From: an uncultured Pseudodesulfovibrio sp.
GTDB lineage: Bacteria > Desulfobacterota > Desulfovibrionia > Desulfovibrionales > Desulfovibrionaceae
Length of the DNA stretch: 64,000 nucleotides
Assembly (NCBI RefSeq): GCF_963675635.1
Contig: NZ_OY776488.1
Location: 1,959,501 to 2,023,500, forward strand
Reading direction: 5' to 3'
Every line of letters begins with the position of its first letter. Within the stretch, counting starts at the first letter, position 1. The notes beneath the pieces were generated by a model. That model was not told the DNA's origin, did no database searches, and saw only the letters and a program-made list of their open reading frames with translations. Of this stretch, positions 1-64,000 are shown piece after piece. A program made the translations under genes and the position numbers.

Positions 1-2
1 GG

Positions 3-134
3 CAGCCCAATGTTACCGTAACAAGGCAGCAAACCGCCAAACAACTGCCGCAAACCGCGCCCAAGTCATCCGCAACAGGTGGATTTGACATGGCCATGGG
101 CGAACCGGATGACACTGATTTCGAACGGTTCTAG
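3..134 (+). CDS. C-terminal tail of an unidentified protein (5' end outside window)
   Basis: An open frame runs from the window edge to a TAG at 132-134 and encodes about 43 residues. It is Gln/Thr/Pro-rich and then ends in GGFDMAMGEPDDTDFERF. Acidic, low-complexity tails ending in a short FERF-like peptide occur at the C-terminus of some Desulfovibrio chemoreceptors, so a methyl-accepting chemotaxis protein is a guess. Nothing catalytic or structural is visible. A strong hairpin follows 25 bases after the stop, consistent with a true gene end. Confidence 0.45.
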   Translation, partial: QPNVTVTRQQTAKQLPQTAPKSSATGGFDMAMGEPDDTDFERF

Positions 135-158
135 TCTCTCCCCTGCACACACAACAAA

Positions 159-190
159 AGCGGCCCTGTTTCTTCATGAACAGGGCCGCT
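159..190. terminator. Bidirectional intrinsic terminator
   Basis: Perfect 12-bp inverted repeat AGCGGCCCTGTT / AACAGGGCCGCT around an 8-base loop, flanked by A-rich sequence on the left and TTCTTT on the right. It lies between the convergent upstream gene and the DMT transporter and can serve both. Confidence 0.8.
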
Positions 191-216
191 TCTTTGCGGA
201 AAAGGTCACTTCTTGA

Positions 217-1083
217 CTACTTCGCGATATAGGTGAGACATGCCCCGACGATAATGAGAGATACACCCAAGACTCGCGGAAGGGACAATGATTCACGCAG
301 CACCAGCCACCCCAACCCGACGCCGACGACAAGACTCACTTGTCGCAAAGCTCCAACATAGGTGACCTTGCCCATATTCAGGGCCATCAGCATGAGCACG
401 AACGAGAGCGTATTCAGTACGGACACAGTAAGGATGCTCCACCTGTTTCGCTGCCACTCCTCCTTGACAATACGCCTATCAAGCCGCCGCAGCGATGGCA
501 AAAAGTACGCGCAGGATGCCAACGTGTAGCAATACATATAAATAAACGGGTGAATATGTCGTACGGATTCTTTGCCCCACAAAGTATACAAAGCCACGGT
601 AAACGCCGCGCAGAGCGCAAACAGCAGACCTGAATTACTGCTTTGTCGATTCCACGCCAAGTTCGACAGACTCACGCTCTTCAGTTGGACGACGAAAACG
701 CCTACCGTCACGAGAATAACGGAACACCAACCGATGACATCAATTCGTTCCTGAAAAAAGAAATAGGCCAAAAAAGGCAGGAACAGTGTACTGGAGCGTG
801 ACACAGGGTATGCAATGCTAAGATCAAGCCGTTTGTAGCTATTGGCGAGACAGAAATAGTTCACCACGGAAAGCAGCGTGCCGACACCTGCATACCACAG
901 AGACGCCGGGTCAAGTCCCCATACACTGACAGCGGCAATGAACGGAATCAGGTAGATAACGGGTTCAGCCAGTTTGCTCAGACCGAGAAAGGCGTCCTTG
1001 TTCTGAGCGCGCTTCAAAAGGAAATTCCAGTATCCATGTGCTATGGATGAAAGGATAACGAGAAAGAATGGAAGTTCCTGCAT
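217..1083 (-). CDS. DMT-superfamily (EamA-type) transporter
   Basis: A 288-residue polytopic inner-membrane protein with about ten hydrophobic segments in two repeated halves, the usual architecture and length of EamA/DMT permeases. The second half contains the typical motif pattern KVTYVGALRQVSLVVGVGLGWLVLRE, where the conserved E follows a long helix (shown here in part only). These proteins move small metabolites such as amino acids, sugars or nucleosides, usually outward; the substrate cannot be read from sequence. The ATG at 1083 is the first residue before a hydrophobic helix and is the natural start. It is monocistronic, with a terminator on its 3' side. Confidence 0.8.
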   Translation of the reverse strand: MQELPFFLVILSSIAHGYWNFLLKRAQNKDAFLGLSKLAEPVIYLIPFIAAVSVWGLDPASLWYAGVGTLLSVVNYFCLANSYKRLDLSIAYPVSRSSTLFLPFLAYFFFQERIDVIGWCSVILVTVGVFVVQLKSVSLSNLAWNRQSSNSGLLFALCAAFTVALYTLWGKESVRHIHPFIYMYCYTLASCAYFLPSLRRLDRRIVKEEWQRNRWSILTVSVLNTLSFVLMLMALNMGKVTYVGALRQVSLVVGVGLGWLVLRESLSLPRVLGVSLIIVGACLTYIAK

Positions 1084-1215
1084 GCTTCTTCGACATGGTC
1101 CCGGTTTGGATTAAACAGCTGCTCCCGCATTTCCCATAGATCTTACCGAAGATAAAGACGCTCAGCCATTTAAGCAACATCAGAAGCCAACGTTCCGGCA
1201 TGACTCTTTACAAGA

Positions 1216-1243
1216 AAAGCCCCCTGCCTGAGCAGGGGGCTTT
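1216..1243 (-). terminator. Intrinsic terminator of the ech operon
   Basis: Hairpin AAAGCCCCCTGC / GCAGGGGGCTTT with a CTGA loop, lying 20 bases beyond the echF stop. Read on the minus strand it ends in a run of T. It closes the six-gene hydrogenase operon. Confidence 0.85.
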
Positions 1244-1264
1244 GTAATCATCATTGACGAAGAT

Positions 1265-1696
1265 CTATTTATCTTCAGTCTTCTTCTTGGCTTCAGGCTG
1301 CTCAGCTTTTTCAGCCTTGGGTGCCGCTTCAGCACTGGCAGCAGCTTTTTTCTTTTTCGGTTTGGGCGGAGTGCCCTGCTCGATCCAGGTGATCTTTTCG
1401 GTCATGGGCTTGCGGTGCACATCCTTCATGGTCAGGCATTTTGTCGGGCAATTATCCCGGCAGTAGCCGCAGGAGATACAGGCGTGCGGATCGCACTGCC
1501 ATGTACCTGCCGTCTTGTCCACGGAGATGCACTGACTGGGGCATTTACGTTCGCACATGCCGCAGAAAATGCACTTTTCGATGTCGATAACCAATTCGCC
1601 TCGGAAGTTGGGAAACGGCTCACGCACAACAAACGGATAGTTGCGGGTGGCAGGCTTCTTCAACAGGTTCTTGACGACTGTAGGTGTAAACAGCAT
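1265..1696 (-). CDS. echF: Ech hydrogenase subunit EchF, two-[4Fe-4S] ferredoxin subunit
   Basis: A 143-residue ferredoxin-like subunit that passes electrons between soluble ferredoxin and the hydrogenase core on the cytoplasmic face of the membrane. Two classic cluster motifs are visible, CIFCGMCERKCP and CISCGYCRDNCP, each giving four Cys for a [4Fe-4S] cluster (NuoI/HycF family). After the second motif the C-terminus becomes a Lys/Ala/Glu-rich tail of about 45 residues, likely disordered. A longer open frame exists upstream, but ATG at 1696 has AGGAG at the right distance and begins just after echE, so it is chosen. Last gene of the operon. Confidence 0.93.
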   Translation of the reverse strand: MLFTPTVVKNLLKKPATRNYPFVVREPFPNFRGELVIDIEKCIFCGMCERKCPSQCISVDKTAGTWQCDPHACISCGYCRDNCPTKCLTMKDVHRKPMTEKITWIEQGTPPKPKKKKAAASAEAAPKAEKAEQPEAKKKTEDK

Positions 1697-1706
1697 GTCA
1701 ACTCTC

Positions 1707-2786
1707 CTAGCGTTCGGTGCAGCTAATGCACGGGTCAATGGCCAGGATGATGACCGGCACGTCAGCCAGTTCACAACCCGGAAGCATGTGCAGGAGCGGC
1801 GGAATGTTCGCAAATGTGGGGGTGCGGATACGCAGCCTGTCCAGATGCTTGGTACCATTGCCCTTGATATAGTAGACGCATTCGCCACGCGGCTGTTCCA
1901 CACGCATGTAGACTTCGCCTTCCGGCGGATTGCCCTTGACCTTGACAGCAATCTCACCCTCAGGGAGCTTGCTGATGGCCTGACGGACCAGGTCGATGGA
2001 CTGGATCACTTCGCGGAAACGAACCGTGGAACGAGCCCAACAGTCGCCGGACGTCTCAATGACCGGCTCGAAGTCCAGCTCGGAGTAGGCGCCGTAACCA
2101 ATCATGCGCATATCAGATGCGACACCGGAACCACGCAGGGTAGGACCGGCTGCGCCGAGGAGATATGCATCTTCCTTGGACATGAAACCAACACCAACGG
2201 TACGGGCTTTGACCGAATAGTCGTTCATGATGGTGTCCTGCATGGCCTTGACTTCTTTCTCCACGATTTCCAACTCGGAAAGAATCCAGCGGATCTGATC
2301 GGGAGAAAGGTCGGCACGGACGCCGCCAATGATATTGACGGACACGATAACACGGCTACCGGCAGTGGCCTCATTGATGTCCATGATGCGCTCTCGCACC
2401 TTCCAGAACTGCATGAACAGGGACTCGAAGCCGAAAGCATCGGCGAACAGGCCCAGCCAGAGCAGATGGGAATGCATGCGGTGGAGTTCACTCCAGATGA
2501 CACGCAGTACTTCAGCACGGTGCGGGACTTCAATGCCCATGAGTTCTTCGACAGACTGCGAATAGCAGGTGCCGTGAATCATGGAACAGATGCCGCACAC
2601 GCGTTCACACACGGTGATCATCTGATGGAAGTCGCGGATGTCAGCCAGCTTTTCCAGACCACGGTGAACGTAGCCCAGTGCCGGAATGGCCTCCTTGACG
2701 ATCTCGTCCTCAACCTTGAGGGTCAAGTGGACCGGCTCAGGGAGAACGGGATGCTGCGGGCCGAAGGGAATTACGGTAGTAGCCAT
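1707..2786 (-). CDS. echE: Ech hydrogenase large catalytic subunit EchE (NuoD/HycE-like)
   Basis: A 359-residue [NiFe] subunit that carries the active site for reversible proton/H2 conversion. Both Ni-binding Cys pairs are present: RVCGIC (Cys64, Cys67) and the C-terminal DPCISC (Cys353, Cys356), only three residues before the end, so no long processed tail remains. These separate a true hydrogenase from the Cys-less NuoD of complex I. Other family signatures are PFGPQHP at the N-terminus and YVHRGLEK. The gene lies 9 bases after echD and 10 before echF, in a continuous operon. All ligands are Cys, with no selenocysteine codon. Confidence 0.95.
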   Translation of the reverse strand: MATTVIPFGPQHPVLPEPVHLTLKVEDEIVKEAIPALGYVHRGLEKLADIRDFHQMITVCERVCGICSMIHGTCYSQSVEELMGIEVPHRAEVLRVIWSELHRMHSHLLWLGLFADAFGFESLFMQFWKVRERIMDINEATAGSRVIVSVNIIGGVRADLSPDQIRWILSELEIVEKEVKAMQDTIMNDYSVKARTVGVGFMSKEDAYLLGAAGPTLRGSGVASDMRMIGYGAYSELDFEPVIETSGDCWARSTVRFREVIQSIDLVRQAISKLPEGEIAVKVKGNPPEGEVYMRVEQPRGECVYYIKGNGTKHLDRLRIRTPTFANIPPLLHMLPGCELADVPVIILAIDPCISCTER

Positions 2787-2795
2787 TTCAGCCCC

Positions 2796-3164
2796 CTATT
2801 TCTTAGGCTCGATCTTGACGTTGGACACCAGGGGTACCTGGGTGACCTCGGGATCAAGATAGAGCGTACGGTTAAAGTCGAGAATCAGACCGTCGAACTT
2901 TACGTCCCACTGGTCGCGAATTTCGTTTTCCACCAGCAGTGCGGCGAAAAAGACACCGGAAATGCTGGGAATGGGCTTGGTCATATCGACGGAGAGTCGC
3001 AGATGGGTGTCCTCGTACTCCTTATCAAAATGATACAGAATACCGAGCTTGCCCTCGCCTTCCTGATATGTGGAAAGCGTGACGAACCGCTGTCCGTCGT
3101 TCTTCATGTTCATGACATCACCGACAATGGTGTCGATAGTCACGTCTATTACTTTACCTTTCAT
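2796..3164 (-). CDS. echD: Ech hydrogenase subunit EchD (NuoC-like)
   Basis: A 122-residue hydrophilic subunit related to the 30-kDa (NuoC) subunit of complex I, with no metal ligands; it helps bridge small and large subunits. The sequence shows the alpha/beta NuoC core with the segments FVTLSTYQ and LGILYHFDKEYEDTHLRLSV, and a short C-terminus ending EPKK. It is shorter than NuoC, as is usual for Ech-type enzymes. Identification leans on its position between EchC and EchE as well as on sequence. Confidence 0.88.
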   Translation of the reverse strand: MKGKVIDVTIDTIVGDVMNMKNDGQRFVTLSTYQEGEGKLGILYHFDKEYEDTHLRLSVDMTKPIPSISGVFFAALLVENEIRDQWDVKFDGLILDFNRTLYLDPEVTQVPLVSNVKIEPKK

Positions 3165-3185
3165 AGTATACCTCTGCGGACTGGC

Positions 3186-3629
3186 CTATTCGGCTTCTTC
3201 CACTTTTTGCGCAAACTTGGCCAGTCCAGCGACGACACCGTCGATGATGGCTTCGGGCTTTGCCGGGCAGCCGGGGACGTAAACATCCACCGGAATAACC
3301 TTGTCCACGCCGCCTACGACATTGTAGGCCTCGCGGAACACACCACCGGTATTGCCGCATGCGCCGATGGCGATGACAGCCTTGGGCTCGGGCATCTGGT
3401 CATACAGGTTCTTAAGAACCTTTTTGTTCCGATGATTAACAGTACCGGTAACCAACAGCACATCAGCGTGCTTGGGGTTGCCGACATTGATGATGCCGAA
3501 CCGCTCCACATCGTACAGCGGTGTCAGGCAAGCCAGAACCTCGATGTCGCAACCGTTACAGCTACCGCAGTCAAAATGCATGATCCACGGAGACTTGGCG
3601 CGAGATTTCTTGATGAATGATCCAAACAT
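3186..3629 (-). CDS. echC: Ech hydrogenase small subunit EchC (NuoB-like)
   Basis: A 147-residue small subunit carrying the proximal [4Fe-4S] cluster next to the NiFe site. Cluster ligands appear in HFDCGSCNGCDIE (residues 19-30), IGACGNTGGV and VPGCPAKPEAI, the standard order in NuoB/HycG/EchC proteins. The length matches Ech-type small subunits. The start at 3629 follows a GAGG ribosome site 3 bases downstream of the echB stop, so translation is probably coupled. Confidence 0.94.
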   Translation of the reverse strand: MFGSFIKKSRAKSPWIMHFDCGSCNGCDIEVLACLTPLYDVERFGIINVGNPKHADVLLVTGTVNHRNKKVLKNLYDQMPEPKAVIAIGACGNTGGVFREAYNVVGGVDKVIPVDVYVPGCPAKPEAIIDGVVAGLAKFAQKVEEAE

Positions 3630-3632
3630 GTT

Positions 3633-4481
3633 TTACCTCGCGTACAGCCAGATGAGATTGACGATAGACAGACCCATTCCAAGCAGCCAGACACGCTTGA
3701 GCATCCAGCGCCAGGTCATGCGGGCCATGGTGTTATCCACCAGGATTTCGAGCATGTAAGTGACCAGCAGCAGAACGGCCATCCAAACAACATTGGTGTG
3801 CCAGAAAACAGCGCACAGACCGAGAACCAGAACGGTCTCGTACCAGTGAGCGATTTCGACCAATGCCAGATACGGACCGGAGTACTCGGTGAGTACGCCT
3901 TTGACCAGTTCCTGATGTCCATGGTGAGACGTGGAGAAGTCAAACGGAGACTTTCTCAGTTTGATGGTCAGGGCGTAACCCAGAGCCAGATAGAGCAGCG
4001 GCATCTTGGAGATGAGCGGCATATCCTGGGACCAAACGGCGTCCAGAGAGAAGGAGCCGGTGACCATGTAGAAACCGACGAAGACCAGGATCAGAACCGG
4101 CTCATAAGCCAGGATCTGCATCAGTTCGCGCTGTGCACCCACCTGAGAATAGGGAGACTTGGAGGCCATGGCACCCATGACCAGGAAGACCGCACCAACG
4201 GCCTGCACGAAGAAGATGAGCAGAAGATCACCCTGGGCGAAGAACAGTGCCACAGAAACCGCGGCAGCGATCATATACACCCAGGCGCAGAGAATCTGCC
4301 ACTGGTTGACTACAACTTTTTCTTTGCCGAACAATTTGGCCACATCATAAAAGGCCTGCATGATCGGGGGACCCTGGCGAGACTGAAACCATGCGGTGAC
4401 ACGTCTGTCCAGACCGGCGATAAGACCGCCCAGAAGCGGTCCGGCAACAAGGCCGATGAGAACGAGAATAAGAGTATCCAT
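3633..4481 (-). CDS. echB: Ech hydrogenase membrane subunit EchB (NuoH-like)
   Basis: A 282-residue membrane protein homologous to NuoH/HycD, which anchors the hydrogenase module and forms the start of the ion path. About eight hydrophobic helices alternate with conserved charged loops: RRVTAWFQSRQGPP near the N-terminus, AQRELMQILAYEP, and KSPFDFSTSHHGHQELVKG, the diagnostic NuoH/HycD loop with acidic residues near the quinone-site equivalent. Its ATG overlaps the echA stop by one base, indicating coupled translation. Confidence 0.94.
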   Translation of the reverse strand: MDTLILVLIGLVAGPLLGGLIAGLDRRVTAWFQSRQGPPIMQAFYDVAKLFGKEKVVVNQWQILCAWVYMIAAAVSVALFFAQGDLLLIFFVQAVGAVFLVMGAMASKSPYSQVGAQRELMQILAYEPVLILVFVGFYMVTGSFSLDAVWSQDMPLISKMPLLYLALGYALTIKLRKSPFDFSTSHHGHQELVKGVLTEYSGPYLALVEIAHWYETVLVLGLCAVFWHTNVVWMAVLLLVTYMLEILVDNTMARMTWRWMLKRVWLLGMGLSIVNLIWLYAR

Positions 4482-6379
4482 TAGATCGCCCCTCCCAACA
4501 TAAGCACAATCAAAGCGATCGCGAGAGCGTTGAAGATAGGCGTGAGCTTGCCTTCAGCGAACAACTCGCCCAGGTACATGTTTCCAGCAGCAAACGGAAC
4601 GTCGCCGTTCATGGGGCCGACATAGGTCCCGTCAACAGTTGAGTTTGCGCCGCCCAAATACGGAGGCATGATCTTGACCTTGCGGAAACCGGCAGCAGCC
4701 TTGGCAGCGAAAAGCACACCCAGACCCAACACCAGAAACAGCGGCACAACGGCAAAGGAGCCGGTGGCGGAATTCAGGGAGCCAAAGCTCACAGTGAACG
4801 GAGCCGCGCCGAGCCAGGGAGCCAGCATGGAATTATAGATCCACGGAGAGGCCAGGGACAGGACCACGGCACTCCCGCACAGCAGCATCAACGGCAGGCT
4901 GATGAGCATGGGCTGTGATTCAGTTTTGGAACCTTCTTCGCTGGAACCCATCATGGAACCACCCCAACGTGCCCAGTAGACGACCGTCAGCGCGGAACCC
5001 ATTGCGAGCATGGTGACCACAAAGACGTTGGTGTCAGCACCAGCCTCGATTGCCATCCACTTGCTCATGAGCACACCGAATGGCGGCAGGAGCATGGTCA
5101 GGATACCGATGATGGTGATCAGGGCAGTGCGGGGAAGCTTGCCGTACAGACCGCGCATATCTTCGATGTCGCGAGAACCGATGGCCTGCTCGATGGTTCC
5201 CACACAGAGGAACAGCAAGGACTTGGATACAGCGTGGAACACGATCAACAAGACTGCGGCGGTCAGAGCCAGCGGAGTATTGATGCCCGCACAGCAGATG
5301 ATCAGACCGAGATTTGAGATGGTGGAATACGCCAGGATTTTCTTACCATTGGACTGACCGATAGCCAGCGCCGCGCAGGTCACGAAAGTGAATGCGCCAC
5401 AGATGGCGACACCAGTGGACAGGAATGTGTCGATGTACGCGGGAGCGAAACGCAGAACCACGAAAACACCGGCCTTGACCATGGTGGAAGAGTGCAGCAG
5501 CGCGGAAACCGGAGTCGGAGCGACCATGGCACCAAGCAGCCAGCTCTGGAACGGAACCTGAGCGGCTTTGGTGAAACCGGCAAGGCACAGGAAGCCAACA
5601 CCAGTCACCATAAGCGCACCCTGAGGGCCGGCTGCCAGAATGGCAGATATGTCGAGAGTGCCCGTCTTCATGTAGACCAGCATCATGCCGACAACAAAAG
5701 CCAGACCGCCGAGAGCGTTCATCCACAATGCGCGGACAGCGTTCTTCGTGGCGATCTCGGTGGCATCGTGGCCGATCAGCATGAAAGAGCACAGCGTGGT
5801 GACTTCAAAGAAGAAGTACATCCACAGAATATTATTGGACAACACCAGACCGTTCATCGCGCCGAGAAACAGCACCAGGAAAAAGAAGAAACGCGGCTGG
5901 CGAGACTTCTTCAGATGCAGATGTTCCTCATGTTCCTTCATATAGGGAATGGCGAAGACACAGATCAAAGAACCAATGATGGAAATAACCAGAACCATGA
6001 TCAGGGCAAGCTGGTCGCCCATGAGCGCAGGAACTGCTTCATGGTTGAGCATGACGATTTCAAACCACGCGAGCAATGCCGCCTGAGCCAGAGTGAACCC
6101 CTGGATCAACAAGCTTTTGTGCTTGAAACCATAAAAGAAAATGACACCCAGCAGAGCGAAATCCAGAACCGTAATCAGGAAATCGCTGCTGATGCCGAGG
6201 AATGAACCGACTGCAATCGGCTCAAAAGTCCCCTGCGTAAGCAGCCCCAGAGACGCAAGCGTCAGGACCACACCTGTACCGAGCACAGTCAGCTTTCGAA
6301 CGGCGGAAGACCGAACGAAGTAGCAAACCAATGCTGCGGCCACTGGCAGGAGAATGAGAAGCAGTAGCAAATTCGACAT
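4481..6379 (-). CDS. echA: Ech hydrogenase membrane subunit EchA (NuoL/Mrp antiporter-like)
   Basis: A 632-residue polytopic subunit of the NuoL/MrpD family, thought to move protons or sodium ions in step with ferredoxin oxidation and H2 formation. It has about 14-16 hydrophobic helices. Family landmarks include YFFFEVTTLCSFMLIGHD (key Glu), KAAQVPFQSWLLGAM (key Lys plus VPFHxWL-like motif), and PTPVSALLHSSTMVKAG, which is nearly invariant in these antiporter-like subunits. First gene of echABCDEF. The start at 6379 precedes a hydrophobic helix, with GAGG upstream. Confidence 0.94.
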   Translation of the reverse strand: MSNLLLLLILLPVAAALVCYFVRSSAVRKLTVLGTGVVLTLASLGLLTQGTFEPIAVGSFLGISSDFLITVLDFALLGVIFFYGFKHKSLLIQGFTLAQAALLAWFEIVMLNHEAVPALMGDQLALIMVLVISIIGSLICVFAIPYMKEHEEHLHLKKSRQPRFFFFLVLFLGAMNGLVLSNNILWMYFFFEVTTLCSFMLIGHDATEIATKNAVRALWMNALGGLAFVVGMMLVYMKTGTLDISAILAAGPQGALMVTGVGFLCLAGFTKAAQVPFQSWLLGAMVAPTPVSALLHSSTMVKAGVFVVLRFAPAYIDTFLSTGVAICGAFTFVTCAALAIGQSNGKKILAYSTISNLGLIICCAGINTPLALTAAVLLIVFHAVSKSLLFLCVGTIEQAIGSRDIEDMRGLYGKLPRTALITIIGILTMLLPPFGVLMSKWMAIEAGADTNVFVVTMLAMGSALTVVYWARWGGSMMGSSEEGSKTESQPMLISLPLMLLCGSAVVLSLASPWIYNSMLAPWLGAAPFTVSFGSLNSATGSFAVVPLFLVLGLGVLFAAKAAAGFRKVKIMPPYLGGANSTVDGTYVGPMNGDVPFAAGNMYLGELFAEGKLTPIFNALAIALIVLMLGGAI

Positions 6380-6711
6380 GAAGACCTCGTTTCATAAGAA
6401 TGGAGAACGAGTACAACAGACACGTGAAAATCCGGTTCACCTCCAACCGAATTTCAGTGCGAATGCACTTTACCCTTAGCCTAATAACCATGTGGTCTTA
6501 TGGCAAGATCACTCTTTGGTCAAGGCCCAAACATCAAAAGAAGGGGCACAAATGCATACTAATAATTCGCTGATATATTGGAATAAAAGGCTCCCGTTAC
6601 AGATCCTCAAATATATAGATACAAAAAAGTATGAAATATTGTGAATAAATTCTCAAGAAAATTCGACATATGAAAACAAGCAGCACCGATCGAAGATTTT
6701 CCTTGTGAAAA
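6380..6711. other. AT-rich intergenic region upstream of echA
   Basis: This 332-base stretch holds no convincing gene on either strand. It must contain the ech promoter near its left end, but I see no TGGCAC-N5-TTGC element and no clear -35/-10 pair that I would place with confidence. The right half (6540-6710) is AT-rich and forms the 3' flank of the PP-loop gene transcribed toward it. No good terminator hairpin is visible. Confidence 0.6.
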
Positions 6712-7389
6712 TTAGAAGTATCCGAGGCTGGTCAATGTCGGCAAAACAGCTTCCTTGGAGTCGTCACGCCCTGAACGTTCCCCCCCCGCGCCATCGGGCC
6801 GTTTCGTGCATGGCTTGCACCCAAGAGATCGATACCCTTGTTCGTAAAGTTCACAATGTGGAAGATTGAAACGGGCATGGAACGCCCATATGTCGGTTTC
6901 AGTCCACTCAAGAATGGGATTTATCATATAATGAGGGGGATCATTACGCTGTTCTTCTGATAGACGTCCGGCCCGATCAGGATGTTCGTCGAAGCGGATA
7001 CCAGTCAAAACGTGAGTGGCCCCTGTTTCCACAATGGCTCGCTTGAGCGGCTCCACTTTCAAGTCACGACAGCATGATAGCGGATCAGCGGCCAACGGGT
7101 ATCCTTCCAATGAAACTGTCGGACGGGCAACATGCAGGTCAACGCCCCACAATGCAGCCAACATATCTCGAAACTCCACAATTTCCGGGAATTTGCAGCC
7201 GGTATCCAAATTGATAGCGCGAACAGGGCCCATGCCGAGATTATCGAGAACTGCCTTCAATATGAAGAGAACAACAGTTGAATCCTTGCCCCCAGTCCAG
7301 GCCACACGGATTCCTGCCGGGTCAATATTCTCAGCCAATATTCGCAGGAGGGACTCTGTCCCGGCTATTTTGTCATCAAGAGTCAACAT
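6712..7389 (-). CDS. PAPS-reductase / PP-loop family protein
   Basis: A 225-residue protein of the adenine-nucleotide alpha-hydrolase fold. The PP-loop WTGGKDST (residues 31-38) binds ATP or APS/PAPS phosphates, followed by the usual DTGCKFPE segment and LTGIRFDEHPDR. The C-terminal YRSLGCKPCTKRP carries a CxxC pair in the place where CysH-type reductases have a single Cys. The length suits CysH/CysD-like proteins. Assimilatory PAPS reductase, an ATP-sulfurylase small-subunit-like protein or a thiolation enzyme are all possible; no cysN or other sulfate genes lie beside it. It is divergent from the neighbouring PNPOx gene. Confidence 0.7.
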   Translation of the reverse strand: MLTLDDKIAGTESLLRILAENIDPAGIRVAWTGGKDSTVVLFILKAVLDNLGMGPVRAINLDTGCKFPEIVEFRDMLAALWGVDLHVARPTVSLEGYPLAADPLSCCRDLKVEPLKRAIVETGATHVLTGIRFDEHPDRAGRLSEEQRNDPPHYMINPILEWTETDIWAFHARFNLPHCELYEQGYRSLGCKPCTKRPDGAGGERSGRDDSKEAVLPTLTSLGYF

Positions 7390-7452
7390 AGTGTCGTTGT
7401 CCTATTCAATATATAATGGATACTCACGAAAGAGTGCTGTAGAGTAACCTGT

Positions 7453-7884
7453 ATGAGCAAGCAAAAAATAAAACTCATCGAAGACATTATCAAGGCAAAG
7501 GATATCTGCGTGCTGGCAACTTCTGACGGCATCGCCCCCCACACCTCCCTGATGCACTACTTTGCGGATCACGCGGTCATGAAGTTCTACTTTCTGACAT
7601 CAAGCACATCAAAGAAAAGCAAAAACCTCAAAAAGAACCCACATGTGAGCCTGCTTATCGACCGACGGGATGAGAACATCGCCCTGTCCATCGAAGGAAT
7701 TTATTCTCCCATAAAGAAACAGCAGACGGTCGAGGCCATCGTCAAACTCTTCCTGTTGAAGAATCCGCACATGAAGGAATTCGCGATGCACCCGGAAACA
7801 GAACTTGTTCGTATTGAAGGCAAATCAGCCGAACTCGTGCAGGGCTTTACCGATGTTTTTTTCACTAAATTAAAAAATTACTAA
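7453..7884 (+). CDS. Pyridoxamine 5'-phosphate oxidase-fold protein (flavin-binding split barrel)
   Basis: A 143-residue single-domain protein of the PNPOx-like split-barrel family, which binds FMN, F420 or heme. Visible family features are CVLATSDGIAPHTSLMHYF near the N-terminus, then FLTSSTSKKSKNLKKNPHVSLLI (quoted in part as the typical KxxNLxxNPxVSL strand-helix). The actual substrate is unknown; PNPOx proper is longer (about 210 residues), so this is not PdxH. The tRNA gene follows 51 bases downstream. Confidence 0.75.
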   Translation: MSKQKIKLIEDIIKAKDICVLATSDGIAPHTSLMHYFADHAVMKFYFLTSSTSKKSKNLKKNPHVSLLIDRRDENIALSIEGIYSPIKKQQTVEAIVKLFLLKNPHMKEFAMHPETELVRIEGKSAELVQGFTDVFFTKLKNY

Positions 7885-7892
7885 AAAAATGC

Positions 7893-7921
7893 TTGACGTA
7901 TAACGCCCCCTAAGCATAAAC
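7893..7921 (+). promoter_or_regulatory. Probable sigma-70 promoter of tRNA-Arg
   Basis: TTGACG (7893-7898), a 17-base spacer and ATAAAC (7916-7921), lying 14 bases before the mature 5' end of the tRNA. Spacing is ideal and the -35 box is near consensus; the -10 box is weaker. Confidence 0.5.
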
Positions 7922-7935
7922 AGTCTTTCCACAAC

Positions 7936-8012
7936 GCGCCCGTGGCTCAGCTGGATAGAGCATTCGGCTACGAACCGAAAGGTCGCACGTTCGAATCGTG
8001 CCGGGCGCACCA
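7936..8012 (+). tRNA. tRNA-Arg (anticodon ACG)
   Basis: A 77-base cloverleaf. The acceptor stem GCGCCCG (7936-7942) pairs with CGGGCGC (8002-8008), followed by A and an encoded CCA. The D arm contains GGCTCAGCTGGATAGAGC. The anticodon stem TTCGG/CCGAA encloses loop CTACGAA with ACG at 7970-7972. The T arm contains GTTCGAATC. A34 should be edited to inosine, so it would read CGU, CGC and CGA. A terminator follows at once. No integrase or duplicated tRNA end is seen nearby. Confidence 0.97.
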
Positions 8013-8018
8013 GAGAAC

Positions 8019-8054
8019 AAAGCCTCTGACAACAAATGTTGTCAGAGGCTTTTT
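8019..8054 (+). terminator. Intrinsic terminator after tRNA-Arg
   Basis: A 14-bp perfect stem AGCCTCTGACAACA / TGTTGTCAGAGGCT (8021-8034 and 8037-8050) followed by TTTT, starting 9 bases after the tRNA CCA. Confidence 0.9.
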
Positions 8055-8260
8055 CCGTTTCTCCAACATGCTGAAAATCCTTGATCTCATAGTGAAATAA
8101 CAGCGGGGCTGCCCTTGCAAAACACCAGTACATCCCGTAGCATTCCCCCTGGCTAAATCCGCCGACGCGGCCAAGGCTAAACCCGACCTTACTATGGCCC
8201 TGACCATAATTCGCTTATCGGATTAGATCAGATCTTTCATCGAACATTATAGGAGGAATA

Positions 8261-9055
8261 ATGAAACGTCTTTCCATTTGCCTGGCACTCATGCTGTCCA
8301 TGATGCTTGCCGTGGCTTCTACCGCATCCGCAGATGCACTGGCTGAGATCGTCAAGCGCGGCGAACTCCGCGTTGCTGTCCAGACCCAGTGTCCCCCGTT
8401 CAGCTTTTTGGACAAAAACGGCAACCGGACCGGCTCTTCCGTTGAGTTCTGTCGTTTGATGGCTAAAGAAATGGGCGTCGAAATCAAATTCATGGATTAC
8501 GACTGGGATGGCCTGATCCCTGCTCTCCTGTCAGGCAAGGCCGACATGCTGGCTGCCGACATGACCGCAAACCTCCAGCGTGCCCTGAAGGTTTCCTTCA
8601 CTGATGCTTTCTACTACACAGGCTCCGTCGCAGTGACCAAGGCCGATTCCAATATCACGAGCTGGGACCAGATCAACAAGGAAGGCATGAAAGTTGCCGT
8701 CCTGCTCGGCGGAACAGGCGAAGCTGATGCCAAGCGTCTCTTCCCCAATGCAGAAATCAAATCCTACAAGGGCGGCGGCCCCATGCTGCTCAACGCCCTC
8801 ATGGCAGGCAAGGCCGACGTGGCTGTCAACGACAAGACTTCCATCTCCGGCAGCCTTGCTTCCTTCCCGCCGAACACCACCCGCTTCGTGGGTGATATCA
8901 TGTCCAAGCAGCCCCTGGCCTTCGCCGTTCGCCATGAAGACGAAAACCTGCGCCAGTGGATCAACCTGTTCTTCGGCTGGGTCAAGTCCGATGGCCGTTA
9001 TGATGAAAACATCAAGTACTGGGTCGATTCCAAGACCTGGGAACAAGATCACTAG
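8261..9055 (+). CDS. Polar amino-acid ABC transporter, periplasmic binding protein
   Basis: A 264-residue family-3 solute-binding protein (HisJ/GlnH type). A signal peptide is clear: MKRLS, a hydrophobic core, then TASADA with cleavage near residue 24. The mature protein starts with the typical pattern GELRVAVQTQCPPFSFLDKNG and has YDWDGLIPALLSGKADML and the lobe-crossing region with the LGGTGEADAKRLFP segment. An excellent AGGAGG site precedes the ATG. The two downstream genes are its permeases. The ligand is likely an amino acid but is not specified by sequence alone. Confidence 0.88.
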   Translation: MKRLSICLALMLSMMLAVASTASADALAEIVKRGELRVAVQTQCPPFSFLDKNGNRTGSSVEFCRLMAKEMGVEIKFMDYDWDGLIPALLSGKADMLAADMTANLQRALKVSFTDAFYYTGSVAVTKADSNITSWDQINKEGMKVAVLLGGTGEADAKRLFPNAEIKSYKGGGPMLLNALMAGKADVAVNDKTSISGSLASFPPNTTRFVGDIMSKQPLAFAVRHEDENLRQWINLFFGWVKSDGRYDENIKYWVDSKTWEQDH

Positions 9056-9067
9056 ACCGTAAGTGCT

Positions 9068-9096
9068 GCGCCATGTCTCATATCGGGACATGGCGC
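9068..9096 (+). promoter_or_regulatory. Intercistronic stem-loop between binding protein and permease
   Basis: Perfect 10-bp arms GCGCCATGTC / GACATGGCGC around a 9-base loop, without a T-run. Such hairpins after binding-protein genes commonly protect the upstream message or attenuate read-through, giving more binding protein than permease. That role is inferred here. Its position argues against a GTG start at 9063 for the next gene. Confidence 0.65.
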
Positions 9097-9119
9097 ATCT
9101 CCATACGGATTCGTCACAC

Positions 9120-9788
9120 ATGCTCGAATATTTCAATTTTCGCATTATATGGGAGTACATGCCTCTGTTCATGGAGGGGCTGTACCATACTGCCTGGATT
9201 TCGCTGATCGGCATCATCGGCTCACTCATTGTGGGCATGGTTGCCTGTGCCTGCCGAATTTCTGGCATCAAACTGCTAGCAGCACCAGCCGTGGCCTTTA
9301 TTGAGGTCATCCGCTCCACCCCTCTGCTGGCTCAACTCTATTTTCTGTACTTCGGACTTCCGTCCCTCGGCATACAGGTCAACGAACTGACGACGGGCAT
9401 ATTCGCGCTCTCTTTCAACTCAGGAGCATATGTCGCTGAAATCCTGCGTGCCGGAATCAAGGGGATTCCCGCGGGACAGGTTGAAGCCGCCATGGGCCAA
9501 GGATTCAACGTTTACCAACGTTTTTTCTACATCATCCTGCCCCAGGCCCTTGCAAACACTTTGCCGCCGATGCTCGGACAGGCCATCGTGCTGGTCAAGG
9601 ACTCTGCCGTACTCTCTCTCATCTCCGTAATGGAACTGACGCGTGCCGGACAGATGCTCAACTCCGAACGGTTCATGCCGTCAGAAGCATTCCTGACTGT
9701 GGCCGTCCTCTACCTGCTCGTCTACTACGTGCTCAAGGGGCTGACCAAATACTATCAAATGCGCATGACGCGCTTCAGGAGCGCATAA
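9120..9788 (+). CDS. Amino-acid ABC transporter permease (first of pair)
   Basis: A 222-residue HisM/GlnP-type inner-membrane permease with about five helices. The EAA loop near residues 119-150 reads EILRAGIKGIPAGQVEAAMG, the site that couples to the ATPase. RSTPLLAQLYFLYFGLP is the standard family segment. An in-frame GTG at 9063 would add 19 residues but lies within the hairpin region, so ATG at 9120 is preferred; its ribosome site is poor, suggesting coupling to the preceding gene. The paired permease starts 3 bases after the stop. Confidence 0.86.
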   Translation: MLEYFNFRIIWEYMPLFMEGLYHTAWISLIGIIGSLIVGMVACACRISGIKLLAAPAVAFIEVIRSTPLLAQLYFLYFGLPSLGIQVNELTTGIFALSFNSGAYVAEILRAGIKGIPAGQVEAAMGQGFNVYQRFFYIILPQALANTLPPMLGQAIVLVKDSAVLSLISVMELTRAGQMLNSERFMPSEAFLTVAVLYLLVYYVLKGLTKYYQMRMTRFRSA

Positions 9789-9791
9789 GCC

Positions 9792-10460
9792 ATGTGGGGA
9801 TTCTACTTCGACCAACTCATGAACAGCATGCCCATGTTCTTCAAAGGCATGTGGGTGACCGTGGCAGTGTCCGCGCTCAGTCTCATCGGCGGCACCATTA
9901 TCGGAGTCATTGCCGGGATTTTGCGCTCAAACGAAGGCACGTTCATGTCACGCATCCTCTCTTTGTATGTAGACTTCATGCGCGGCACGCCGTTTCTCGT
10001 CCAATTGTTCATCATCTTCTTCATCCTGCCGGAATTCGGTTTACAGATGGAAGCCTTCACTGCTGCAGTGGTCAGCCTGACCATTTATGCAGGATCATAC
10101 ATCTGTGAAATCGTATCAGCATCCATCCAAGCTGTTCCTCCGGGACAGGAAGAGGCCTGCCGGTCTCTGGGACACACCCGGAATCAGGCGATGCGCCTGG
10201 TTATTCTGCCGCAGGCTCTGCGCATGGCACTCCCTGCTTTGGTGGGTCAGTACGTGCTGCTCATCAAGGATTCATCCATTGTCTCCGTCATAGGCCTGAC
10301 AGACATCACCCGCGCCGGTTGGCTGACAGTCCAGCGCGTACCGGAAGGGATCATGGTCTTCGGACTGGTTGGGATAATGTACTTTGCAGTCTGTTACCCG
10401 CTCATTCAGCTTTCCAATATCCTGGAGAAGAAATTCTCTACAGGTGAAATGAAACTGTAA
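9792..10460 (+). CDS. Amino-acid ABC transporter permease (second of pair)
   Basis: A 222-residue HisQ/GlnP-type permease homologous to its upstream neighbour. It has five predicted helices, RGTPFLVQLFIIFFILP, and the EAA loop EIVSASIQAVPPGQEEACRS. Together the two should form the heterodimeric membrane channel. No ATP-binding gene follows: a terminator sits 20 bases after the stop, so the ATPase must be encoded elsewhere or shared with another importer. Confidence 0.87.
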   Translation: MWGFYFDQLMNSMPMFFKGMWVTVAVSALSLIGGTIIGVIAGILRSNEGTFMSRILSLYVDFMRGTPFLVQLFIIFFILPEFGLQMEAFTAAVVSLTIYAGSYICEIVSASIQAVPPGQEEACRSLGHTRNQAMRLVILPQALRMALPALVGQYVLLIKDSSIVSVIGLTDITRAGWLTVQRVPEGIMVFGLVGIMYFAVCYPLIQLSNILEKKFSTGEMKL

Positions 10461-10478
10461 TTATCCTTGTTTTAACGA

Positions 10479-10510
10479 AATAAGCCCCCTGCTCTGGCAG
10501 GGGGCTTATT
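10479..10510 (+). terminator. Intrinsic terminator of the amino-acid importer operon
   Basis: A 14-bp stem AATAAGCCCCCTGC / GCAGGGGGCTTATT with a tetraloop, followed by TCTTTG. Confidence 0.9.
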
Positions 10511-10863
10511 TCTTTGTCAAATGGATTCCATGACAAGAGTCAGAAAGCATGATGCAACTTTTGGCGGAAGCTGTCGTGGCCGCATCTGAAAATGCGCTAT
10601 GTCCACCTTCGCAGTCACTCTACCCCCTAGAGACCGGGATAGTTCCTTCGGCTATGAAAGGGGCAACGTTCTTTAGCTGGGTCTACCGAGATGGGCGAAA
10701 GGGAGATTGAAACCTATACAAAAGCAGAGAAAGCCCCTTGCGTCGAAGTACTCACCTCAACTGACAACGGACTCCTTTCTCAAGACTCTCAGCGTTCAGC
10801 CTCACCCTCGAACAACAAATCCGCCAAAAGGCGGACTTGAAGAACTACAGAATATTCAAAAAA
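10511..10863. other. Intergenic region, no supported gene
   Basis: This 353-base stretch separates two converging operons. A 52-codon open frame (10552-10710, plus strand; begins MQLLAEAVVAASENAL) is present, but it has no good ribosome site and I recognise no family, so it is not called. A small hairpin TCCGCC-AAAA-GGCGGA at 10820-10835 lies 29 bases beyond the stop of the minus-strand carboxypeptidase gene and may be its weak terminator. Confidence 0.5.
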
Positions 10864-12621
10864 TTAATTTGTCGCTGAAGAAAGTCCGGCGAAAGTCCCC
10901 GAGGTAAAGGTCATGGTTCCGAGATCACCGAAGGTCGTTGCCTGACGCACAGTCAGGGGCAACGGCTTGCCAATCTCTACGGTAAAGGAGTCGCCCTTTT
11001 CCAACGGCATACTCTTGGTCGTCGTAATCAGCTTGTCGTTTGGACCATTACTCCAGGTAGCCTCCAAAACATACCGCCCCTCAGGCAGGTGATAGCTCCG
11101 ACCAGCCATCCAAGGCACGAGCAGTGTCTGCCCCCGCTCGTCAGCGAGTTTAAGTGCATGCACCCGACGAGGGGCTACATCCACATAAAATTCGGCTTTC
11201 GGGGCACCGGGTGTCTCACGCACAACCCTGAACCTGGTTATCTCAGAGCGATCTGACTTGACAGCATACCGTTCTATAAAGTTGTCGGGATCAAGGATGA
11301 TTTCCCACCCAAGGTCCTGACCGTTATTTGCCCATGGGATGGCTACAAAACCCTTGAGGTTGATGATTTCCTTAAGGTCACTCCCCCACAGACCTTCCAA
11401 AATAAGCTGATCGCCAAGGACAGTCTGCAAGACATCTCCTTCACGAACAAACGCAGGCTTACCATTGAGCCAGCAGACGAATACCGACTTATCCTCACCC
11501 GGAGACTGCGGCATCTTGCCTGTCCACTTGATCTGCGCTTTGGCAATACGCTTGCCGTCAGACCGCAGTTCCAACTCGGAAAACTGCTCCAGAACCATGC
11601 GCCGTGCATTTATCAGGTTCACGCCGGGACGATCAGAAGCAAAGAGTGCCAACTCCGGTGCAAATTCACTCGGGCCGCGTTCAAGAGGTTCAACAGACAG
11701 CGTCGATCCCGGAGCCAGGTTAACAACTTCGCCGTTCAGGGTACGTCCGTTAACACTGACTCTCACACCTTTACGAGCATACGCTCGGACATCCTCGTCC
11801 GAAAACTCAGGTGGGATGATACCGACGCCGAAACGCCGCAGGAGCATGATGGTGGCGGACAACTGCTGGCGCACTTTCCAATCTATCTCGCGAATGGACT
11901 TGCTGACCTCCACGGCCATGGCCGGAATGCCATGCTCAGCCAGAGCGTAACAGGTCAGGGATTTGCGCATTTCAGGATATGCCGTCCCCTTGTCGAATGT
12001 TTTTGTGTTGAAAAGCTTGAATTGGTAATCGCGGGTTACGATATTACCATTGAGTTCTTCCAGAACGGAGTTAACGGTATGCGCAAGGTCGATCTTGTCG
12101 AAGACCAATGTGTCCACGATAATGGACTGCCCATAACGTTTCGGGTTACGCAGGTTGTCCACATAGGTAGGATCATAGAACCCGCTTCCTTCGTGAAGAT
12201 GGATGAAGGCGTCACTCTGGGCCAGCAGGAACCGTATGACACGGGCTACCCTGTCCTCGTAAAAGCGGTTATAATGCTGATCAAACCGCCGGTTCATGTC
12301 TACATTGATCTGCCGTTTATGCAGATTGATGGACGGCACATTGGCTCGCGGCAGAATAATGACGTTCCCACGAGTCACCTTGGCCTGAGTCAGCAGCTGA
12401 GCTGTGACGAACCCGGAGGTTTCATCTCCCTGAATTCCTCCTTGCACCATGATAGTAGGCCCGTCTTCCTCCCCTTGGAGAAAAACCACTTTCAACGGAT
12501 ACTGGGTACCAGCAAAAAATGAATGCTCCCATGCCCCGGCATGGGCATGAGACACAAAAAGCAGCACAATCAGGCTAAGCGAGAATGTGGTAAAGAGGAT
12601 AGGTTTCGGCAAAGATGACAT
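10864..12621 (-). CDS. Csd4-like M99/M14 zinc carboxypeptidase, exported (probable peptidoglycan-trimming, cell-shape enzyme)
   Basis: A 585-residue exported protein. ATG at 12621 gives a clean signal peptide (cleavage near HAHA-GAW) and has GGTGGAG upstream; a 47-residue longer frame does not. The metallopeptidase domain has GGIQGDE (Gln64, Glu67) and HLHEG (His143), with a likely catalytic Glu238 in AVEVSK. Most M14 enzymes have His in the first position; Gln there is the hallmark reported for H. pylori Csd4, which trims tripeptide stems to dipeptides and controls helical shape. The C-terminal ~300 residues are beta-rich accessory domains. Third gene of an operon with a Csd6-like protein; its start overlaps the middle gene by 47 bases. 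Function is inferred by homology. Confidence 0.8.
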   Translation of the reverse strand: MSSLPKPILFTTFSLSLIVLLFVSHAHAGAWEHSFFAGTQYPLKVVFLQGEEDGPTIMVQGGIQGDETSGFVTAQLLTQAKVTRGNVIILPRANVPSINLHKRQINVDMNRRFDQHYNRFYEDRVARVIRFLLAQSDAFIHLHEGSGFYDPTYVDNLRNPKRYGQSIIVDTLVFDKIDLAHTVNSVLEELNGNIVTRDYQFKLFNTKTFDKGTAYPEMRKSLTCYALAEHGIPAMAVEVSKSIREIDWKVRQQLSATIMLLRRFGVGIIPPEFSDEDVRAYARKGVRVSVNGRTLNGEVVNLAPGSTLSVEPLERGPSEFAPELALFASDRPGVNLINARRMVLEQFSELELRSDGKRIAKAQIKWTGKMPQSPGEDKSVFVCWLNGKPAFVREGDVLQTVLGDQLILEGLWGSDLKEIINLKGFVAIPWANNGQDLGWEIILDPDNFIERYAVKSDRSEITRFRVVRETPGAPKAEFYVDVAPRRVHALKLADERGQTLLVPWMAGRSYHLPEGRYVLEATWSNGPNDKLITTTKSMPLEKGDSFTVEIGKPLPLTVRQATTFGDLGTMTFTSGTFAGLSSATN

Positions 12622-13282
12622 CTCCACCCTTCCCTTTGATTTCCAAACGTAGACCGAAAAGGTCGTCCTTACCCACACCGTCAGGGAGAAGGAAGGTGGT
12701 CTGAATACGCTTGAAGCGTTGAATCTGGAATCCAAGGTCGTTTTTGTTTGTCTTGGCCGCAACGGACGTCCCGTCTTTCTTTATAAAGACAAAATCAGCC
12801 TGTCCTGCCATGGGCTTGGATGCCTGAAGGTTATTGAGCTCAAAAGTAACAGCAAGCTTTCGATTGGTGAGCTTTGCCTGAAGATTTTCCACACCGACCT
12901 GCTGCGTGTCGAGACGGACGAAAATTTCATTGAGATTGATCTCGACCTGCTGAACTGGTTCCTCCTCTTCGGGAGAAGTGGCAGCGGAAAGCAGGGATTG
13001 CAACTCGGCAGGATCATAGGATTCGAGAATCTTTTCCATATTGCCAAGACGTTCAAGACGAACTTCGGCATCAACCAAACGTTGTTCAAGATCTTTTTTT
13101 TCGGAGTGGAGATCGGCATTGATTTTGAAACCACGCACGCCCATATAGATGCCGCCAGCCGCAAAGAGAAAAAGGAATATCTGGCTGAAGATAAACATCT
13201 TTAGCCAAAACGGACTGACACGATACCGGGTCACATCCCGATCGTCGCGCATAAAAAGAACGCTGTATTTCGAATCGCTCAT
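12575..13282 (-). CDS. Inner-membrane protein with periplasmic coiled coil, in the shape operon
   Basis: A 235-residue protein of unknown family. A short basic N-terminus (about 30 residues) precedes one transmembrane helix (residues 31-50). Then comes a heptad-like coiled coil (about 57-90, rich in Lys/Glu/Leu), an acidic linker with EEEE, and a beta-rich C-terminal domain. The topology resembles membrane-anchored scaffolds such as divisome or cell-shape factors that place periplasmic enzymes. It sits between, and overlaps, both carboxypeptidase-type genes (4 bases upstream, 47 downstream), so a shared function is likely. No signature lets me name it. Confidence 0.7.
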   Translation of the reverse strand: MSDSKYSVLFMRDDRDVTRYRVSPFWLKMFIFSQIFLFLFAAGGIYMGVRGFKINADLHSEKKDLEQRLVDAEVRLERLGNMEKILESYDPAELQSLLSAATSPEEEEPVQQVEINLNEIFVRLDTQQVGVENLQAKLTNRKLAVTFELNNLQASKPMAGQADFVFIKKDGTSVAAKTNKNDLGFQIQRFKRIQTTFLLPDGVGKDDLFGLRLEIKGKGGDVIFAETYPLYHILA

Positions 13283-14538
13283 CTACCCCGTCTCCATTGC
13301 TCACTGTCAATTTTCCATGTGTTCCCGTCCGGGGTCAGGACCATGGTTTTCAGTCCCACATCGCTGTACCCGTCCGCACTTTCAAACACCTGGGTGAACG
13401 CTACTTCAAGCCCCTTGGGGTGTTGGGTCACGGTCAAACCGTCAATTTCAACCTTAACAGGAGGTTTGGTAGCCCACAATGTCTTTTTGTAATCAGCAAT
13501 GGATACGGCACCTTTTCGGCTGCCCTGCACAGCCTGCGGCCCATAAAAAGTTATATACGAGTCCACATCCCCTGCCAGCCATGCAGCACGCCAGGCCTTC
13601 ACCAGTCCTTGAACATCAGTCTGTTTAGAGGCAAGATACTTGGCGCCCAGATCCTCTGAAGCCGGGACATATTCACGGCCGACAATGCGCCACTTTCCGG
13701 CATCATCCTTCTGCCAATAAAATCGCTTGCCGGTGGTCGAGGCCATGCCGGGTGCACGATAATACTGATCAAACCATGTGACCCAATAGCCGGGACCGGG
13801 CACAGCGCGAACATTGTCCACCATGACCTGAATCCACGGCTGGCGAGAAAAAATTCCCTGCTTGTGCGCAACGAATCCGGAAAAATCAGTCCCCTCGCTC
13901 GCTGTCATGAGGTCGGCATTGTAATGATCGAAAAACCCTTCATCCTGGCGCTGCCAATCATTGGCCCAGGCATCGAGTTCCCGAACCAGAGTCAGTGCGG
14001 TGACTTCACTCTCACCAGGATCCCGTGTCCAATCGAGATTGTTGGCAATGACAACCGGTGTGCCATACTCTGACTCCAGAGCCACATTCTGCATGTCGGG
14101 CACCTTGAGAGCTACACAGCCAAGTGTATCTCGTGGCACGAAGGTCTTTCCCCGACCATGAAGCCAGATACCGCTGCCGGTCTTGCCGTTGATACGATCA
14201 ATAGGATTGGGATAATTTAGAGAATAGGCAATATCTCCATAGAGGGCCCAGTCAAGCTTGCGGTTGATCCGATGCCCTACAAAATACACTCCCTCAGGAG
14301 TGCGCAAATCACCTTCCACCAACTTATCGCCAGTGGATTGTCCCGTGGTACAGGGGAAGCGGAGCACCTCATGCAAGGGGCTCTTGCGTTCCAGCATGAT
14401 CAGTTCCTGGGTAGCCTTGTCCACGGCGATAATACGCTCGGGACCGTACGAGTGCGATGAAAGAGTGGGGGTCCACCCTTCGGCAAACGCCATGCTTACA
14501 GACATGACCAATATCAGAACAACCAGAGCTACACGCAT
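13279..14538 (-). CDS. Csd6/Pgp2-like YkuD-family protein with C-terminal NTF2-like domain
   Basis: A 419-residue exported protein with a signal peptide (MRVAL...AFAEG). A YkuD L,D-transpeptidase/carboxypeptidase domain covers about residues 35-155, with the catalytic pair His127 (IWLHGRG) and Cys141 (DTLGCVAL). The C-terminal third has the NTF2-like fold pattern, AWRAAWLAGDVDSYITFYG near residues 310-330 and VFTQ/DSEQWR-type strands after it. The YkuD plus NTF2 layout is that of Csd6 (H. pylori), Pgp2 (Campylobacter) and Bd1075 (Bdellovibrio), which cut the last residue from tetrapeptides and bend the cell. A TTC-free longer frame starts at 14583, but the signal peptide favours 14538. First gene of the operon. 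Confidence 0.8.
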   Translation of the reverse strand: MRVALVVLILVMSVSMAFAEGWTPTLSSHSYGPERIIAVDKATQELIMLERKSPLHEVLRFPCTTGQSTGDKLVEGDLRTPEGVYFVGHRINRKLDWALYGDIAYSLNYPNPIDRINGKTGSGIWLHGRGKTFVPRDTLGCVALKVPDMQNVALESEYGTPVVIANNLDWTRDPGESEVTALTLVRELDAWANDWQRQDEGFFDHYNADLMTASEGTDFSGFVAHKQGIFSRQPWIQVMVDNVRAVPGPGYWVTWFDQYYRAPGMASTTGKRFYWQKDDAGKWRIVGREYVPASEDLGAKYLASKQTDVQGLVKAWRAAWLAGDVDSYITFYGPQAVQGSRKGAVSIADYKKTLWATKPPVKVEIDGLTVTQHPKGLEVAFTQVFESADGYSDVGLKTMVLTPDGNTWKIDSEQWRRGR

Positions 14539-14598
14539 GTAAGTATACCCAATCCTCCCACGGTTTCCCCAAACCAGATACATCCCCGACGGGTCAAA

Positions 14599-15156
14599 CT
14601 ATTTGCCTGCAGCCAGCAACTCCTGACGGGTGAAGATGGCACTCAATTCAAGCCCGGCTTCCTTGAGTCTTTCCCGTCCGCCTTCTTCTCTGTCCAGAAC
14701 AGCGAGTACGCCAACGATCTCCAGCCCCGCGTCACGCACACGCTCTGCAGCAGTTGCCAAGGTACCACCTGTGGTACAAACATCTTCAAGAAGGACGACT
14801 TTATCACCTTCACTGAAATTTGCCAGCCCTTCAAGGTATTGATTAGTCCCATGACCTTTGGATTTTTTGCGAATAATAAATCCCGGCAGGGGCCGTCCCT
14901 CAAGATGAGAGACCACAGTCACAGCAGTAATCAGGGGATCAGCACCAAGAGTCATGCCGCCAACGCCATGGACATCGAAGTCTTTGAGCATCTCAAAGAA
15001 CAGTCGCCCGATGAGATACCCGCCCTCGGCATGGAGTGCGGTCTGCTTGCAGTCAAAATAGTACTCGCTTTTCTTGCCGGAAGTCAGCGTGAAATCGCCC
15101 TCCTTATAGGAGAGCTGAAGCAATAGTCTGGCGAGTTTGGATTTCAATTCATTCAT
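14599..15156 (-). CDS. pyrE: Orotate phosphoribosyltransferase
   Basis: A 185-residue enzyme that joins orotate to PRPP to give OMP in pyrimidine synthesis. The PRPP-binding motif VVLLEDVCTTGGT is at about residues 118-130, and the mobile-loop lysines are in IIRKKSKGHGTNQYLEG. FTLTSGKKSEYYFDCK is the N-terminal signature of the PyrE group. ATG at 15156 has GAGGAAAG at a good distance and leaves one base after the purB stop, so the two are cotranscribed. A 31-residue upstream extension of the frame is rejected because it lies inside purB. Confidence 0.93.
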   Translation of the reverse strand: MNELKSKLARLLLQLSYKEGDFTLTSGKKSEYYFDCKQTALHAEGGYLIGRLFFEMLKDFDVHGVGGMTLGADPLITAVTVVSHLEGRPLPGFIIRKKSKGHGTNQYLEGLANFSEGDKVVLLEDVCTTGGTLATAAERVRDAGLEIVGVLAVLDREEGGRERLKEAGLELSAIFTRQELLAAGK

Positions 15157-15157
15157 A

Positions 15158-16456
15158 CTATCTTTCCTCAAAGACGCGGCTGAAAACCACATCCTCATAT
15201 CGTTTGTAATACGAAGGGTCGAAGGCTTCGTCAAGGTCGTTAGATGCAAGATGCTTATTTACTTCCGCATCCACACGGATCTCATCTTCGAACTGAATAC
15301 GGTTCTCCCAGCAGCGCAAAGCGACCTTCTGAACCATCTCATAGGCTTCCTGCCGCTTCAGGCCGGTAGCAATAAGTTTATTGAGAATTCGCTGAGAGTA
15401 AAACAGACCGAATGATCCCATCAAATTGCGTTGAATACTTTCTTCTTTGACCACCAGACGTTCAAGCACGCCGGACATGCGATGCAGCATGTAATCCATA
15501 AGGGCAGTGGTGTCGGGCATAATCACGCGTTCCACAGACGAATGGGAAATATCACGTTCGTGCCAGAGCGCCTGGTTTTCCATGGCTGCCATTGAATTGG
15601 AACGTATGAGCCGTGCCAGACCGCAGAGATTTTCCGCAGAAATGGGGTTCTTCTTGTGCGGCATGGCCGAGGAGCCTTTCTGCCCTTTGGAGAAACCTTC
15701 TTCCACTTCCGAAACCTCGGTGCGCTGCAGGTGCCTGAGTTCCAGACCAAGGCGCTCAATGCCACCAGCCATCATGGCCAGTGCGGTAAAGAATTGAGCA
15801 TACCGATCACGCTGCACAATCTGCGTGGAGTGCGGGTCCGCCTTGAGTCCGAGAATAGCACAGGCACGCTCTTCCAGGTCAGGGCTGAGATGCGCGAAAG
15901 TCCCCACTGCGCCCGACAGCTTGCCGACGCGGATATTCTCGCGAGCTGCGTCAAAGCGCTCCTTGTGGCGCATGAATTCTGCATAGAAGCCCGTAAATTT
16001 GAGACCGTAGGTGGTGGGTTCCGCATGGATGCCGTGAGTCCGGCCCATACAGAGCAACCCTTTATGCTTGTGAGCCAGCTCATCAAGGACTTTCAGGATG
16101 CGATCCACGCCTTCCGCGAGAATATTTCCAGCCCTGAGGAGCAATACGCCGTTGGCCGTATCCACAATATCCGACGAGGTGCAGCCCAGATGGATGTACC
16201 GGGAACTGGGACCGACCTTTTCTTCCACGGCAGACAGAAAAGCGATGACGTCGTGCTTGGTGGTCTCTTCGATCTCAAGGATGCGCTCAAGATCAAAGTC
16301 GGCCTTTTCATGAATTTCGTCACAGGCCTCCTGAGGGACCTGACCGAGTTCGGTCCACCCCTTGGTCACGGCCAGTTCCACCTCAAGCCAGACCCTGAAC
16401 TTGTTTTCAAGGGTCCACAACTCTCTCATCCCGGGTCGGGAATACCGTTCAAGCAT
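15158..16456 (-). CDS. purB: Adenylosuccinate lyase
   Basis: A 432-residue enzyme of the fumarase/aspartase superfamily acting twice in purine synthesis (SAICAR and adenylosuccinate cleavage). The family signature GSSAMPHKKNPI, with the catalytic mobile loop Ser, is at about residues 261-272. GCTSSDIVDTANG and GRTHGIHAEPTTYG (catalytic His) are also present. The length matches the bacterial 430-residue class. It precedes pyrE by one base, a purine-pyrimidine pairing that suggests joint control. Confidence 0.95.
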   Translation of the reverse strand: MLERYSRPGMRELWTLENKFRVWLEVELAVTKGWTELGQVPQEACDEIHEKADFDLERILEIEETTKHDVIAFLSAVEEKVGPSSRYIHLGCTSSDIVDTANGVLLLRAGNILAEGVDRILKVLDELAHKHKGLLCMGRTHGIHAEPTTYGLKFTGFYAEFMRHKERFDAARENIRVGKLSGAVGTFAHLSPDLEERACAILGLKADPHSTQIVQRDRYAQFFTALAMMAGGIERLGLELRHLQRTEVSEVEEGFSKGQKGSSAMPHKKNPISAENLCGLARLIRSNSMAAMENQALWHERDISHSSVERVIMPDTTALMDYMLHRMSGVLERLVVKEESIQRNLMGSFGLFYSQRILNKLIATGLKRQEAYEMVQKVALRCWENRIQFEDEIRVDAEVNKHLASNDLDEAFDPSYYKRYEDVVFSRVFEER

Positions 16457-16577
16457 TATATTTCTCGCTTCTTTGAATGTGCGTGATAGTGCTATAGCAT
16501 ACTATGGCAATGCGGCACAAAATTTCAAGGCCGTAGATACCATGAAAAAAGGCAGCCGTAGCTGCCTTATGCATGCA

Positions 16578-16892
16578 TCAGGATGCGGAACCCGCAGAAG
16601 ACGTGTCCGCAGCCGGACACTTCGAGGCTGGGGCCGAATCGGCTTTTGTCGAAGTATCATCATTTCCGCCATCGACAGGCTTTTGCGCTTCACCGGGCTT
16701 GGCCCCGGATTTCGTCGCACCATATCCGTCGGCATACCAGCCAGACCCTTTCAAATGAAAGGAACTGTAAGAGATGAGTCGCTTGGAATCTCCCCCACAC
16801 TCGGGGCAAGGAAACTCCTGATCCTCGAAACCGGACTGCCATTCCTCAAAGACGGACTGACAGGACTGACATTGATATTCGTAAATTGGCAT
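16578..16892 (-). CDS. FmdB-family zinc-ribbon protein
   Basis: A 104-residue protein. The N-terminal 45 residues are the FmdB/CxxC regulatory zinc ribbon, starting MPIYEYQCQSC with a second pair in FPCPECGG; these four Cys bind zinc. The rest (HLKGSGWYADGYG, then a Lys/Ala/Asp/Ser-rich tail) is typical of the family, often named putative regulatory protein. Its role is unknown. The gene lies 121 bases upstream of purB on the same strand and may share its transcript. Confidence 0.85.
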   Translation of the reverse strand: MPIYEYQCQSCQSVFEEWQSGFEDQEFPCPECGGDSKRLISYSSFHLKGSGWYADGYGATKSGAKPGEAQKPVDGGNDDTSTKADSAPASKCPAADTSSAGSAS

Positions 16893-16929
16893 GATGCGGA
16901 TTCTTTAAAAAATGAATAAATTGAGGTTT

Positions 16930-17046
16930 CTAGAAAGACACCAGACGTGAGTCGACAGCCGCAAAGGCACCACAGACACAGTCAAACTGCGCCGATGGAA
17001 ACTTCACGGTGTCAACACAACAGTCGGTGCCGTCAGGACAGCCGAA
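16930..17046 (-). other. In-frame Cys-rich continuation after the TAG of the small basic gene
   Basis: After the TAG at 17047-17049 the same frame stays open for 38 codons to a second TAG at 16930-16932. The residues look protein-like and Cys-rich: FGCPDGTDCCVDTV, then FDCVCGAF and SRLVSF. There is no ATG within it and only one internal GTG. It may be a broken gene fusion, a readthrough product, or chance. It fills the space up to the FmdB gene. Confidence 0.3.
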
Positions 17047-17157
17047 CTAGGCTTTAGCGGCCTTGGCTTCCTTAACTGCTGCCTTGATGGCTTTTTTGCG
17101 GCGTTGACGTTTACGATCCAGTTCTTTCATACGTTCGTGCTTCTTGTGACGTGCCAT
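17047..17157 (-). CDS. 36-residue highly basic protein
   Basis: Short gene below the usual ORF cut-off: MARHKKHERMKELDRKRQRR followed by a Lys/Ala helix ending KAAKA. Seventeen of 36 residues are Lys, Arg or His, with alternating charge typical of a single amphipathic RNA- or ribosome-binding helix. AAGGAG lies seven bases before the ATG, an excellent ribosome site. I do not recognise a named family. The next in-frame 38 codons after its TAG are also open (see the separate entry). Confidence 0.7.
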   Translation of the reverse strand: MARHKKHERMKELDRKRQRRKKAIKAAVKEAKAAKA

Positions 17158-17331
17158 GATGGTCTCCTTGATATTTCAGCCGATAAGGGCTTTTCTTTAT
17201 TGCAAGCCGCACTTCATATACCAATCAGGAACGCTTTGTCTACCCCCGCGAACAGCGATTTCCCCTTGACTCTGCCCACAAGGATGTCCATATTCCCCAT
17301 CCAAGACACCAACACAATGAAGGATATAGTA

Positions 17332-17835
17332 ATGATTCGAAGCGTGAGTGTGAAAAATGCGGTCAAGGACGCCCTTGAGGTGTTCCAGTTTGACCAATGG
17401 CTCAGGTTCTACTTCGTGGTGGAGAAAGGCGATGAACTCCGGATCGAAATGCCTGAAGAAGAGTTGGACAAGATCAAGGAAACCCACCCTGCGCTGCATC
17501 GTTTTGCTGACATGGTGAACAACGCAGTCACCGACTACAAACGATCCCAGGAAAATGTGTGTTCTTATGTGGCCTCCCGACTGGACGGCCAGAAATATGA
17601 AGCCACAGTTCTTCCGCAGGTTTTCGATAATGCCACTTTCAAAGTGGAGATGTATATCTTCAACGTATGGCTCAAGATGCATGAACAGCATCTGGACGAA
17701 GAATACATGAACTTCGAAGGATGGATGGAAATGTACGCCGAGTGGAACGCGCTGGACGAAGTCGTGGGATACCGCACCAAACTCCTGGAGAGTGGTACCG
17801 ACCCGCAGTTTCCAACCTGCGAGACCACGCAATAG
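17332..17835 (+). CDS. Conserved-looking protein of unknown function (167 aa)
   Basis: A soluble acidic protein with no signal peptide or membrane helix. It is rich in aromatic residues and Glu, mostly predicted helical: FDQWLRFYFVVEKGDELRIE, then a helical half with NVWLKMHEQHLDEEYM and FEGWMEMYAEWNALDEVV. No catalytic motif or Cys pattern is seen. ATG at 17332 has AAGGA seven bases ahead; an ATG at 17317 is the alternative. The frame opens further upstream, but that part overlaps the small basic gene on the other strand. A powerful terminator follows. Confidence 0.65.
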   Translation: MIRSVSVKNAVKDALEVFQFDQWLRFYFVVEKGDELRIEMPEEELDKIKETHPALHRFADMVNNAVTDYKRSQENVCSYVASRLDGQKYEATVLPQVFDNATFKVEMYIFNVWLKMHEQHLDEEYMNFEGWMEMYAEWNALDEVVGYRTKLLESGTDPQFPTCETTQ

Positions 17836-17845
17836 TCTCAATATA

Positions 17846-17901
17846 TTTGACACGATAAAGCCCCCGCAGCCTGACGGCTGCGGGGGCTTTATCGTGTCAA
17901 A
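17846..17901. terminator. Very long bidirectional terminator hairpin
   Basis: Perfect 26-bp arms (17846-17871 and 17876-17901) around a TGAC loop, with a GC core (GCCCCCGCAGCC) and AT ends reading AAAG outward. It separates two converging genes and can serve both strands. Confidence 0.9.
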
Positions 17902-17908
17902 TAGTCCA

Positions 17909-18127
17909 TTATTTCTTTTTTTTGTTTTTTTTGCCTGAGCCTTGTTCCACATCTGTCACCTTACCGCCCTTTCCCTTGATAATAACCTTCTTGGGTGGTC
18001 GCGGAGCAGGTTGTTCGGTCTGAGTGGAGGCCACGAGCCAAGAATCAGCCTGAGAGTGGACATCCACTGCCAGCGCCGGAGAAAACATCACGAGAGAGAG
18101 GACTGTTCCCAATATCATTTTCTTCAC
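17909..18127 (-). CDS. Small exported basic-tailed protein
   Basis: A GTG start at 18127 has GGAGG six bases ahead and gives MKKMILGTVLSLVMFSPALA, a textbook signal peptide with cleavage ALA-VD. The mature part of about 52 residues is Pro/Lys-rich (PRPPKKVIIKGKGG) and ends in a run of Lys (GKKNKKKK). An ATG 14 codons upstream lacks a ribosome site. The family is unknown. The tail could bind polyanions at the cell surface, but that is only an inference from charge. Confidence 0.6.
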   Translation of the reverse strand: MKKMILGTVLSLVMFSPALAVDVHSQADSWLVASTQTEQPAPRPPKKVIIKGKGGKVTDVEQGSGKKNKKKK

Positions 18128-18297
18128 TCTGGCCTCCAGTGATTCATTAGCAAAGGGCATGCCTGACATAACACGTCGTATTTATTCAAAATAGCCATCA
18201 CAGACCAGGCCGTGCCGACGAATAGTGCACAGTGTGGACCATGATTTCCCTCACGCAGAAGTGATATCCGTCCCAGTCAAACACTGTCAACTGATGC

Positions 18298-18885
18298 TCA
18301 ATAGCGAATAGCGTCATCCAGATAGAGTGAGAGTACGGCCTTGTCCAGAATCTGCTGCGTCTGTTCATCGGCTGGGTCGAGATGAGCGACAAACGTCAAC
18401 ATGCCCTTGCGGGTGTACACAACATAGGTCAGACCGAGCACGGCATGTTCACCATGTCCTGTTTCCGTCTCAAGCCGCAGGACCTTCTTGTCCGGAAAAT
18501 AGGTGGCATTTTTCAAGGTCAGACATCCGGAATCATCAGCTTCCAAAGGAGACCGTCTCAGCGAGCGGACAAGGAAATTATTGAAATTGGAGATGTCCGC
18601 ATGACGCATTTTCCGCCCGGACTTGACCTCCACCAAAAGCCTATACTCGCGATCACTCTCCGGGTTGACATACCCGGCTTCCCAGTTGGGAGTCATCCCC
18701 TGCATGGGAAGCGGCTTGCATGCTCCCTCAGCCAACTCCAACTCACTGCTTGACGCAACAGTCCAATCCTTCGGCAGCCAAATGGTATAGCCAATGTCCG
18801 AATTGTAATGGGGCAAAGAAGCCATGGCCGGGGAGGCACAAAAAAAGATCGCACACATGGCGACGAGTAATAACATTCTACGCAT
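18298..18885 (-). CDS. Exported protein of unknown function (195 aa)
   Basis: The signal peptide MRRMLLLVAMCAIFFCASPAMA is clear, with GAGGA before the ATG at 18885; the open frame extends 25 codons further but without reason. The mature part begins with SDIGYTIWLPKDWTVAS, a pattern seen in small periplasmic or lipid-interacting beta proteins (the start of many PsbP/DUF1795-like domains), followed by strands ending in VLSLYLDDAIRY. Two Cys (in GACKPL and SGCLTL) could form a disulfide. No enzyme motif. Function unknown. Confidence 0.65.
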   Translation of the reverse strand: MRRMLLLVAMCAIFFCASPAMASLPHYNSDIGYTIWLPKDWTVASSSELELAEGACKPLPMQGMTPNWEAGYVNPESDREYRLLVEVKSGRKMRHADISNFNNFLVRSLRRSPLEADDSGCLTLKNATYFPDKKVLRLETETGHGEHAVLGLTYVVYTRKGMLTFVAHLDPADEQTQQILDKAVLSLYLDDAIRY

Positions 18886-19059
18886 GGGAATCCTCTGCTT
18901 CACGGTTGAGAAGCGGTCAGAGCAGAAAAGGACTCTATCGCTGAACCCAACGAATGACAACCCCAGACAACAACATTTTGCATTGCTGTCCCCTTTTCAT
19001 AGAACGTAAAATACCATATGGTATTATTAAATAAACACACCCCTATTCGGAGGTTCATC

Positions 19060-19332
19060 ATGAAAAGTTACAAATGCATCGTTGAAGGGAAAGTGGCTGG
19101 AGGCCCCTTCCAGTCTTGGGTTCGCAAGACAGCAGAGCAATTAAACCTGACAGGATGGGTTCGAAATATTGCTGACCAAAAAGCAGAAATTCTGGTTCAG
19201 GGAGATGCCGAATCCTATGCTGTCTTTAGAGAAAAACTCACGACCGAGTCCCCGGTTGTCGGCAAGAACAATGTCTCTTGCACGGCTCTTGAGTATGATA
19301 AAGAATACAGCGCATTTGAAACCCGCGGTTAA
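19060..19332 (+). CDS. Acylphosphatase-like protein lacking the catalytic Arg
   Basis: A 90-residue alpha/beta protein aligned to acylphosphatases, which hydrolyse acyl phosphates. The second active-site segment LTGWVRNIADQKAEI keeps the key Asn. The first, normally GxVQGVGFR with the phosphate-binding Arg, reads GKVAGGPFQSWV here, so Gln stands where Arg is required. Hydrolysis should be weak or lost; a binding or regulatory role is possible. ATG at 19060 has CGGAGG upstream; the frame opens 14 codons earlier. A terminator follows. Confidence 0.75.
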   Translation: MKSYKCIVEGKVAGGPFQSWVRKTAEQLNLTGWVRNIADQKAEILVQGDAESYAVFREKLTTESPVVGKNNVSCTALEYDKEYSAFETRG

Positions 19333-19363
19333 TCATGATTCCTTGACGAATTATTCATCTTTT

Positions 19364-19406
19364 ACACAAAAGGCCATCGCAACTATTTCGCGATGGCCTT
19401 TTGTGT
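19364..19406. terminator. Intrinsic terminator after the acylphosphatase-like gene
   Basis: A 17-bp perfect stem (19364-19380 with 19390-19406; core AAAGGCCATCGC) around a 9-base loop, with T-rich flanks. Confidence 0.85.
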
Positions 19407-19476
19407 GAGATTAAGGAAAACAATGAACAGACAAAGCCGTATTGCCCTGTCTCCCCGAATACTCTAAGAGAAACAT

Positions 19477-20889
19477 ATGCCCAAGGTTCGTCATTTCTCT
19501 ATTGCCGCCAAACTCCTCATCTGGGCGTGCGCGCTGATCATCGTCTTTTTCTCTACTACCGCCTTCCTGTTCTGGCAGGTCCGTCAGGACGCCGAAGTGT
19601 CACGTCGTATCGTCACCGAAAACCATGACCTGGACGCTGCCATCCAACGCATGCTTGAGCGCCTATATAGTGTTCAGGACAACATTCGCCGGTATCGACT
19701 GCTGGGCGGAGACGAAGCCGCCGTCGACTTTATAGTGGAAGATCTGACCCGGTTCGGCGAGATTCTGGATGAGACACTGAAAAAGCACCCGACCTACACC
19801 AACGAATGGAAAGAGTTGACCCAGGAATACCAGCTCACCCTCAACCCAGGGGAAAACACAGACGACAATCTGGCACCCAACGTCACGGTCCGCGAATGGA
19901 CCGACATTCTGGAGCAGAGCCTGTTCGACAACGCAACAGATATGGAGAACCGACTGAATTCGCTGCACGACGCCGGACAAAGAGCTGCCGACATCGGCCT
20001 CTACGGACTGCTGGCCTGCCTCGCACTCGGCGTTGGCGGAGGATTATCCCTGGCCTGGTTCCTGAACCGATCCCTGGCCGAAGTGCAACGAGGAATCCGC
20101 GATCTGGGCACCGGAGCCACGCCCCGCGATGTCCGCATTCTTTCCGGCGACGAACTGGGAGAGCTGGCTTTGGCCTTCAATGCCATGGCTGCTCGTCTGC
20201 GGCGTGAAGAACAGATGCGTTCCGACTTCATCGCCATGCTTTCCCATGAAATCAGAACGCCCATGACATCGGTTCGCGAGGCCGTGGATCTTATCGAATC
20301 CGGCACATTTGGTGATGTAAACGACAAACAGCGCAAATTTTTACAGATCGCGGAAAAGGAATCAGCCAGACTGTCCGACCTGCTGACCCGTCTCCTTTCG
20401 GTCTCCCGCATGGAATCCGAAACGCTGGAACTGCATATACAGGACACAGATGGAGAAAGGCTCGTCACTTCCACTGTGGAAAGGCTGGCCCCCGCCGCCG
20501 AAGCCAAAGGCATCACCCTGATATCGGAAGCGGCATCCATGACATTCCGGGCAGACCCGGAACACATCCGCCAGGTCCTCATGAATCTGGTAGGCAACGG
20601 CATCAAGTTTACCCCGAAAGGTGGCAGTGTGACCGTCACCGGGACCATAATGCCCGACGAAATAGTTTTCTGTGTGCACGACACGGGGCCGGGCATCCCG
20701 GAAGAAGAGCAGAGCCGGGTTTTCCAAAAATACTACCGTGAGCCGCAAATCCGGGACAGCGTGGACGGGGCAGGTCTCGGACTGGCCATATCCAAGCGTA
20801 TTGTGCTGGCCCACGGAGGCCGTATCTGGCTGACAAGCGAACCGGGACATGGTTCAAAATTTTGCTTCTCCCTGCCGATCAAGGCATGA
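19477..20889 (+). CDS. Sensor histidine kinase (TM-sensor-TM-HAMP-HisKA-HATPase)
   Basis: A 470-residue membrane kinase. TM1 at about residues 11-33, a mainly helical periplasmic sensor (34-165), TM2 (about 170-190), HAMP (190-240), then HisKA with FIAMLSHEIRTPMTSV (phosphoacceptor His) and HATPase_c with NLVGNGIKFTPKGG (N box), DTGPGIP (G1) and GAGLGLAIS (G2). The conserved catalytic elements are intact. It lies 13 bases upstream of a sigma-54 response regulator and is its probable partner. Signal unknown. Confidence 0.93.
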   Translation: MPKVRHFSIAAKLLIWACALIIVFFSTTAFLFWQVRQDAEVSRRIVTENHDLDAAIQRMLERLYSVQDNIRRYRLLGGDEAAVDFIVEDLTRFGEILDETLKKHPTYTNEWKELTQEYQLTLNPGENTDDNLAPNVTVREWTDILEQSLFDNATDMENRLNSLHDAGQRAADIGLYGLLACLALGVGGGLSLAWFLNRSLAEVQRGIRDLGTGATPRDVRILSGDELGELALAFNAMAARLRREEQMRSDFIAMLSHEIRTPMTSVREAVDLIESGTFGDVNDKQRKFLQIAEKESARLSDLLTRLLSVSRMESETLELHIQDTDGERLVTSTVERLAPAAEAKGITLISEAASMTFRADPEHIRQVLMNLVGNGIKFTPKGGSVTVTGTIMPDEIVFCVHDTGPGIPEEEQSRVFQKYYREPQIRDSVDGAGLGLAISKRIVLAHGGRIWLTSEPGHGSKFCFSLPIKA

Positions 20890-20902
20890 ACAAGGACACA
20901 CA

Positions 20903-22255
20903 ATGAACACGACAATCGACATACCGACCATCCTTGTGGTGGATGATGATGAGAACATCCTCCAGGTGCTGGAAGCACGCCTGCTTTCCTCGGGACTGAC
21001 TCCCCTGCTGGCCGACCGAGCCGAAACAGCCTTGGAAATGCTGGCGTGTGAGCCTGTGGACCTGATTGTCTCCGACGTGAAGATGCCCGGCATGGGAGGA
21101 CACGGTCTGCTCAAGGAGGTGCTGGAGAACTGGCCGCACATCCCTATCATCATGCTCACGGCCCACGGCACCATTCCGGGCGCGGTGGACGCCATCCAAG
21201 CCGGTGCAGCGGACTATCTGACCAAACCGTTCGATGGCAAGGAACTGGTACGCCGCATTCGGGCAAAACTGACAAAGACATCATCCCCCGCAACCATTGT
21301 GAAACCCGCAGAAACTCAGCTTGATAACAAAGGGCTGCTGGGAGGCAAAGCCCCGTCCATGGCCCGTTTTCTGGAGTTGCTTGAACGAGTGGCTCGATCC
21401 ACTGTCACGGTATTATTGTTCGGCGAATCCGGCACCGGCAAAGAAAACGCGGCACGAATACTCCACGAAGCAAGCCCGCGGGCCAAAGGCCCATTCATCG
21501 TCGTTGACTGCGGCTCGACCCAGCCAACGTTGTTGGAAAGTGAACTCTTCGGTCACGTCAAAGGGTCGTTTACTCATGCCATGAAGGATAAGAAGGGACT
21601 CATCGAAGAAGCGGACGGCGGCACCTTGTTCCTCGATGAAATCGGCAACATTTCCCCGGATATGCAAACCCGTCTCCTGCGCTTTCTGCAGGAAGGCACC
21701 ATCCGACGGGTGGGCGACAACGTTGAACGAAAAGTTACCTGCCGAGTCATCGCCGCCACCAATGCCAACCTCCCTCAAATGGTGGCAAACAAGGACTTTC
21801 GTGAAGACCTTTATTACCGGCTGAAAGTCGTCACCCTGACCATTCCTCCCCTGCGGGAACGCCGTGAAGACATCCCCATCCTCGTGGCGGGATTCATCAA
21901 AGAGTTATGCTCCACCCAGAATCGCCCACTTCTGACCGTCACGGATGACGCCATGGACAGGATAAACAGCCACCTGTGGCCGGGCAATGTCCGCGAGCTG
22001 AAGAATACCATCGAAGCCGCACTGGTCTTCTGTGACGACCACGCCATCACCAGTCAGGATTTGCAGATAGAGGAGCCGCCGGTTGATTCTCCGATTCTTC
22101 AGGGATCAAGCCTTTCCCTGGAAGACAGCGAAAGGGAGACCATTGTCCGGGCACTGAAAGCAACTGGCGGCGTCAAGAAGAACGCCGCCGACAAACTGGG
22201 GATCAGTCGCAGAGCCATCCACTACAAGATAAAAAAATACGGCATCGAAGAATAA
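20903..22255 (+). CDS. Sigma-54-type response regulator with altered GAFTGA loop
   Basis: A 450-residue NtrC-like protein: REC (residues 9-125; DD near the N-terminus, phosphoacceptor Asp in IVSDVKMPG, Lys in LTKPF), AAA+ domain (about 150-385) and a Fis-type HTH at the C-terminus (NAADKLGISRRAIHYKI). Walker A GESGTGKE and Walker B TLFLDEIG are intact. The sigma-54 contact loop, normally GAFTGA, reads GSFTHA, changing two of six residues but keeping the central FT. ATG at 20903 with AAGGA is preferred over the 18-codon longer frame inside the kinase gene. Partner of the upstream kinase. Confidence 0.92.
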   Translation: MNTTIDIPTILVVDDDENILQVLEARLLSSGLTPLLADRAETALEMLACEPVDLIVSDVKMPGMGGHGLLKEVLENWPHIPIIMLTAHGTIPGAVDAIQAGAADYLTKPFDGKELVRRIRAKLTKTSSPATIVKPAETQLDNKGLLGGKAPSMARFLELLERVARSTVTVLLFGESGTGKENAARILHEASPRAKGPFIVVDCGSTQPTLLESELFGHVKGSFTHAMKDKKGLIEEADGGTLFLDEIGNISPDMQTRLLRFLQEGTIRRVGDNVERKVTCRVIAATNANLPQMVANKDFREDLYYRLKVVTLTIPPLRERREDIPILVAGFIKELCSTQNRPLLTVTDDAMDRINSHLWPGNVRELKNTIEAALVFCDDHAITSQDLQIEEPPVDSPILQGSSLSLEDSERETIVRALKATGGVKKNAADKLGISRRAIHYKIKKYGIEE

Positions 22256-22364
22256 CCCTCATTTTTCGGCATTATCCCTTTGCCGGACTTGCGTCCTGCA
22301 AACCCCTTAGTATATGTAAAGGGTTCGATTCTGCCAAACCTTGGAGACTCTGGAGACACCTCGC

Positions 22365-23321
22365 ATGAGTGAGACAAAAATCCTGCTCGAATCAGGCACC
22401 AATGAACTCGAAATTGTCGAGTTTTTTCTTGAGGATGAGCGTCCGAACAGCACCTATCGCGGTTTTTACGGAATCAACGTTGCAAAGGTTCTGGAAATCA
22501 TCCAGTTACCCGAATTGACGGAAATGCCTGATGTGACGCATAAGTCAGTGTTGGGAGCCTTCAATCTGCGTAACGAAATAATCCCACTCATAGATCTGGC
22601 AAACTGGCTTGGCAAAAACCGTGCCCCTTCCGAAGCACCCAAGGTCATTGTCACGGAATTCAACCGCACCAAAAGTGCATTTCTGGTGTCCGGCGTAACA
22701 CGCATCCACCGGATCAACTGGAAAGAAGTTGAGGCTCCCACCAACTATGTTTCCTCGCTGACCGCCAATTCCATCACTGGTGTCGTCAAATTCACCGATC
22801 GGATCATTTTCATCCTGGATATGGAAAAAATCTGCATGGAGTTGAACCCGGATGCCGCACCGGCCAACGATGTGACCGAGGATGTCAAAAAACAGATCTC
22901 AAGCGAAGAGTATCGTGTACTCCTGGCCGACGATTCCAGCATGGCCCGAAAAATGATCGCCAGAATCCTTTCCGAATCAGGATTCAAGGTTCACACCGAA
23001 GAGAATGGGGAATTGGCCTGGCAATATCTCCAGTCGATCAAAATCAAGGCAGAAAACGAAAGACAACCACTGATAAATTATGTAAACGCCGTTGTTTCCG
23101 ATATTGAAATGCCCGCCATGGACGGACACAGCCTGACCCGTGCCATCAAGGAAGATCCTGATTTCAGAGAACTCCCTGTCATTCTGTGTTCTTCCATCAT
23201 CACGGAAACCCTGCATCACAAAGGCATCGCCGTGGGTGCCGACGATCAGGTATCCAAGGCTGAACTGGGGGAACTTGCCCCCAGAGTATACAAACTGCTC
23301 AAAGCGGACAGAGAAGGCTAA
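22365..23321 (+). CDS. cheV: CheV chemotaxis adaptor (CheW-REC)
   Basis: A 318-residue protein with an N-terminal CheW-like domain (about 1-165; FYGINVAKVLEII, GAFNLRNEIIPLIDLANWLG) and a C-terminal receiver (about 185-315; LLADDSSMARKM, phosphoacceptor in VVSDIEMPAMDG, Lys in VSKAELGEL). CheV couples chemoreceptors to the kinase CheA and is tuned by phosphorylation. ATG at 22365 has GGAG nine bases before it; a TTG eight codons earlier is unlikely. It stands alone, with no cheA, cheW or cheR beside it; the next gene starts 30 bases on. Confidence 0.92.
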   Translation: MSETKILLESGTNELEIVEFFLEDERPNSTYRGFYGINVAKVLEIIQLPELTEMPDVTHKSVLGAFNLRNEIIPLIDLANWLGKNRAPSEAPKVIVTEFNRTKSAFLVSGVTRIHRINWKEVEAPTNYVSSLTANSITGVVKFTDRIIFILDMEKICMELNPDAAPANDVTEDVKKQISSEEYRVLLADDSSMARKMIARILSESGFKVHTEENGELAWQYLQSIKIKAENERQPLINYVNAVVSDIEMPAMDGHSLTRAIKEDPDFRELPVILCSSIITETLHHKGIAVGADDQVSKAELGELAPRVYKLLKADREG

Positions 23322-23351
23322 TTCCTCCTGACCGTGCATGAGCGAACATTC

Positions 23352-24944
23352 ATGAAAATCAAACTCGCCAATAAATATTTCGCATACCTCGCCAAGCACT
23401 TCCCGGTTATGTGTGCATCAGGAGCCTTCCCCCTGATGCCGCCTGCAGCAGATTCAGCCAAATGGCTCGACCGTCTGGACGACCTGTCCCGCAAGGGCAT
23501 CGCAAAACACAGCACCGCACTGAATCGGTTCAAAAACGACTTCCTGACCGCAGCGACCAAAGCGAATTCACCCGAATCCGCCGCACAGGCACAGGCTTTA
23601 GCCCTGAGTGCCAGCGGCGTCATCACAGAACTGGACAGCATTCGCACATGGGAAAGAGCGCCAGAGCTCTACTTGCAGGTCGCCTTCACCGGGCTTGAAC
23701 ATACTGCAACAATGCCTGCAAAAAACGAACGAACCCGACAGAAAAGATTTATCAAACGCCTCAGAGACATACCCGGTCTTCTGAGACATGCGCCAACCAA
23801 TATCGAAGCAATCAGCGCAGCCAGTCGTGGCAATTCTCAAACCATGATCAGAGACTGTGCACGATATCTGACAGATTTGGGTAACAGCGAACTCGGACAG
23901 ACTGGAAAGACTCCAAAATTCCTTGGCGAAGCCCTCTCCAGCCTCAAGGATTTCGACCGATTCGTCACATCCTGTCCTGAGATTCCCGATGGGTTAGGAC
24001 CGTCTTTTTCCATCATGACCGAGAATGTTCTCGGATCGACACGCAGTCCCGACGAGATTTTTTCCATAGCCGAAGAAGAGTACAACAAACGGCTGGACTC
24101 CCTGCGCTGGTTCGAATCTAAGATCGGTAACGGCAAAAACTGGCGTGAGCTGTATGATGCATATCAAGGACCGCCAACCGATGGCCTTGAAGCACTGGAC
24201 CTCATTGTTCGGGAAATTCACCGTCTGCGGGCTTTCATGCAGGAATCTCCACTGTCAAAAGTCTTTGCTGACACGGGACTACGCATTGACCCCCAACCTC
24301 TTCACCTGGCCTCATCTTTGCGCCCCATCCATCTCGACCCGGCCCTCGGCGTATGGGAAAATGACCCTTCACACTGCTATGTCAGCCCCCAGCTCTTCAC
24401 TGGCAGAGGATTTCGGGACGATCCGACACGTCTGGCCCGAGCTCGAAAGGAATTTCCATTCATGACTGCCACGCAGACCTATCCAGGCCGTCACCTGCTG
24501 AATTCTCAAAGACGCGCTCTGGGGGATTCTCCGATGGCACAGATAACCAACCCGCTCTTCGTGGCAGGCTGGTTGGCCTTTGCCGAGAATCTCATGGATG
24601 AGCTTGGGTATCTCGAAACGCCTCTTGATCGTCTGACACATCACAAACGGGGCCTTTGCCGCGCAGCTCTGGCAATGATTGACGCCGGATTGGCCGTAGG
24701 ATCCATGGACCAAAATCGCTGTATGTCCATTTTGGAAGAAGCCGGGTTCTCAAAAGATGAAGGATTAAATCACATCCGAACCATTCGGCTGACCCCATCC
24801 CGAAGAGCCATGCCTATTATTGGACTCTATGAAATCACACGCCTCAGAAAGAAGTCCCGACTTAACCTCGGCCCATTCTGTACGGCTTTGTTTGCCGAGG
24901 GACAGCTTTCCTTCGCATATATTGAACAGCAGATCTGCGGCTGA
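23352..24944 (+). CDS. DUF885-like protein with lost metal-binding motif
   Basis: A 530-residue, mostly helical soluble protein. The C-terminal part follows DUF885 (a thermolysin-like putative peptidase family): TQTYPGRHLLNSQRR stands where active members have HEAxPGHHLQ, and VAGWLAFAENLMDELGY where they have EGWALYAE. Both zinc-binding elements are changed: HEA is TQT, the H of PGH is R, and the later Glu is Ala. It is probably a pseudo-enzyme. ATG at 23352 is chosen over a GTG at 23334. It lies 30 bases downstream of cheV and may be cotranscribed. No signal peptide. Confidence 0.6.
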   Translation: MKIKLANKYFAYLAKHFPVMCASGAFPLMPPAADSAKWLDRLDDLSRKGIAKHSTALNRFKNDFLTAATKANSPESAAQAQALALSASGVITELDSIRTWERAPELYLQVAFTGLEHTATMPAKNERTRQKRFIKRLRDIPGLLRHAPTNIEAISAASRGNSQTMIRDCARYLTDLGNSELGQTGKTPKFLGEALSSLKDFDRFVTSCPEIPDGLGPSFSIMTENVLGSTRSPDEIFSIAEEEYNKRLDSLRWFESKIGNGKNWRELYDAYQGPPTDGLEALDLIVREIHRLRAFMQESPLSKVFADTGLRIDPQPLHLASSLRPIHLDPALGVWENDPSHCYVSPQLFTGRGFRDDPTRLARARKEFPFMTATQTYPGRHLLNSQRRALGDSPMAQITNPLFVAGWLAFAENLMDELGYLETPLDRLTHHKRGLCRAALAMIDAGLAVGSMDQNRCMSILEEAGFSKDEGLNHIRTIRLTPSRRAMPIIGLYEITRLRKKSRLNLGPFCTALFAEGQLSFAYIEQQICG

Positions 24945-24979
24945 CCGCCGGGGGGATGGGAGAAAAGGCCGGAAACCGG

Positions 24980-26719
24980 CTAGAGGGTAGACAAATTCCC
25001 GATTTCCGAAAGGTGGCTGACACGAGTAATCTTGACCCGCTCGGACAATGCTTCGATCCGTTCAAGATTTTCCAGAAAACAGGCAGTCAATTCTTTATCA
25101 AGGCGCCCTGCTTCCGCATCCTTTTTCAAGATCTTCACGGCTTCGCTACGCGTATATGCAGGCTTGTAATGCCGCTCCTGGGTCACAGCATCATAGATAT
25201 CAACAATAGCCATCATGCGGCTTTGAAGAATAATTTCATCATCTTTCAAACCGTCCGGATAGCCTGAACCATCCAGACGTTCATGGTGCTGGCGGATGAT
25301 AGACAGCATGTTGCTGTAATTCCCGTGCATGGGGATATACTGAAGAATTCGTTCACTTTCAGCCGGGTGACGTTGGATTTCCTTACGCTCATCCATGGTC
25401 AGATTGCCATACTTCAGTTGAAGATGTTCCAACTCGTCATCATACAGATACGGTAGATGAGCTCCACCCTCACGGAAGACCTTTTCACCGAGTCCCTTGA
25501 TAAACTCCAGATCATCCTCAGCCGGATTCATGGCCTTGTTCACAGCACTCACAACCTCAAAAGCGGAAGTCCACTCGAAATCGCTAAACTGTCCAAGGAG
25601 CTGAAAACGGGCTTTGACTACATCCATGCGACGCGAACTCAACCGGGTGCGTTTGGTCAGCACGTCTTCTTTAATACCGATCTTGCCGACATCGTGCAGA
25701 ATGCCTGCATAATAAATTTCCTTGAGTTCTTCATCAGAGAAGATCCTCTGCGCACAGTCTCCTTTTTCATTCAGAACCTGAGCAAAGGCGACCACCAGAT
25801 GGGCCACTCGTTCCGAGTGCCCGGCAGTAAAGGGATCTCTGGAATCAATGGCTTCGGCCAACGCCTGCAAAATGGCGTTCATCAACTTCTGTACACCTTC
25901 GAAATTGAATGCGTTGCTTACGGAGATGCCAGCAACAGAAGCCAGAGTCGACAGGCTCCGCCTGTGCGCCGCCTCAAAAATGCCCGTATTCTCGGATGCC
26001 AGAATAAGCAACCCTTCACACCGATTGGGTGACGCGATGGGAATAAGGATCATCGCACCGAGTCCTGGCAATTCTCCAGCCCATCGGGCGTCTCTGGCCA
26101 AATCATTGACGATCTCGCCACGTCCTGTTTCCGCAACTTCAATAAACAGATCACTGTCCGCTACGGGCTGCAGGTTGGAACCAAAAGGGAACCCATATTG
26201 GACCGCCAGCCGGTACTGTTTGGAGCCAGGTTCCAAAAGAAATATCATACCCAGTTCGCCGGGGTAATTCTCCCGTCGGCACTCGTCGATAAGTGCACGA
26301 ACAACATCACGCATGACCAGGGAAGTGTTGATATTCGGAACCGAACGGTGGAGCAGTGCCAGTTCCCGGTACTTGGACAGAGCTTCCTCTGCTATGGAGC
26401 GTCTGGCCTGCTCCATATCAATGAGCTCCTGAATCGAATATCCGATAAAATCAAGAAGCCTTTCTCCCTCTTCCGGCGTACATTCGTCATGAAGACGAAT
26501 CAGAACGCTCCCTCCATGAACACTGTCGAAATGAATCGGAACTGAAAGTATATTGGGAAGCTCTTCACTGAATCCATCAAAAGAGTCAGTTCCTTCCACA
26601 ATGACGACCTCACCTTCATAGGTAATAGCCAGAGGACTTTTGCCTCCTGCCAATCCATGCGCTCTGCGAAGTATATTTCGCAGCACTCCAGGACGTATGT
26701 ATTTCTTGAGTGGTGTCAT
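24980..26719 (-). CDS. GAF-HD-GYP protein, probable c-di-GMP phosphodiesterase
   Basis: A 579-residue cytosolic protein. N-terminal region of about 125 residues of unclear fold, a GAF-like sensor (about 130-290), and an HD-GYP domain (about 300-545). The HD site reads AGHSERVA and AGILHDVGKIGI; the GYP signature is HHERLDGSGYPDG. HD, HH and GYP elements are all intact, so c-di-GMP hydrolysis is likely. An insertion of about 75 residues separates the HD and GYP motifs (EWTSAFEVVSAVNK to ERKEI), longer than in compact members. Last gene of a minus-strand signalling set, 30 bases after the single REC protein. Confidence 0.88.
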   Translation of the reverse strand: MTPLKKYIRPGVLRNILRRAHGLAGGKSPLAITYEGEVVIVEGTDSFDGFSEELPNILSVPIHFDSVHGGSVLIRLHDECTPEEGERLLDFIGYSIQELIDMEQARRSIAEEALSKYRELALLHRSVPNINTSLVMRDVVRALIDECRRENYPGELGMIFLLEPGSKQYRLAVQYGFPFGSNLQPVADSDLFIEVAETGRGEIVNDLARDARWAGELPGLGAMILIPIASPNRCEGLLILASENTGIFEAAHRRSLSTLASVAGISVSNAFNFEGVQKLMNAILQALAEAIDSRDPFTAGHSERVAHLVVAFAQVLNEKGDCAQRIFSDEELKEIYYAGILHDVGKIGIKEDVLTKRTRLSSRRMDVVKARFQLLGQFSDFEWTSAFEVVSAVNKAMNPAEDDLEFIKGLGEKVFREGGAHLPYLYDDELEHLQLKYGNLTMDERKEIQRHPAESERILQYIPMHGNYSNMLSIIRQHHERLDGSGYPDGLKDDEIILQSRMMAIVDIYDAVTQERHYKPAYTRSEAVKILKKDAEAGRLDKELTACFLENLERIEALSERVKITRVSHLSEIGNLSTL

Positions 26720-26749
26720 TACGGATATAAAAAAAGTGAATTGAACTGA

Positions 26750-27130
26750 TTACAATTCCAGAGCTTCTTTGGACACCCTGAGAATCTCATCAGGGTCAAA
26801 AGGCTTGGTCATATACATCAAGGCACCAAGTTCCATGCCCTGCTTACGATCGACTTCCTGTCCCTTGGCCGTGAGCAGGATAATTTTAACACCCTGCAGA
26901 CTGCTGTCTTTCTTGACGACACTACACACTTCATACCCGTTCATCTTGGGCATCATGATATCAAGAAAAACCAAATCCGGTCGTTTTTTCTGAATGAATT
27001 CGAGACCTTCCTCACCGTCAGAGGCCGTAAACAACTCTACTTCAAACTCATCTTCAAGTTCTTCGAGAGTCTGCTCAAGCAGCATTTTGATATGAACCTC
27101 GTCATCGACAATGAGGATCTTCTTGGCCAT
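26750..27130 (-). CDS. Single-domain response regulator
   Basis: A 126-residue receiver domain and nothing else (CheY-like). DDE near the N-terminus, phosphoacceptor Asp in LVFLDIMMPKMNG, Thr in LLTAKG and Lys in MTKPFDPDEIL: all key residues present. It lies between the hybrid kinase and HD-GYP genes and may carry phosphate from the first to the second, though that link is inferred from position. Preceded by a gap of 115 bases and a good ribosome site. Confidence 0.92.
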   Translation of the reverse strand: MAKKILIVDDEVHIKMLLEQTLEELEDEFEVELFTASDGEEGLEFIQKKRPDLVFLDIMMPKMNGYEVCSVVKKDSSLQGVKIILLTAKGQEVDRKQGMELGALMYMTKPFDPDEILRVSKEALEL

Positions 27131-27245
27131 TATGCACTCCTTGCAAATCCGTTGGGATCATTCCCGCCCAAAATAGGCGTGTACCAGTATCTTCATGCCA
27201 TAAAACCAGTTGCTCTCGCAATTGTAATAATCAGTTTACGCGATT

Positions 27246-29765
27246 TTACTCACAATTATTGCCGGGAAGAATAACTATGGAAACACCTGACAACTTCGTC
27301 AGCCTCTCAAATTCAATTGTTCGATATTTCCCGGCAGGTATAAAAACGGTTCCACAAAAATCTTCTGCCCGGTTTTCCCAAAATTCCTTCTCGGAAACAA
27401 AGGCAATATCGCCTGTGCACAATTCCGACAGACCTTCAAGATCACATTCACTGTCATCGCCAAGAACCAGACATGACTTGCACGCGTTTCTTTTTCCGAG
27501 CAGCACCCTGGCCGCTTCCAGCAAACTGTTTTCGTCAACAGGCTTGGTCAAAGCCATATCTCCGCAATCACACGGGGCTCCGCTCAAGGCAGTGATGACG
27601 AGTACGGGTATACGCCATGTCTCGGGGAGGCTACGCAGACACCGGATAGCTTCACGACCATCCATGAGCGGCATCATGATATCCATTGTGATAAGATCCG
27701 GGGACAACTCCTGGGCCAGCCTGACCGCATCTTCACCACTTGTCGCAGAACTGACCCTGAACCCATTTTCTTCAAACACTTCCGACAAAAACCGAACCAA
27801 CGCCACTTCATCGTCCACAACCAGAATCAATGGAGCCTCGTCAGAATTCTCGCCCTTCACCTCTTCAAGAAAGACTTTCGGGGCAAACACGCTGCCAAGG
27901 CATTGTTTATTTTCAAGCGAGCGCACATTCCTGTCCTGTCCTGAAGGAATGAGAAAATGAAAGGAACTCCCCTGACCGGGGTCACTCTCGGCCCAGATTC
28001 GACCACCATGCCGCTCCACGATCTGACGGCAGATAGGAAGTCCAAGTCCTGTCCCCTCAGGCTTGCCGGTCAAAGTATCTCCCACTTGTTTAAACTTGGT
28101 GAAAACCATTTCCAAATCAGCTGACGAGATGCCTGCGCCGTTGTCTTTCACAAAAACTTCCTGAAAGTCACCATCAGCCCTTACGCCGCAGACGATAGGG
28201 CTTACATCTGTAAACTTGATCGCATTTGACAGAAGATTGACCACGACCTGGACAAGCCGCCCCGAATCTCCGTGAACAGGAGGCAAGCCCTCTTCGATGT
28301 CGAGTACAACCTCCAGTCCCTTGGCCTGCCAGAACCCCTTGGTTGAATTCCGAGACTGTCGAAGGACCTCGGCCATAGAGACTTCACTATCACGCCACTT
28401 GACCTCCCCGGCTTCCATGCGAGCGATATCGAGTACATCATTAATCAGTTCGGTCAGTCTTTCGGCTTCGGCAACAATAATGTTCATGTTGCCCCGAACC
28501 TGCTCTATGGGCTTGCTCACGCTGCTCCGGCCTGCCAGCAACGGGAAAATCATTTGCTCCAGTTTTTTCCGAATGATCTTCGAAAAACCGAGCACCGACG
28601 TCATGGGGGTCCGCAGTTCATGGGAAACAGTGGATATAAAATCCGTCTTGAGCTGATCCAGCTCTTTTTCCTTGGTGATATCACGGACCAGAACGACAGT
28701 CCCCAGACATTGAGAAGACGGTTCAGCGATGACGATTGAAGAACTGATGGCTTTACCTATACGGCCCTTTGAAAGCGCCAATTCCGCAGACGCTGTATCC
28801 AGAGAACAGTTGCCGACGCCAGAAACCAGCTCCTGCACTTCACTCGGGAAGATATCGCCAACGGTTTCTCCACGATAATCCTTGTCCGGGAGCTGAAAAA
28901 GCTCCCGCATGGCAGGGTTGATGACCGTGATTTCACCAGCAACACTCACCACCAGCAGACCGTCAGCCAGATTATCAAGAATTGCCGACAAGTAGGCCAT
29001 ATGATCTCGAAGTTCACCTGTGGCCTTGTCCACTTCACTGTTCATCTCCGTAAACAGCAGCGACAACTCCTGCCCCATGGACTGCATGGCTCGCCCGAGA
29101 AGATTTAGTTCATCTTTGGTCTGGATATTGATGGTGGCGTTGAAATCATGCGCGGCAAGCCTCCGGGCATATTCGGTCAATTGATCAAGTGGTCTGGATA
29201 TACGCCTGGTCACCAGATACAAAATTCCGACACATGCCCAAAAGGTAAAGAAGAGGAGGACCTGCATATCGAATATTGTTTTCCAGAAATATCCCACGAC
29301 CAGTTCTTTATCCATACCGACATGGACATAACCAGCCACGCCCGTCAGGACCGGCGCGCAGATGTCGATGACCCTGCCAAAAGGAGCTACGGTCAATTCG
29401 GTGACAACCTGTCTGTGTTTTGACGTTTGCAATGGTCGCAAGACTTCAGGGACTTCAGGGACAAAAGTATGAGCAACGATCTCCCCGTCAGAATCAATGA
29501 CAAAAACATACGCCACACCCTGAATGGCGAGATACTGGTCGATCAGGGACTGGGCTGTGACCGCATCGCGCCCCAACAGAATTTCATGGCTGGCACTGGC
29601 AACAGCCGTGGCGATAGCCGCGCCCTTGCTTGTGTATTCGCTGGTCAGTCGATTATACAATGTATAGGCCGCCAACGCAGAAGTCAGGATCGAAATACAA
29701 CCAAAGAGACAAAAGGCGAGAAGCCCCGTCTTCAAGAAGATGGACATACCCTTTATCTGCGCCAT
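27246..29765 (-). CDS. Hybrid sensor kinase (periplasmic sensor-HAMP-PAS-HisKA-HATPase-REC)
   Basis: An 839-residue kinase. TM1 about residues 10-32, a periplasmic sensor to about 165 (single Cache-like pattern: SDGEIVAHTFVPEVPEVL), TM2, HAMP, PAS (about 265-370), HisKA with FISTVSHELRTPMTSV, HATPase_c with DNGAGIS and GTGLGLPI, then REC with VVDDEVALVRF and TMDIMMPLMDG. About 85 further residues (from KNACKSCLVLGDD) form a reduced REC-like domain without a clear phosphoacceptor context. The ATG at 29765 overlaps the end of the binding-protein gene by 13 bases; ATG 29747 is also possible. Confidence 0.9.
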   Translation of the reverse strand: MAQIKGMSIFLKTGLLAFCLFGCISILTSALAAYTLYNRLTSEYTSKGAAIATAVASASHEILLGRDAVTAQSLIDQYLAIQGVAYVFVIDSDGEIVAHTFVPEVPEVLRPLQTSKHRQVVTELTVAPFGRVIDICAPVLTGVAGYVHVGMDKELVVGYFWKTIFDMQVLLFFTFWACVGILYLVTRRISRPLDQLTEYARRLAAHDFNATINIQTKDELNLLGRAMQSMGQELSLLFTEMNSEVDKATGELRDHMAYLSAILDNLADGLLVVSVAGEITVINPAMRELFQLPDKDYRGETVGDIFPSEVQELVSGVGNCSLDTASAELALSKGRIGKAISSSIVIAEPSSQCLGTVVLVRDITKEKELDQLKTDFISTVSHELRTPMTSVLGFSKIIRKKLEQMIFPLLAGRSSVSKPIEQVRGNMNIIVAEAERLTELINDVLDIARMEAGEVKWRDSEVSMAEVLRQSRNSTKGFWQAKGLEVVLDIEEGLPPVHGDSGRLVQVVVNLLSNAIKFTDVSPIVCGVRADGDFQEVFVKDNGAGISSADLEMVFTKFKQVGDTLTGKPEGTGLGLPICRQIVERHGGRIWAESDPGQGSSFHFLIPSGQDRNVRSLENKQCLGSVFAPKVFLEEVKGENSDEAPLILVVDDEVALVRFLSEVFEENGFRVSSATSGEDAVRLAQELSPDLITMDIMMPLMDGREAIRCLRSLPETWRIPVLVITALSGAPCDCGDMALTKPVDENSLLEAARVLLGKRNACKSCLVLGDDSECDLEGLSELCTGDIAFVSEKEFWENRAEDFCGTVFIPAGKYRTIEFERLTKLSGVSIVILPGNNCE

Positions 29766-31009
29766 GTCCGCCACAATTCCTTATCAAGAGGAATGAACTT
29801 ACCATCCTTGACTGTTGTGAAATACACCTTTTCCAACCCCTGATGGTTGGCCGGACTCAAATTGACGGAAACGTCTATTCCGAGTTCGGTATCTCGTGTG
29901 AACTCCGCAGCCCACTGCATGCCCGACGTTGGGGCCGCTTCATATGAAGCGAGAATATGCGCCATAACCTTGGCGTTGAGAAACCCCTCGAAACTCGTAA
30001 AACTATACTTGAGCAATTGGTATGAGCCATCTGACAGTGACGGCGGAGGCGGTGCATACATATCCATGCACTCGCGGTACTCGCGAACGGCTGGCAGGCT
30101 CAGATCTTCATAACTGGGGACGACCTGAGTATTTACAAGATTTTCGGTGTAATCCCGACCGGTTTCGGCCCCGGCTTTTTCAAGTAAGGCGAGCAGATTC
30201 TCACTGCCCACAAACGAAACATTAGCAATTGGAACGTCCAGCCCCATATTGCGGGCGTCCCGAATAAAGGCTGCGCATGCAGCATACGAGCCGATGGACA
30301 GCACAGCATCTGGCTTGCTGCGCATAAGAATCTCCACCTGCTGTTTCATTGAATCAGTAAACTGCGCACCACGCTTGTAGGTTGCTTCTCCCGCCAAAAC
30401 GCGATGCCGGGCGGCCAAGGCCTTTCTTGCACCATCCCAGCCACTCCGGCCATAGGCGTCAATCTGATAAAAGACAGCGAGCCGAGTCATCCCATTATTC
30501 AGGAATTTCTCGACCAATCCATCAAGTTCATTCGTGTAAGACGCCCGCAAATTGAATACATAGTTTTTGTACGGGAACTGTCGTTGCGGCTCGGCACCGG
30601 AAAAAGGGAAAAATAACAGTTTCTGGTATCCTTTATACCCTTTGAGCAAGGGCAAAATTCGTGTCACAGTAGGTGTTCCAACATAGTTGAAAAGACACAG
30701 GATATTTTCATCCTCAAGAAACTTTATCGTGTTTTCAACAGCCGGATCGGGCTGGTAACCATCATCCAGAGGGACAATATCCACGCGCTTGCCATTGATT
30801 CCACCGGATTCATTAAGAAACGCAAAATATGCCATGGACCCTCGGTACAACTCTATGCCCAACCCCCGGCTTGGCCCGGTGAAAGCTGCGGACATGCCAA
30901 GCAAAGCACTTTCCCCAGCCCATGCACGGGGTTTCCCCGCCTGTAACAGTACAAAACCCAAAAGAAAAAGAAGCAGGGGCAGAATACCGTGGATTCTTTT
31001 TTCACGCAT
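29753..31009 (-). CDS. Periplasmic Leu/Ile/Val-type binding protein, probable sensor partner of the adjoining kinase
   Basis: A 418-residue Peripla_BP_6 protein with a signal peptide (MREKRIHGILPLLLF to AWAGES). The mature start LLGMSAAFTGPSRGLGIELYRG and the later SIGSYAACAAFIRDARNMG and SFVGSENLL fit the LivJ/AmiC family, with typical length. No permease or ATPase genes follow. Instead its stop overlaps a membrane hybrid kinase whose periplasmic domain could dock with it, as LuxP does with LuxQ. Ligand unknown. The overlap implies tight cotranslation. Confidence 0.85.
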   Translation of the reverse strand: MREKRIHGILPLLLFLLGFVLLQAGKPRAWAGESALLGMSAAFTGPSRGLGIELYRGSMAYFAFLNESGGINGKRVDIVPLDDGYQPDPAVENTIKFLEDENILCLFNYVGTPTVTRILPLLKGYKGYQKLLFFPFSGAEPQRQFPYKNYVFNLRASYTNELDGLVEKFLNNGMTRLAVFYQIDAYGRSGWDGARKALAARHRVLAGEATYKRGAQFTDSMKQQVEILMRSKPDAVLSIGSYAACAAFIRDARNMGLDVPIANVSFVGSENLLALLEKAGAETGRDYTENLVNTQVVPSYEDLSLPAVREYRECMDMYAPPPPSLSDGSYQLLKYSFTSFEGFLNAKVMAHILASYEAAPTSGMQWAAEFTRDTELGIDVSVNLSPANHQGLEKVYFTTVKDGKFIPLDKELWRTWRR

Positions 31010-31287
31010 ATATCTCTCTGTAATTCATGGGATTATCACAATGAGGTTCACAAACAGTCACTAAACATAACAGTATGTCAGGACGTTGAAAAGATTGTTA
31101 TATTTTTAAAACAGCAATTTTTCTCGCGTAGGCCTCAAACGGCACCGCACCTGACTCTCCAAACTTGCCAACGTCTGGTATGTGCAGTAATTCAACAACC
31201 GCGCACCCGGCACCACGTCTTTTGCGAAAAGCCGGAATAAGACTGCGCTTCACGACGACAACCATCCATCAGGAGTATATGACCGCC

Positions 31288-34113
31288 ATGTGTGGTATCG
31301 CCAGTTTTCTCAGCAACAGACAGTGGTTGAACACGCCGGACACCGGCTGGCTCACCAAACTTGAAAACGATTTTACCGAGGCAAGCCGAAGCGTTGACCT
31401 CATGCAGGCCGCAGCACCACTTGGCGTGCTGGCAGACCATTTTTACGACCTCATGGCCTTCGGCCTGCACATGCAGTTGGTGCGTAACCAACAGGTTCTC
31501 GCCAGCCTGAGCCGAGTTCGCGACACCATACGAAACATGCGCAATGCCGCAGCAGTCAAACTGGAACAGGGACCGCGCACGGACGAACTGGAAGGGCTGC
31601 ATGAAACACTGTCCGACTACCTCTGGCAGATTGACCGGGAAGTGCTCGGCAACATGCAGGACACCCTGGCTCTCATGCCGGACAATCTCGCTGAAGATAT
31701 GGACGCCCGCGACCGCCACTTCCTGGCGTGGGGTACTGAGCAGGTATTGCAATCCATAGACAAGCTTGAAGTACGTGGACGTGATTCCGCAGGGATAGCG
31801 GTGGCCTTCATCCTGCCCAAGGGTGTGGACCCGGAAAAGAGGTTGAACGCCGCGCAAAAAGACGAACTCTCAATGCGTTGCTCCATCAATAATGCCGATA
31901 CCCGGCAGGTGTTGGTACGCACGCTTCCCGACGGCCGCACGGCATGCCGTTTCCTATATAAAGTGGCCCAGCTCGTCGGTCAGCTTGGTGACAACGGAGC
32001 CGCCCTGCGCGCATTCATCACCAACGACGACCTGCTCTGGACCATGGCTGAAGAGCTTGAAACCCTGAATATCATCGCCCATACCCGTTGGGCTTCCAAC
32101 GGCATCATATCCGTTCCCAACTGTCACCCCGTGGACGGCCTCGTTGAAGGAGACGTGTCCACAGGCCTCGAAAAGACAATGTTCGTGCTGAACGGCGACG
32201 TGGACAATTACAGGACACTGGTTGAAGAAACCGTGACCAGTAAAGGGGCGTTCATTCCTCCCGTCATCTCCACGGACGCAAAGATTCTGCCCGTTCTCTT
32301 TCATCTGGGCGTCACTGAAGATGGGGATGCCGAGACCCGGTTCCGCAATGTGCTCAAACAATGTGAAGGCTCACTTGCTGTGGTCATGCAGAACCTGAGC
32401 GACTTTGACTCCCAGTTCCTGGCCCAGAAGGGTTCCGGCCAATCCTTTTACGTCGGCAAGACGCAGGACGGCTGGCTGGTCGCATCAGAAGCATACGGCA
32501 TGGCCGCCCGAGCGCGAAGCTCCTACCCCATCGCCGTCCATCAGCAGGGCGGTGTTTCCGTTATCCTGCGCGACTCAGATCCGGCAGACAGCATCCCTGT
32601 TGCCCGGTATCTCGAGTCCGGCGACTCCGTGGAATTGGCCGAAGAGAAAATTGAGATTTTCTCCAGAGATATTTTCCGGGGCGAGTATACCCACTATATT
32701 GAAAAAGAAATTCACGAAGCATCCGACTCCGTACGCAATACGCTGCACGGCAAGTACCAAAAAAATGGCGCAGCCATAAAGTTCCTGCCCGAAGGATTCG
32801 GCAACGGACCGGCACTGGTCAAACGCTTCAAAGACTCGGCAACCCCCATCAAACGCATCATCTGCGTTGGACAGGGAACCGCAGCTGTGGCCGCCATGGC
32901 TGTGGCCCAACTCTTGCGCCGCACACTGGCCGGAACCGGCTTGTCCGTAGAATCCTACACAGGCTCAGAGCTGATCGGTTTCATGGGCAATGATCGCATG
33001 GATGACGTATTCCTGATTCCGGTGTCCCAAAGCGGAACCACCACGGATACAAACCGGGTAGTGGATCTCTGCCGCGATCAGGGTGCATGGGTCAACTGCA
33101 TCGTCAACCGACGCAATTCGCCTCTGGTGCAGAAGTCCGATTCATACATCTACACATCCAACGGACGCGACGTGGAAATGGCTGTGGCCTCCACCAAGGC
33201 CTTCTATTCACAGATAGCGGCGGGCAAACTGCTCTCCCTGTGGCTGGCCGATGTCCTCGGCTCCATGGATGCCGAATCGATCCTCACTGAAATCGAAGCC
33301 CTTGAGGCCCTGCCCGACAAGATCGACCAGGTTCTCGCCAACAAGGACGCCATCGGCGAGGTGGCGAAAAAATTCGCCCCCGTGCATCGATACTGGGCAC
33401 TCGTTGGCAACGGCGCAAACTGCGTCGCGGCCCAGGAAGTCCGTATCAAGCTCTCGGAGCTGTGTTACAAGTCCATCCCCTGTGATGTGACCGAAGATAA
33501 AAAACATATAGACCTGTCCACCGAACCGTTGACGTTGGTCATGGCATCCGACCTGCCTGAGATGGTCGCCATGGATACGGTCAAGGAGACTACCATCTTC
33601 AAGGCGCACAACGGTTCGCCCATCGTGTTCTGTGCCGAAGACGAAACCCGATTCGACGGCATTGCCGAAGCCACCATCAAGGTGCCACGCGTTGGCGGAG
33701 GACTGGACTTCGTGCTGGAGACCGTGGCCGGACACTGGTGGGGCGTCATGGCAGCCAAAGCAATCGATGCCCATGCCGAACCGTTCCGCAAGGCTCGTAT
33801 AGTTCTCGGCGGGATGATTGAAAACCCCGACACATGGGACAACAAAACCCTGCTCGTGCAGCTCAACAAGTGCATTGACCGTATCGCCTCCGGTGCCACG
33901 GACTCCGCCCTGCCCGCCCGAGTAACGGCATCACTGGCAAACTACATGCTCTGGCTGGTCAACCAGTCTGCGGACATCCACGTAACTGAAGCACGGCTGG
34001 GAGACATCCTGACCGTGTTGAACAAGGCCATCGAAGAAATGACCCGTCCCATCGACACCATCCGCCATCAAGCCAAGACTGTCACAGTCGGCATCAGCAG
34101 ACCGCAGGGATAG
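31288..34113 (+). CDS. Enlarged GlmS-like glutamine amidotransferase / SIS-domain sugar aminotransferase
   Basis: A 941-residue relative of GlmS (about 610 residues), which makes glucosamine-6-phosphate from fructose-6-phosphate and glutamine. ATG at 31288 gives Met then Cys (MCGIASF), the class II glutaminase nucleophile. RGRDSAG (residues 163-169), HTRWASNG and LNGDVDN complete the glutaminase site. The SIS half has SQSGTTTDTNR, and the end QAKTVTVG resembles the GlmS tail. About 135 extra, mainly helical residues separate Cys1 from RGRDSAG, and about 50 more lie before HTRW. The catalytic isomerase loop is also divergent (LSELCYKS...TEDKKH). An ATG three codons upstream is too close to the AGGAG site. 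Confidence 0.8.
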   Translation: MCGIASFLSNRQWLNTPDTGWLTKLENDFTEASRSVDLMQAAAPLGVLADHFYDLMAFGLHMQLVRNQQVLASLSRVRDTIRNMRNAAAVKLEQGPRTDELEGLHETLSDYLWQIDREVLGNMQDTLALMPDNLAEDMDARDRHFLAWGTEQVLQSIDKLEVRGRDSAGIAVAFILPKGVDPEKRLNAAQKDELSMRCSINNADTRQVLVRTLPDGRTACRFLYKVAQLVGQLGDNGAALRAFITNDDLLWTMAEELETLNIIAHTRWASNGIISVPNCHPVDGLVEGDVSTGLEKTMFVLNGDVDNYRTLVEETVTSKGAFIPPVISTDAKILPVLFHLGVTEDGDAETRFRNVLKQCEGSLAVVMQNLSDFDSQFLAQKGSGQSFYVGKTQDGWLVASEAYGMAARARSSYPIAVHQQGGVSVILRDSDPADSIPVARYLESGDSVELAEEKIEIFSRDIFRGEYTHYIEKEIHEASDSVRNTLHGKYQKNGAAIKFLPEGFGNGPALVKRFKDSATPIKRIICVGQGTAAVAAMAVAQLLRRTLAGTGLSVESYTGSELIGFMGNDRMDDVFLIPVSQSGTTTDTNRVVDLCRDQGAWVNCIVNRRNSPLVQKSDSYIYTSNGRDVEMAVASTKAFYSQIAAGKLLSLWLADVLGSMDAESILTEIEALEALPDKIDQVLANKDAIGEVAKKFAPVHRYWALVGNGANCVAAQEVRIKLSELCYKSIPCDVTEDKKHIDLSTEPLTLVMASDLPEMVAMDTVKETTIFKAHNGSPIVFCAEDETRFDGIAEATIKVPRVGGGLDFVLETVAGHWWGVMAAKAIDAHAEPFRKARIVLGGMIENPDTWDNKTLLVQLNKCIDRIASGATDSALPARVTASLANYMLWLVNQSADIHVTEARLGDILTVLNKAIEEMTRPIDTIRHQAKTVTVGISRPQG

Positions 34114-34167
34114 AAGCGTTGTGGGAGAGTAATAAAGTTGTTAACTTCACAATCAAGTTATTAAGTG

Positions 34168-34215
34168 AAGCCGCTTCTGGTATTCGTAAAAACATACGAC
34201 AATCAGGAGCGGCTT
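34168..34215 (+). terminator. Possible terminator of the GlmS-like gene
   Basis: Arms AAGCCGCTTCTG (34168-34179) and CAGGAGCGGCTT (34204-34215), one G-T pair, a large 24-base loop, followed by GTT. It lies 55 bases after the stop codon. Confidence 0.5.
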
Positions 34216-34898
34216 GTTCATGGCCAGATATCCTTGACAGGATAATTCTCTCAAAAAGACTATATCCTCTTGGTGTTTCTCTCTTCAATCGTTGTTATAA
34301 TGGGGCTCAGACGAGATAGCGTGGCAATCATCATCGGTGCCATGGAACTTGCTCCATTGCTTGGGCCCAACATTGGTCTATCTCTGGCAAGTACTATAGG
34401 AGGGTACAAACTGGCCCGTGAAGCAGTAAAACTTTTTTCGGAATCAGCCTCTGCTTTATCCTTTCTGTTACAGCCGAATTTGTCTTCGGACTACCTTATA
34501 TGACTAATGAACTTATGCTTAGAAACACGACAACCTATTCAAATAGTATCCATGCAATTGTTTCCGGTGCAGCGGGCATCGTGTCTTTCACAACAGGTAT
34601 CCCGACATCAATAGTCTGAGTTATCGTTGTGCTTTCCTTGCTTCCGCCTCTTACGGCAAGCGGTTTGTTTTTGGTAGCTGGGATGTACGGATATGCAGTA
34701 GGAGCGTAACTCCTCTTTATTGCAAATATTATTTGTTTGAATCTTGCTGGCGTTATCACTTTTCTTGTGCGTGGAATTCAACCTCTGTCCTGGAGAGACA
34801 ATGAGCAGACGAAAGCAACGACTCTCCATGTCACCATCCTGTGGAGTATATTGCTTACCGGGCTTGTCATACTTATTTATTTCAAGGTTGTTCGGTAA
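34216..34898 (+). pseudogene. Remnant of a DUF389-family membrane protein
   Basis: Three reading blocks align in order with DUF389 (TIGR00341-type) proteins. Block one (to 34503) reads KDYILLVFLSSIVVIMGL, then VAIIIGAMELAPLLGPNIGL. After a frameshift, block two (from 34503) continues with IHAIVSGAAGIVSFTTGIPT, then VIVVLSLLPPLTASGLFLVAG and ANIICLNLAGVITFLVRG. Two in-frame stops (TGA after PTSIV, TAA after YAVGA) interrupt it and the cytosolic N-terminus is missing. The final TAA overlaps the mscS-type gene end. Decay is clear; the original function is unknown for the family. Confidence 0.8.
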
Positions 34899-35952
34899 CG
34901 GTCTCTGCCCCAGGCTGCATTGATATCCGCCGTCTCGGCAAACTCTCTGGGAAATTTGTGCGCATATATTCAACAAGCCCCTCACGTAGCTGGCAACGTA
35001 AATCCCAAGCAGATGAGGCATCAGGAGAGCTGACTATAGCACGCAGAACCAGTGTCTCAGGTCCGGCATCCGTTACCTGCAGGACACACGTCTTACCATC
35101 CCAAAGTGGTTTTGCCTGGATGCAAAGTCGATTCAACTCTTCGCGCAAGGGGGCCATCTGCACCGTATAGTCAGTGTGGATAAAAACGGACCCTATTATG
35201 TCGGCGTTCTTTTTTGTCCAGTTCTGAAATGGTGTTTCTAAAAAGTACGTCATTGGGACAACAAGCCGTCTTAAATCCCATGTTTTTACGACCACATAAG
35301 TAAATGTTATCTCCTCAATCTTACCCCATTCCCCTTCAACTATGACCACATCATCCAGATTAATCGGATGCGAAAGAGCAATCTGAAGTCCTGCCACCAT
35401 GGCTCCAATTGTTTTCTGGGCGGATAAACCCAATACAATGCTGATAACACCGGCCGAAGCTAGCAGTGTGCCTCCAAGCATCCTGAATTGATCAAAAAGC
35501 ATCAATATGCCGGCGATGGTAAGTGCCCAAATGAGAACGACGATAATTCTTTGGAGAACCTTGACCTTGGTGTGGACCTGCCGAGCCGACAAGTTGTCCT
35601 TAACGTTAATATCATATCGAGATTGGGCCATATCGGAGAACAGGTAGACAATAAGTGTCCCAGCCCAGCCAGCCAAAAGTATCAAAAGAATATCCAGAAG
35701 AGTGTTAACAACTGCCGCTGTTTTTTCATCTATCCCAGCAATGGGTGCGAGCACGACAGCCAACAACACAACACCTGCAAAGGGTAACATGGAGCGTCCC
35801 CTTTTTTTCAATGAGTACAAAAGTGATTCCTTCATGCATACATTTGAATCACCCACTTTACGTATCAATGCCCATCCCCAGACACCCCCGGCAAGAATGA
35901 CAATTGCCAATCCAATTCTTGCCAACCAGGCTGCGGAAATAAGAGTGTTCAT
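34882..35952 (-). CDS. MscS-family mechanosensitive channel
   Basis: A 356-residue channel with about five transmembrane helices. The pore helix and lower vestibule follow the MscS pattern: GLSAQKTIGAMVAGLQIALSHP, then NLDDVVIVEGEWGKIEEITF and VVVKTWDLRRLVVPMTYF. The larger size compared with E. coli MscS (286) reflects extra N-terminal helices, as in YnaI-type channels. ATG at 35952 follows a GGGAGGGGGG site; a six-codon longer frame is less likely. It opens under membrane tension to release solutes. Intact though surrounded by pseudogenes. Confidence 0.9.
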   Translation of the reverse strand: MNTLISAAWLARIGLAIVILAGGVWGWALIRKVGDSNVCMKESLLYSLKKRGRSMLPFAGVVLLAVVLAPIAGIDEKTAAVVNTLLDILLILLAGWAGTLIVYLFSDMAQSRYDINVKDNLSARQVHTKVKVLQRIIVVLIWALTIAGILMLFDQFRMLGGTLLASAGVISIVLGLSAQKTIGAMVAGLQIALSHPINLDDVVIVEGEWGKIEEITFTYVVVKTWDLRRLVVPMTYFLETPFQNWTKKNADIIGSVFIHTDYTVQMAPLREELNRLCIQAKPLWDGKTCVLQVTDAGPETLVLRAIVSSPDASSAWDLRCQLREGLVEYMRTNFPESLPRRRISMQPGAETVTEQP

Positions 35953-36045
35953 CCCCCCTCCCTGTTGCATTTAAAACAACAATATGATGGTATTTAAGAT
36001 ATAGAACACTCATGATGAACGTGTATTATAACTTTTGGAGTTCCA

Positions 36046-36285
36046 ATGCAGACATCAAAACCGGCTCTCAGCCTATGGGATAAAGCCAAAGCATTCGGCA
36101 TGGTCATACTGTTGACTTTATTCATGCTATTTCTTTTTCAAAACATACAACAGGTGGAAGTCTCTTTCCTTTTTTGGACAGTCTCGACTCCACGAGCCCT
36201 TTTACTCCTGGTAACATTAAGCATAGGCCTGATCATTGGATACCTCTTCGCGCAGACAAGAATGTCCAGCTCAAACCGACAATAA
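36046..36285 (+). CDS. LapA/DUF1049-family small membrane protein
   Basis: A 79-residue protein with two transmembrane helices (about 15-36 and 44-68) and the family pattern FQNIQQVEVSFLFW between them, then LLLVTLSIGLIIGYLFA. Lipopolysaccharide assembly protein A has this layout. GGAG lies 7 bases before the ATG. It stands alone; the usual neighbour lapB is not here. Confidence 0.78.
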   Translation: MQTSKPALSLWDKAKAFGMVILLTLFMLFLFQNIQQVEVSFLFWTVSTPRALLLLVTLSIGLIIGYLFAQTRMSSSNRQ

Positions 36286-36303
36286 AAATGAGGGACTATT
36301 ATA

Positions 36304-36640
36304 GCACGCTTTCTTAAAAAAATATGACAAGAAGCCGGTATGCCACCGGGGTCACTTATTTTCATCAGGCGACAAAAACCGTAACACCCCGTCTGCGAAT
36401 CATTGATTTTGACATTGGGATGATGCGGGATGAATTCATTCAAACACTTGATGATGTTATCTGGGCAAAAGAAACCAACACGACAAGTTGAATCAACATC
36501 GATGGTCTCCATGAAACTGAAATCATCAAGAGCGTGGGCGACAATTTCAGTCTCCCGTTAATGATGCTCAAGGACATTCTGAACACTAGGCAAAGACCAA
36601 AGATTGAACTGGCGAAAAACATTTATCAACTTCAGAACGT
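36304..36640 (+). pseudogene. Remnant of a CorA-type magnesium transporter (N-terminal part)
   Basis: Fragments match the CorA N-terminal domain in order: RFLKK and EAGMPPGSLIFI in one frame, then after a shift RIIDFDIG, and INIDGLHETEIIKSVGDNF with LKDILNTRQRPKIE, the family's most conserved cytosolic motifs. The Trp codon normally before INIDGLH is TGA here. The membrane helices and GMN motif are absent, so this is a truncated, dead gene. Limits are approximate. Confidence 0.75.
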
Positions 36641-36779
36641 AAACTCTTCTTGTAGGGTCGTTTTGAGAAAGCGACGTACTCATAATTATTTTTTGGCTAT
36701 TTCTTGCTAATTTGAGTCTTGTTTAATTGCACAAGTCCTCCTCGTCGATGAACTCCACATTAACAACCTGTCCAAAAAA

Positions 36780-37227
36780 ACCGCACTCACCTCGCAATCG
36801 CCGCGAGGGTTGGACCGATCACCCGTGGCAGAGTCGCTCTTCGTCATTTGTCATGGATGAAAACTCCCTGCTTGCAACAGAAAGATACGTCAAACAGAAC
36901 CCTGTCAAATCAGGAATAGTGACATACCCGGCATATTACAGATGAAGCAGCACCTTAGCCCACCTTGCAGCCGAAGATGACCATTCGGCTAAGACTGTTC
37001 TACCACTCAAGTTGGTAACGGATTAGCGTTCATTCCTTGATGGCAAAGAAGAGGACTGCCTCAAAACAACGATACACCAACAAGAGATAGGTATGGTGTC
37101 CCCCTATTTCATCCCCCTATTTCAAGAAGCGACTTTATTCGTTGGCAACAAAGAACTCCGGACCGGGCTACTTGGTGAGTATTGCTTTATTGCGCCTGAA
37201 TTAAGGATGAAGTTGCTTATGGCATAA
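36780..37227 (+). pseudogene. Remnant of a REP-associated (Y1/IS200-like) transposase
   Basis: The translated frame has RNRREGWTDHPWQSRSSSF, then MDENSLLATERYVKQNPVKS and, after an in-frame TGA in place of Trp, SSTLAHLAAEDD and, past a second stop, RSFLDGKEED. This is the C-terminal half of REP-associated tyrosine transposases (NxREGWTGHLWQ...RYVExNPVRAG...WSSxxAHL). The N-terminal HUH motif and catalytic Tyr region are gone. I saw no matching terminal REP repeats nearby. Limits are approximate. Confidence 0.72.
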
Positions 37228-37542
37228 GCCCTTCTCCTAGATGACCAATGGCACGATTTGCCTGCTGGTAGCCGCTCGGTATGTTGGACTCTCTCTCACC
37301 AAGGTCGGGATCGTCAGTTCTTCTGAAAATAGACAGATGGATCAGCACAAACACGCATTTCATATCCAGAGACAGTCTCCTGTAAATACGGTCCTCTTGC
37401 TGCAGTTGGTGCCGAGTTGAAGACGACTGCTTAGGAAAGTCCTTTAGACGACACTGTTTTTTGACTGCCCTGTATCCATTGCAGGAAGAGACATGTGGCC
37501 CAAGAGGTCAGAGCAGAAGAAAAGATCCACCCCTCAATTTCG
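37228..37542. other. Non-coding, probably decayed sequence
   Basis: All frames are broken every 30-40 codons. Short protein-like runs occur on the plus strand (for example LLLDDQWHDLPAGSRSV near 37235), which suggests further gene decay, but no family could be assigned. The last 100 bases are the 3' flank of the GFA-family gene. Confidence 0.4.
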
Positions 37543-37956
37543 TCACGCCTTATCCTCTTCTGGAAGTTGATCGAACTTAGGGACTTTCTCCAACTTTTCA
37601 TCCCAGTTAGCCTTTTTGGAATAGAAAATATGACCATCAGGTTGAAGCGGCACATCACAATCAAGACTCCCCGCCGGAACAACAAGGAGCGTCCCTCCCA
37701 TCTGAAGGTTTGGAAGAGCCGACCCGCAATCAATGCAGAAACTCTTGATATGCCCGGTTGAATTAAAATCAAATGTTCTCACGTTGTCCTCACCAGACTT
37801 CCACCGCAGTCTGGCTGTCGATGAAAAAAGATTTGCCGCATGCGCTGAGCCTGTATCCTTACGACAACGCTCACAATGACAGAGGAAAAAACTATCAAAT
37901 TCTCCGTTAATCTCGAAAGCAACCTTACCACAAAGACATGTCCCTACATACTTCAC
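37543..37956 (-). CDS. GFA-family (DUF636) zinc protein
   Basis: A 137-residue protein of the glutathione-dependent formaldehyde-activating enzyme fold. The zinc-binding Cys pattern is CLCGKV near the N-terminus, LCHCERCRKDTGSAHA in the middle, then FCIDCGSAL. Most family members are not real Gfa enzymes, so the reaction is unknown. The open frame is intact with normal length, unlike the surrounding remnants. Confidence 0.82.
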   Translation of the reverse strand: MKYVGTCLCGKVAFEINGEFDSFFLCHCERCRKDTGSAHAANLFSSTARLRWKSGEDNVRTFDFNSTGHIKSFCIDCGSALPNLQMGGTLLVVPAGSLDCDVPLQPDGHIFYSKKANWDEKLEKVPKFDQLPEEDKA

Positions 37957-38323
37957 TAGACCACCTCTGAATAGTCGCCGTTGATGCCGTCAGAACAGAT
38001 GGCATACCAAGTTGAACAGTTGACGAATAGGGAGTTTTCTCCATTCCTCAACTCATGATTTCGCTCCCGACCAACTCGATTAACGAGTCGCCAAAAGAAA
38101 CTTTCATTCTCAAAAAAAATATCCATGTGCAGTGGAAACTGAACACGAGGAACAGAATATATGCAAATATGAATTTTTTAAACAAACGCGCTTGCTTTTG
38201 ATAATGAAAGTCGATATCAATTAAATCCATGACGTGTTCACACACAGCAAAGATAAGAAAAACACGCCATCCACAGGCAATATCCTTAGTGTGAAAAATG
38301 ACAACAACAATCCGGGAGACCTC
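37957..38323. other. Intergenic region, no supported gene
   Basis: AT-rich 367-base gap. A hydrophobic minus-strand frame (38048-38245, 65 codons) could encode one membrane helix but begins with GTG, lacks a ribosome site and resembles nothing known. No strong hairpin or promoter stands out. Confidence 0.5.
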
Positions 38324-38473
38324 ATGACATTCAGGACAAGCATCAACAGCAATGGCAATCCACAGAAATTCCTGAAACGTGGATTCAAATCCATGTTTCC
38401 AAACTATGATGAACAGAAAAAGACACCCCCTGCTGACACTGAACAGACAGGCAAACCCAAAACGTCTTCATAA
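38324..38473 (+). CDS. Possible 49-residue small protein
   Basis: ATG at 38324 is preceded by GGGAGA at a good distance. The product is basic then Thr/Pro/Lys-rich (MTFRTSINSNGNPQKFLKRG to TGKPKTSS), without membrane helix or Cys. A 30-codon longer frame starts at 38234. No family recognised; this may be a real small protein or chance. Confidence 0.3.
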   Translation: MTFRTSINSNGNPQKFLKRGFKSMFPNYDEQKKTPPADTEQTGKPKTSS

Positions 38474-38735
38474 GCCAGAGACACAGCAACCTGCGCTTAC
38501 GAATTTGATCTCGAAACACGACGGTTGATGTCTTAAAGATCAGGCAGTAAGAAAACTATTCGAGACAGTGTAAGGATTTATACCTCCACAGGCGAAGAAT
38601 TCAGATACACAACCGAAGGCAAATGCGATAAATAGAGGACCGAACCAACGACGCCTCGGCAAGGTAATCGGTACCGACCAAGGGAAAGCGCACTCCAGTG
38701 CGTCTCGCGTAATGTGTTCATCAAGGAAAACCATC

Positions 38736-39128
38736 ATGCAAATATCCGTGACCACACCGGCCCTGCTCTTTCCTGCCATTTCACTTTTCATGCTCGCCTT
38801 CACCAACCGCTTCCTTTCACTTGGAAGTCGCATCAGGAACCTGCATGATCAGTATCGAGACTCAAAAGATGATTCCATCCGTGAACAGATTGAAAACCTG
38901 CGGGTACGGGTCCATATGATCCGCCACATGCAGGGCTTCGGGGTCATGTCCATGCTCGCATGCATCTTTTCGATGATCTTCATCTTTCAGGACTGGGCGC
39001 TTGCCGGACAAATTCTGTTCGGTCTGAGTTTACTCTTTCTCATCATTTCACTCGTCATCTCCTTTTTGGAAATCCGCATCTCCATCAACGCTCTGGATAT
39101 TCTGCTCAAGGACATGGAACAGGGTTAA
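38736..39128 (+). CDS. DUF2721-family membrane protein
   Basis: A 130-residue protein with three hydrophobic helices. The family start ISVTTPALLFPAISLFMLAF is followed by NRFLSLGSRIRNLHDQY, the conserved cytosolic helix, then two helices after RHMQGFG. AAGGA precedes the ATG at 38736; the frame opens eight codons earlier. Function unknown for the family. A terminator follows. Confidence 0.78.
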   Translation: MQISVTTPALLFPAISLFMLAFTNRFLSLGSRIRNLHDQYRDSKDDSIREQIENLRVRVHMIRHMQGFGVMSMLACIFSMIFIFQDWALAGQILFGLSLLFLIISLVISFLEIRISINALDILLKDMEQG

Positions 39129-39135
39129 CGCATAA

Positions 39136-39170
39136 GAAAAGGCCCGGGATTCACATCCAGGGCCTTTAAA
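39136..39170. terminator. Intrinsic terminator after the DUF2721 gene
   Basis: Stem AAAGGCCC-GGGA / TCC-AGGGCCTTT with one mismatch and a 6-base loop, followed by AAAAATT; it lies between converging genes and may serve both. Confidence 0.65.
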
Positions 39171-39188
39171 AATTCGTTATGGTCGAGG

Positions 39189-39674
39189 CTAAATATACAA
39201 AGCCTTGAAATTCTGTTCCACATCAGGAAACTTCTTGAAATCACTGTATTCCCGAGCGGCCTTCTCCATATAAGAGACCATCTGCTTCACAAGGCCGTCT
39301 CGCTTGACTTTGCGAGTCCAGGACCGAACCTCACAATCTCCATCTGTTTCCAGAATGAGCGACCATGCCATCTCTGTAGAGCTCTTGACCCTTTCTGATC
39401 CGTCTTTGACATCCAGCGTCAGTATAACCTGGGTGAATGTACCGCGATGCTTGTCGACAGACCGGTTGATTGTGGATATCTCAGCCTTGGTAAGCCGCAA
39501 CTCTTCCAGACTGACCGCCCCTCTGACACAGACCAGGCCGGACAGTCCTCCACCAGGTATCTGCGTCACCGTGAGAAGTCCCACCTTGAAAACCACTATA
39601 CCGAGCAGCACGATCAACACCGTTATCGCACCAACGACAAAAGGCCTTCGAGCCTTCTGACTCTTGCAAACCAT
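39189..39674 (-). CDS. Membrane-anchored protein of unknown function (161 aa)
   Basis: A basic N-terminus (MVCKSQKARRP), one transmembrane helix (about residues 13-33), then a periplasmic domain of about 125 residues with alternating strands (TFTQVILTLDVKDGS, WSLILETDGDCEVRSW). No motif known to me. The open frame extends 11 codons upstream; ATG at 39674 with GAG is the likely start, since it puts the positive residues directly before the helix. Confidence 0.55.
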   Translation of the reverse strand: MVCKSQKARRPFVVGAITVLIVLLGIVVFKVGLLTVTQIPGGGLSGLVCVRGAVSLEELRLTKAEISTINRSVDKHRGTFTQVILTLDVKDGSERVKSSTEMAWSLILETDGDCEVRSWTRKVKRDGLVKQMVSYMEKAAREYSDFKKFPDVEQNFKALYI

Positions 39675-39938
39675 CTCTATACCGCCTAAAAATACAATAT
39701 TACCCAATAAATAGGGTGTGGAAAAACTATTTCAGCAAAAATTTTTTAAATCATTTTAACACTCTTGGCAAATGATATTTCATCACATGATTTAAGCACA
39801 GACCAACAAGATGCACTCTCTCAATACAAATACAAGAACTTCCCACAATTACTTGAAAGCTGACCATGCAGGCATACATGCTATCAATAATATAACGCTA
39901 TTGAATGTTGCTCACCAATAGGATAAATTCATTACCAA

Positions 39939-41216
39939 ATGGTAGGAAATAACTATACAGAATATCGAATCCCCGTGGATCAACTCAGACCTGGGGTCTT
40001 CATCAGGTTGGAAAAAACAAACTGGTTTGATCACCCGTTTCTGTTTAGCAACTTCAAAGTCAAAGACCATAAACAAGTCGCTCTCATCCAGAAACTGGGC
40101 ATTTCCCACGTACTCTGCATTCCGGAAAAAAGCGATGTCCTCCCGCTGAAGGCTAATGAAAAGCTCACGCCTCAGGTGGACAGCGAAAAAGAATTTTCCC
40201 AGGAAGTCATCGACCACCTCTGGGAGATCAAAAATGAACGCACTCGCCGCCTCAAACAGAAAAAAGAACACATCGCGCTGTGCGAAAAACGTTTTGCCAT
40301 TTGTATCAAAACGTTCAACGCCATCCTCAAAGGCGTTATTGGTGGAGACATCCAATCCCTGGAAGACGCCATTGGATTTGTGAACAGATTAACCGACTAC
40401 TTCCTGAATGACCGTGAATCCACACTGCATCTGATGCACGTCATGAGCAAGGAAGAAGCCACGTATTCCCACCCAATGAACGTGGCAATACTCTCCATGA
40501 TTGTCGGCAAGGAAATCGGGTTGACCGAAGAGGAAATGACAACTCTCGGTCTGGGGGCACTCTTTCACGACATTGGCAAAGACCGAATTCCCAAAAAGAT
40601 TCTTAAAAAGCGTGGAGAATTGACCCGGCCCGAGCAGGAAATAATGGAACAGCACCCGGCCTTCGGCGCGGGGGTGTTGGCCAACATAGACCTCTTTCCC
40701 AAAGGAGTTGTCACCATTGTCGCCCAGCACCACGAACGCATGGACGGTTCAGGTTACCCTGAGGGACTACGGGAAGACGAGATTTACAGACTCGCACGCA
40801 TCGTGGGCATTGCAGATGCCTACGACAATCATTGCAATCATGCTGACCCCATGAATTCAATGACCCCGTATCTTGCGCTGTCCTACATGTTCGGACATCA
40901 GAAACACGTTTTCGACGTGGAGCACCTGGCCCTGTTCATCCGCTGTCTCGGCGTATACCCCCCGGGTACTGTCGTTGAGTTGTCCAACGGCGATATCGGC
41001 ATGGTCATGGCGGTAAACCCGAAAAACCAGCTCAACCCGAGCGTGATGCTGTACGACCCCGATGTTCCCAAAAAGGAAGCCCTCATTGTCGATCTGGCGG
41101 ACGAGCCCGATCTCAAAGTTGAAAAATCCATTCGACTGGCGCAACTCTCTCAGGAAGCACACGATTATCTCTCACCCAGAGCAAAGATCACCTACTACGT
41201 CGACCCGACACAATAA
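39939..41216 (+). CDS. HD-GYP protein with N-terminal DUF3391-like domain
   Basis: A 425-residue cytosolic protein. The N-terminal DUF3391-like region (about 1-125) starts YRIPVDQLRPGVFI and has KLGISHVLCIP. The HD-GYP domain (about 150-340) has SHPMNVAI, LGALFHDIGKDRIP and HHERMDGSGYPEG, all catalytic elements intact, so c-di-GMP phosphodiesterase is likely. A beta-rich tail of about 80 residues (VELSNGDIGMVMAVN) follows. The start at 39939 has AAATGG rather than a strong ribosome site. Transcribed alone, toward the converging hybrid kinase. Confidence 0.9.
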   Translation: MVGNNYTEYRIPVDQLRPGVFIRLEKTNWFDHPFLFSNFKVKDHKQVALIQKLGISHVLCIPEKSDVLPLKANEKLTPQVDSEKEFSQEVIDHLWEIKNERTRRLKQKKEHIALCEKRFAICIKTFNAILKGVIGGDIQSLEDAIGFVNRLTDYFLNDRESTLHLMHVMSKEEATYSHPMNVAILSMIVGKEIGLTEEEMTTLGLGALFHDIGKDRIPKKILKKRGELTRPEQEIMEQHPAFGAGVLANIDLFPKGVVTIVAQHHERMDGSGYPEGLREDEIYRLARIVGIADAYDNHCNHADPMNSMTPYLALSYMFGHQKHVFDVEHLALFIRCLGVYPPGTVVELSNGDIGMVMAVNPKNQLNPSVMLYDPDVPKKEALIVDLADEPDLKVEKSIRLAQLSQEAHDYLSPRAKITYYVDPTQ

Positions 41217-41456
41217 GCTTTTATAGGTGGGCTACTGCCTTTTTTTGATTGAGAGCGTGCTTGCGGTGAACGTTTGTTCGTTATTGTTACAAAGATTCGC
41301 CTTGACCGCGACCTGCTCTCTGCGAGGTGGCAAAGAGCGTCTTCTTCGCTATGATCGTAAAAACACGCAAGAACCTATACACGGCTCCGCTGCCCGCAAA
41401 GGGCATGAAATGCCTTGGCACTCCAGCATTCAACAATAGTTCATCTTTCAAATAAA

Positions 41457-41481
41457 AAGGCCGCTTTCAAAGCGGCCTTTC
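41457..41481. terminator. Bidirectional terminator between converging signalling genes
   Basis: AAAGGCCGCTT / AAGCGGCCTTT with a 3-base TCA-type loop, A-rich on the left and TTCC on the right. It lies 12 bases beyond the stop of the minus-strand kinase. Confidence 0.8.
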
Positions 41482-41492
41482 CTTTATCTTGT

Positions 41493-43682
41493 TCAACTAT
41501 TCGCCAACAGGCGGCTAATTGCCCCCATAAGGTCATGTTTCAATATGGGCTTCATGATGAACTCACCAATCCCGATATCCCGCAACCGATCATACGACAC
41601 GGCATCAGAAAAACCAGTACACAAAATAATCGGGATGTTCGGACGCAGTTTGAGCACTTCACGCGCAAACTCCATACCGGTCATATTAGGCATGGTCTGG
41701 TCGGTAATAATCAAATCAAAATCATTGGCCTTGTACTTAAAGGCCTCCAAAGCCTCGACGCTGGAAGTACGGGTAACCACTTCAAACCCACAGGATTCAA
41801 GCATCTCTCGCCCGATATCCGTAAGCGGTTTTTCGTCATCAACGAACAGGATACGCCCCTCACGAAAGACGAGATCTGCAGGAATATCGGCATCCGAAAG
41901 CTTGATCTCCGAACTCTTGGGAAGAAATACGTGGAATGTAGCACCATGTCCGGGTCTGTTTTCCAACTCAAGGTACCCATCATGCCGTTTCACGATACCG
42001 TGCACCATAGCCAACCCCATGCCGGTGCCCTCGCCCTGCTTCTTGGTGGTGAAAAACGGGTCGAACACCCTATCCGTCACCTCCGGATCAATTCCAGGCC
42101 CGGTATCGGCTACAGTCAATCGTACAAACCGTTCGGGGTTGCCCAAGTCTTCCGGTGGCACCACTTTATCCATACTGGAAACATCTGCCAAAGTGACGGT
42201 CAGCGTACCGCCGGTTCCCCGCATGGCAAAGGATGCGTTACCGCACAGGTTGAGCATAATCTGATGAATCTGCGTGGGATCAGCCATGACATGATCCTGA
42301 TCGGTCTCCATCCGAGAAATGATTTCCACATTGGAGGGGACCGAAGAACGCAGCATCTTGAGAGCTTCCTTGATAAGCGGCGTCAGCGTCATGGCATGTC
42401 GCTCCTGTGGCCCCTGACGCGAAAAATTAAGAATCTGCGTTACGAGATCTCGGGCGCGCTTCCCTGCTCGAGAAATTTCCTTGATCCGCCGATCCAGCCC
42501 GGACTCAGCCTCGGCACTCGATTCAATTATTTCAGCGTAACCAAGAATAACACCCAGAATGTTGTTGAAATCGTGAGCAATGCCACCTGCCAAAGTGCCA
42601 AGCGCCTCCATTTTCTGGGATTGTCGAAGTTGGTCTTCAAGTCGTTTCGGCTCAGAAATATCAACGATATACCCTCGATATTCCTGCGCCTGCCCGCTGT
42701 CGTCCATCACGGTATCGCAACTGACCAAAAGGTATTTGCGCAAGGCTCCATGCCGAAAGATGACCTCCTGATTGGAAAGCCTGCCCAATCCCGCAAGAAG
42801 GTCACGTAAGGACTCGGAAGCCCCCATCCCATCCCACACGGTAAATATATTCATACCGTGAGCGTCCTGTGGTGAAGTAAAACCAAAAAGGTCTGCAAAA
42901 GCCACGTTGCAATCGAGAATCAACCCCTCACTGTCTGCGGCAAAGTTACCCGTGATATCCTTCTCGAACAGCAGGCGATACCGTTGTTCGCTGGATTGCA
43001 GTTGCCTGAGCACCGCAGCACGTTTGGCGATATCCAGCCGGAGTCTGCGGTTTGCAGCATTCAATTCGGAGGTTCGGGCCTCGACCTTGACGGCCAGAGT
43101 TTCGTTGAGGTCTCGCAACCTATTTTCCACATCCCACTTGGAACACAGAGACAGAGCAATCTGTTTGAGTTCCGGCGAACGGAAAGGCTTCTGAATAAAG
43201 AGCAATTTGTCAGGCGGCGGGACGCGACGGTTGATTTCTTTCAGAGGGATATTGTGCATTGCCGACAGCAGGACTATCTCCAGATTGGAGTCCATGGCCC
43301 GAACATTTGCCGCCACGTCCAGACCCTTCAGGGATTCTTCCGCTCCTGACAGATGAATATCAATAAGGGCAATAGTGAACGGTTCGCCCTGTTTCTGAGC
43401 ATGCATCATGGCAGAAAGCGCATCTTCAGGCGTCGATGTCTGCACGATATCAAACACGGGATTGGTTTTTTCTGCGTCAATTTCTTCTCGTGAAGGAAGC
43501 CGGACTTCATCGCTGAACAACGCTTCAAGCGCCAATGGCTCCTCACTTTCATAGCAAAGAATGTCACGATAGAGGGTGAGCATGGACTCGTCATGATCTA
43601 CTGCAAGAACGCGAAAGCGTGTTTTCATTTCTGTTGCCAAATCTTGTCTCCCCGATTGGCTCAAGTCCCTGATTGATGACAT
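41493..43682 (-). CDS. REC-PAS-HisKA-HATPase-REC hybrid histidine kinase
   Basis: A 729-residue soluble kinase. An N-terminal receiver (about 20-170; VLAVDHDES, Asp in ALIDIHLSG), a coiled coil, PAS (about 245-360), HisKA with LAGGIAHDFNNILGVILGYA (the HDFNN class), HATPase_c with DTGPGID and GMGLAMVHG, then a C-terminal receiver with FVDDEKPL and IITDQTMPNMTG. No membrane helices, so it receives its input from another phosphodonor or a cytosolic signal. The start is uncertain: ATG 43682 gives 18 residues before the REC; ATG 43628 starts right at it. Read in the same direction as the tad operon but behind its terminator. Confidence 0.88.
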   Translation of the reverse strand: MSSIRDLSQSGRQDLATEMKTRFRVLAVDHDESMLTLYRDILCYESEEPLALEALFSDEVRLPSREEIDAEKTNPVFDIVQTSTPEDALSAMMHAQKQGEPFTIALIDIHLSGAEESLKGLDVAANVRAMDSNLEIVLLSAMHNIPLKEINRRVPPPDKLLFIQKPFRSPELKQIALSLCSKWDVENRLRDLNETLAVKVEARTSELNAANRRLRLDIAKRAAVLRQLQSSEQRYRLLFEKDITGNFAADSEGLILDCNVAFADLFGFTSPQDAHGMNIFTVWDGMGASESLRDLLAGLGRLSNQEVIFRHGALRKYLLVSCDTVMDDSGQAQEYRGYIVDISEPKRLEDQLRQSQKMEALGTLAGGIAHDFNNILGVILGYAEIIESSAEAESGLDRRIKEISRAGKRARDLVTQILNFSRQGPQERHAMTLTPLIKEALKMLRSSVPSNVEIISRMETDQDHVMADPTQIHQIMLNLCGNASFAMRGTGGTLTVTLADVSSMDKVVPPEDLGNPERFVRLTVADTGPGIDPEVTDRVFDPFFTTKKQGEGTGMGLAMVHGIVKRHDGYLELENRPGHGATFHVFLPKSSEIKLSDADIPADLVFREGRILFVDDEKPLTDIGREMLESCGFEVVTRTSSVEALEAFKYKANDFDLIITDQTMPNMTGMEFAREVLKLRPNIPIILCTGFSDAVSYDRLRDIGIGEFIMKPILKHDLMGAISRLLANS

Positions 43683-43739
43683 GTTTTCAAAGGAAATATA
43701 GTGAACTCCGCCTGAAAAGGAAAGGGTGCTTCCAAAAGA

Positions 43740-43784
43740 ACGCACCCCGGACCGGCCAGGGAATTCCTGCCAGACCGGGGTGCT
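43740..43784 (-). terminator. Terminator of the tad operon
   Basis: A two-part stem: outer GCACCCCGG / CCGGGGTGC and inner GGCCAGG-type / CCTGCC pairing, followed on the minus strand by TTCTTTT. It lies 62 bases beyond the stop of the TPR-SPOR gene. Confidence 0.8.
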
Positions 43785-43845
43785 GTGCATTTCAGTTTTT
43801 TAAGATTTTCACACCATGTTCGAACTCGTTAACCGCTTTGCTCGT

Positions 43846-45201
43846 CTACAGATGAAAGCTGTCAGCCAAGGGAGCATCCCGCTTGAACACTGGTGCACGC
43901 TCAATACTCAAAACGGCGAGCAACTCGGGCCGCTCTCTCTGGGCATCCTTGATAGTAGCAAAATCACCCACCAGCACTCGGTACCAAATACCCTTTTCGC
44001 CCAGATTCACCTGATTGATCCAGGTATCGAACCCCTGCTTGCGCAACGTGGCGCAATGGGCAAAAGCCTTGTTGTGATTAAGCCATGAGCTGACGTGCAG
44101 ACCGTAGGATTCACCATGTATTATATCATCACCCCCAGCACTCGATTCCTTCTGTGACACCTTCTGGATGTCGGGGGAAGGAGGTGGCGAGCCTACGGAC
44201 GCGGGAGATGCCGCAGGCCCGCCGGGGATCTGCTTCGCGTCGGGGAAAGACTGACGAAGCAGAGGGTTCGGGGTGGAACCGTCTGATTGTGGTTGGTTGC
44301 CGTTGTTCTGGAAGCGGGCCGCGATACGGGCGCGCTTCAAGTTGTCGGCAGCCTTGACGTAGTAGTTGGGAGAAAGCTCAAGAGCCTTCTCAAAATAAGG
44401 AACAGCCTTATCAGGTTGATTATCGGTCAGGAGGACATACCCGAGATTATTGTAGGCCTTGGCTTCACCACCGGCGTACTTGAAGGACTCCAGAGCCTCA
44501 TCCAATCGCCCAAGGCGGGTCAGGGCCAGACCAAGATTGTTGTAGGTTCGGGCTGAGACACCGCCGGCTTTCAAAGCCAGACGGAAGGATTCGATAGCCT
44601 TGTCATAATCCTTGCGGGCAATATGAACCACGCCCAGATTGTTGTAAATTTCATCGGCTCCGTTTCCTTGATGCAATTCAAGAGCGCGTGAAAAATATTC
44701 TGCGGCCTTGTCATACTCTGCTTCCCGATCCATAAGAATGCCCAGATAATTCTGCGCCCTCCAGAGCATGGGATTCAATCGCACGGCCTTTTCAAGATAT
44801 GTCTGCGCTTCATCGAATAGACCGGCGCGGAAATAGACACCACCTGCGGCCTCATTGGCTATGGCGTGGTCACTGTCTTGTTCAAGCACGTTGTTGAACT
44901 CGGCCAAAGCCTGTTCATCCAGCCCTTCGGTCACCAACATGTCACCCCGCTTCACGCGGACGTCAAGATTGACCTCATCCAGCTCGATGGCTTTGTTGTA
45001 GTGCATAAGTGCCATTTCCGGTTTGGCGCGGCGGATATATCCGTCCCCTACCTGCTCATGCTGTTCGCTGGTCAGCTTGACCGCACTTTCCTCTCCATAG
45101 GCCAGTTGGTCAAAGGTCATATCGTCATGAGACTTGACAGCACAACCGGATAGAATCAACCCGACAACAAGTGCCATTATGATAATATTTACCTTATACA
45201 T
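43846..45201 (-). CDS. TPR-SPOR lipoprotein of the Tad locus (TadD-like)
   Basis: A 451-residue lipoprotein. The signal peptide ends with the lipobox LSGC (Cys20). Seven or so tetratricopeptide repeats cover about residues 45-300 (for example ALMHYNKAIELD, AQTYLEKAVRLNP, PYFEKALELSPNYY). A Pro/Ser/Gln-rich linker leads to a SPOR-type domain (about 370-450, SYGLHVSSWLNHNKAFAHC to WYRVLVGDF). TadD is normally a TPR lipoprotein without SPOR; the extra domain should bind glycan-denuded septal peptidoglycan. Last gene of the operon, 24 bases after tadC. Confidence 0.85.
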   Translation of the reverse strand: MYKVNIIIMALVVGLILSGCAVKSHDDMTFDQLAYGEESAVKLTSEQHEQVGDGYIRRAKPEMALMHYNKAIELDEVNLDVRVKRGDMLVTEGLDEQALAEFNNVLEQDSDHAIANEAAGGVYFRAGLFDEAQTYLEKAVRLNPMLWRAQNYLGILMDREAEYDKAAEYFSRALELHQGNGADEIYNNLGVVHIARKDYDKAIESFRLALKAGGVSARTYNNLGLALTRLGRLDEALESFKYAGGEAKAYNNLGYVLLTDNQPDKAVPYFEKALELSPNYYVKAADNLKRARIAARFQNNGNQPQSDGSTPNPLLRQSFPDAKQIPGGPAASPASVGSPPPSPDIQKVSQKESSAGGDDIIHGESYGLHVSSWLNHNKAFAHCATLRKQGFDTWINQVNLGEKGIWYRVLVGDFATIKDAQRERPELLAVLSIERAPVFKRDAPLADSFHL

Positions 45202-45225
45202 GAGAATCCTCCTTGACTCGTTGAC

Positions 45226-46182
45226 CTAGTGGTTCATCGCTGAAAACATGTCTATGCTCATGATTATCGCCGGTCCGAGAATCGTCACGAACAGAGCGGG
45301 AAGGATGAACGCAATCAGGGGAAGAAGCAGAAGCACCGGCATCTTGGCGGCCTTTTCCTCGGCTCGCTGTGAACGCTTGATGCGCATGGCGTCCGAGTAG
45401 ACCCGCAGTGTACGGCCGACGCTGATACCAAACGCATCCGACTGGATAAGCAATGAAATCAAACTGTTCAAATCATCCACACCGACACGTTCCGCAAGCG
45501 AGCGAAGCGCCTCGGAGCGGGACTTTCCAGCTCGCAACTCCAGAGTCAGCAGTTTGAACTCCGAGCTGATGACCGGGCCGGATCGCCTGAGTTCATGACA
45601 GACCCTATCAATAGCCTGATCAAGGCCCATACCGGATTCCACGCAAACGACGAGAAGATCAAGCGCGTCAGGTAGTTCGTCGGAAACGGCCAACTTACGC
45701 CTTTTGATCTTCTTGGTCAGCCAGTATTCTGGGCCATAAACACCCACAGTCGCCAACAACACGGTGAAAAAAGCAGTAGCAGCCACACTCATGTCCGGTG
45801 AAAACATGAAACGGAAGAGCAGGAACCCACCGGACAGACCGATAGCAAGACATCCCTTGATGCCCTGAAAAATCTTGTATGAATCGGGCGTCCGCATTCC
45901 CGCCTGAATCAACCGCATACGATTCTTGTTGATTTCGTCAACCTTGGTAGGACCGATCTTGGACCCCATGCGCCCAAAGAACGTCAGAGAATTCTTTGCT
46001 ACGGAAGTCAGGGGAGCGGTCAATGCTTCCGACCGCTTGATCGATGTCCCGGACACCCTTTCCTTGAGTCTGGCCGTGTCACTTGCTCCCCCCAGATATC
46101 CGATAAGACCGTACCCACCCAGAAGGACTGAAACAAAGGCGATGCCTGCCGCGAACAAAGGAATCAATTGCGCTTCACTCAT
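45226..46182 (-). CDS. tadC: Tad pilus inner-membrane platform protein TadC
   Basis: A 318-residue GspF/T2SF-domain protein with N-terminal helix, a cytosolic domain (about 130-260) holding LPDALDLLVVCVESGMGLDQAI, and C-terminal helices. The family pattern MRIKRSQRAEEKAAKMPVLL matches TadC. AGGAGG precedes ATG 46182; the 26-codon longer frame overlaps tadB and is rejected. With TadB it forms the platform driven by the ATPase. Confidence 0.93.
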   Translation of the reverse strand: MSEAQLIPLFAAGIAFVSVLLGGYGLIGYLGGASDTARLKERVSGTSIKRSEALTAPLTSVAKNSLTFFGRMGSKIGPTKVDEINKNRMRLIQAGMRTPDSYKIFQGIKGCLAIGLSGGFLLFRFMFSPDMSVAATAFFTVLLATVGVYGPEYWLTKKIKRRKLAVSDELPDALDLLVVCVESGMGLDQAIDRVCHELRRSGPVISSEFKLLTLELRAGKSRSEALRSLAERVGVDDLNSLISLLIQSDAFGISVGRTLRVYSDAMRIKRSQRAEEKAAKMPVLLLLPLIAFILPALFVTILGPAIIMSIDMFSAMNH

Positions 46183-46190
46183 GAATCCTC

Positions 46191-47162
46191 CTAGACCTTG
46201 ATCTTGATGATCTTGCGGATGACCAAAACACCCATGACAACGGAAATGGCTGCGGACCAAACCATGTTTTGACCGAGTTCACGCGTCCACAAAAGGCTGA
46301 CGTAATCGGGATTGAGCAAATACAAAATGCCTGTCAGCAGGAAAGGCAGCGCCGTCAGGATATAAGCAGAGACACGTCCTTCTGCGGAGAGCACCCGGAT
46401 CTTGCCGTACAGAGCGAATCGCTCTCGCACCAGTTCCGCGATCTTGGCAATGATCTCGGCAAGATTACCGCCGGTCTCACGCTGAATGTTCACGGAAACG
46501 ATAAAAAACTTAAGATCATTGCAGTCAACCCGCTTTTGCAGACTGAGCAACGCCCTGTCCACATCCATGCCGTAGTTGATTTCGTCCAGCGTCTGCCCGA
46601 ATTCTGGACCGATGGGAGCATCAAATTCATCGGCGATCATACGCATGCCGCCGCCGAACGTATGTCCGGCCTTAAGCGCGCGGGCCATAAGGTCAAGAGC
46701 TTCTGGCAACTGCTGCTGAAAACGATCCATACGCTTTCTCTTCATGCCCTTCAGCCGCATGATCGGGAAATATCCTAGCAGGGAGCCTGCCACGAGACTG
46801 ACCAGCAGCCTGCCGGAAAAACTCCCGGCATAAAAACCGATGACTGCCAGCAGAGCGCAGACAAGCAGGTAAATGCCTGCCTTCCCTTTGGCGTCCGCCT
46901 GATAGATAAGACTTTCGAGGCTGGCCGCCCAACGCATGTTTTCGAGCATACGATTGAACCAGGGCACTTCACTCATGGATTTTTCGCGCAAAACGAGATC
47001 AACGTTCTCAATACCTGTATCGGTCATCGCCATGGCCCTGAGACGGTCCTTGATTTTCTGATCGACCTTGTCCGATCCGGACTGCATGAGCGAACTGACA
47101 CCCATGACAAGCAAGAACACGATGAACACGACCACGCCGGTAATGATAAGAGTCAACTGCAT
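46191..47162 (-). CDS. tadB: Tad pilus inner-membrane platform protein TadB
   Basis: A 323-residue paralogue of TadC with a T2SF domain: LPEALDLMARALKAGHTFGGGM (about residues 150-170) and the helix VSVNIQRETGGNLAEI, both typical TadB signatures. Four membrane helices in two pairs. It starts 3 bases after the cpaF stop and ends 8 before tadC. Confidence 0.93.
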   Translation of the reverse strand: MQLTLIITGVVVFIVFLLVMGVSSLMQSGSDKVDQKIKDRLRAMAMTDTGIENVDLVLREKSMSEVPWFNRMLENMRWAASLESLIYQADAKGKAGIYLLVCALLAVIGFYAGSFSGRLLVSLVAGSLLGYFPIMRLKGMKRKRMDRFQQQLPEALDLMARALKAGHTFGGGMRMIADEFDAPIGPEFGQTLDEINYGMDVDRALLSLQKRVDCNDLKFFIVSVNIQRETGGNLAEIIAKIAELVRERFALYGKIRVLSAEGRVSAYILTALPFLLTGILYLLNPDYVSLLWTRELGQNMVWSAAISVVMGVLVIRKIIKIKV

Positions 47163-47165
47163 GGC

Positions 47166-48569
47166 TTACTCCTTTCTCATTGGCTTGGGAGTCACGTGAA
47201 ACATATCCGTAGGGAAGGGGAATCCCATACGTTCCAGCTTTTCCGCAAACTTGGGACGGATGCCGCGAGCCGTAAAATATCCTTCCACTTTGCCGTCCTT
47301 GCTGACTCCTGTCTGATCGTAGGCGAAAATTTCCTGCATGGTGATCATCTCCCCTTCCATGCCGGTGATCTCCTGAATGGAGACGACCTTTCTGGTGCCA
47401 TCCACCAGACGGGTTGCCTGGATAATGACGTCGATGGCCGAAGAGATGTACCGCTTCATGGAAATGGGAGAAAGATTCAGACCGGCCATGGAAATCATGG
47501 TTTCAAGACGCATCAGGGCATCGCGCGGGGTATTGGCGTGAATCGTGGTCAGAGATCCGTCATGACCGGTGTTCATGGCCTGGAGCATATCCAGAGCCTC
47601 GGAGGAGCGGACCTCACCAACGATGATGCGGTCGGGACGCATACGCAGACAGTTCTTGACCAGATCACGCATGGTAATTTCGCCCTTGCCTTCGATATTG
47701 GCCGGACGGGTTTCCAGCCTGACCACATGCGCCTGCTTGAGTTGCAGTTCCGCGGCGTCCTCAATGGTAACGACTCGTTCATCTTCGGGCACGTTGCGCG
47801 ACAGGCAGTTGAGGAGCGTGGTCTTACCGGACCCGGTACCGCCGGAAATGAGCACGTTAAGCTTCGTCTTGACGATTCCTTCCATGAGTTGGGCCATCTG
47901 CGGGGTCAATGAATTGAACCCGATCAGATCCGCAACTTCAAGCGGGTCTTTAGAGAACTTACGTATGGACAGCGAGGGACCATCAATGGCCAATGGCGGG
48001 ATGACTGCGTTGACACGCGAACCGTCAAGCAGGCGCGCGTCACACAGAGGTTGAGACTCATCAATACGACGCCCTACCAGGGAAACGATGCGATCGATGA
48101 TCTTGCGCAGATGGTCGTCATCCTTGAAGCGGGCCGGCGTCAATTCCAGCTTGCCCGAACGCTCGACGTAGATCTGCTTGTAGCCATTGACCAGAATATC
48201 GTTGACCGTGGGGTCCTGAACAAAAGGTTCCAGAGGACCGAGACCGATGACTTCATCCTGAATCTCGGCCAGCATCTTCTTGCGCTCAGCCAGGTTCAGA
48301 GGTGCATTCTGAAATTCTTCCCAAAGCAGCCCTTCGGTGACCTTGGCAATTTCCGAGCGCATTTCCGTTTCATTCAGTGAATCCAGCAGCGACAGGTCAA
48401 TCATGTCGATGAGACGATCATGAATACGGGTCTTGATGTCGAAATAATGATCCTGTGCTTCCGCCTTGGAAACAGATGACCCGGCACTCTTCCCGCGAAC
48501 CTTGCCCTTGCCTGCGGCAACAGACTCACGCTTGGCGGCATTTCTATTCAATCGTTCTGCGAGACTCAT
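47166..48569 (-). CDS. cpaF: Tad pilus secretion ATPase CpaF/TadA
   Basis: A 467-residue hexameric ATPase of the type II/IV secretion family that powers pilus extension (and probably retraction). Walker [13 protein letters not shown] is near residues 258-269, then the Asp box [12 protein letters not shown], the Walker B-like [19 protein letters not shown], and the His box [11 protein letters not shown]. An N-terminal domain of about 100 residues precedes the core. Its start overlaps the cpaE stop by four bases (ATGA), so translation is coupled. Confidence 0.95.
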
Positions 48570-49750
48570 AACGATGCCCCTTCAAGAGTGTCGTCATTCT
48601 TGCCCTTCTTTCTGAAAAGAGACGCAAACGGCATGGAAAAACCTTTCCGGGCCTTCTGTAGCTCGGGAGCCAATGCGGAAGCCATAGCCCTGATGACCTT
48701 GGTAACTGGAGACTTGGGGTAGGCCAGAACAAGCGGCGTTCCCTGATTGATGGCAGATTGGACGGAATCACTGTCTTCAGGAATCACCCAGACTATTTCC
48801 CGGCCCAGAACTTCCATGGCTTCACTGACGCCGATGGTCGAATTCTTTGCCACACGATTGGCGACGAGCTTCATGCGCCGTTCTCCGTCCGGGTCCTGAC
48901 TTCGAATTGAATCCATCAGACGAGAGGTCCGGGACAAACTCGGTAGGCTCAGTTGCAGAGCTATAAGAATGGTATTTGCCTGTTCCACTTCCTTGGGAAG
49001 CATTTCGTCATGAGGATAGGCGGTATCAACGATCACATGTTCATAATTGTTGCGAAGCTGTTCCAAAATGAGAAACAGGGAATGCGGGTCTGGACGCTCA
49101 AACCCGGAGGGACCAGGCAAAACATGGAGGCCGGATTCATGCTCGGCCACCACACTGCGAAGATAGGTTCCATCCAGACGGGAAATATCTTCAACCAGCT
49201 CACCCCAGGTATATTCAAACTTCAGATCCAGAAAATACGGTGTTTCCCCGTAAGGGCGGCGCATATCCACAAGGATGGTGCTACCTGGCTTGCGTTCATT
49301 CAGAACCGAAGCAAGATTCACAGCCAGAGAGGTTGCCCCCATGCCGGACTTGCTACCGAGCACGGCAATTATCTTGCCCTTCTCGCCTTCGTCCTGCCCA
49401 AGGCTGGAACGCATGGCCGTCCGCATGACTGCGGCACGAAAATCATTTTCATCCACAGGGTACTTGATAAATTCACGGATACCGCTGCGCATAGCCCGAA
49501 TAAGAACCTCGGGATCGGCGTTGTTCCCGGCAAGATATACATCCTCGGCCTGTCCAGTTTCAAGGGCCTGGATAATATGCGGCATGTCTTCATCCACAGA
49601 GCCACCGGGTTCGTAGATGAGGACACCCATTTCTTCAGCATCATCGTCCACGAGTCGGACCATGGGATTTCTGGCGATCATCTGCTCAAGCTGCTTGCGC
49701 TGCTCCTTGTCGCTGATTGCCAACGAGATCGGTATGATTCTATTGTTCAT
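48566..49750 (-). CDS. cpaE: Tad pilus localisation ATPase CpaE/TadZ
   Basis: A 394-residue MinD/ParA-like protein with an N-terminal receiver-like domain (about 1-125) whose phosphorylation residues are not conserved. The P-loop reads [14 protein letters not shown]: the usual GKT Lys is Ala, as in many CpaE/TadZ members, while the first Lys is kept. It directs pilus assembly proteins to their site. ATG at 49750 follows AGGGGGGAACC; a longer frame is dismissed as it overlaps the next upstream gene. Confidence 0.9.
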
Positions 49751-49932
49751 GGTTCCCCCCTTTCCCCGTATTCCAATCCGGGCTGCACAACGGTCTGGGT
49801 CGGTTGCCCACCGTCTTCCCCGTACAGCCACAAACTATCAAACACTGTAAAATTCAAAACCAGGACACTCAACATCAGCACCAGGAGAACAAACTCGGGC
49901 CAATACTCAAAATGTCCTCGATCACGCATCAT
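49747..49932 (-). CDS. Small Tad-locus membrane protein (61 aa)
   Basis: One transmembrane helix (FVLLVLMLSVLVLNFTVF, about residues 14-31) and a short polar tail, ending [11 protein letters not shown]. It overlaps both neighbours by four bases, in the tight phasing of a translated gene. Two adjacent ATG codons (49932, 49929) are possible starts. No named family; it may be a minor pilus or platform component. Confidence 0.68.
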   Translation of the reverse strand: MMRDRGHFEYWPEFVLLVLMLSVLVLNFTVFDSLWLYGEDGGQPTQTVVQPGLEYGERGEP

Positions 49933-50207
49933 TGACCCCCGACGACTCCAAAAGTCGAACCTGATTCACGCTGCTCTTTTTCCTTGGGGCCGGCCTGATA
50001 CTTTTCAGCAGCCTTGGCCGCATACTTGCCGTCGATCCCGACAACCGGGGCATCGGAACCGGCTTCCGGGTTGGCAGTCTGGCTTTTCAGGGCCATACGA
50101 ACCGAACTGCCAAACGGCGGCGTAGTCTGCTCAGCCTGATACATGGTCCCACAACCGGCCTGGAGCATGATGCCCACGATGGCGAGATAAATCAGAAAAT
50201 TCTGCAT
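49929..50207 (-). CDS. Small Tad-locus lipoprotein, CpaD-like C-terminal motif
   Basis: A 92-residue lipoprotein with lipobox LQAGC (Cys19). The segment FGSSVRMALKSQTANPEAGS resembles the short conserved motif of Tad-associated lipoproteins and the tail of CpaD (FGxAVxxNIAAQxxNPxA). Much shorter than CpaD, it likely helps the secretin in the outer membrane as a pilotin. GGAGGG precedes the ATG at 50207; the stop overlaps the next gene by four bases. Confidence 0.72.
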   Translation of the reverse strand: MQNFLIYLAIVGIMLQAGCGTMYQAEQTTPPFGSSVRMALKSQTANPEAGSDAPVVGIDGKYAAKAAEKYQAGPKEKEQRESGSTFGVVGGQ

Positions 50208-50225
50208 GATACCCTCCACGTTTTC

Positions 50226-51647
50226 CTATTGAGGCCAGGAATGACCGAATTCACCATCAAAACCGCTTTCGGGACGGACCACGGTTCCGGGTTCTGCCGC
50301 GCCAGTTCCGACAGTCCGCGCCTTGTCCGGTCCGCCCATACCTTCCATGAGTCCGAAGAGATAGAATTCACTGTCACTCGGTTCCTTGAACCCGTCGGTG
50401 GGCAGGGTCTGGGAAGCCATGTCCACAGGCTTGGCGAGATGAGCTGTGACGAGCACCACCAGTTCGGTCTTGTTGCTGGAGAAATCCTTGGAGCTGAATA
50501 AGGCTCCAAGAACCGGTACTTCCCCCAGACCGGGGAACTTGCTCGAATTTTCCTTGAGCGAATCGCTTATCAATCCGGCGATGACAAAGGACTGCCCGTC
50601 CCCCAACTCGACTACGGTATTGGCGCGACGGGTGGAAATAGTCGGTATCTCGTAGCCGGATATGGATACTGACTTTGAATAATCCAATTCCGAGACTTCG
50701 GGGTTGACCTGGAGGTTGATAAGGCCGGAGCTCATGACCGTGGCCGTGAATTTGAGGCCGATACCGAACGGTTTGTAGTCGATGCCTACATTCCCCAAAG
50801 AACCGGGCATGGGAATGGGAACCTCACCGCCGACCAGGAACTCGGCCGACTCACCCGACACACAGGTCAGATTCGGTTCAGCCAGCATGCGGACCAGACC
50901 ATTTGCCTTAAGCGCGTCGATCATGCCGAAGAGAGTCGTCCCCCCGCCGCTGTATGCACCGTTCATGGTGATATTATCGGTCAGATTGAATATGCCTTCC
51001 TTCGGATCATAACTCGTCAGGTTGTTGATGATGGAATAGATGGAAAAATTGGAACCGATGGCTGCAAAGTTGATCCCCAACCGCTTTGTCACGGATCGGG
51101 ACATCTCGGCCACGCGGACTTCAAGCATGACCTGTTGGATGCCGTCCACAGTGAGAAGGTTGACCACCTTGTCCGGTGCCGCAGCTTCGGCCAATGCCAG
51201 CACTGAAGAAAGATTGGCTGTATTGGACACATGACCGGCCAGTGTCACGGAATCCCCCGAGGTCAGCACCTTGATATTTCGCTCATTGGGCATGATCTCG
51301 TAAATCATCCGTTTGAGCTGTGTCATATCCGGAGTCACGATCACATCAAAGACATCGGCTACCTTACCTTCGGACCAGAGGGTCATTGTCGTGGAGCCAA
51401 GCGCGTTGCCAGTCAGATAAATCTGCCGTTGGGAAAGGACTATGATGGATACAAGCGAATCAGATGCCAGGGAGACACGACTCACCTTGAAATCGGTATC
51501 GATGACGATTGACTTGCCAATGGTCAGCCTGAGGACTTCGGGAACCACGGACTCCCGAGCCGCGGCATGCGCCTGCGCAGGTATCATCAAGACCACAAGG
51601 TACATCAGCAGGACCAGAAAGATACGTATGGAGTGAGTACGCAACAT
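50226..51647 (-). CDS. cpaC: Tad pilus outer-membrane secretin CpaC/RcpA
   Basis: A 473-residue secretin. Signal peptide (cleavage AHA-AAR), then the pilus N-terminal domain (LTIGKSIVIDTDFKVSRVSLAS), a BON-like segment (VTLAGHVSNTANLSSVLALA), and the C-terminal secretin core with VEVRVAEMSR-like (LEVRVAEMSR) and the conserved PGLGEVPVLGALFSS. The core forms the outer-membrane pore. It sits 18 bases upstream of the lipoprotein gene. Confidence 0.94.
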   Translation of the reverse strand: MLRTHSIRIFLVLLMYLVVLMIPAQAHAAARESVVPEVLRLTIGKSIVIDTDFKVSRVSLASDSLVSIIVLSQRQIYLTGNALGSTTMTLWSEGKVADVFDVIVTPDMTQLKRMIYEIMPNERNIKVLTSGDSVTLAGHVSNTANLSSVLALAEAAAPDKVVNLLTVDGIQQVMLEVRVAEMSRSVTKRLGINFAAIGSNFSIYSIINNLTSYDPKEGIFNLTDNITMNGAYSGGGTTLFGMIDALKANGLVRMLAEPNLTCVSGESAEFLVGGEVPIPMPGSLGNVGIDYKPFGIGLKFTATVMSSGLINLQVNPEVSELDYSKSVSISGYEIPTISTRRANTVVELGDGQSFVIAGLISDSLKENSSKFPGLGEVPVLGALFSSKDFSSNKTELVVLVTAHLAKPVDMASQTLPTDGFKEPSDSEFYLFGLMEGMGGPDKARTVGTGAAEPGTVVRPESGFDGEFGHSWPQ

Positions 51648-51659
51648 AACGGTCTCCTC

Positions 51660-52478
51660 CTAAAACTTGACCGACGAACGCATACCGCCGGTTATGATTT
51701 CAACCTGTTCAGACTTTTTGCTTTTACCCTGCCGGACAGATCGGGCCGGGCGCAACGCGGCCAGAGTCTTACGAACATCGGACCCGGTGGTTCGGATACT
51801 CTCTTCATCCTGTTCATTGCGAAGAGCAAAGTGCAGGGTTCCCTGAGTAGAAGCCAAAGCCAGGCTTTCGGACTGCGCCGGTGTCAATTCCAGAGTGTAG
51901 ACATCAACGCTGGCAGTCTTGCCTTCCTCATCTGGCGGGGAAAGCTGGGTGCCTGTGGCGATGACCTTAATCTGTTCAAGCACAAGTTTGGTCACGGGCT
52001 TATCTTCCTTGCCGACAACCAGTGTGACAATGACATCGACACGGTCTCCGGGACGGACGAAACCGGACAACCCCATGACAGCGTTACCCTTGACGGCCAT
52101 GGCCCGCTTTCCGGGTTCGATCAAAGCGCTCACACCGCCGCCGATGATGGATTCATCGGCCAGACGTGTTGCAGTCACGGCCTCATTGGCTCCAACCGAT
52201 TGGCTGAGCACGCGGCCAAAAATATTTTCGGGATCGGAAAAGGCACCGGGAGGACGAGAGTCTGCAGTGAACTTGCGGACTTCCACCATTTCCTCAGTCA
52301 ACTTGCTCCCGCGCTTCATGTCCACCTTGGCCACGACCACGGGAACAGTGTCGGCAACCCGTGTAGACTGCTTCGTGTTTGTTACCTTGCTTGACCAATT
52401 GAAAATCAGCACACCGGCTATAACCGCCAGAACCAGTGATAGGACTATCTGTATCAAGGATCTCTTTGATTTATTCAT
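51660..52478 (-). CDS. cpaB: Tad pilus assembly protein CpaB/RcpC
   Basis: A 272-residue periplasmic protein with one N-terminal membrane helix (about 9-26). The SAF domain (about 40-110: VPVVVAKVDMKRGSKLTEEMV) and the RcpC/CpaB region with MAVKGNAVMGLSGFVRPGDR (key family motif AVxVxxVxGxxGxxxPGDRVDV) follow. It supports the secretin. Start at 52478, 12 bases after the cpaA stop. Confidence 0.92.
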   Translation of the reverse strand: MNKSKRSLIQIVLSLVLAVIAGVLIFNWSSKVTNTKQSTRVADTVPVVVAKVDMKRGSKLTEEMVEVRKFTADSRPPGAFSDPENIFGRVLSQSVGANEAVTATRLADESIIGGGVSALIEPGKRAMAVKGNAVMGLSGFVRPGDRVDVIVTLVVGKEDKPVTKLVLEQIKVIATGTQLSPPDEEGKTASVDVYTLELTPAQSESLALASTQGTLHFALRNEQDEESIRTTGSDVRKTLAALRPARSVRQGKSKKSEQVEIITGGMRSSVKF

Positions 52479-52490
52479 GACGTCCCTCCT

Positions 52491-53039
52491 TTAATACCTG
52501 CCGTAAACAATACCAGTCTCCCAAGCATACAAAGCCATTGCAGTGGCGGTACCCACAGCAATGGCCACACCGTAACAAAGACGGGGGAGAGCCTTTTCTG
52601 TATTGATAGGAGCAAAACTGAACCTTCTGGTCGCCACTAAAATGGAGAAGGTATTCACGATGTTATTCATAACAGCCTTGAAAAGGCTTCTGTCAAAGGC
52701 AAGCACTCCAAGCCCGTAGATGCCACCGGCAATGCAGGTGAACAAAAAGGCAGTCACAGTGCTGGAAAGACCAAGCCATGCCCCGACTCCAGCCATCAGT
52801 TTCACATCACCGGCGCCCATCACGCCAAAAAAATAAGGAATCGCCATGGCAATTAATCCGAAAGCGAACCCGCCTGCGGCGAACTTCAGCCCCTCGAATC
52901 CACCAAAAACGGTATGTGCGGCAAACCCGGCCAGAATGACCGGAAAGGTCAGCCAATTGTAGATACGTTGTTTTTTGATGTCAGTAATGACTGCGATGAG
53001 CAGTGCAACTGCCAGCACTATACAGATAAGTAAGTTCAT
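52491..53039 (-). CDS. cpaA: Tad prepilin peptidase CpaA/TadV
   Basis: A 182-residue A24-type aspartyl peptidase that cleaves Flp and the TadE-like pseudopilins. The two catalytic Asp are in AVITDIKKQRIYN (near residue 20) and GAGDVKLMAG (near residue 72). About five or six membrane helices, no N-methylation domain. The start at 53039 follows GGGGGG and leaves 145 bases to flp; a 29-codon longer frame covers the hairpin and is rejected. Confidence 0.93.
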   Translation of the reverse strand: MNLLICIVLAVALLIAVITDIKKQRIYNWLTFPVILAGFAAHTVFGGFEGLKFAAGGFAFGLIAMAIPYFFGVMGAGDVKLMAGVGAWLGLSSTVTAFLFTCIAGGIYGLGVLAFDRSLFKAVMNNIVNTFSILVATRRFSFAPINTEKALPRLCYGVAIAVGTATAMALYAWETGIVYGRY

Positions 53040-53097
53040 GGTCCCCCCGATGATCATCTGAGCCGTTCTCGTTATCTTCGTTTTCCCCTCGAAGACA

Positions 53098-53135
53098 AAA
53101 CCGGGGTTGGCGGGCCGTTCCCGCAAACCCCGGTT
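53098..53135 (-). promoter_or_regulatory. Attenuator hairpin between flp and cpaA
   Basis: On the minus strand arms AACCGGGGTTTGCGGG and CCCGCCAACCCCGGTT pair with one mismatch around a 5-base loop, followed by TTGTCTTC. It probably lets most transcripts stop after flp so that pilin outnumbers the assembly proteins; this is inferred. Confidence 0.7.
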
Positions 53136-53184
53136 CGGCTGCTCTGGCTGCTTCCGTTAAACGGTTAGCTGTTTACTACCGATA

Positions 53185-53373
53185 CTAGGGAGTAGTGGTA
53201 GTAGCGGTTGCGTCGCTCATCTGCGTGGTGATGTACTCGAAAGTTGTGACAACCTGGTCACCGAGAGCTGTGGTTGCACCGACGATACCGGCAGCGATCA
53301 GGGCGGCGATCAGACCGTATTCAATCGCGGTTGCGCCTTCTTCATCCAGGATAAGGTTCATAATTTTTGTCAT
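53185..53373 (-). CDS. flp: Flp/Fap-type major pilin
   Basis: A 62-residue type IVb prepilin. The Flp motif EEGATAIEYGLIAALIAAGI covers cleavage after Gly (residue 12) and the Glu-Tyr pair at mature positions 5-6. After one helix a short Thr-rich tail (ATATTTTP) ends the protein, which has no disulfide loop. ATG at 53373 has AAGGAG seven bases upstream; a second ATG at 53379 is too close to it. It is the first gene of the Tad assembly operon and lies 80 bases after a sigma-54 promoter. Confidence 0.95.
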   Translation of the reverse strand: MTKIMNLILDEEGATAIEYGLIAALIAAGIVGATTALGDQVVTTFEYITTQMSDATATTTTP

Positions 53374-53452
53374 TGTCATTCTCCTTGGTTTGTTTCGTAA
53401 AAAAATCGAAATTTGTTTTCTGCTGTTAAGCACCAGCCACGTACTCAATAAA

Positions 53453-53467
53453 GCAACCCGTGTGCCA
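53453..53467 (-). promoter_or_regulatory. Sigma-54 promoter of flp and the Tad assembly operon
   Basis: Read on the minus strand: TGGCAC-ACGGG-TTGC, a perfect match to the -24/-12 consensus with the required 5-base spacer. The -12 element lies about 80 bases before the flp ATG. The adjoining gene encodes a sigma-54 activator. Confidence 0.88.
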
Positions 53468-53638
53468 CACAGGAGAAATTATATTTTTTTTATACTTAAC
53501 ATTCTAAAATACAAGGAAAAGAAAATTCACATACCCCCAAAACATGTGTTTAATTTATTATCCACATCGCGTTAAATCCATTAATTATAGACCACCGAGA
53601 TTAGTGTTCAGGTGGAAAACACTCAAAAGAGTCTCTAA

Positions 53639-53691
53639 TATCAAAGGCATACAGCGATCTATTAATAATAGATCGCTGTATGCCTTTGATA
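53639..53691. repeat. Perfect 53-base palindrome
   Basis: Two 26-base arms (53639-53664 and 53666-53691) are exact inverse complements with a single A between them. There is no T-run directly after either arm. It lies 130 bases beyond the activator's stop and 172 bases upstream of the flp promoter, so it may be an unusual terminator, a cruciform or an operator. Confidence 0.85.
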
Positions 53692-53820
53692 GGGAAGACG
53701 CAAAAAATGAAGGAAACATGCCGTTTTCAAACCGCATTTCAGAGCCTTGTAGTCTGGAATACCCACAAAAGATGGATACGACGGCACAATCGCCAGATAA
53801 TGACGGAAGCAATGGCAGGA

Positions 53821-55221
53821 TTACTTAGATAATTTTCTAAAAAATGTTGGATTAATAGCGTGCTTCTGGAGCTTGTTCCACAGATTCTTTGGGGACACGC
53901 CAAGAGCACTGGCTGCCTCGGTCTGTGTCCCGCCACAGGCTCGCAGGGCTTTCTCAATGAGCACTTTCTCGTACTCAATGAGCGCTTTTTTAAGCGTAAG
54001 CCCTTCGTTCATAGGCATATGCATTCCCGTATCGGTCACTGGGGACGCATTCGTGAAAGCCTGATCCACTTCTGCGGGGGTAATGGTATTAGACTTACAG
54101 AATATGGCTGCACGTTCAACGGCATTGGCAAACTGGCGCACGTTGCCCGGCCAATCATAGTTGAAGAATATCTCCATGGCTGCACTGGATACGGAACTGA
54201 TGTCAGTGCCAAGCCGCCTGTTGGCTCGCGCAATAAAGAATTCAGCCAGTTGAGGAAGATCGGACTTGCGCTCCCTGAGCGGCGGCAGAACCAGCGTCGC
54301 CACATTCAACCGATAATAGAGGTCACTGCGAAACTTTCCATCTTTAACGCGCTGCTCCAGTTCCTGGTTGGTCGCCGCAATAATTCGCACATCATAAAGA
54401 ATTGGCTTGGAGCCACCAACACGTTCCGCCTGCTTTTGTTCCACGGCCCGCAAAAGTTTGGGTTGCAGATGCAGTGGCATATCACCGATCTCATCAAGCA
54501 TGAGGGAGCCGCCCTTGGCCTGCTCAAACTTACCCTGTTTCATGGAAGTTGCACCAGTAAAGGCGCCCTTTTCATGCCCAAACAATTCTGATTCAATAAG
54601 ATTTTCAGGAATGGCAGCACAATTGATCTTGACAAATGGCCCCTTGGCCCGTGCACTCATGGCATGAATGACGTCCGAAACCAGTTCCTTACCAGTCCCT
54701 GTTTCACCCATAACCAAAACATCAGCATTGAGCTCTGCCACCCGAGCGATCCGTTCCTTAACCGCCAGCATTGGCGCAGAATGACCGATAATTGATTGAA
54801 GAGGACTCGAGCCACCTTTTCGCTTGAACTCGGACAGCTCCATCTGCATCCGTCGCTTTTCCAAAGCACGACGAACCACAACCTCCATTTCTCCGAGCGA
54901 AAACGGCTTGGTAAAATAATCATACGCACCGCGCTGCATGGCTTGTACGCCGGAATCCTTGGATGAATATCCGGTCATGACGATAACGTCCACGCCAGGG
55001 GCCGCCTCGGCCAGATGGGGCAAAGCATCCAGTCCGGACATGCCCGGCAGCTTGATATCATGAAGAATGAGATCGAAATTCCCGGCCGCAGCCTTTTTGA
55101 TACCATCTTCTGCAGTCGAAGCGGTATCCACGCCGTACCCCTTGTCGATCAATGCTTCGACCAGCATGCCCTGAAAGGCTCTATCATCATCTACAATCAA
55201 TATTTTTTCAGCCACGGACAT
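53821..55221 (-). CDS. Sigma-54-dependent response regulator, probable activator of the Tad pilus operons
   Basis: A 466-residue NtrC-like protein. REC (about 5-120; IVDDDRAF, phosphoacceptor in LILHDIKLPG, Lys in FTKPF), AAA+ core (about 140-375) with Walker A GETGTGKE, intact GAFTGA, Walker B SLMLDEIGD, and a C-terminal Fis-type HTH (TEAASALGVSPKNLWNKL). CAGGAGC precedes ATG 55221. It lies between two divergent pilus operons, both with perfect sigma-54 promoters, so it is their likely activator. No kinase gene adjoins it. Confidence 0.93.
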   Translation of the reverse strand: MSVAEKILIVDDDRAFQGMLVEALIDKGYGVDTASTAEDGIKKAAAGNFDLILHDIKLPGMSGLDALPHLAEAAPGVDVIVMTGYSSKDSGVQAMQRGAYDYFTKPFSLGEMEVVVRRALEKRRMQMELSEFKRKGGSSPLQSIIGHSAPMLAVKERIARVAELNADVLVMGETGTGKELVSDVIHAMSARAKGPFVKINCAAIPENLIESELFGHEKGAFTGATSMKQGKFEQAKGGSLMLDEIGDMPLHLQPKLLRAVEQKQAERVGGSKPILYDVRIIAATNQELEQRVKDGKFRSDLYYRLNVATLVLPPLRERKSDLPQLAEFFIARANRRLGTDISSVSSAAMEIFFNYDWPGNVRQFANAVERAAIFCKSNTITPAEVDQAFTNASPVTDTGMHMPMNEGLTLKKALIEYEKVLIEKALRACGGTQTEAASALGVSPKNLWNKLQKHAINPTFFRKLSK

Positions 55222-55325
55222 GCTCCTGAGCGTCTTTTCCAACCACATTTTGATTTTACATCAAACGTTAAATATTATCCACAAAAAGTAGATTTCTGTA
55301 CCCTCACTAATCAATACGTTCAAAA

Positions 55326-55339
55326 TGACCCCTGGGTCA
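55326..55339. promoter_or_regulatory. Candidate activator-binding palindrome
   Basis: TGACCC-CT-GGGTCA, a perfect 6-bp inverted repeat about 65 bases upstream of the -24 element of the TadE operon and 105 bases upstream of the activator's own start. The location suits an enhancer site for a sigma-54 activator. I did not find a second copy near the flp promoter. Confidence 0.45.
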
Positions 55340-55403
55340 CAAAATATTTTTATTAAATAAATTCATGTTAATAACACATATTTCATCACGATTATTATCA
55401 GGT

Positions 55404-55418
55404 TGGCACATCCATTGC
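55404..55418 (+). promoter_or_regulatory. Sigma-54 promoter of the TadE/TadG operon
   Basis: TGGCAC-ATCCA-TTGC, a perfect -24/-12 element with 5-base spacer, ending 58 bases before the ATG of the first TadE-like gene. Confidence 0.9.
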
Positions 55419-55476
55419 GTATAGAGTCAGTGAAGGCATCCCGCGTCACAAAAAATGGAACCCAAGGAGTACGGGA

Positions 55477-55872
55477 ATGAAAAAAAGAAAAACTGAACGT
55501 CAAGGACTCGCAGCAGTCGAACTCGCCTTGATGCTTCCCGTAATGGCTGTGCTGCTCATGCTTCTCGTGGAAGGTGCCAGCGCAATGCACACATACTCCG
55601 CAATGGTAGAAGCCAGTCGAGAGGGAGCACGGCACGTCCTTCTGGAAGGAAGCGATGCAAACGTCGACACCCTTGTCGCCGCATTGATTGCCGACATCGT
55701 CAGTGCCGACATCAGCACTGACGTGACAACGGATTCAGTAAACAAAACAGTCACTGTCAAGGTGTCATATCAATATGCGTTGTTCGGCAATGCCGGCAGC
55801 ACCACACCCATAGGGGAAAGCAATGACAATACATTCCAGTTCGTCGCACAGACAACAATGCCGATGCCCTAA
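55477..55872 (+). CDS. tadE: TadE-like pseudopilin
   Basis: A 131-residue minor pilin-like protein. After a basic start (MKKRKTERQ-type) comes the TadE motif GLAAVELALMLPVMAVLLML, with the conserved Glu after the prepilin peptidase site, then a periplasmic domain with VEASREGARHVLLEG and a beta-rich end. AAGGAG precedes the ATG. First gene behind the sigma-54 promoter; its 3' end overlaps the next gene by 50 bases. Confidence 0.9.
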   Translation: MKKRKTERQGLAAVELALMLPVMAVLLMLLVEGASAMHTYSAMVEASREGARHVLLEGSDANVDTLVAALIADIVSADISTDVTTDSVNKTVTVKVSYQYALFGNAGSTTPIGESNDNTFQFVAQTTMPMP

Positions 55873-57100
55873 ATCCCGCAGGGGATCGGCAACGGCCATG
55901 ATCGCCATGCTTCTCCCCGTTCTTTTGGGAGTGGCTGGAATCGCCATTGATATGGGCAACATGTACCTGGCTCACACCCGGCTTCAGGCCGCGGTCGATG
56001 CCGGAGCCCTGGCAGGGAGCCTTGAACTCCCATATGACCCGGACTTGTCCAAGGGAATCGTTCATCAGGCAGTAGAAGACATGGTCACTCTGAACATGAG
56101 TGAGGCCAAGATACAATCCGTGGTGGCGGGAACAGAAATCCGCAGTGTCGAAGTAACGGCCATTGCCGAGGTCAACCTTCTGCTCATGTCCATACTCGGA
56201 ATAGCTGACCAGGTGGTCGAGGCAAAGGCCATGGCAGGCTTCAACAAGCTGGAAGTCGTTTTCGTCATCGACAACTCCGGCTCCATGAAAGGCACTCCGA
56301 TCACAATGGTCAAGCAGGCTTCCATTGAATTGACAGACCTCCTCATACCTGACGGCGCGACACCGGATACCAAAGTCGGTCTGGTTGCATTCAGAGGCAA
56401 AGTCCGCGTCGGAGATGAATCGGGGCTTGCACCTGGCTGTTACAATGCAGACGGCAGCAAAAACGAAGGTATTCACGAAGATTTCATGGATGACTACTGG
56501 GCTCTCTCTTCATATTATAGAAGATACATAACTCTGGACACCTGCTCCGATCTGCCCGAGGCACTCCCCTTGAGCACGGACAAGGACAATGTCATCAACT
56601 CCATAAACACCCAGACTGCCACAGGAGCATCGTCCGGCACGGTCATTCCCGAAGGCATCAAGTGGGGACGCCGCATCCTGACGCCGGAAGCGCCCTATAC
56701 ACAGGCCGGAGACAAGGATGACTATCGCAAGATAATGATCGTACTCACTGACGGGGATACGGAAGACGGCGAATGCGGTGGCAGTTATCGAGCATCGTAT
56801 CGTCCCAACAACTATTGGACCAATGCGTATTTCGGTAGTGGACGTGACGATGCTCACTGTGAAAACGGCGGCGTGCTCAATGAAGACATGCTTGCCGAGG
56901 CACAATTGGCCAAGGATGCCGGCATTGAGATCTTTGCCATCCGATTCGGTGTCTCCGACACGGTAGACATCAACCTCATGCAACAGATCGCATCCAGCAA
57001 GCCAGGCACAGATGATCACTATTTCAACGCACCCTCGGTTTATGATATCCCGGATATATTCAAACAAATTGGCAAACAGCTCGGCTGGCGTCTGCTCTAG
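55823..57100 (+). CDS. TadG-like protein with von Willebrand A domain
   Basis: A 425-residue protein. A TadG/TadE-type N-terminal helix (RRGSATAMIAMLLPVLLGVA, residues 19-38) leads into GAIAIDMGNMYLAHTRLQAAVDAGALAG-type sequence (quoted loosely; IDMGNMYLAHTRLQ is literal), typical of Flp-associated TadG. A vWA domain begins near residue 145 with the MIDAS motif VIDNSGSM, a Thr/Asp site in VLTDGDTEDG, and about six Cys. The start overlaps tadE by 50 bases, in another frame, with GGGGAAAG upstream. It may bind a surface partner or metal at the pilus base or tip. Confidence 0.88.
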   Translation: MTIHSSSSHRQQCRCPKSRRGSATAMIAMLLPVLLGVAGIAIDMGNMYLAHTRLQAAVDAGALAGSLELPYDPDLSKGIVHQAVEDMVTLNMSEAKIQSVVAGTEIRSVEVTAIAEVNLLLMSILGIADQVVEAKAMAGFNKLEVVFVIDNSGSMKGTPITMVKQASIELTDLLIPDGATPDTKVGLVAFRGKVRVGDESGLAPGCYNADGSKNEGIHEDFMDDYWALSSYYRRYITLDTCSDLPEALPLSTDKDNVINSINTQTATGASSGTVIPEGIKWGRRILTPEAPYTQAGDKDDYRKIMIVLTDGDTEDGECGGSYRASYRPNNYWTNAYFGSGRDDAHCENGGVLNEDMLAEAQLAKDAGIEIFAIRFGVSDTVDINLMQQIASSKPGTDDHYFNAPSVYDIPDIFKQIGKQLGWRLL

Positions 57101-57113
57101 GGGGGCACAAGTT

Positions 57114-57581
57114 ATGCGCAAGGATATACACAACTCCCACCGCAGAGGAATTGCCGCCGTGGAAATGGCACTCATCCTCCCCATCCTGTTCATGCTGGTC
57201 ATGGGCATAGTCGAAGGAGGCAATGCGGCTTACTCCTGGCTGACCGTACAAAAAGCCGCTCAGATCGGCGCACGATTCGCAGCCACAGGCCGTGGATACG
57301 AAGAGGGCACGAGACTTTCCCAGATCATAACCACAACCGAAGCCGCTCTGACCACGCTGGATATCAATTCATATGAGATCAACGTGCGCTCATGGCCTGA
57401 TCTCGGAGCCACCGGCGACGGCATCGACAATGATCCTGGAGCACCCTGTCAACTGGCCGAAGTTTCTGTCATGTATGCTTACAAACCATTCACCCCTATA
57501 GTCAGTGCCATTTTACCGGAATCCATTCCCTTGTACGGATATGATCGAAAAGTAAATGAACCATGGAAGCCATGCGATTGA
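57114..57581 (+). CDS. TadE-like pseudopilin (second copy)
   Basis: A 155-residue protein with RRGIAAVEMALILPILFMLV at residues 10-29, the pseudopilin cleavage site and helix, then VQKAAQIGARFAATGRGYEEG as in TadE/TadF proteins. ATG at 57114 follows GGGGGG after the TadG stop (13 bases); a 34-codon longer frame lies inside TadG. Last gene of the operon before a terminator. Confidence 0.87.
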   Translation: MRKDIHNSHRRGIAAVEMALILPILFMLVMGIVEGGNAAYSWLTVQKAAQIGARFAATGRGYEEGTRLSQIITTTEAALTTLDINSYEINVRSWPDLGATGDGIDNDPGAPCQLAEVSVMYAYKPFTPIVSAILPESIPLYGYDRKVNEPWKPCD

Positions 57582-57603
57582 TGCACATGCACATTCCCCT
57601 CCG

Positions 57604-57627
57604 AAAAGCCCCTCACGGGGCTTTTTT
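57604..57627 (+). terminator. Intrinsic terminator of the TadE/TadG operon
   Basis: AAAAGCCCC-TCAC-GGGGCTTTT followed by further T residues; 22 bases after the stop. Confidence 0.92.
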
Positions 57628-57747
57628 TTACTCAATACGAATACAGATAGTGCGAAGATTAATTGATTTCCAACCTAACTCAGGATAGGTTTTCAATCGT
57701 AAATATCATCAAGCACTTCACAGACAAAAGATAGGGAGCCCAGCAAG

Positions 57748-58482
57748 TTGAGCGAATATCCAGAAGTACTCGGCGTCTACTCTTTACAGATTGACGCAGA
57801 AATAGGCACAGGTGGAACCGCCGTCTCACACGATAACGTTACCTACTGGTATGCCCGTCAACTGTCAGAAAAAGAATTCGAAGTGCAGCCTCTCAATGCG
57901 CACCACGTCCCTTCCGGCGTGCGCAGTTCCTTGCAGGAACTGGATTTTCTCAAGCAGTACACACCCGAACCAAAATATTACAAACTCCACACTGTCCCGG
58001 CTCTTAAAACCCTGGCCAGAAAAATCAAGATGGGTGAACAAGCTTTTGCCGATGGTAATCTGGACGACGCCGAGCAACAGTTCATCAAGGCACTCATGAT
58101 TGATGACAAGAATATTGACGCGAACTACGGCCTTGGCGAAGTCTATTCCAAAAAAAAAGAATTTGAAAAACTTAAAAAGGTACTCAATACCCTGCTCGGT
58201 CTTGATGAAGCATTCTCATACGAACATCGGCAAAAATTCAATAGATTCGGAATTTCCCTTCGGAAAAACGGTCATTACGACGAATCTATTCGATACTACA
58301 AAAAGTCCCTTGAAATCGTCGAAAGCGACGAGAACGTTTATTTCAATCTAGCTCGGGTGTTTTTTGAAAAAGGGCTCAATGATCAATGCATCACCAATCT
58401 TGAACAAGCCCTATCCATCAACCCCGACTTCGTTGAAGCCCAAAAATTTCTCAAGTACTGCAAAAAACAGAAACAACTCTAG
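57748..58482 (+). CDS. Tetratricopeptide-repeat protein
   Basis: A 244-residue cytosolic protein with TTG start (57748) behind GGGAG. The first ~85 residues are a compact region of unknown fold (GVYSLQIDAEIGTGGTAVSH, YTPEPKYYKLHTVPALKTLA). Three or four TPR units follow: AFADGNLDDAEQQFIKALMI, GHYDESIRYYKKSLEIVE, GLNDQCITNLEQALSINPDF. The role is unknown; TPR proteins with short N-terminal modules often act near signalling or secretion. Placed after the Tad locus but behind its own promoter and terminator. Confidence 0.75.
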   Translation: MSEYPEVLGVYSLQIDAEIGTGGTAVSHDNVTYWYARQLSEKEFEVQPLNAHHVPSGVRSSLQELDFLKQYTPEPKYYKLHTVPALKTLARKIKMGEQAFADGNLDDAEQQFIKALMIDDKNIDANYGLGEVYSKKKEFEKLKKVLNTLLGLDEAFSYEHRQKFNRFGISLRKNGHYDESIRYYKKSLEIVESDENVYFNLARVFFEKGLNDQCITNLEQALSINPDFVEAQKFLKYCKKQKQL

Positions 58483-58583
58483 AGCGACAACCCCATTCGA
58501 GATTTTGTCGCCCTTTCCACCATACGCAATCTCAATCTTGATATGCGTTCTATCGTTGGCAGGAAATGCCGGAATAGAAAAAC

Positions 58584-58619
58584 AAAAAAGGCCCGGACAT
58601 GAAGTCCGGGCCTTTTTTA
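58584..58619. terminator. Bidirectional terminator
   Basis: AAAAAAGGCCCGGAC / GTCCGGGCCTTTTTT with an ATGAA-type loop; serves the TPR gene and the converging sugar-transport operon. Confidence 0.92.
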
Positions 58620-58638
58620 TTGGAATTATGGCTGGAGC

Positions 58639-59466
58639 TTATTCCTTGACCGATCCGGCCAGCAGCCCCCGTATGAAGTACCGTCCAAGGAAGATATAAA
58701 TACACAGCACCGGAATCGCCGCCAGAATAGAGCCGGCCATAGGCAGGTTCCAGCTCACGGCCTGACCACCGGCAAGCTGAGCCAGCCCCACAGTGATGGG
58801 ATTGTCCGCGTGCCGAGTCAGGCAGATGCCCCAGAGGAACTCATTCCAAATCTGAGTGAACTGCCACAGCGAAGTGACCACGAATCCGGGAATGGAAAGC
58901 GGGAATACAATGCGCAGGTAGATGGAAAAGAACCCTGCTCCATCAAGTCGCCCGGACTCGATGAGTGCAGTGGGAATCTGGGAATAAAAATTACGGAAAA
59001 TAAGCGACGTAATAGGCAAGCCGTAAACGATATGCGCCAGAATAAGACCAGGCAGACCACCATACAGATTCATGGCCCTGAGTGTCTGAAACAGCGGGAT
59101 CAGAATAACCTGGTACGGTATGAACATGCCGAACAGGAACAAGGTGAATACGATCTCCGAGCCTTTGAATTTCCACTTGGAAAAGACATACCCGTTCAAA
59201 GACCCCAGCACAGTTGAACCAATGGTCGCACAGATGGTCAGGATTATGGAATTCACGAAGTCCGGCTTGAGCAGGTCAAACGCCTCGGAAAAACTGCCCC
59301 AATTGAACACAGGAGGGAGTTCCCAGGCCGTAGGGAGACTGATATCAGCAGGCATTTTCAGCGCTGTGACAGCTGCCATGTATGCCGGCATAAGAAAAAA
59401 CAGGGCCATGACGGTCAACGTCCCGTATAGCAGGACGGAACCCGGTGTGATTTTCTTGGTGGTCAT
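58639..59466 (-). CDS. Sugar ABC transporter permease (MalG/UgpE family)
   Basis: A 275-residue inner-membrane permease with six helices. The EAA loop reads [20 protein letters not shown] with the sequence [10 protein letters not shown] behind it, typical of carbohydrate-uptake (CUT1) permeases. The start is one base after the preceding permease stop. Last gene of the operon. Confidence 0.92.
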
Positions 59467-59467
59467 G

Positions 59468-60586
59468 TTAGCGTCTCCCTCTCTGGCGATATTGGCTGAC
59501 CAGATAGGGCACGATGAACATGGCCGCGATCAGGAAAAGTACAATGGCAATAGCCGCGCCCTGAGCGAAATCATTGGCGCGGAAAGTGGTCAGATACATG
59601 TTCAAAGCCGGATGGCCGGTCTCGGCGTTATCCGGTCCGGTCATGGCGAACACAAGGTCAAACATCTTGAGTGAAATATGCGACAGGATGATGACGGCTG
59701 ATATGGTAATGGGTTTAAGCATGGGAATGGCGATGTACCGATAATAGCCGACTTCCGAAGCGCCATCGAGCATGGCCGCATCACGCAAATCCTGCGAGAT
59801 GCCATTGAAGCCAGCGAGGTACAGAGCCATGGTGTAGCCCGAATACTGCCAGATGGTCGCCATGATGATACCGAGCGTGGCCATATTGAAACCGTGCTCT
59901 TCTTCCATCATGTAGGCATCGGGGATCAACCCACCGAACAGCCAGACGAACGCGCCGATAATGATGCCCGGAATAAGCCACAGTTTCATGGCTCGTCCGG
60001 TGTCTTTTCGCATGATAAAAATGCCAACCAGAATGAGAACAAAGGATACGAGATAGAGCAGAATACGGAGAATATCCTGCCAATTGAAGACAAGAATGGC
60101 AGCCTGACTGGAAAGCCAACCAAAGCTCAGTGGTTCCATGCCCACATAGGTCGGCAGAACGTTCACCCCCCCCTGAGGAGCAAGCAGCCACCGCCAAATG
60201 GTACCGGATACAATAAAGGACAGGGACATGGGATACAAAAAAATTGTCCGCAGCAGGTCTTCACCCTTGGGCTTCTGGTCAAGCAGAATGGCGATAAACA
60301 TGCCAAGCCCGACCGCGCCCACCAACAGCATGATGGAGTAGTAGACCGCGTTGACCAGGTCCTGGCGGAACCCGCCCCCCAGAAACCCGGTGAAGAGTTC
60401 AATATAGTTATCCAGACCGATAAAATTTTTCTCAGGCTCAAGCGCAAGCGCCCCGGACCCACCCCAGTCAGTCATGGAAGTCCAAATAGTGTTGCCGATG
60501 AAGCCATAGACAAAGACCCCAATGAGGACCATTGACGGCAACAACGTCAAAAACGCTTTCAACCTATCCAGTGATGCTTCTCGCAT
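59468..60586 (-). CDS. Sugar ABC transporter permease (MalF/UgpA family)
   Basis: A 372-residue permease with about eight helices. The EAA loop is [20 protein letters not shown] with [11 protein letters not shown] after it. It is longer than usual (about 300), with an insert of about 70 residues holding two extra helices ([17 protein letters not shown] and [18 protein letters not shown]). ATG 60586 is chosen over a GTG at 60643 because the latter lies in the hairpin after the binding-protein gene. Confidence 0.9.
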
Positions 60587-60626
60587 GCGCAACTCGAAAT
60601 ACGTAAAAATCTTAAAGAGGGCGAGG

Positions 60627-60656
60627 TGCACCGGGAGCGACACTGCTCCCGGTACA
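60627..60656 (-). promoter_or_regulatory. Stem-loop between sugar-binding protein and permease genes
   Basis: ACCGGGAGC / GCTCCCGGT with a 6-base loop, extended by GTG/CAC outside a mismatch, no T-run. As in the amino-acid importer, it probably raises binding-protein expression over permeases (inferred). Confidence 0.7.
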
Positions 60657-60676
60657 CAAACAGGCCCATTTATTCG

Positions 60677-61930
60677 TTAAATGCCAGCCTTTTTGGCGAG
60701 CTGCTGACAAGCCTTACCCGCGGCGGTAGCATTCTTTGACTTGAGGAACATCTCCATGACAGAAGCGAATCCGCCCATGAAGGTCTCATTTGCGGCCACG
60801 CCGTGAGCCAGAGAACCAACCACCCGGTCCTTGCCGAAATCAGCAGAAGCGGACTTGAGGTAGTCGTTGTACTTGCTCAGATCGGAGTCGGTACGGGCGG
60901 AGATGGAACCCTTGAGCGGGTTGAATGCATCACTGCCTTCCTGAGAACCAAGAACCTTGAGCCATGCAACGGCGTTGTCACGGTGAGGGGAACCCTTGGG
61001 CAGACCAAAGGAGTCAGCCAGGAACATGAATTCGCCGCCGGTACCGGGAGAAGCCAACCAGCCGTAGCCCTCGCCCGGAACCAATTTCTTGGTGGTGGTC
61101 ATGTAACCGGCAGCCCAGTCACCCATGATGTTGAAAGCAGCACGGCCATCAATGACCATGTCGGTTGCCTGCTGCCAGGACAGAGAGGAGGCGTCGGCAT
61201 TGGTGTATTCGAGAACGCGACCAAACAGTTCCCATGCCTTGATGCCTTCAGGAGAATCGAAAGCGAGCTTGCCGGACCACAGAGCGTCCCAGTTGTCTGC
61301 GCCCAAAGAGGCCAGAGCGACGGATTCCCACAGGTGGTTGGCAGTCCAGTTCTGAGCGAGGGCAAGAGGCGTCACGCCTGCGGCCTTCAACTTCTCGGCT
61401 GCGGCAAAGAATTCATCCCAAGTCTTGGGAGCTTCGATGCCCCACTTCTTCAGATTGGCAGGAACATACCACATCACGTTGGAGCGATGGATGTTGACCG
61501 GTACGGACCAGATGCCTTTGTCGGTGCCGATCAGCTTGATCAGACCTTCGGGGAAAACGTTCATCCAGCCCTGTTCCTGGAACAACGGAGTAAGGTCTTC
61601 CATACGGTCAGCCTTGACCCAGGTACCGATCAGTTCCTGACCGGCGTGAACCTGGAAGGAATCCGGCGGCTCACCACCGAGCATACGGGTCTTGAGAACG
61701 GCCTTGGCGTTAACGCCGGAACCACCTGTGACCGTAGCATTGATCACGTTCACGTTGGGATTCTGTTTTTTGTAAATTTCGATCAGAGCGGCCAGAGCCG
61801 GACCTTCATCACCAGCCCACCAGGAAAAGATCTCCAGGTCGCCGGTCAAATCCTTTGCCTGCGAAACCTGCGGTGCACCAAGCAGCAGGACAGCGGCAAA
61901 AACGACGAGCAATTTAGCAAAACCCTTCAT
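60677..61930 (-). CDS. Sugar ABC transporter periplasmic binding protein
   Basis: A 417-residue family-1 binding protein. Signal peptide [20 protein letters not shown], cleavage VSQA-KD. Mature landmarks: [58 protein letters not shown]. This resembles glucose/mannose-type binding proteins (TTHA/GtsA-like). AGGAGG precedes ATG 61930; the longer frame (36 bases) is unneeded. The sugar is likely an aldohexose given the linked aldose 1-epimerase; that is inferred. Confidence 0.92.
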
Positions 61931-62006
61931 AATACCTCCTAAGGTTTTTGAAATATCCATAACCAATCAATTAACTATTAAAACAACCACTTCGACAACT
62001 TGATAA

Positions 62007-63104
62007 TCAACGAAGTGCGTTGGTTGTCTCCGGATCAAAAAGAACCATGCGATCGAACTCGAATCCTATGGGGACCACTTCGCCGGGATGAGCCACAACG
62101 CGTCCTTCAACTTCGGCAAGCAGTTCATTCTCCCCGTCAATAACGATTTCAAGGTGGGATTGACCGCCGAGAATCTCGGAGACCACGACCTCTCCCTGAC
62201 ACAGCCATTCCTTGGGAAGCTTTTCAATGCTGTCGCCCATCTTGATGGAGTCTGGACGTAAGCCGACTTTCACCGGAGTCCCGTCTTCCAGATATTCAGC
62301 CTTGCCATCAACCACGGGGAAAGTGGAACTGCCGACGACAACATGGCGTTTCCCCTGCTCGACACGAAAAGTTCCAGACAGGATATTCATGGGGGGATTG
62401 CCTATGAACTGCGCCACAAAGACGTTGTCCGGATCTTCAAAGACTTCGATCGGCGTGCCGATCTGCTGGATGTCCCCATCCTTCAAGATGACAATACGGT
62501 CGGCCAATGTCATGGCTTCAATCTGATCGTGGGTCACATAGATCGTTGTGGTAGCCATGCGCAGATGCATCTTGCGAAGCTCCATACGCATCTGCGTCCT
62601 GAGTTGAGCGTCAAGGTTCGAAAGAGGTTCATCAAACAGAAACACATCGGGCTTGCGAACCATGGCACGCCCCATGGCAACACGTTGACGCTGACCGCCG
62701 GAAAGCTCTGACGGCTTGCGGTCAAGGTAAGGACCAAGCTCAAGTATATGAGCGGCCTCGTTGACTTTGGCTTCGATGTCCGCTTTGGACATGTTGCGCA
62801 TCTTCAGGGAAAACCCCATATTTTCTCGCACAGACATGTGCGGATACAAGGCATAGTTCTGAAAGACCATAGCCACGTTCCGGTCCTTGGGTGACACCTG
62901 ATTGACCATGCGATCGCCAATAAAGACTTCACCGTCGGATATGGCTTCCAGCCCGGCAATCATGCGCAACACGGTGGATTTACCACAACCGGATGGGCCG
63001 ACGAGGACTATGAACTCGTTATCCTTGATATCCAGGTCGATGCCGTGAACCACTTCCACGTCGCCGTACCGTTTGACCACTTTCTTCAACTCAACATGTG
63101 CCAT
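62007..63104 (-). CDS. Sugar ABC transporter ATP-binding protein (MalK/UgpC family)
   Basis: A 365-residue ATPase. Walker [10 protein letters not shown] (residues 37-45), Q loop in [10 protein letters not shown], signature [17 protein letters not shown], Walker [18 protein letters not shown] loop [12 protein letters not shown]. The C-terminal ~130 residues form the regulatory TOBE/OB domain. It precedes the binding protein by 76 bases and follows the epimerase by 35. Confidence 0.95.
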
Positions 63105-63139
63105 ATCTTCCGTCTCTTTAGTTTTCCTGATGCTCTATG

Positions 63140-64000
63140 CTATTTCACAAAAAAATTGAACAGTGTTGTCTGTAAAAACTCCTGCCCCGGTGCAAGGGTC
63201 ACCTGAGGAAATTCCGGATGATTGGGAGCATCCACAAATCCCTGTGTCTCAAGGCAGAACCCTGACCTGGGACAATACATCAATCCGCCTTTGCCCGGCA
63301 ATAAATCAGGAATATGATTTCCAGAATAGAACTGCACCCCCGGACTTGTCGTCCAGACTTCCATTGCGCGCCCTGAAACAGGCTCGTACACGCTTGCAGC
63401 CAGGCGCAACCCAGGCCCGGTATCATCAAGCACATAATACTCGTCATATCCCTGTTCGGGAATACGACTCCCGATGGGCACCTCATTCGTAAAATCAAAC
63501 TGCGTACCTTCAACATTCGTCAGCCGTCCGGTAGGGATATTCTCAGTATCCATTGCAAGCGTCCGGCTGCCCTGAATGCACAATTCGTGTGCCAAACAAT
63601 CCGCTCCCGGACGGGCAGAAAGGTTGAAGTACGCGTGACTGGTCATATTCAAAACCGTAGGCTTATCGGTCACTGCCGCTATATCAAGCCGCAATCCGTG
63701 ATCGTTCAGGGTATATATGGCAGAACAGTCCACCTTTCCGGGATATCCTTGGTCCTGATCCGGACTGGTGTATCGCAAAAGCACCCCCGGCCCGTCCTCG
63801 GTCTCCATCGGCTCGGCATCCCATACCTGCCTATGAAAACCCATGCTACCGCCGTGCAGATGGTGTTCACCACAATTCTTCTCAAGCTCAATCAGATTCC
63901 CACCCAGTGAAAAACGGGCGTATCCGATTCGGTTGGCGACCCGTCCTATCAGGCTGCCGAAATAGCATTCGTCCGCGACATATGCCTCCAGCGACTCAAG
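63140..64000 (-). CDS. galM: Aldose 1-epimerase (5' end outside window)
   Basis: The visible 286 codons stay open to the window edge and match the mutarotase family: FGSLIGRVANRIG and HLHGGSMGFH near the start, then the catalytic His in NMTSHAYFNL and the catalytic Glu in FCLETQGFVDAPNHPEFP. It interconverts alpha and beta aldoses such as glucose and galactose. Only about 50-60 N-terminal residues seem to be missing. Its position at the head of a sugar importer operon points to aldohexose uptake. Confidence 0.93.
   Translation of the reverse strand, partial: LESLEAYVADECYFGSLIGRVANRIGYARFSLGGNLIELEKNCGEHHLHGGSMGFHRQVWDAEPMETEDGPGVLLRYTSPDQDQGYPGKVDCSAIYTLNDHGLRLDIAAVTDKPTVLNMTSHAYFNLSARPGADCLAHELCIQGSRTLAMDTENIPTGRLTNVEGTQFDFTNEVPIGSRIPEQGYDEYYVLDDTGPGLRLAASVYEPVSGRAMEVWTTSPGVQFYSGNHIPDLLPGKGGLMYCPRSGFCLETQGFVDAPNHPEFPQVTLAPGQEFLQTTLFNFFVK

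Follow-up and report, generated by a model that had tools for sequence, protein, structure and literature searches.

The window analysed here, a 64,000-nucleotide stretch from an uncultured Pseudodesulfovibrio sp., carries on its minus strand a run in which purB and pyrE are followed downstream by three genes in the order csd6-mid-csd4. The outer two encode relatives of the carboxypeptidases Csd6 and Csd4, wall-trimming enzymes of a kind that gives Helicobacter and Campylobacter their bent shape, and the middle one, which we call mid, encodes a membrane protein whose gene overlaps csd4 by 47 bases. The start of csd4 most likely lies at 12621, rather than at the first codon of its 632-codon open reading frame. 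The preliminary description of this DNA had placed both enzymes in one overlapping operon; they do belong to one run, but their genes do not touch, and the 235-codon gene between them had gone unmentioned.

10816..10839, minus strand: terminator-like hairpin directly 3' of csd4, spotted by eye and not flagged by the scan
10864..12621, minus strand: csd4-like gene, encoding 585 aa with a signal-peptide-like start, an M99 carboxypeptidase and additional beta domains
11827..12471, minus strand: M99 catalytic domain; Q64, E67, H141, E238 and nine more checked positions invariant (18/18)
12575..13282, minus strand: mid, 235-aa membrane protein of no described family; its start overlaps the csd6 stop (ATGA)
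12584..12916, minus strand: Ig-like beta-sandwich of mid, residues 123-233, from the model; probably periplasmic
13142..13198, minus strand: mid residues 29-47, its most hydrophobic 19-residue stretch
13217..13267, minus strand: N-terminal beta-hairpin of mid, residues 6-22, from the model and a shuffle control; probably cytoplasmic
13279..14538, minus strand: csd6-like gene, 419 aa; signal-peptide-like start, YkuD domain, two NTF2 (Cds6_C) domains; alternative start 14583
13300..13605, minus strand: NTF2 (Cds6_C) domain 2 of 2 in the csd6-like protein, profile match
13681..13989, minus strand: NTF2 (Cds6_C) domain 1 of 2 in the csd6-like protein, profile match
14599..15156, minus strand: pyrE, upstream of csd6 and part of the run
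15158..16456, minus strand: purB, upstream of pyrE and part of the run

The two carboxypeptidase-like proteins

The csd6-like protein matches PF03734 (YkuD, 4.7e-16) and, over two stretches, PF24125 (Cds6_C, 5e-27), and its best solved relatives are 7o21 (2e-32), 6xj6 (1.7e-20) and 4xzz (4.5e-20), which are Bd1075, Pgp2 and Csd6, respectively (PMC8938487). These match strengths are far above chance. A YkuD-NTF2 protein with His127 and Cys141 had been described at the outset, and both residues (counted from the ATG at 14538) are kept in 23 of 23 aligned sequences, but there are two NTF2 domains rather than one. The protein thus shares the YkuD and NTF2 parts and the catalytic His and Cys with Csd6/Pgp2 and Bd1075, which have a single NTF2 domain, and it has Ala at C+2 as in Csd6/Pgp2, a residue also present in 19 of the 23 aligned sequences. 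We predict it to be an L,D-carboxypeptidase of the Csd6/Pgp2 kind. It is very improbable that it is instead a true L,D-transpeptidase or a YafK/DpaA-type lipoprotein-freeing enzyme: the YkuD fold is common to these activities, the DpaA model NF040599 gives a weak match (24.8 bits; cut-off 365) and Ala at C+2 is reported in YafK-like enzymes too (PMC8938487), but the nearest solved relatives match over both the YkuD and NTF2 parts, and Arg at C+2 occurs in 0 of the 23 sequences.

The csd4-like protein matches PF17033 (M99) with 109.9 bits (1.9e-31, cut-off 27) and, among solved structures, H. pylori Csd4 chains at 1.4e-24, again far above chance. Structure prediction had been proposed as a check, and the five best solved matches to the csd4 model are all H. 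pylori Csd4. The zinc carboxypeptidase motif GGIQGDE picked out earlier is present, with Gln-x-x-Glu replacing His-x-x-Glu; Q64 aligns with the residue altered in the Gln46His entry 4wcm, and Q64, E67, H141, H143 and E238 are invariant in 18/18 aligned proteins. The Gln-x-x-Glu and the His position presumably serve as metal ligands, alongside the catalytic Glu position. Csd4/Pgp1 of Helicobacter and Campylobacter share the M99 domain, the Gln-x-x-Glu and the invariant His/Glu with this protein, which differs from Csd4 in its modest identity (~21-24%, 89 bits), in ~100 extra C-terminal residues and in the place of its gene, in a run shared with csd6 and mid. It is predicted to be a D,L-carboxypeptidase of M99, a divergent relative of Csd4/Pgp1. 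The proposed homology and active-site residues of both proteins are borne out, and we are confident that the two enzymes trim peptidoglycan.

Two kinds of M99 occur in the class. An M99 match was found in 152 class genomes, of which 148 were compared (78 operon-type and 70 other), leaving out G156 and G187, which are fragments, and G138 and G068, absent from the list used. The operon-type has mid within 2 kb in 77 of the 78 listed genomes, whereas in other genera Csd4 is of an H. pylori-like kind and not linked; the one tested is a near-orthologue of the H. pylori protein (4.5e-107). The relatives of Solidesulfovibrio magneticus RS-1 and of Nitratidesulfovibrio vulgaris Hildenborough, both vibrioid, whose loci were read have this unlinked form. 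Where the position of mid was compared in genomes with the other type (44 of 70), none lay within 2 kb of M99, nor was any of 14 further mid rows from such genomes near its own M99 when read by eye. No compared class genome (0/148) has both kinds together. Outside the class, G439 does, and two genomes have intermediate scores (205 and 162 bits), so the kinds are less sharply split there. Returning to the genomes left out, G138 (G226 in the locus listing) reads as linked, with mid present and M99 in the same genome, and in G068 (G232 in that listing) the operon-type M99 and csd6-mid lie on different contigs.

The gene between the enzymes

For mid we found nothing above cut-off in Pfam or NCBIfam, and its own profile was detected in 164 of 199 class genomes. 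The model (pLDDT 83.9, pTM 0.49) predicts a beta-hairpin (strands 6-10 and 18-22), a membrane helix and coiled coil (helix 24-88, which includes the hydrophobic stretch) and an Ig-like sandwich; the hydrophobic stretch is present in 31/31 aligned rows. The Ig-like sandwich is a common fold. The short N-terminal part with beta-hairpin, the membrane helix and the coiled coil are also features reported, in the same order, for LmdC of Hyphomonas and Rhodospirillum (PMC10945521), and in the model the hairpin of mid resembles LmdC's bactofilin-binding tail. The mid profile also catches the N-termini of two M23 peptidases (L202 and L204), hairpin included, and in a shuffle control of the hairpin 0/500 shuffles scored as high against either; against the M23 peptidase encoded in the same genome as mid the result was marginal (10/500). 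The hairpin profile alone gives weak matches to L202 (E 0.089) and L204 (E 0.22) and does not match the own-genome peptidase. Since mid has an Ig-like sandwich without a Pfam match where LmdC has its M23 peptidase domain, mid is not an LmdC. It differs from the LmdC-bactofilin (BacA) module, too, in that its bactofilin binding is putative and neither of the two bactofilin genes in the window's genome is near the triad.

The csd6-mid-csd4 triad is old within Desulfovibrionales and is found in other Desulfobacterota as well. Desulfobacterota keep the genes of both trimming enzymes together with that of one additional membrane protein, as one conserved run. Amongst loci picked from the matches rather than drawn at random, mid adjoins csd6 in 19/20 and 16/20 of two chosen sets, including loci where csd4 is elsewhere, whilst csd6 and mid are apart in one family (e.g. 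G058); checks against named genomes covered 38 of 80 loci. The csd6-like gene sits beside mid in most loci read, unlike bd1075, which is reported as monocistronic (PMC8938487). The enzyme linkage itself, presented as a novelty in the preliminary description, had already been printed in 2014, with pgp1 and pgp2 no more than 300 bp apart in four organisms, one a deltaproteobacterium (PMC3961634). Nautilia, Nitratiruptor and Persephonella are reported to have pgp1 and pgp2 as neighbours. The claim that such a system is not usually described for Desulfobacterota is likewise not supported, given that Pgp1 was reported in 2012 as occurring chiefly in helical and vibrioid epsilon- and delta-Proteobacteria (PMC3310789). 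What is new here is mid and its tie to bactofilin.

Association of mid with bactofilin

Scoring any genome not listed as a match as lacking the gene, we found bactofilin in 163 of the 164 class genomes with mid, and it was absent in 30 of the 35 without. Across the 199 genomes the phi coefficient with bactofilin is 0.89 for mid, 0.71 for M99 and 0.56 for csd6, and where mid and an enzyme gene disagree, bactofilin sides with mid (13/14 for csd6, 12/12 for M99). The exceptions are G159, which has mid without bactofilin, and G008, G054, G132, G176 and G192, which have the reverse, G008 and G054 through weak bactofilin matches. Since the presence of mid almost always matches that of bactofilin, a cytoskeletal protein, mid may be what tells the enzymes where to cut.

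The control of this link by phylogeny is weak. Using a quick PurB gene tree of 61 chosen genomes, in which 16 of 57 inner branches are well supported, ten pairs differ in mid on the best tree when any branch is accepted, with bactofilin following in seven, opposing in none and unchanged in three; supported branches leave only 2-3 independent pairs, which is not significant. The losses of mid cluster in a few clades, and general gene loss may account for some of the genomes that lack the set, their size being as little as 1.4-2.2 Mb. A less likely reading takes the triad as a shape module in which mid is only a periplasmic stabiliser or anchor for Csd6 and Csd4, comparable to Csd7 with Csd1, bactofilin being lost alongside through a shared role in shape or shared ancestry. 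The grouped losses, the scarcity of supported pairs and the adjacency of mid to csd6 would suit this, but bactofilin tracks mid better than it tracks csd6 or M99, in the disagreements too, and the capture of two M23 N-termini with their hairpin also speaks against a mere anchor. That mid works through bactofilin is an idea to which we give not quite even chances.

A candidate curvature module

Considering homology, conserved catalytic residues, gene order and co-occurrence together, we lean towards csd6-mid-csd4 being a module that curves the cell by trimming peptidoglycan, with mid as the connection between bactofilin and the two carboxypeptidases. The csd6-like enzyme, a predicted L,D-carboxypeptidase whose NTF2 domains may bind the wall, would strip D-Ala off tetrapeptides, and the csd4-like enzyme, a predicted D,L-carboxypeptidase, would then cut the resulting tripeptides to dipeptides. 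As an inner-membrane protein, mid would keep the two enzymes positioned: on the cytoplasmic side its beta-hairpin would attach to bactofilin filaments, and in the periplasm its sandwich would hold on to the wall or to at least one of the enzymes. Trimming would then be uneven around the cell, which would bend. More tentatively, mid could found a new type of bactofilin partner, with an LmdC-like stem whose peptidase head has been swapped for a docking domain so that bactofilin steers separate carboxypeptidases, a link to Csd4/Csd6-type trimming within a general curvature machine of Desulfobacterota. By its description, the Csd5/Csd7/CcmA scaffold of Helicobacter is similar in that non-enzymatic membrane proteins join bactofilin to wall enzymes, but the H. 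pylori CcmA scaffolds described serve Csd1/Csd2 and MurF (PMC9507126), whereas mid sits with two carboxypeptidase genes. If the coupling is real, mid would supply the connection so far lacking between bactofilin and trimming of the Csd4/Csd6 type.

A role for the triad in curvature is probable. D. piger cells are straight, and the whole set, including mid, M99 and bactofilin, is absent from that species; mid, M99 and bactofilin are also absent from rod-shaped Desulfomicrobium(-like) genomes (PMC8069399 for the shape). The triad offers a candidate reason for the lack of curvature in some Desulfovibrio relatives, although M99 is missing in some lineages taken as curved too and shape is documented for few genomes. 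The earlier proposal of a shape determinant, should the host be vibrioid, gains from these absences of M99 and from the host genus, whose cells are reported as vibrios or as curved rods (PMC11505543), but csd6 and mid persist in 12 of 199 class genomes where M99 gives no match, amongst them P. pelocollis, of the same genus as the window. We might instead be looking at housekeeping enzymes that trim stem peptides for turnover, stress or recycling signals, with curvature secondary. This is rather unlikely: pgp2 homologues are reported not to be confined to curved bacteria (PMC3961634), and a Csd6 NTF2 match persists without mid and M99 in 12 of 199 genomes (seven below the family cut-off), some Desulfomicrobium-like, but the absences above argue against it, and loss of the homologues straightens Campylobacter and, for Bd1075, leaves Bdellovibrio less curved (PMC3310789, PMC3961634, PMC8938487).

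D. piger, described as rod-shaped beside its curved congeners, is also immobile (PMC8069399), a reservation to be set beside that of general gene loss. 

Amongst the genomes with csd6 and mid and no M99, G046 looks like Lawsonia intracellularis, a curved bacterium.

Gene order in the window and its precedents

The two enzymes, a Csd6/Pgp2-like protein (YkuD and NTF2 domains) and a Csd4/Pgp1-like M99 carboxypeptidase, belong to known families. The preliminary description placed their genes in one overlapping operon, and they do lie in a single run, but a third gene, encoding an undescribed 235-residue membrane protein and here called mid, sits between them:

16456-15158, minus strand: purB, first gene of the run
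15156-14599, minus strand: pyrE, after purB
14538-13279 (alternative start 14583), minus strand: csd6-like gene
13282-12575, minus strand: mid, the third gene, between the csd6-like and csd4-like genes
12621-10864, minus strand: csd4-like gene

The stop codon of csd6 overlaps the start codon of mid in an ATGA, and the csd4 start falls 47 bases within the 3' end of mid. A terminator-like hairpin 3' of csd4 was seen by eye in the sequence and is absent from the terminator scan's list. Convergent with the triad, on the plus strand at 8261-10460, lies an amino-acid-type ABC transporter (an SBP_bac_3 binding protein and two permease-like frames).

In Campylobacter, Pgp1 and Pgp2 act in series and their loss gives straight cells (PMC3961634, PMC3310789). 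The linkage of the two genes, first taken to be new, has a precedent in a 2014 paper, where pgp1 and pgp2 are adjacent, at most 300 bp apart, in four organisms, of which one is a deltaproteobacterium (PMC3961634); nor is the system foreign to the Desulfobacterota literature, as had been thought, since in a 2012 paper Pgp1 is reported chiefly from helical and vibrioid epsilon- and delta-Proteobacteria (PMC3310789). Enzyme linkage is known in kind; what is new is a third gene conserved in the run, the exchange of one kind of Csd4 for the other, and the association of mid with bactofilin, which together make it testable whether mid couples bactofilin to carboxypeptidase trimming. The accessible literature on Csd6, Csd4 or pgp1 together with Desulfovibrio yielded no description of the csd6-mid-csd4 run, and a search through these same names found no mention of mid in print.

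Conservation of the run and the two kinds of Csd4

Among 199 genomes of the class Desulfovibrionia, 152 have an M99 match, 175 the Csd6 NTF2 domain and 164, by profile search, mid; 149 have all three and 20 have none. In 20 loci, one per genus and picked for closeness of both enzymes, purB, csd6 and csd4 always occur in this order, with mid in 19 and pyrE in 19. The pyrE match is missing between purB and csd6 in a g13 locus (L037, genome G152), and in a Desulfonauticus MAG (L148, 12858-13331) the csd4 frame ends after 158 codons, through decay or an assembly fault. In four genomes of one family (G045, G058, G162, G184) two Csd6-type frames adjoin and match NTF2 very strongly; there is no M99, and mid sits at another place in the genome. 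Csd6-like proteins have three NTF2 matches in genus g7 (e.g. G021, L054) and at L107, L110 and L113, and reach about 700 residues in MAGs named Desulfovibrio, so the number and spacing of NTF2 domains vary.

The M99 enzymes are of two kinds, a divergent operon-type beside csd6-mid and an unlinked, H. pylori-like one. In 77 of the 78 class genomes listed with the operon-type, mid lies within 2 kb of it, the exception (G176) being without any mid; beyond these 78, it is linked in G138 and unlinked in G068. In Desulfovibrio, Halodesulfovibrio and like genera csd6-mid still follows purB-pyrE and M99 is elsewhere; the one unlinked M99 compared is a near-orthologue of H. pylori Csd4 (4.5e-107 over 398 residues). 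Both kinds were found together in none of the 148 class genomes compared, and a PurB tree of 61 genomes needs four changes for the switch between them, with just two forced for either label on well-supported branches, M99-less genomes counted. That one kind replaces the other suggests, on comparative evidence, that they do the same job. Outside the class, G439 carries both kinds, and M99 scores in G409 and G390 fall in between, which speaks against a clean division.

Of 20 loci outside the class, fetched from profile matches, 12 have csd6, mid and csd4 adjacent, two have csd6 and mid only, and the others show an isolated M99 or a stray match to the profile. Given this side-by-side occurrence, the triad is probably older than the class.

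Predicted fold of mid and its co-occurrence with bactofilin

Pfam and NCBIfam searches with mid returned no family over the cut-off, and its best match among PDB sequences reached only E 0.068. The predicted model (pLDDT 83.9, pTM 0.49) places a small N-terminal beta-hairpin (strands 6-10 and 18-22) before a helix (24-88) with a hydrophobic stretch at its beginning, and a sandwich of common Ig-like type at residues 123-233. LmdC, the M23 peptidase of the Hyphomonas/Rhodospirillum bactofilin module, requires its cytoplasmic beta-hairpin for bactofilin binding (PMC10945521). The predicted order of parts in mid, hairpin then helix, is the same as in the published account of LmdC, whereas LmdC ends in the M23 peptidase and mid in the modelled sandwich (PMC10945521).

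The mid profile also matches proteins of other Desulfobacterota. Of three inspected matches away from a triad, two are M23 peptidases whose likeness to mid depends on the hairpin, none of 500 hairpin shuffles scoring as high; in the window's genome a single M23 peptidase has a mid-like N-terminus, and its likeness is marginal (10 of 500). In that genome an M23 peptidase whose N-terminus is LmdC-like (L217 4222-5127; G000:C1:848500-857500) adjoins fliR, flhB and flhA, read by eye. A tandem of two M23 peptidases (L218 2826-4757; G000:C1:1947500-1956500) lies about 8 kb to the left of the window and resembles the Csd1/Csd2 pair.

Bactofilin was searched in the same 199 genomes once the hairpin idea had been put down. 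It is present in 163 of the 164 genomes with mid and absent from 30 of the 35 without, and phi with bactofilin is 0.89 for mid, 0.71 for M99 and 0.56 for csd6. Where csd6 is present and mid absent, 13 of 14 genomes are without bactofilin; where csd6 and mid are present and M99 absent, all 12 have it. The test is not independent of shared ancestry, supported branches giving only two or three independent mid-bactofilin pairs; when the best tree is taken whatever its branch support, bactofilin goes with mid in seven of ten pairs and against it in none. A number of the genomes that lack the set are small, which makes general gene loss a possible explanation of its absence. The window's genome has two bactofilins, neither near the triad, one of which comes last in a run with mreC, an mreD-like frame, pbp2 and rodA (L184, G000:C1:2391500-2399500). 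This run stands directly before genes reading as ATP synthase subunits.

Cell shape of carriers and non-carriers

D. piger cells are straight, and in ATCC 29098 (G033, equated with that strain by sequence) csd6, mid, M99 and bactofilin are all unmatched and purB-pyrE is kept. The species is described as rod-shaped and immobile, its congeners as curved, and Desulfomicrobium as straight (PMC8069399); eight Desulfomicrobium-like genomes (g41, so taken from 91% PurB likeness to a Desulfomicrobium record) match none of mid, M99 and bactofilin. Members of Pseudodesulfovibrio, the window's genus, are reported as vibrios or curved rods (PMC11505543). The genus assignment rests on G022, which carries the genus code of the window's genome and of which a 2-kb stretch recurs identically in a record of Pseudodesulfovibrio pelocollis SB368. 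In P. pelocollis M99 is unmatched, which speaks against a strict shape rule. S. magneticus strain RS-1 is described as vibrioid (PMC12713370), and a MAG of another strain of this species carries csd6, mid and an unlinked Csd4.
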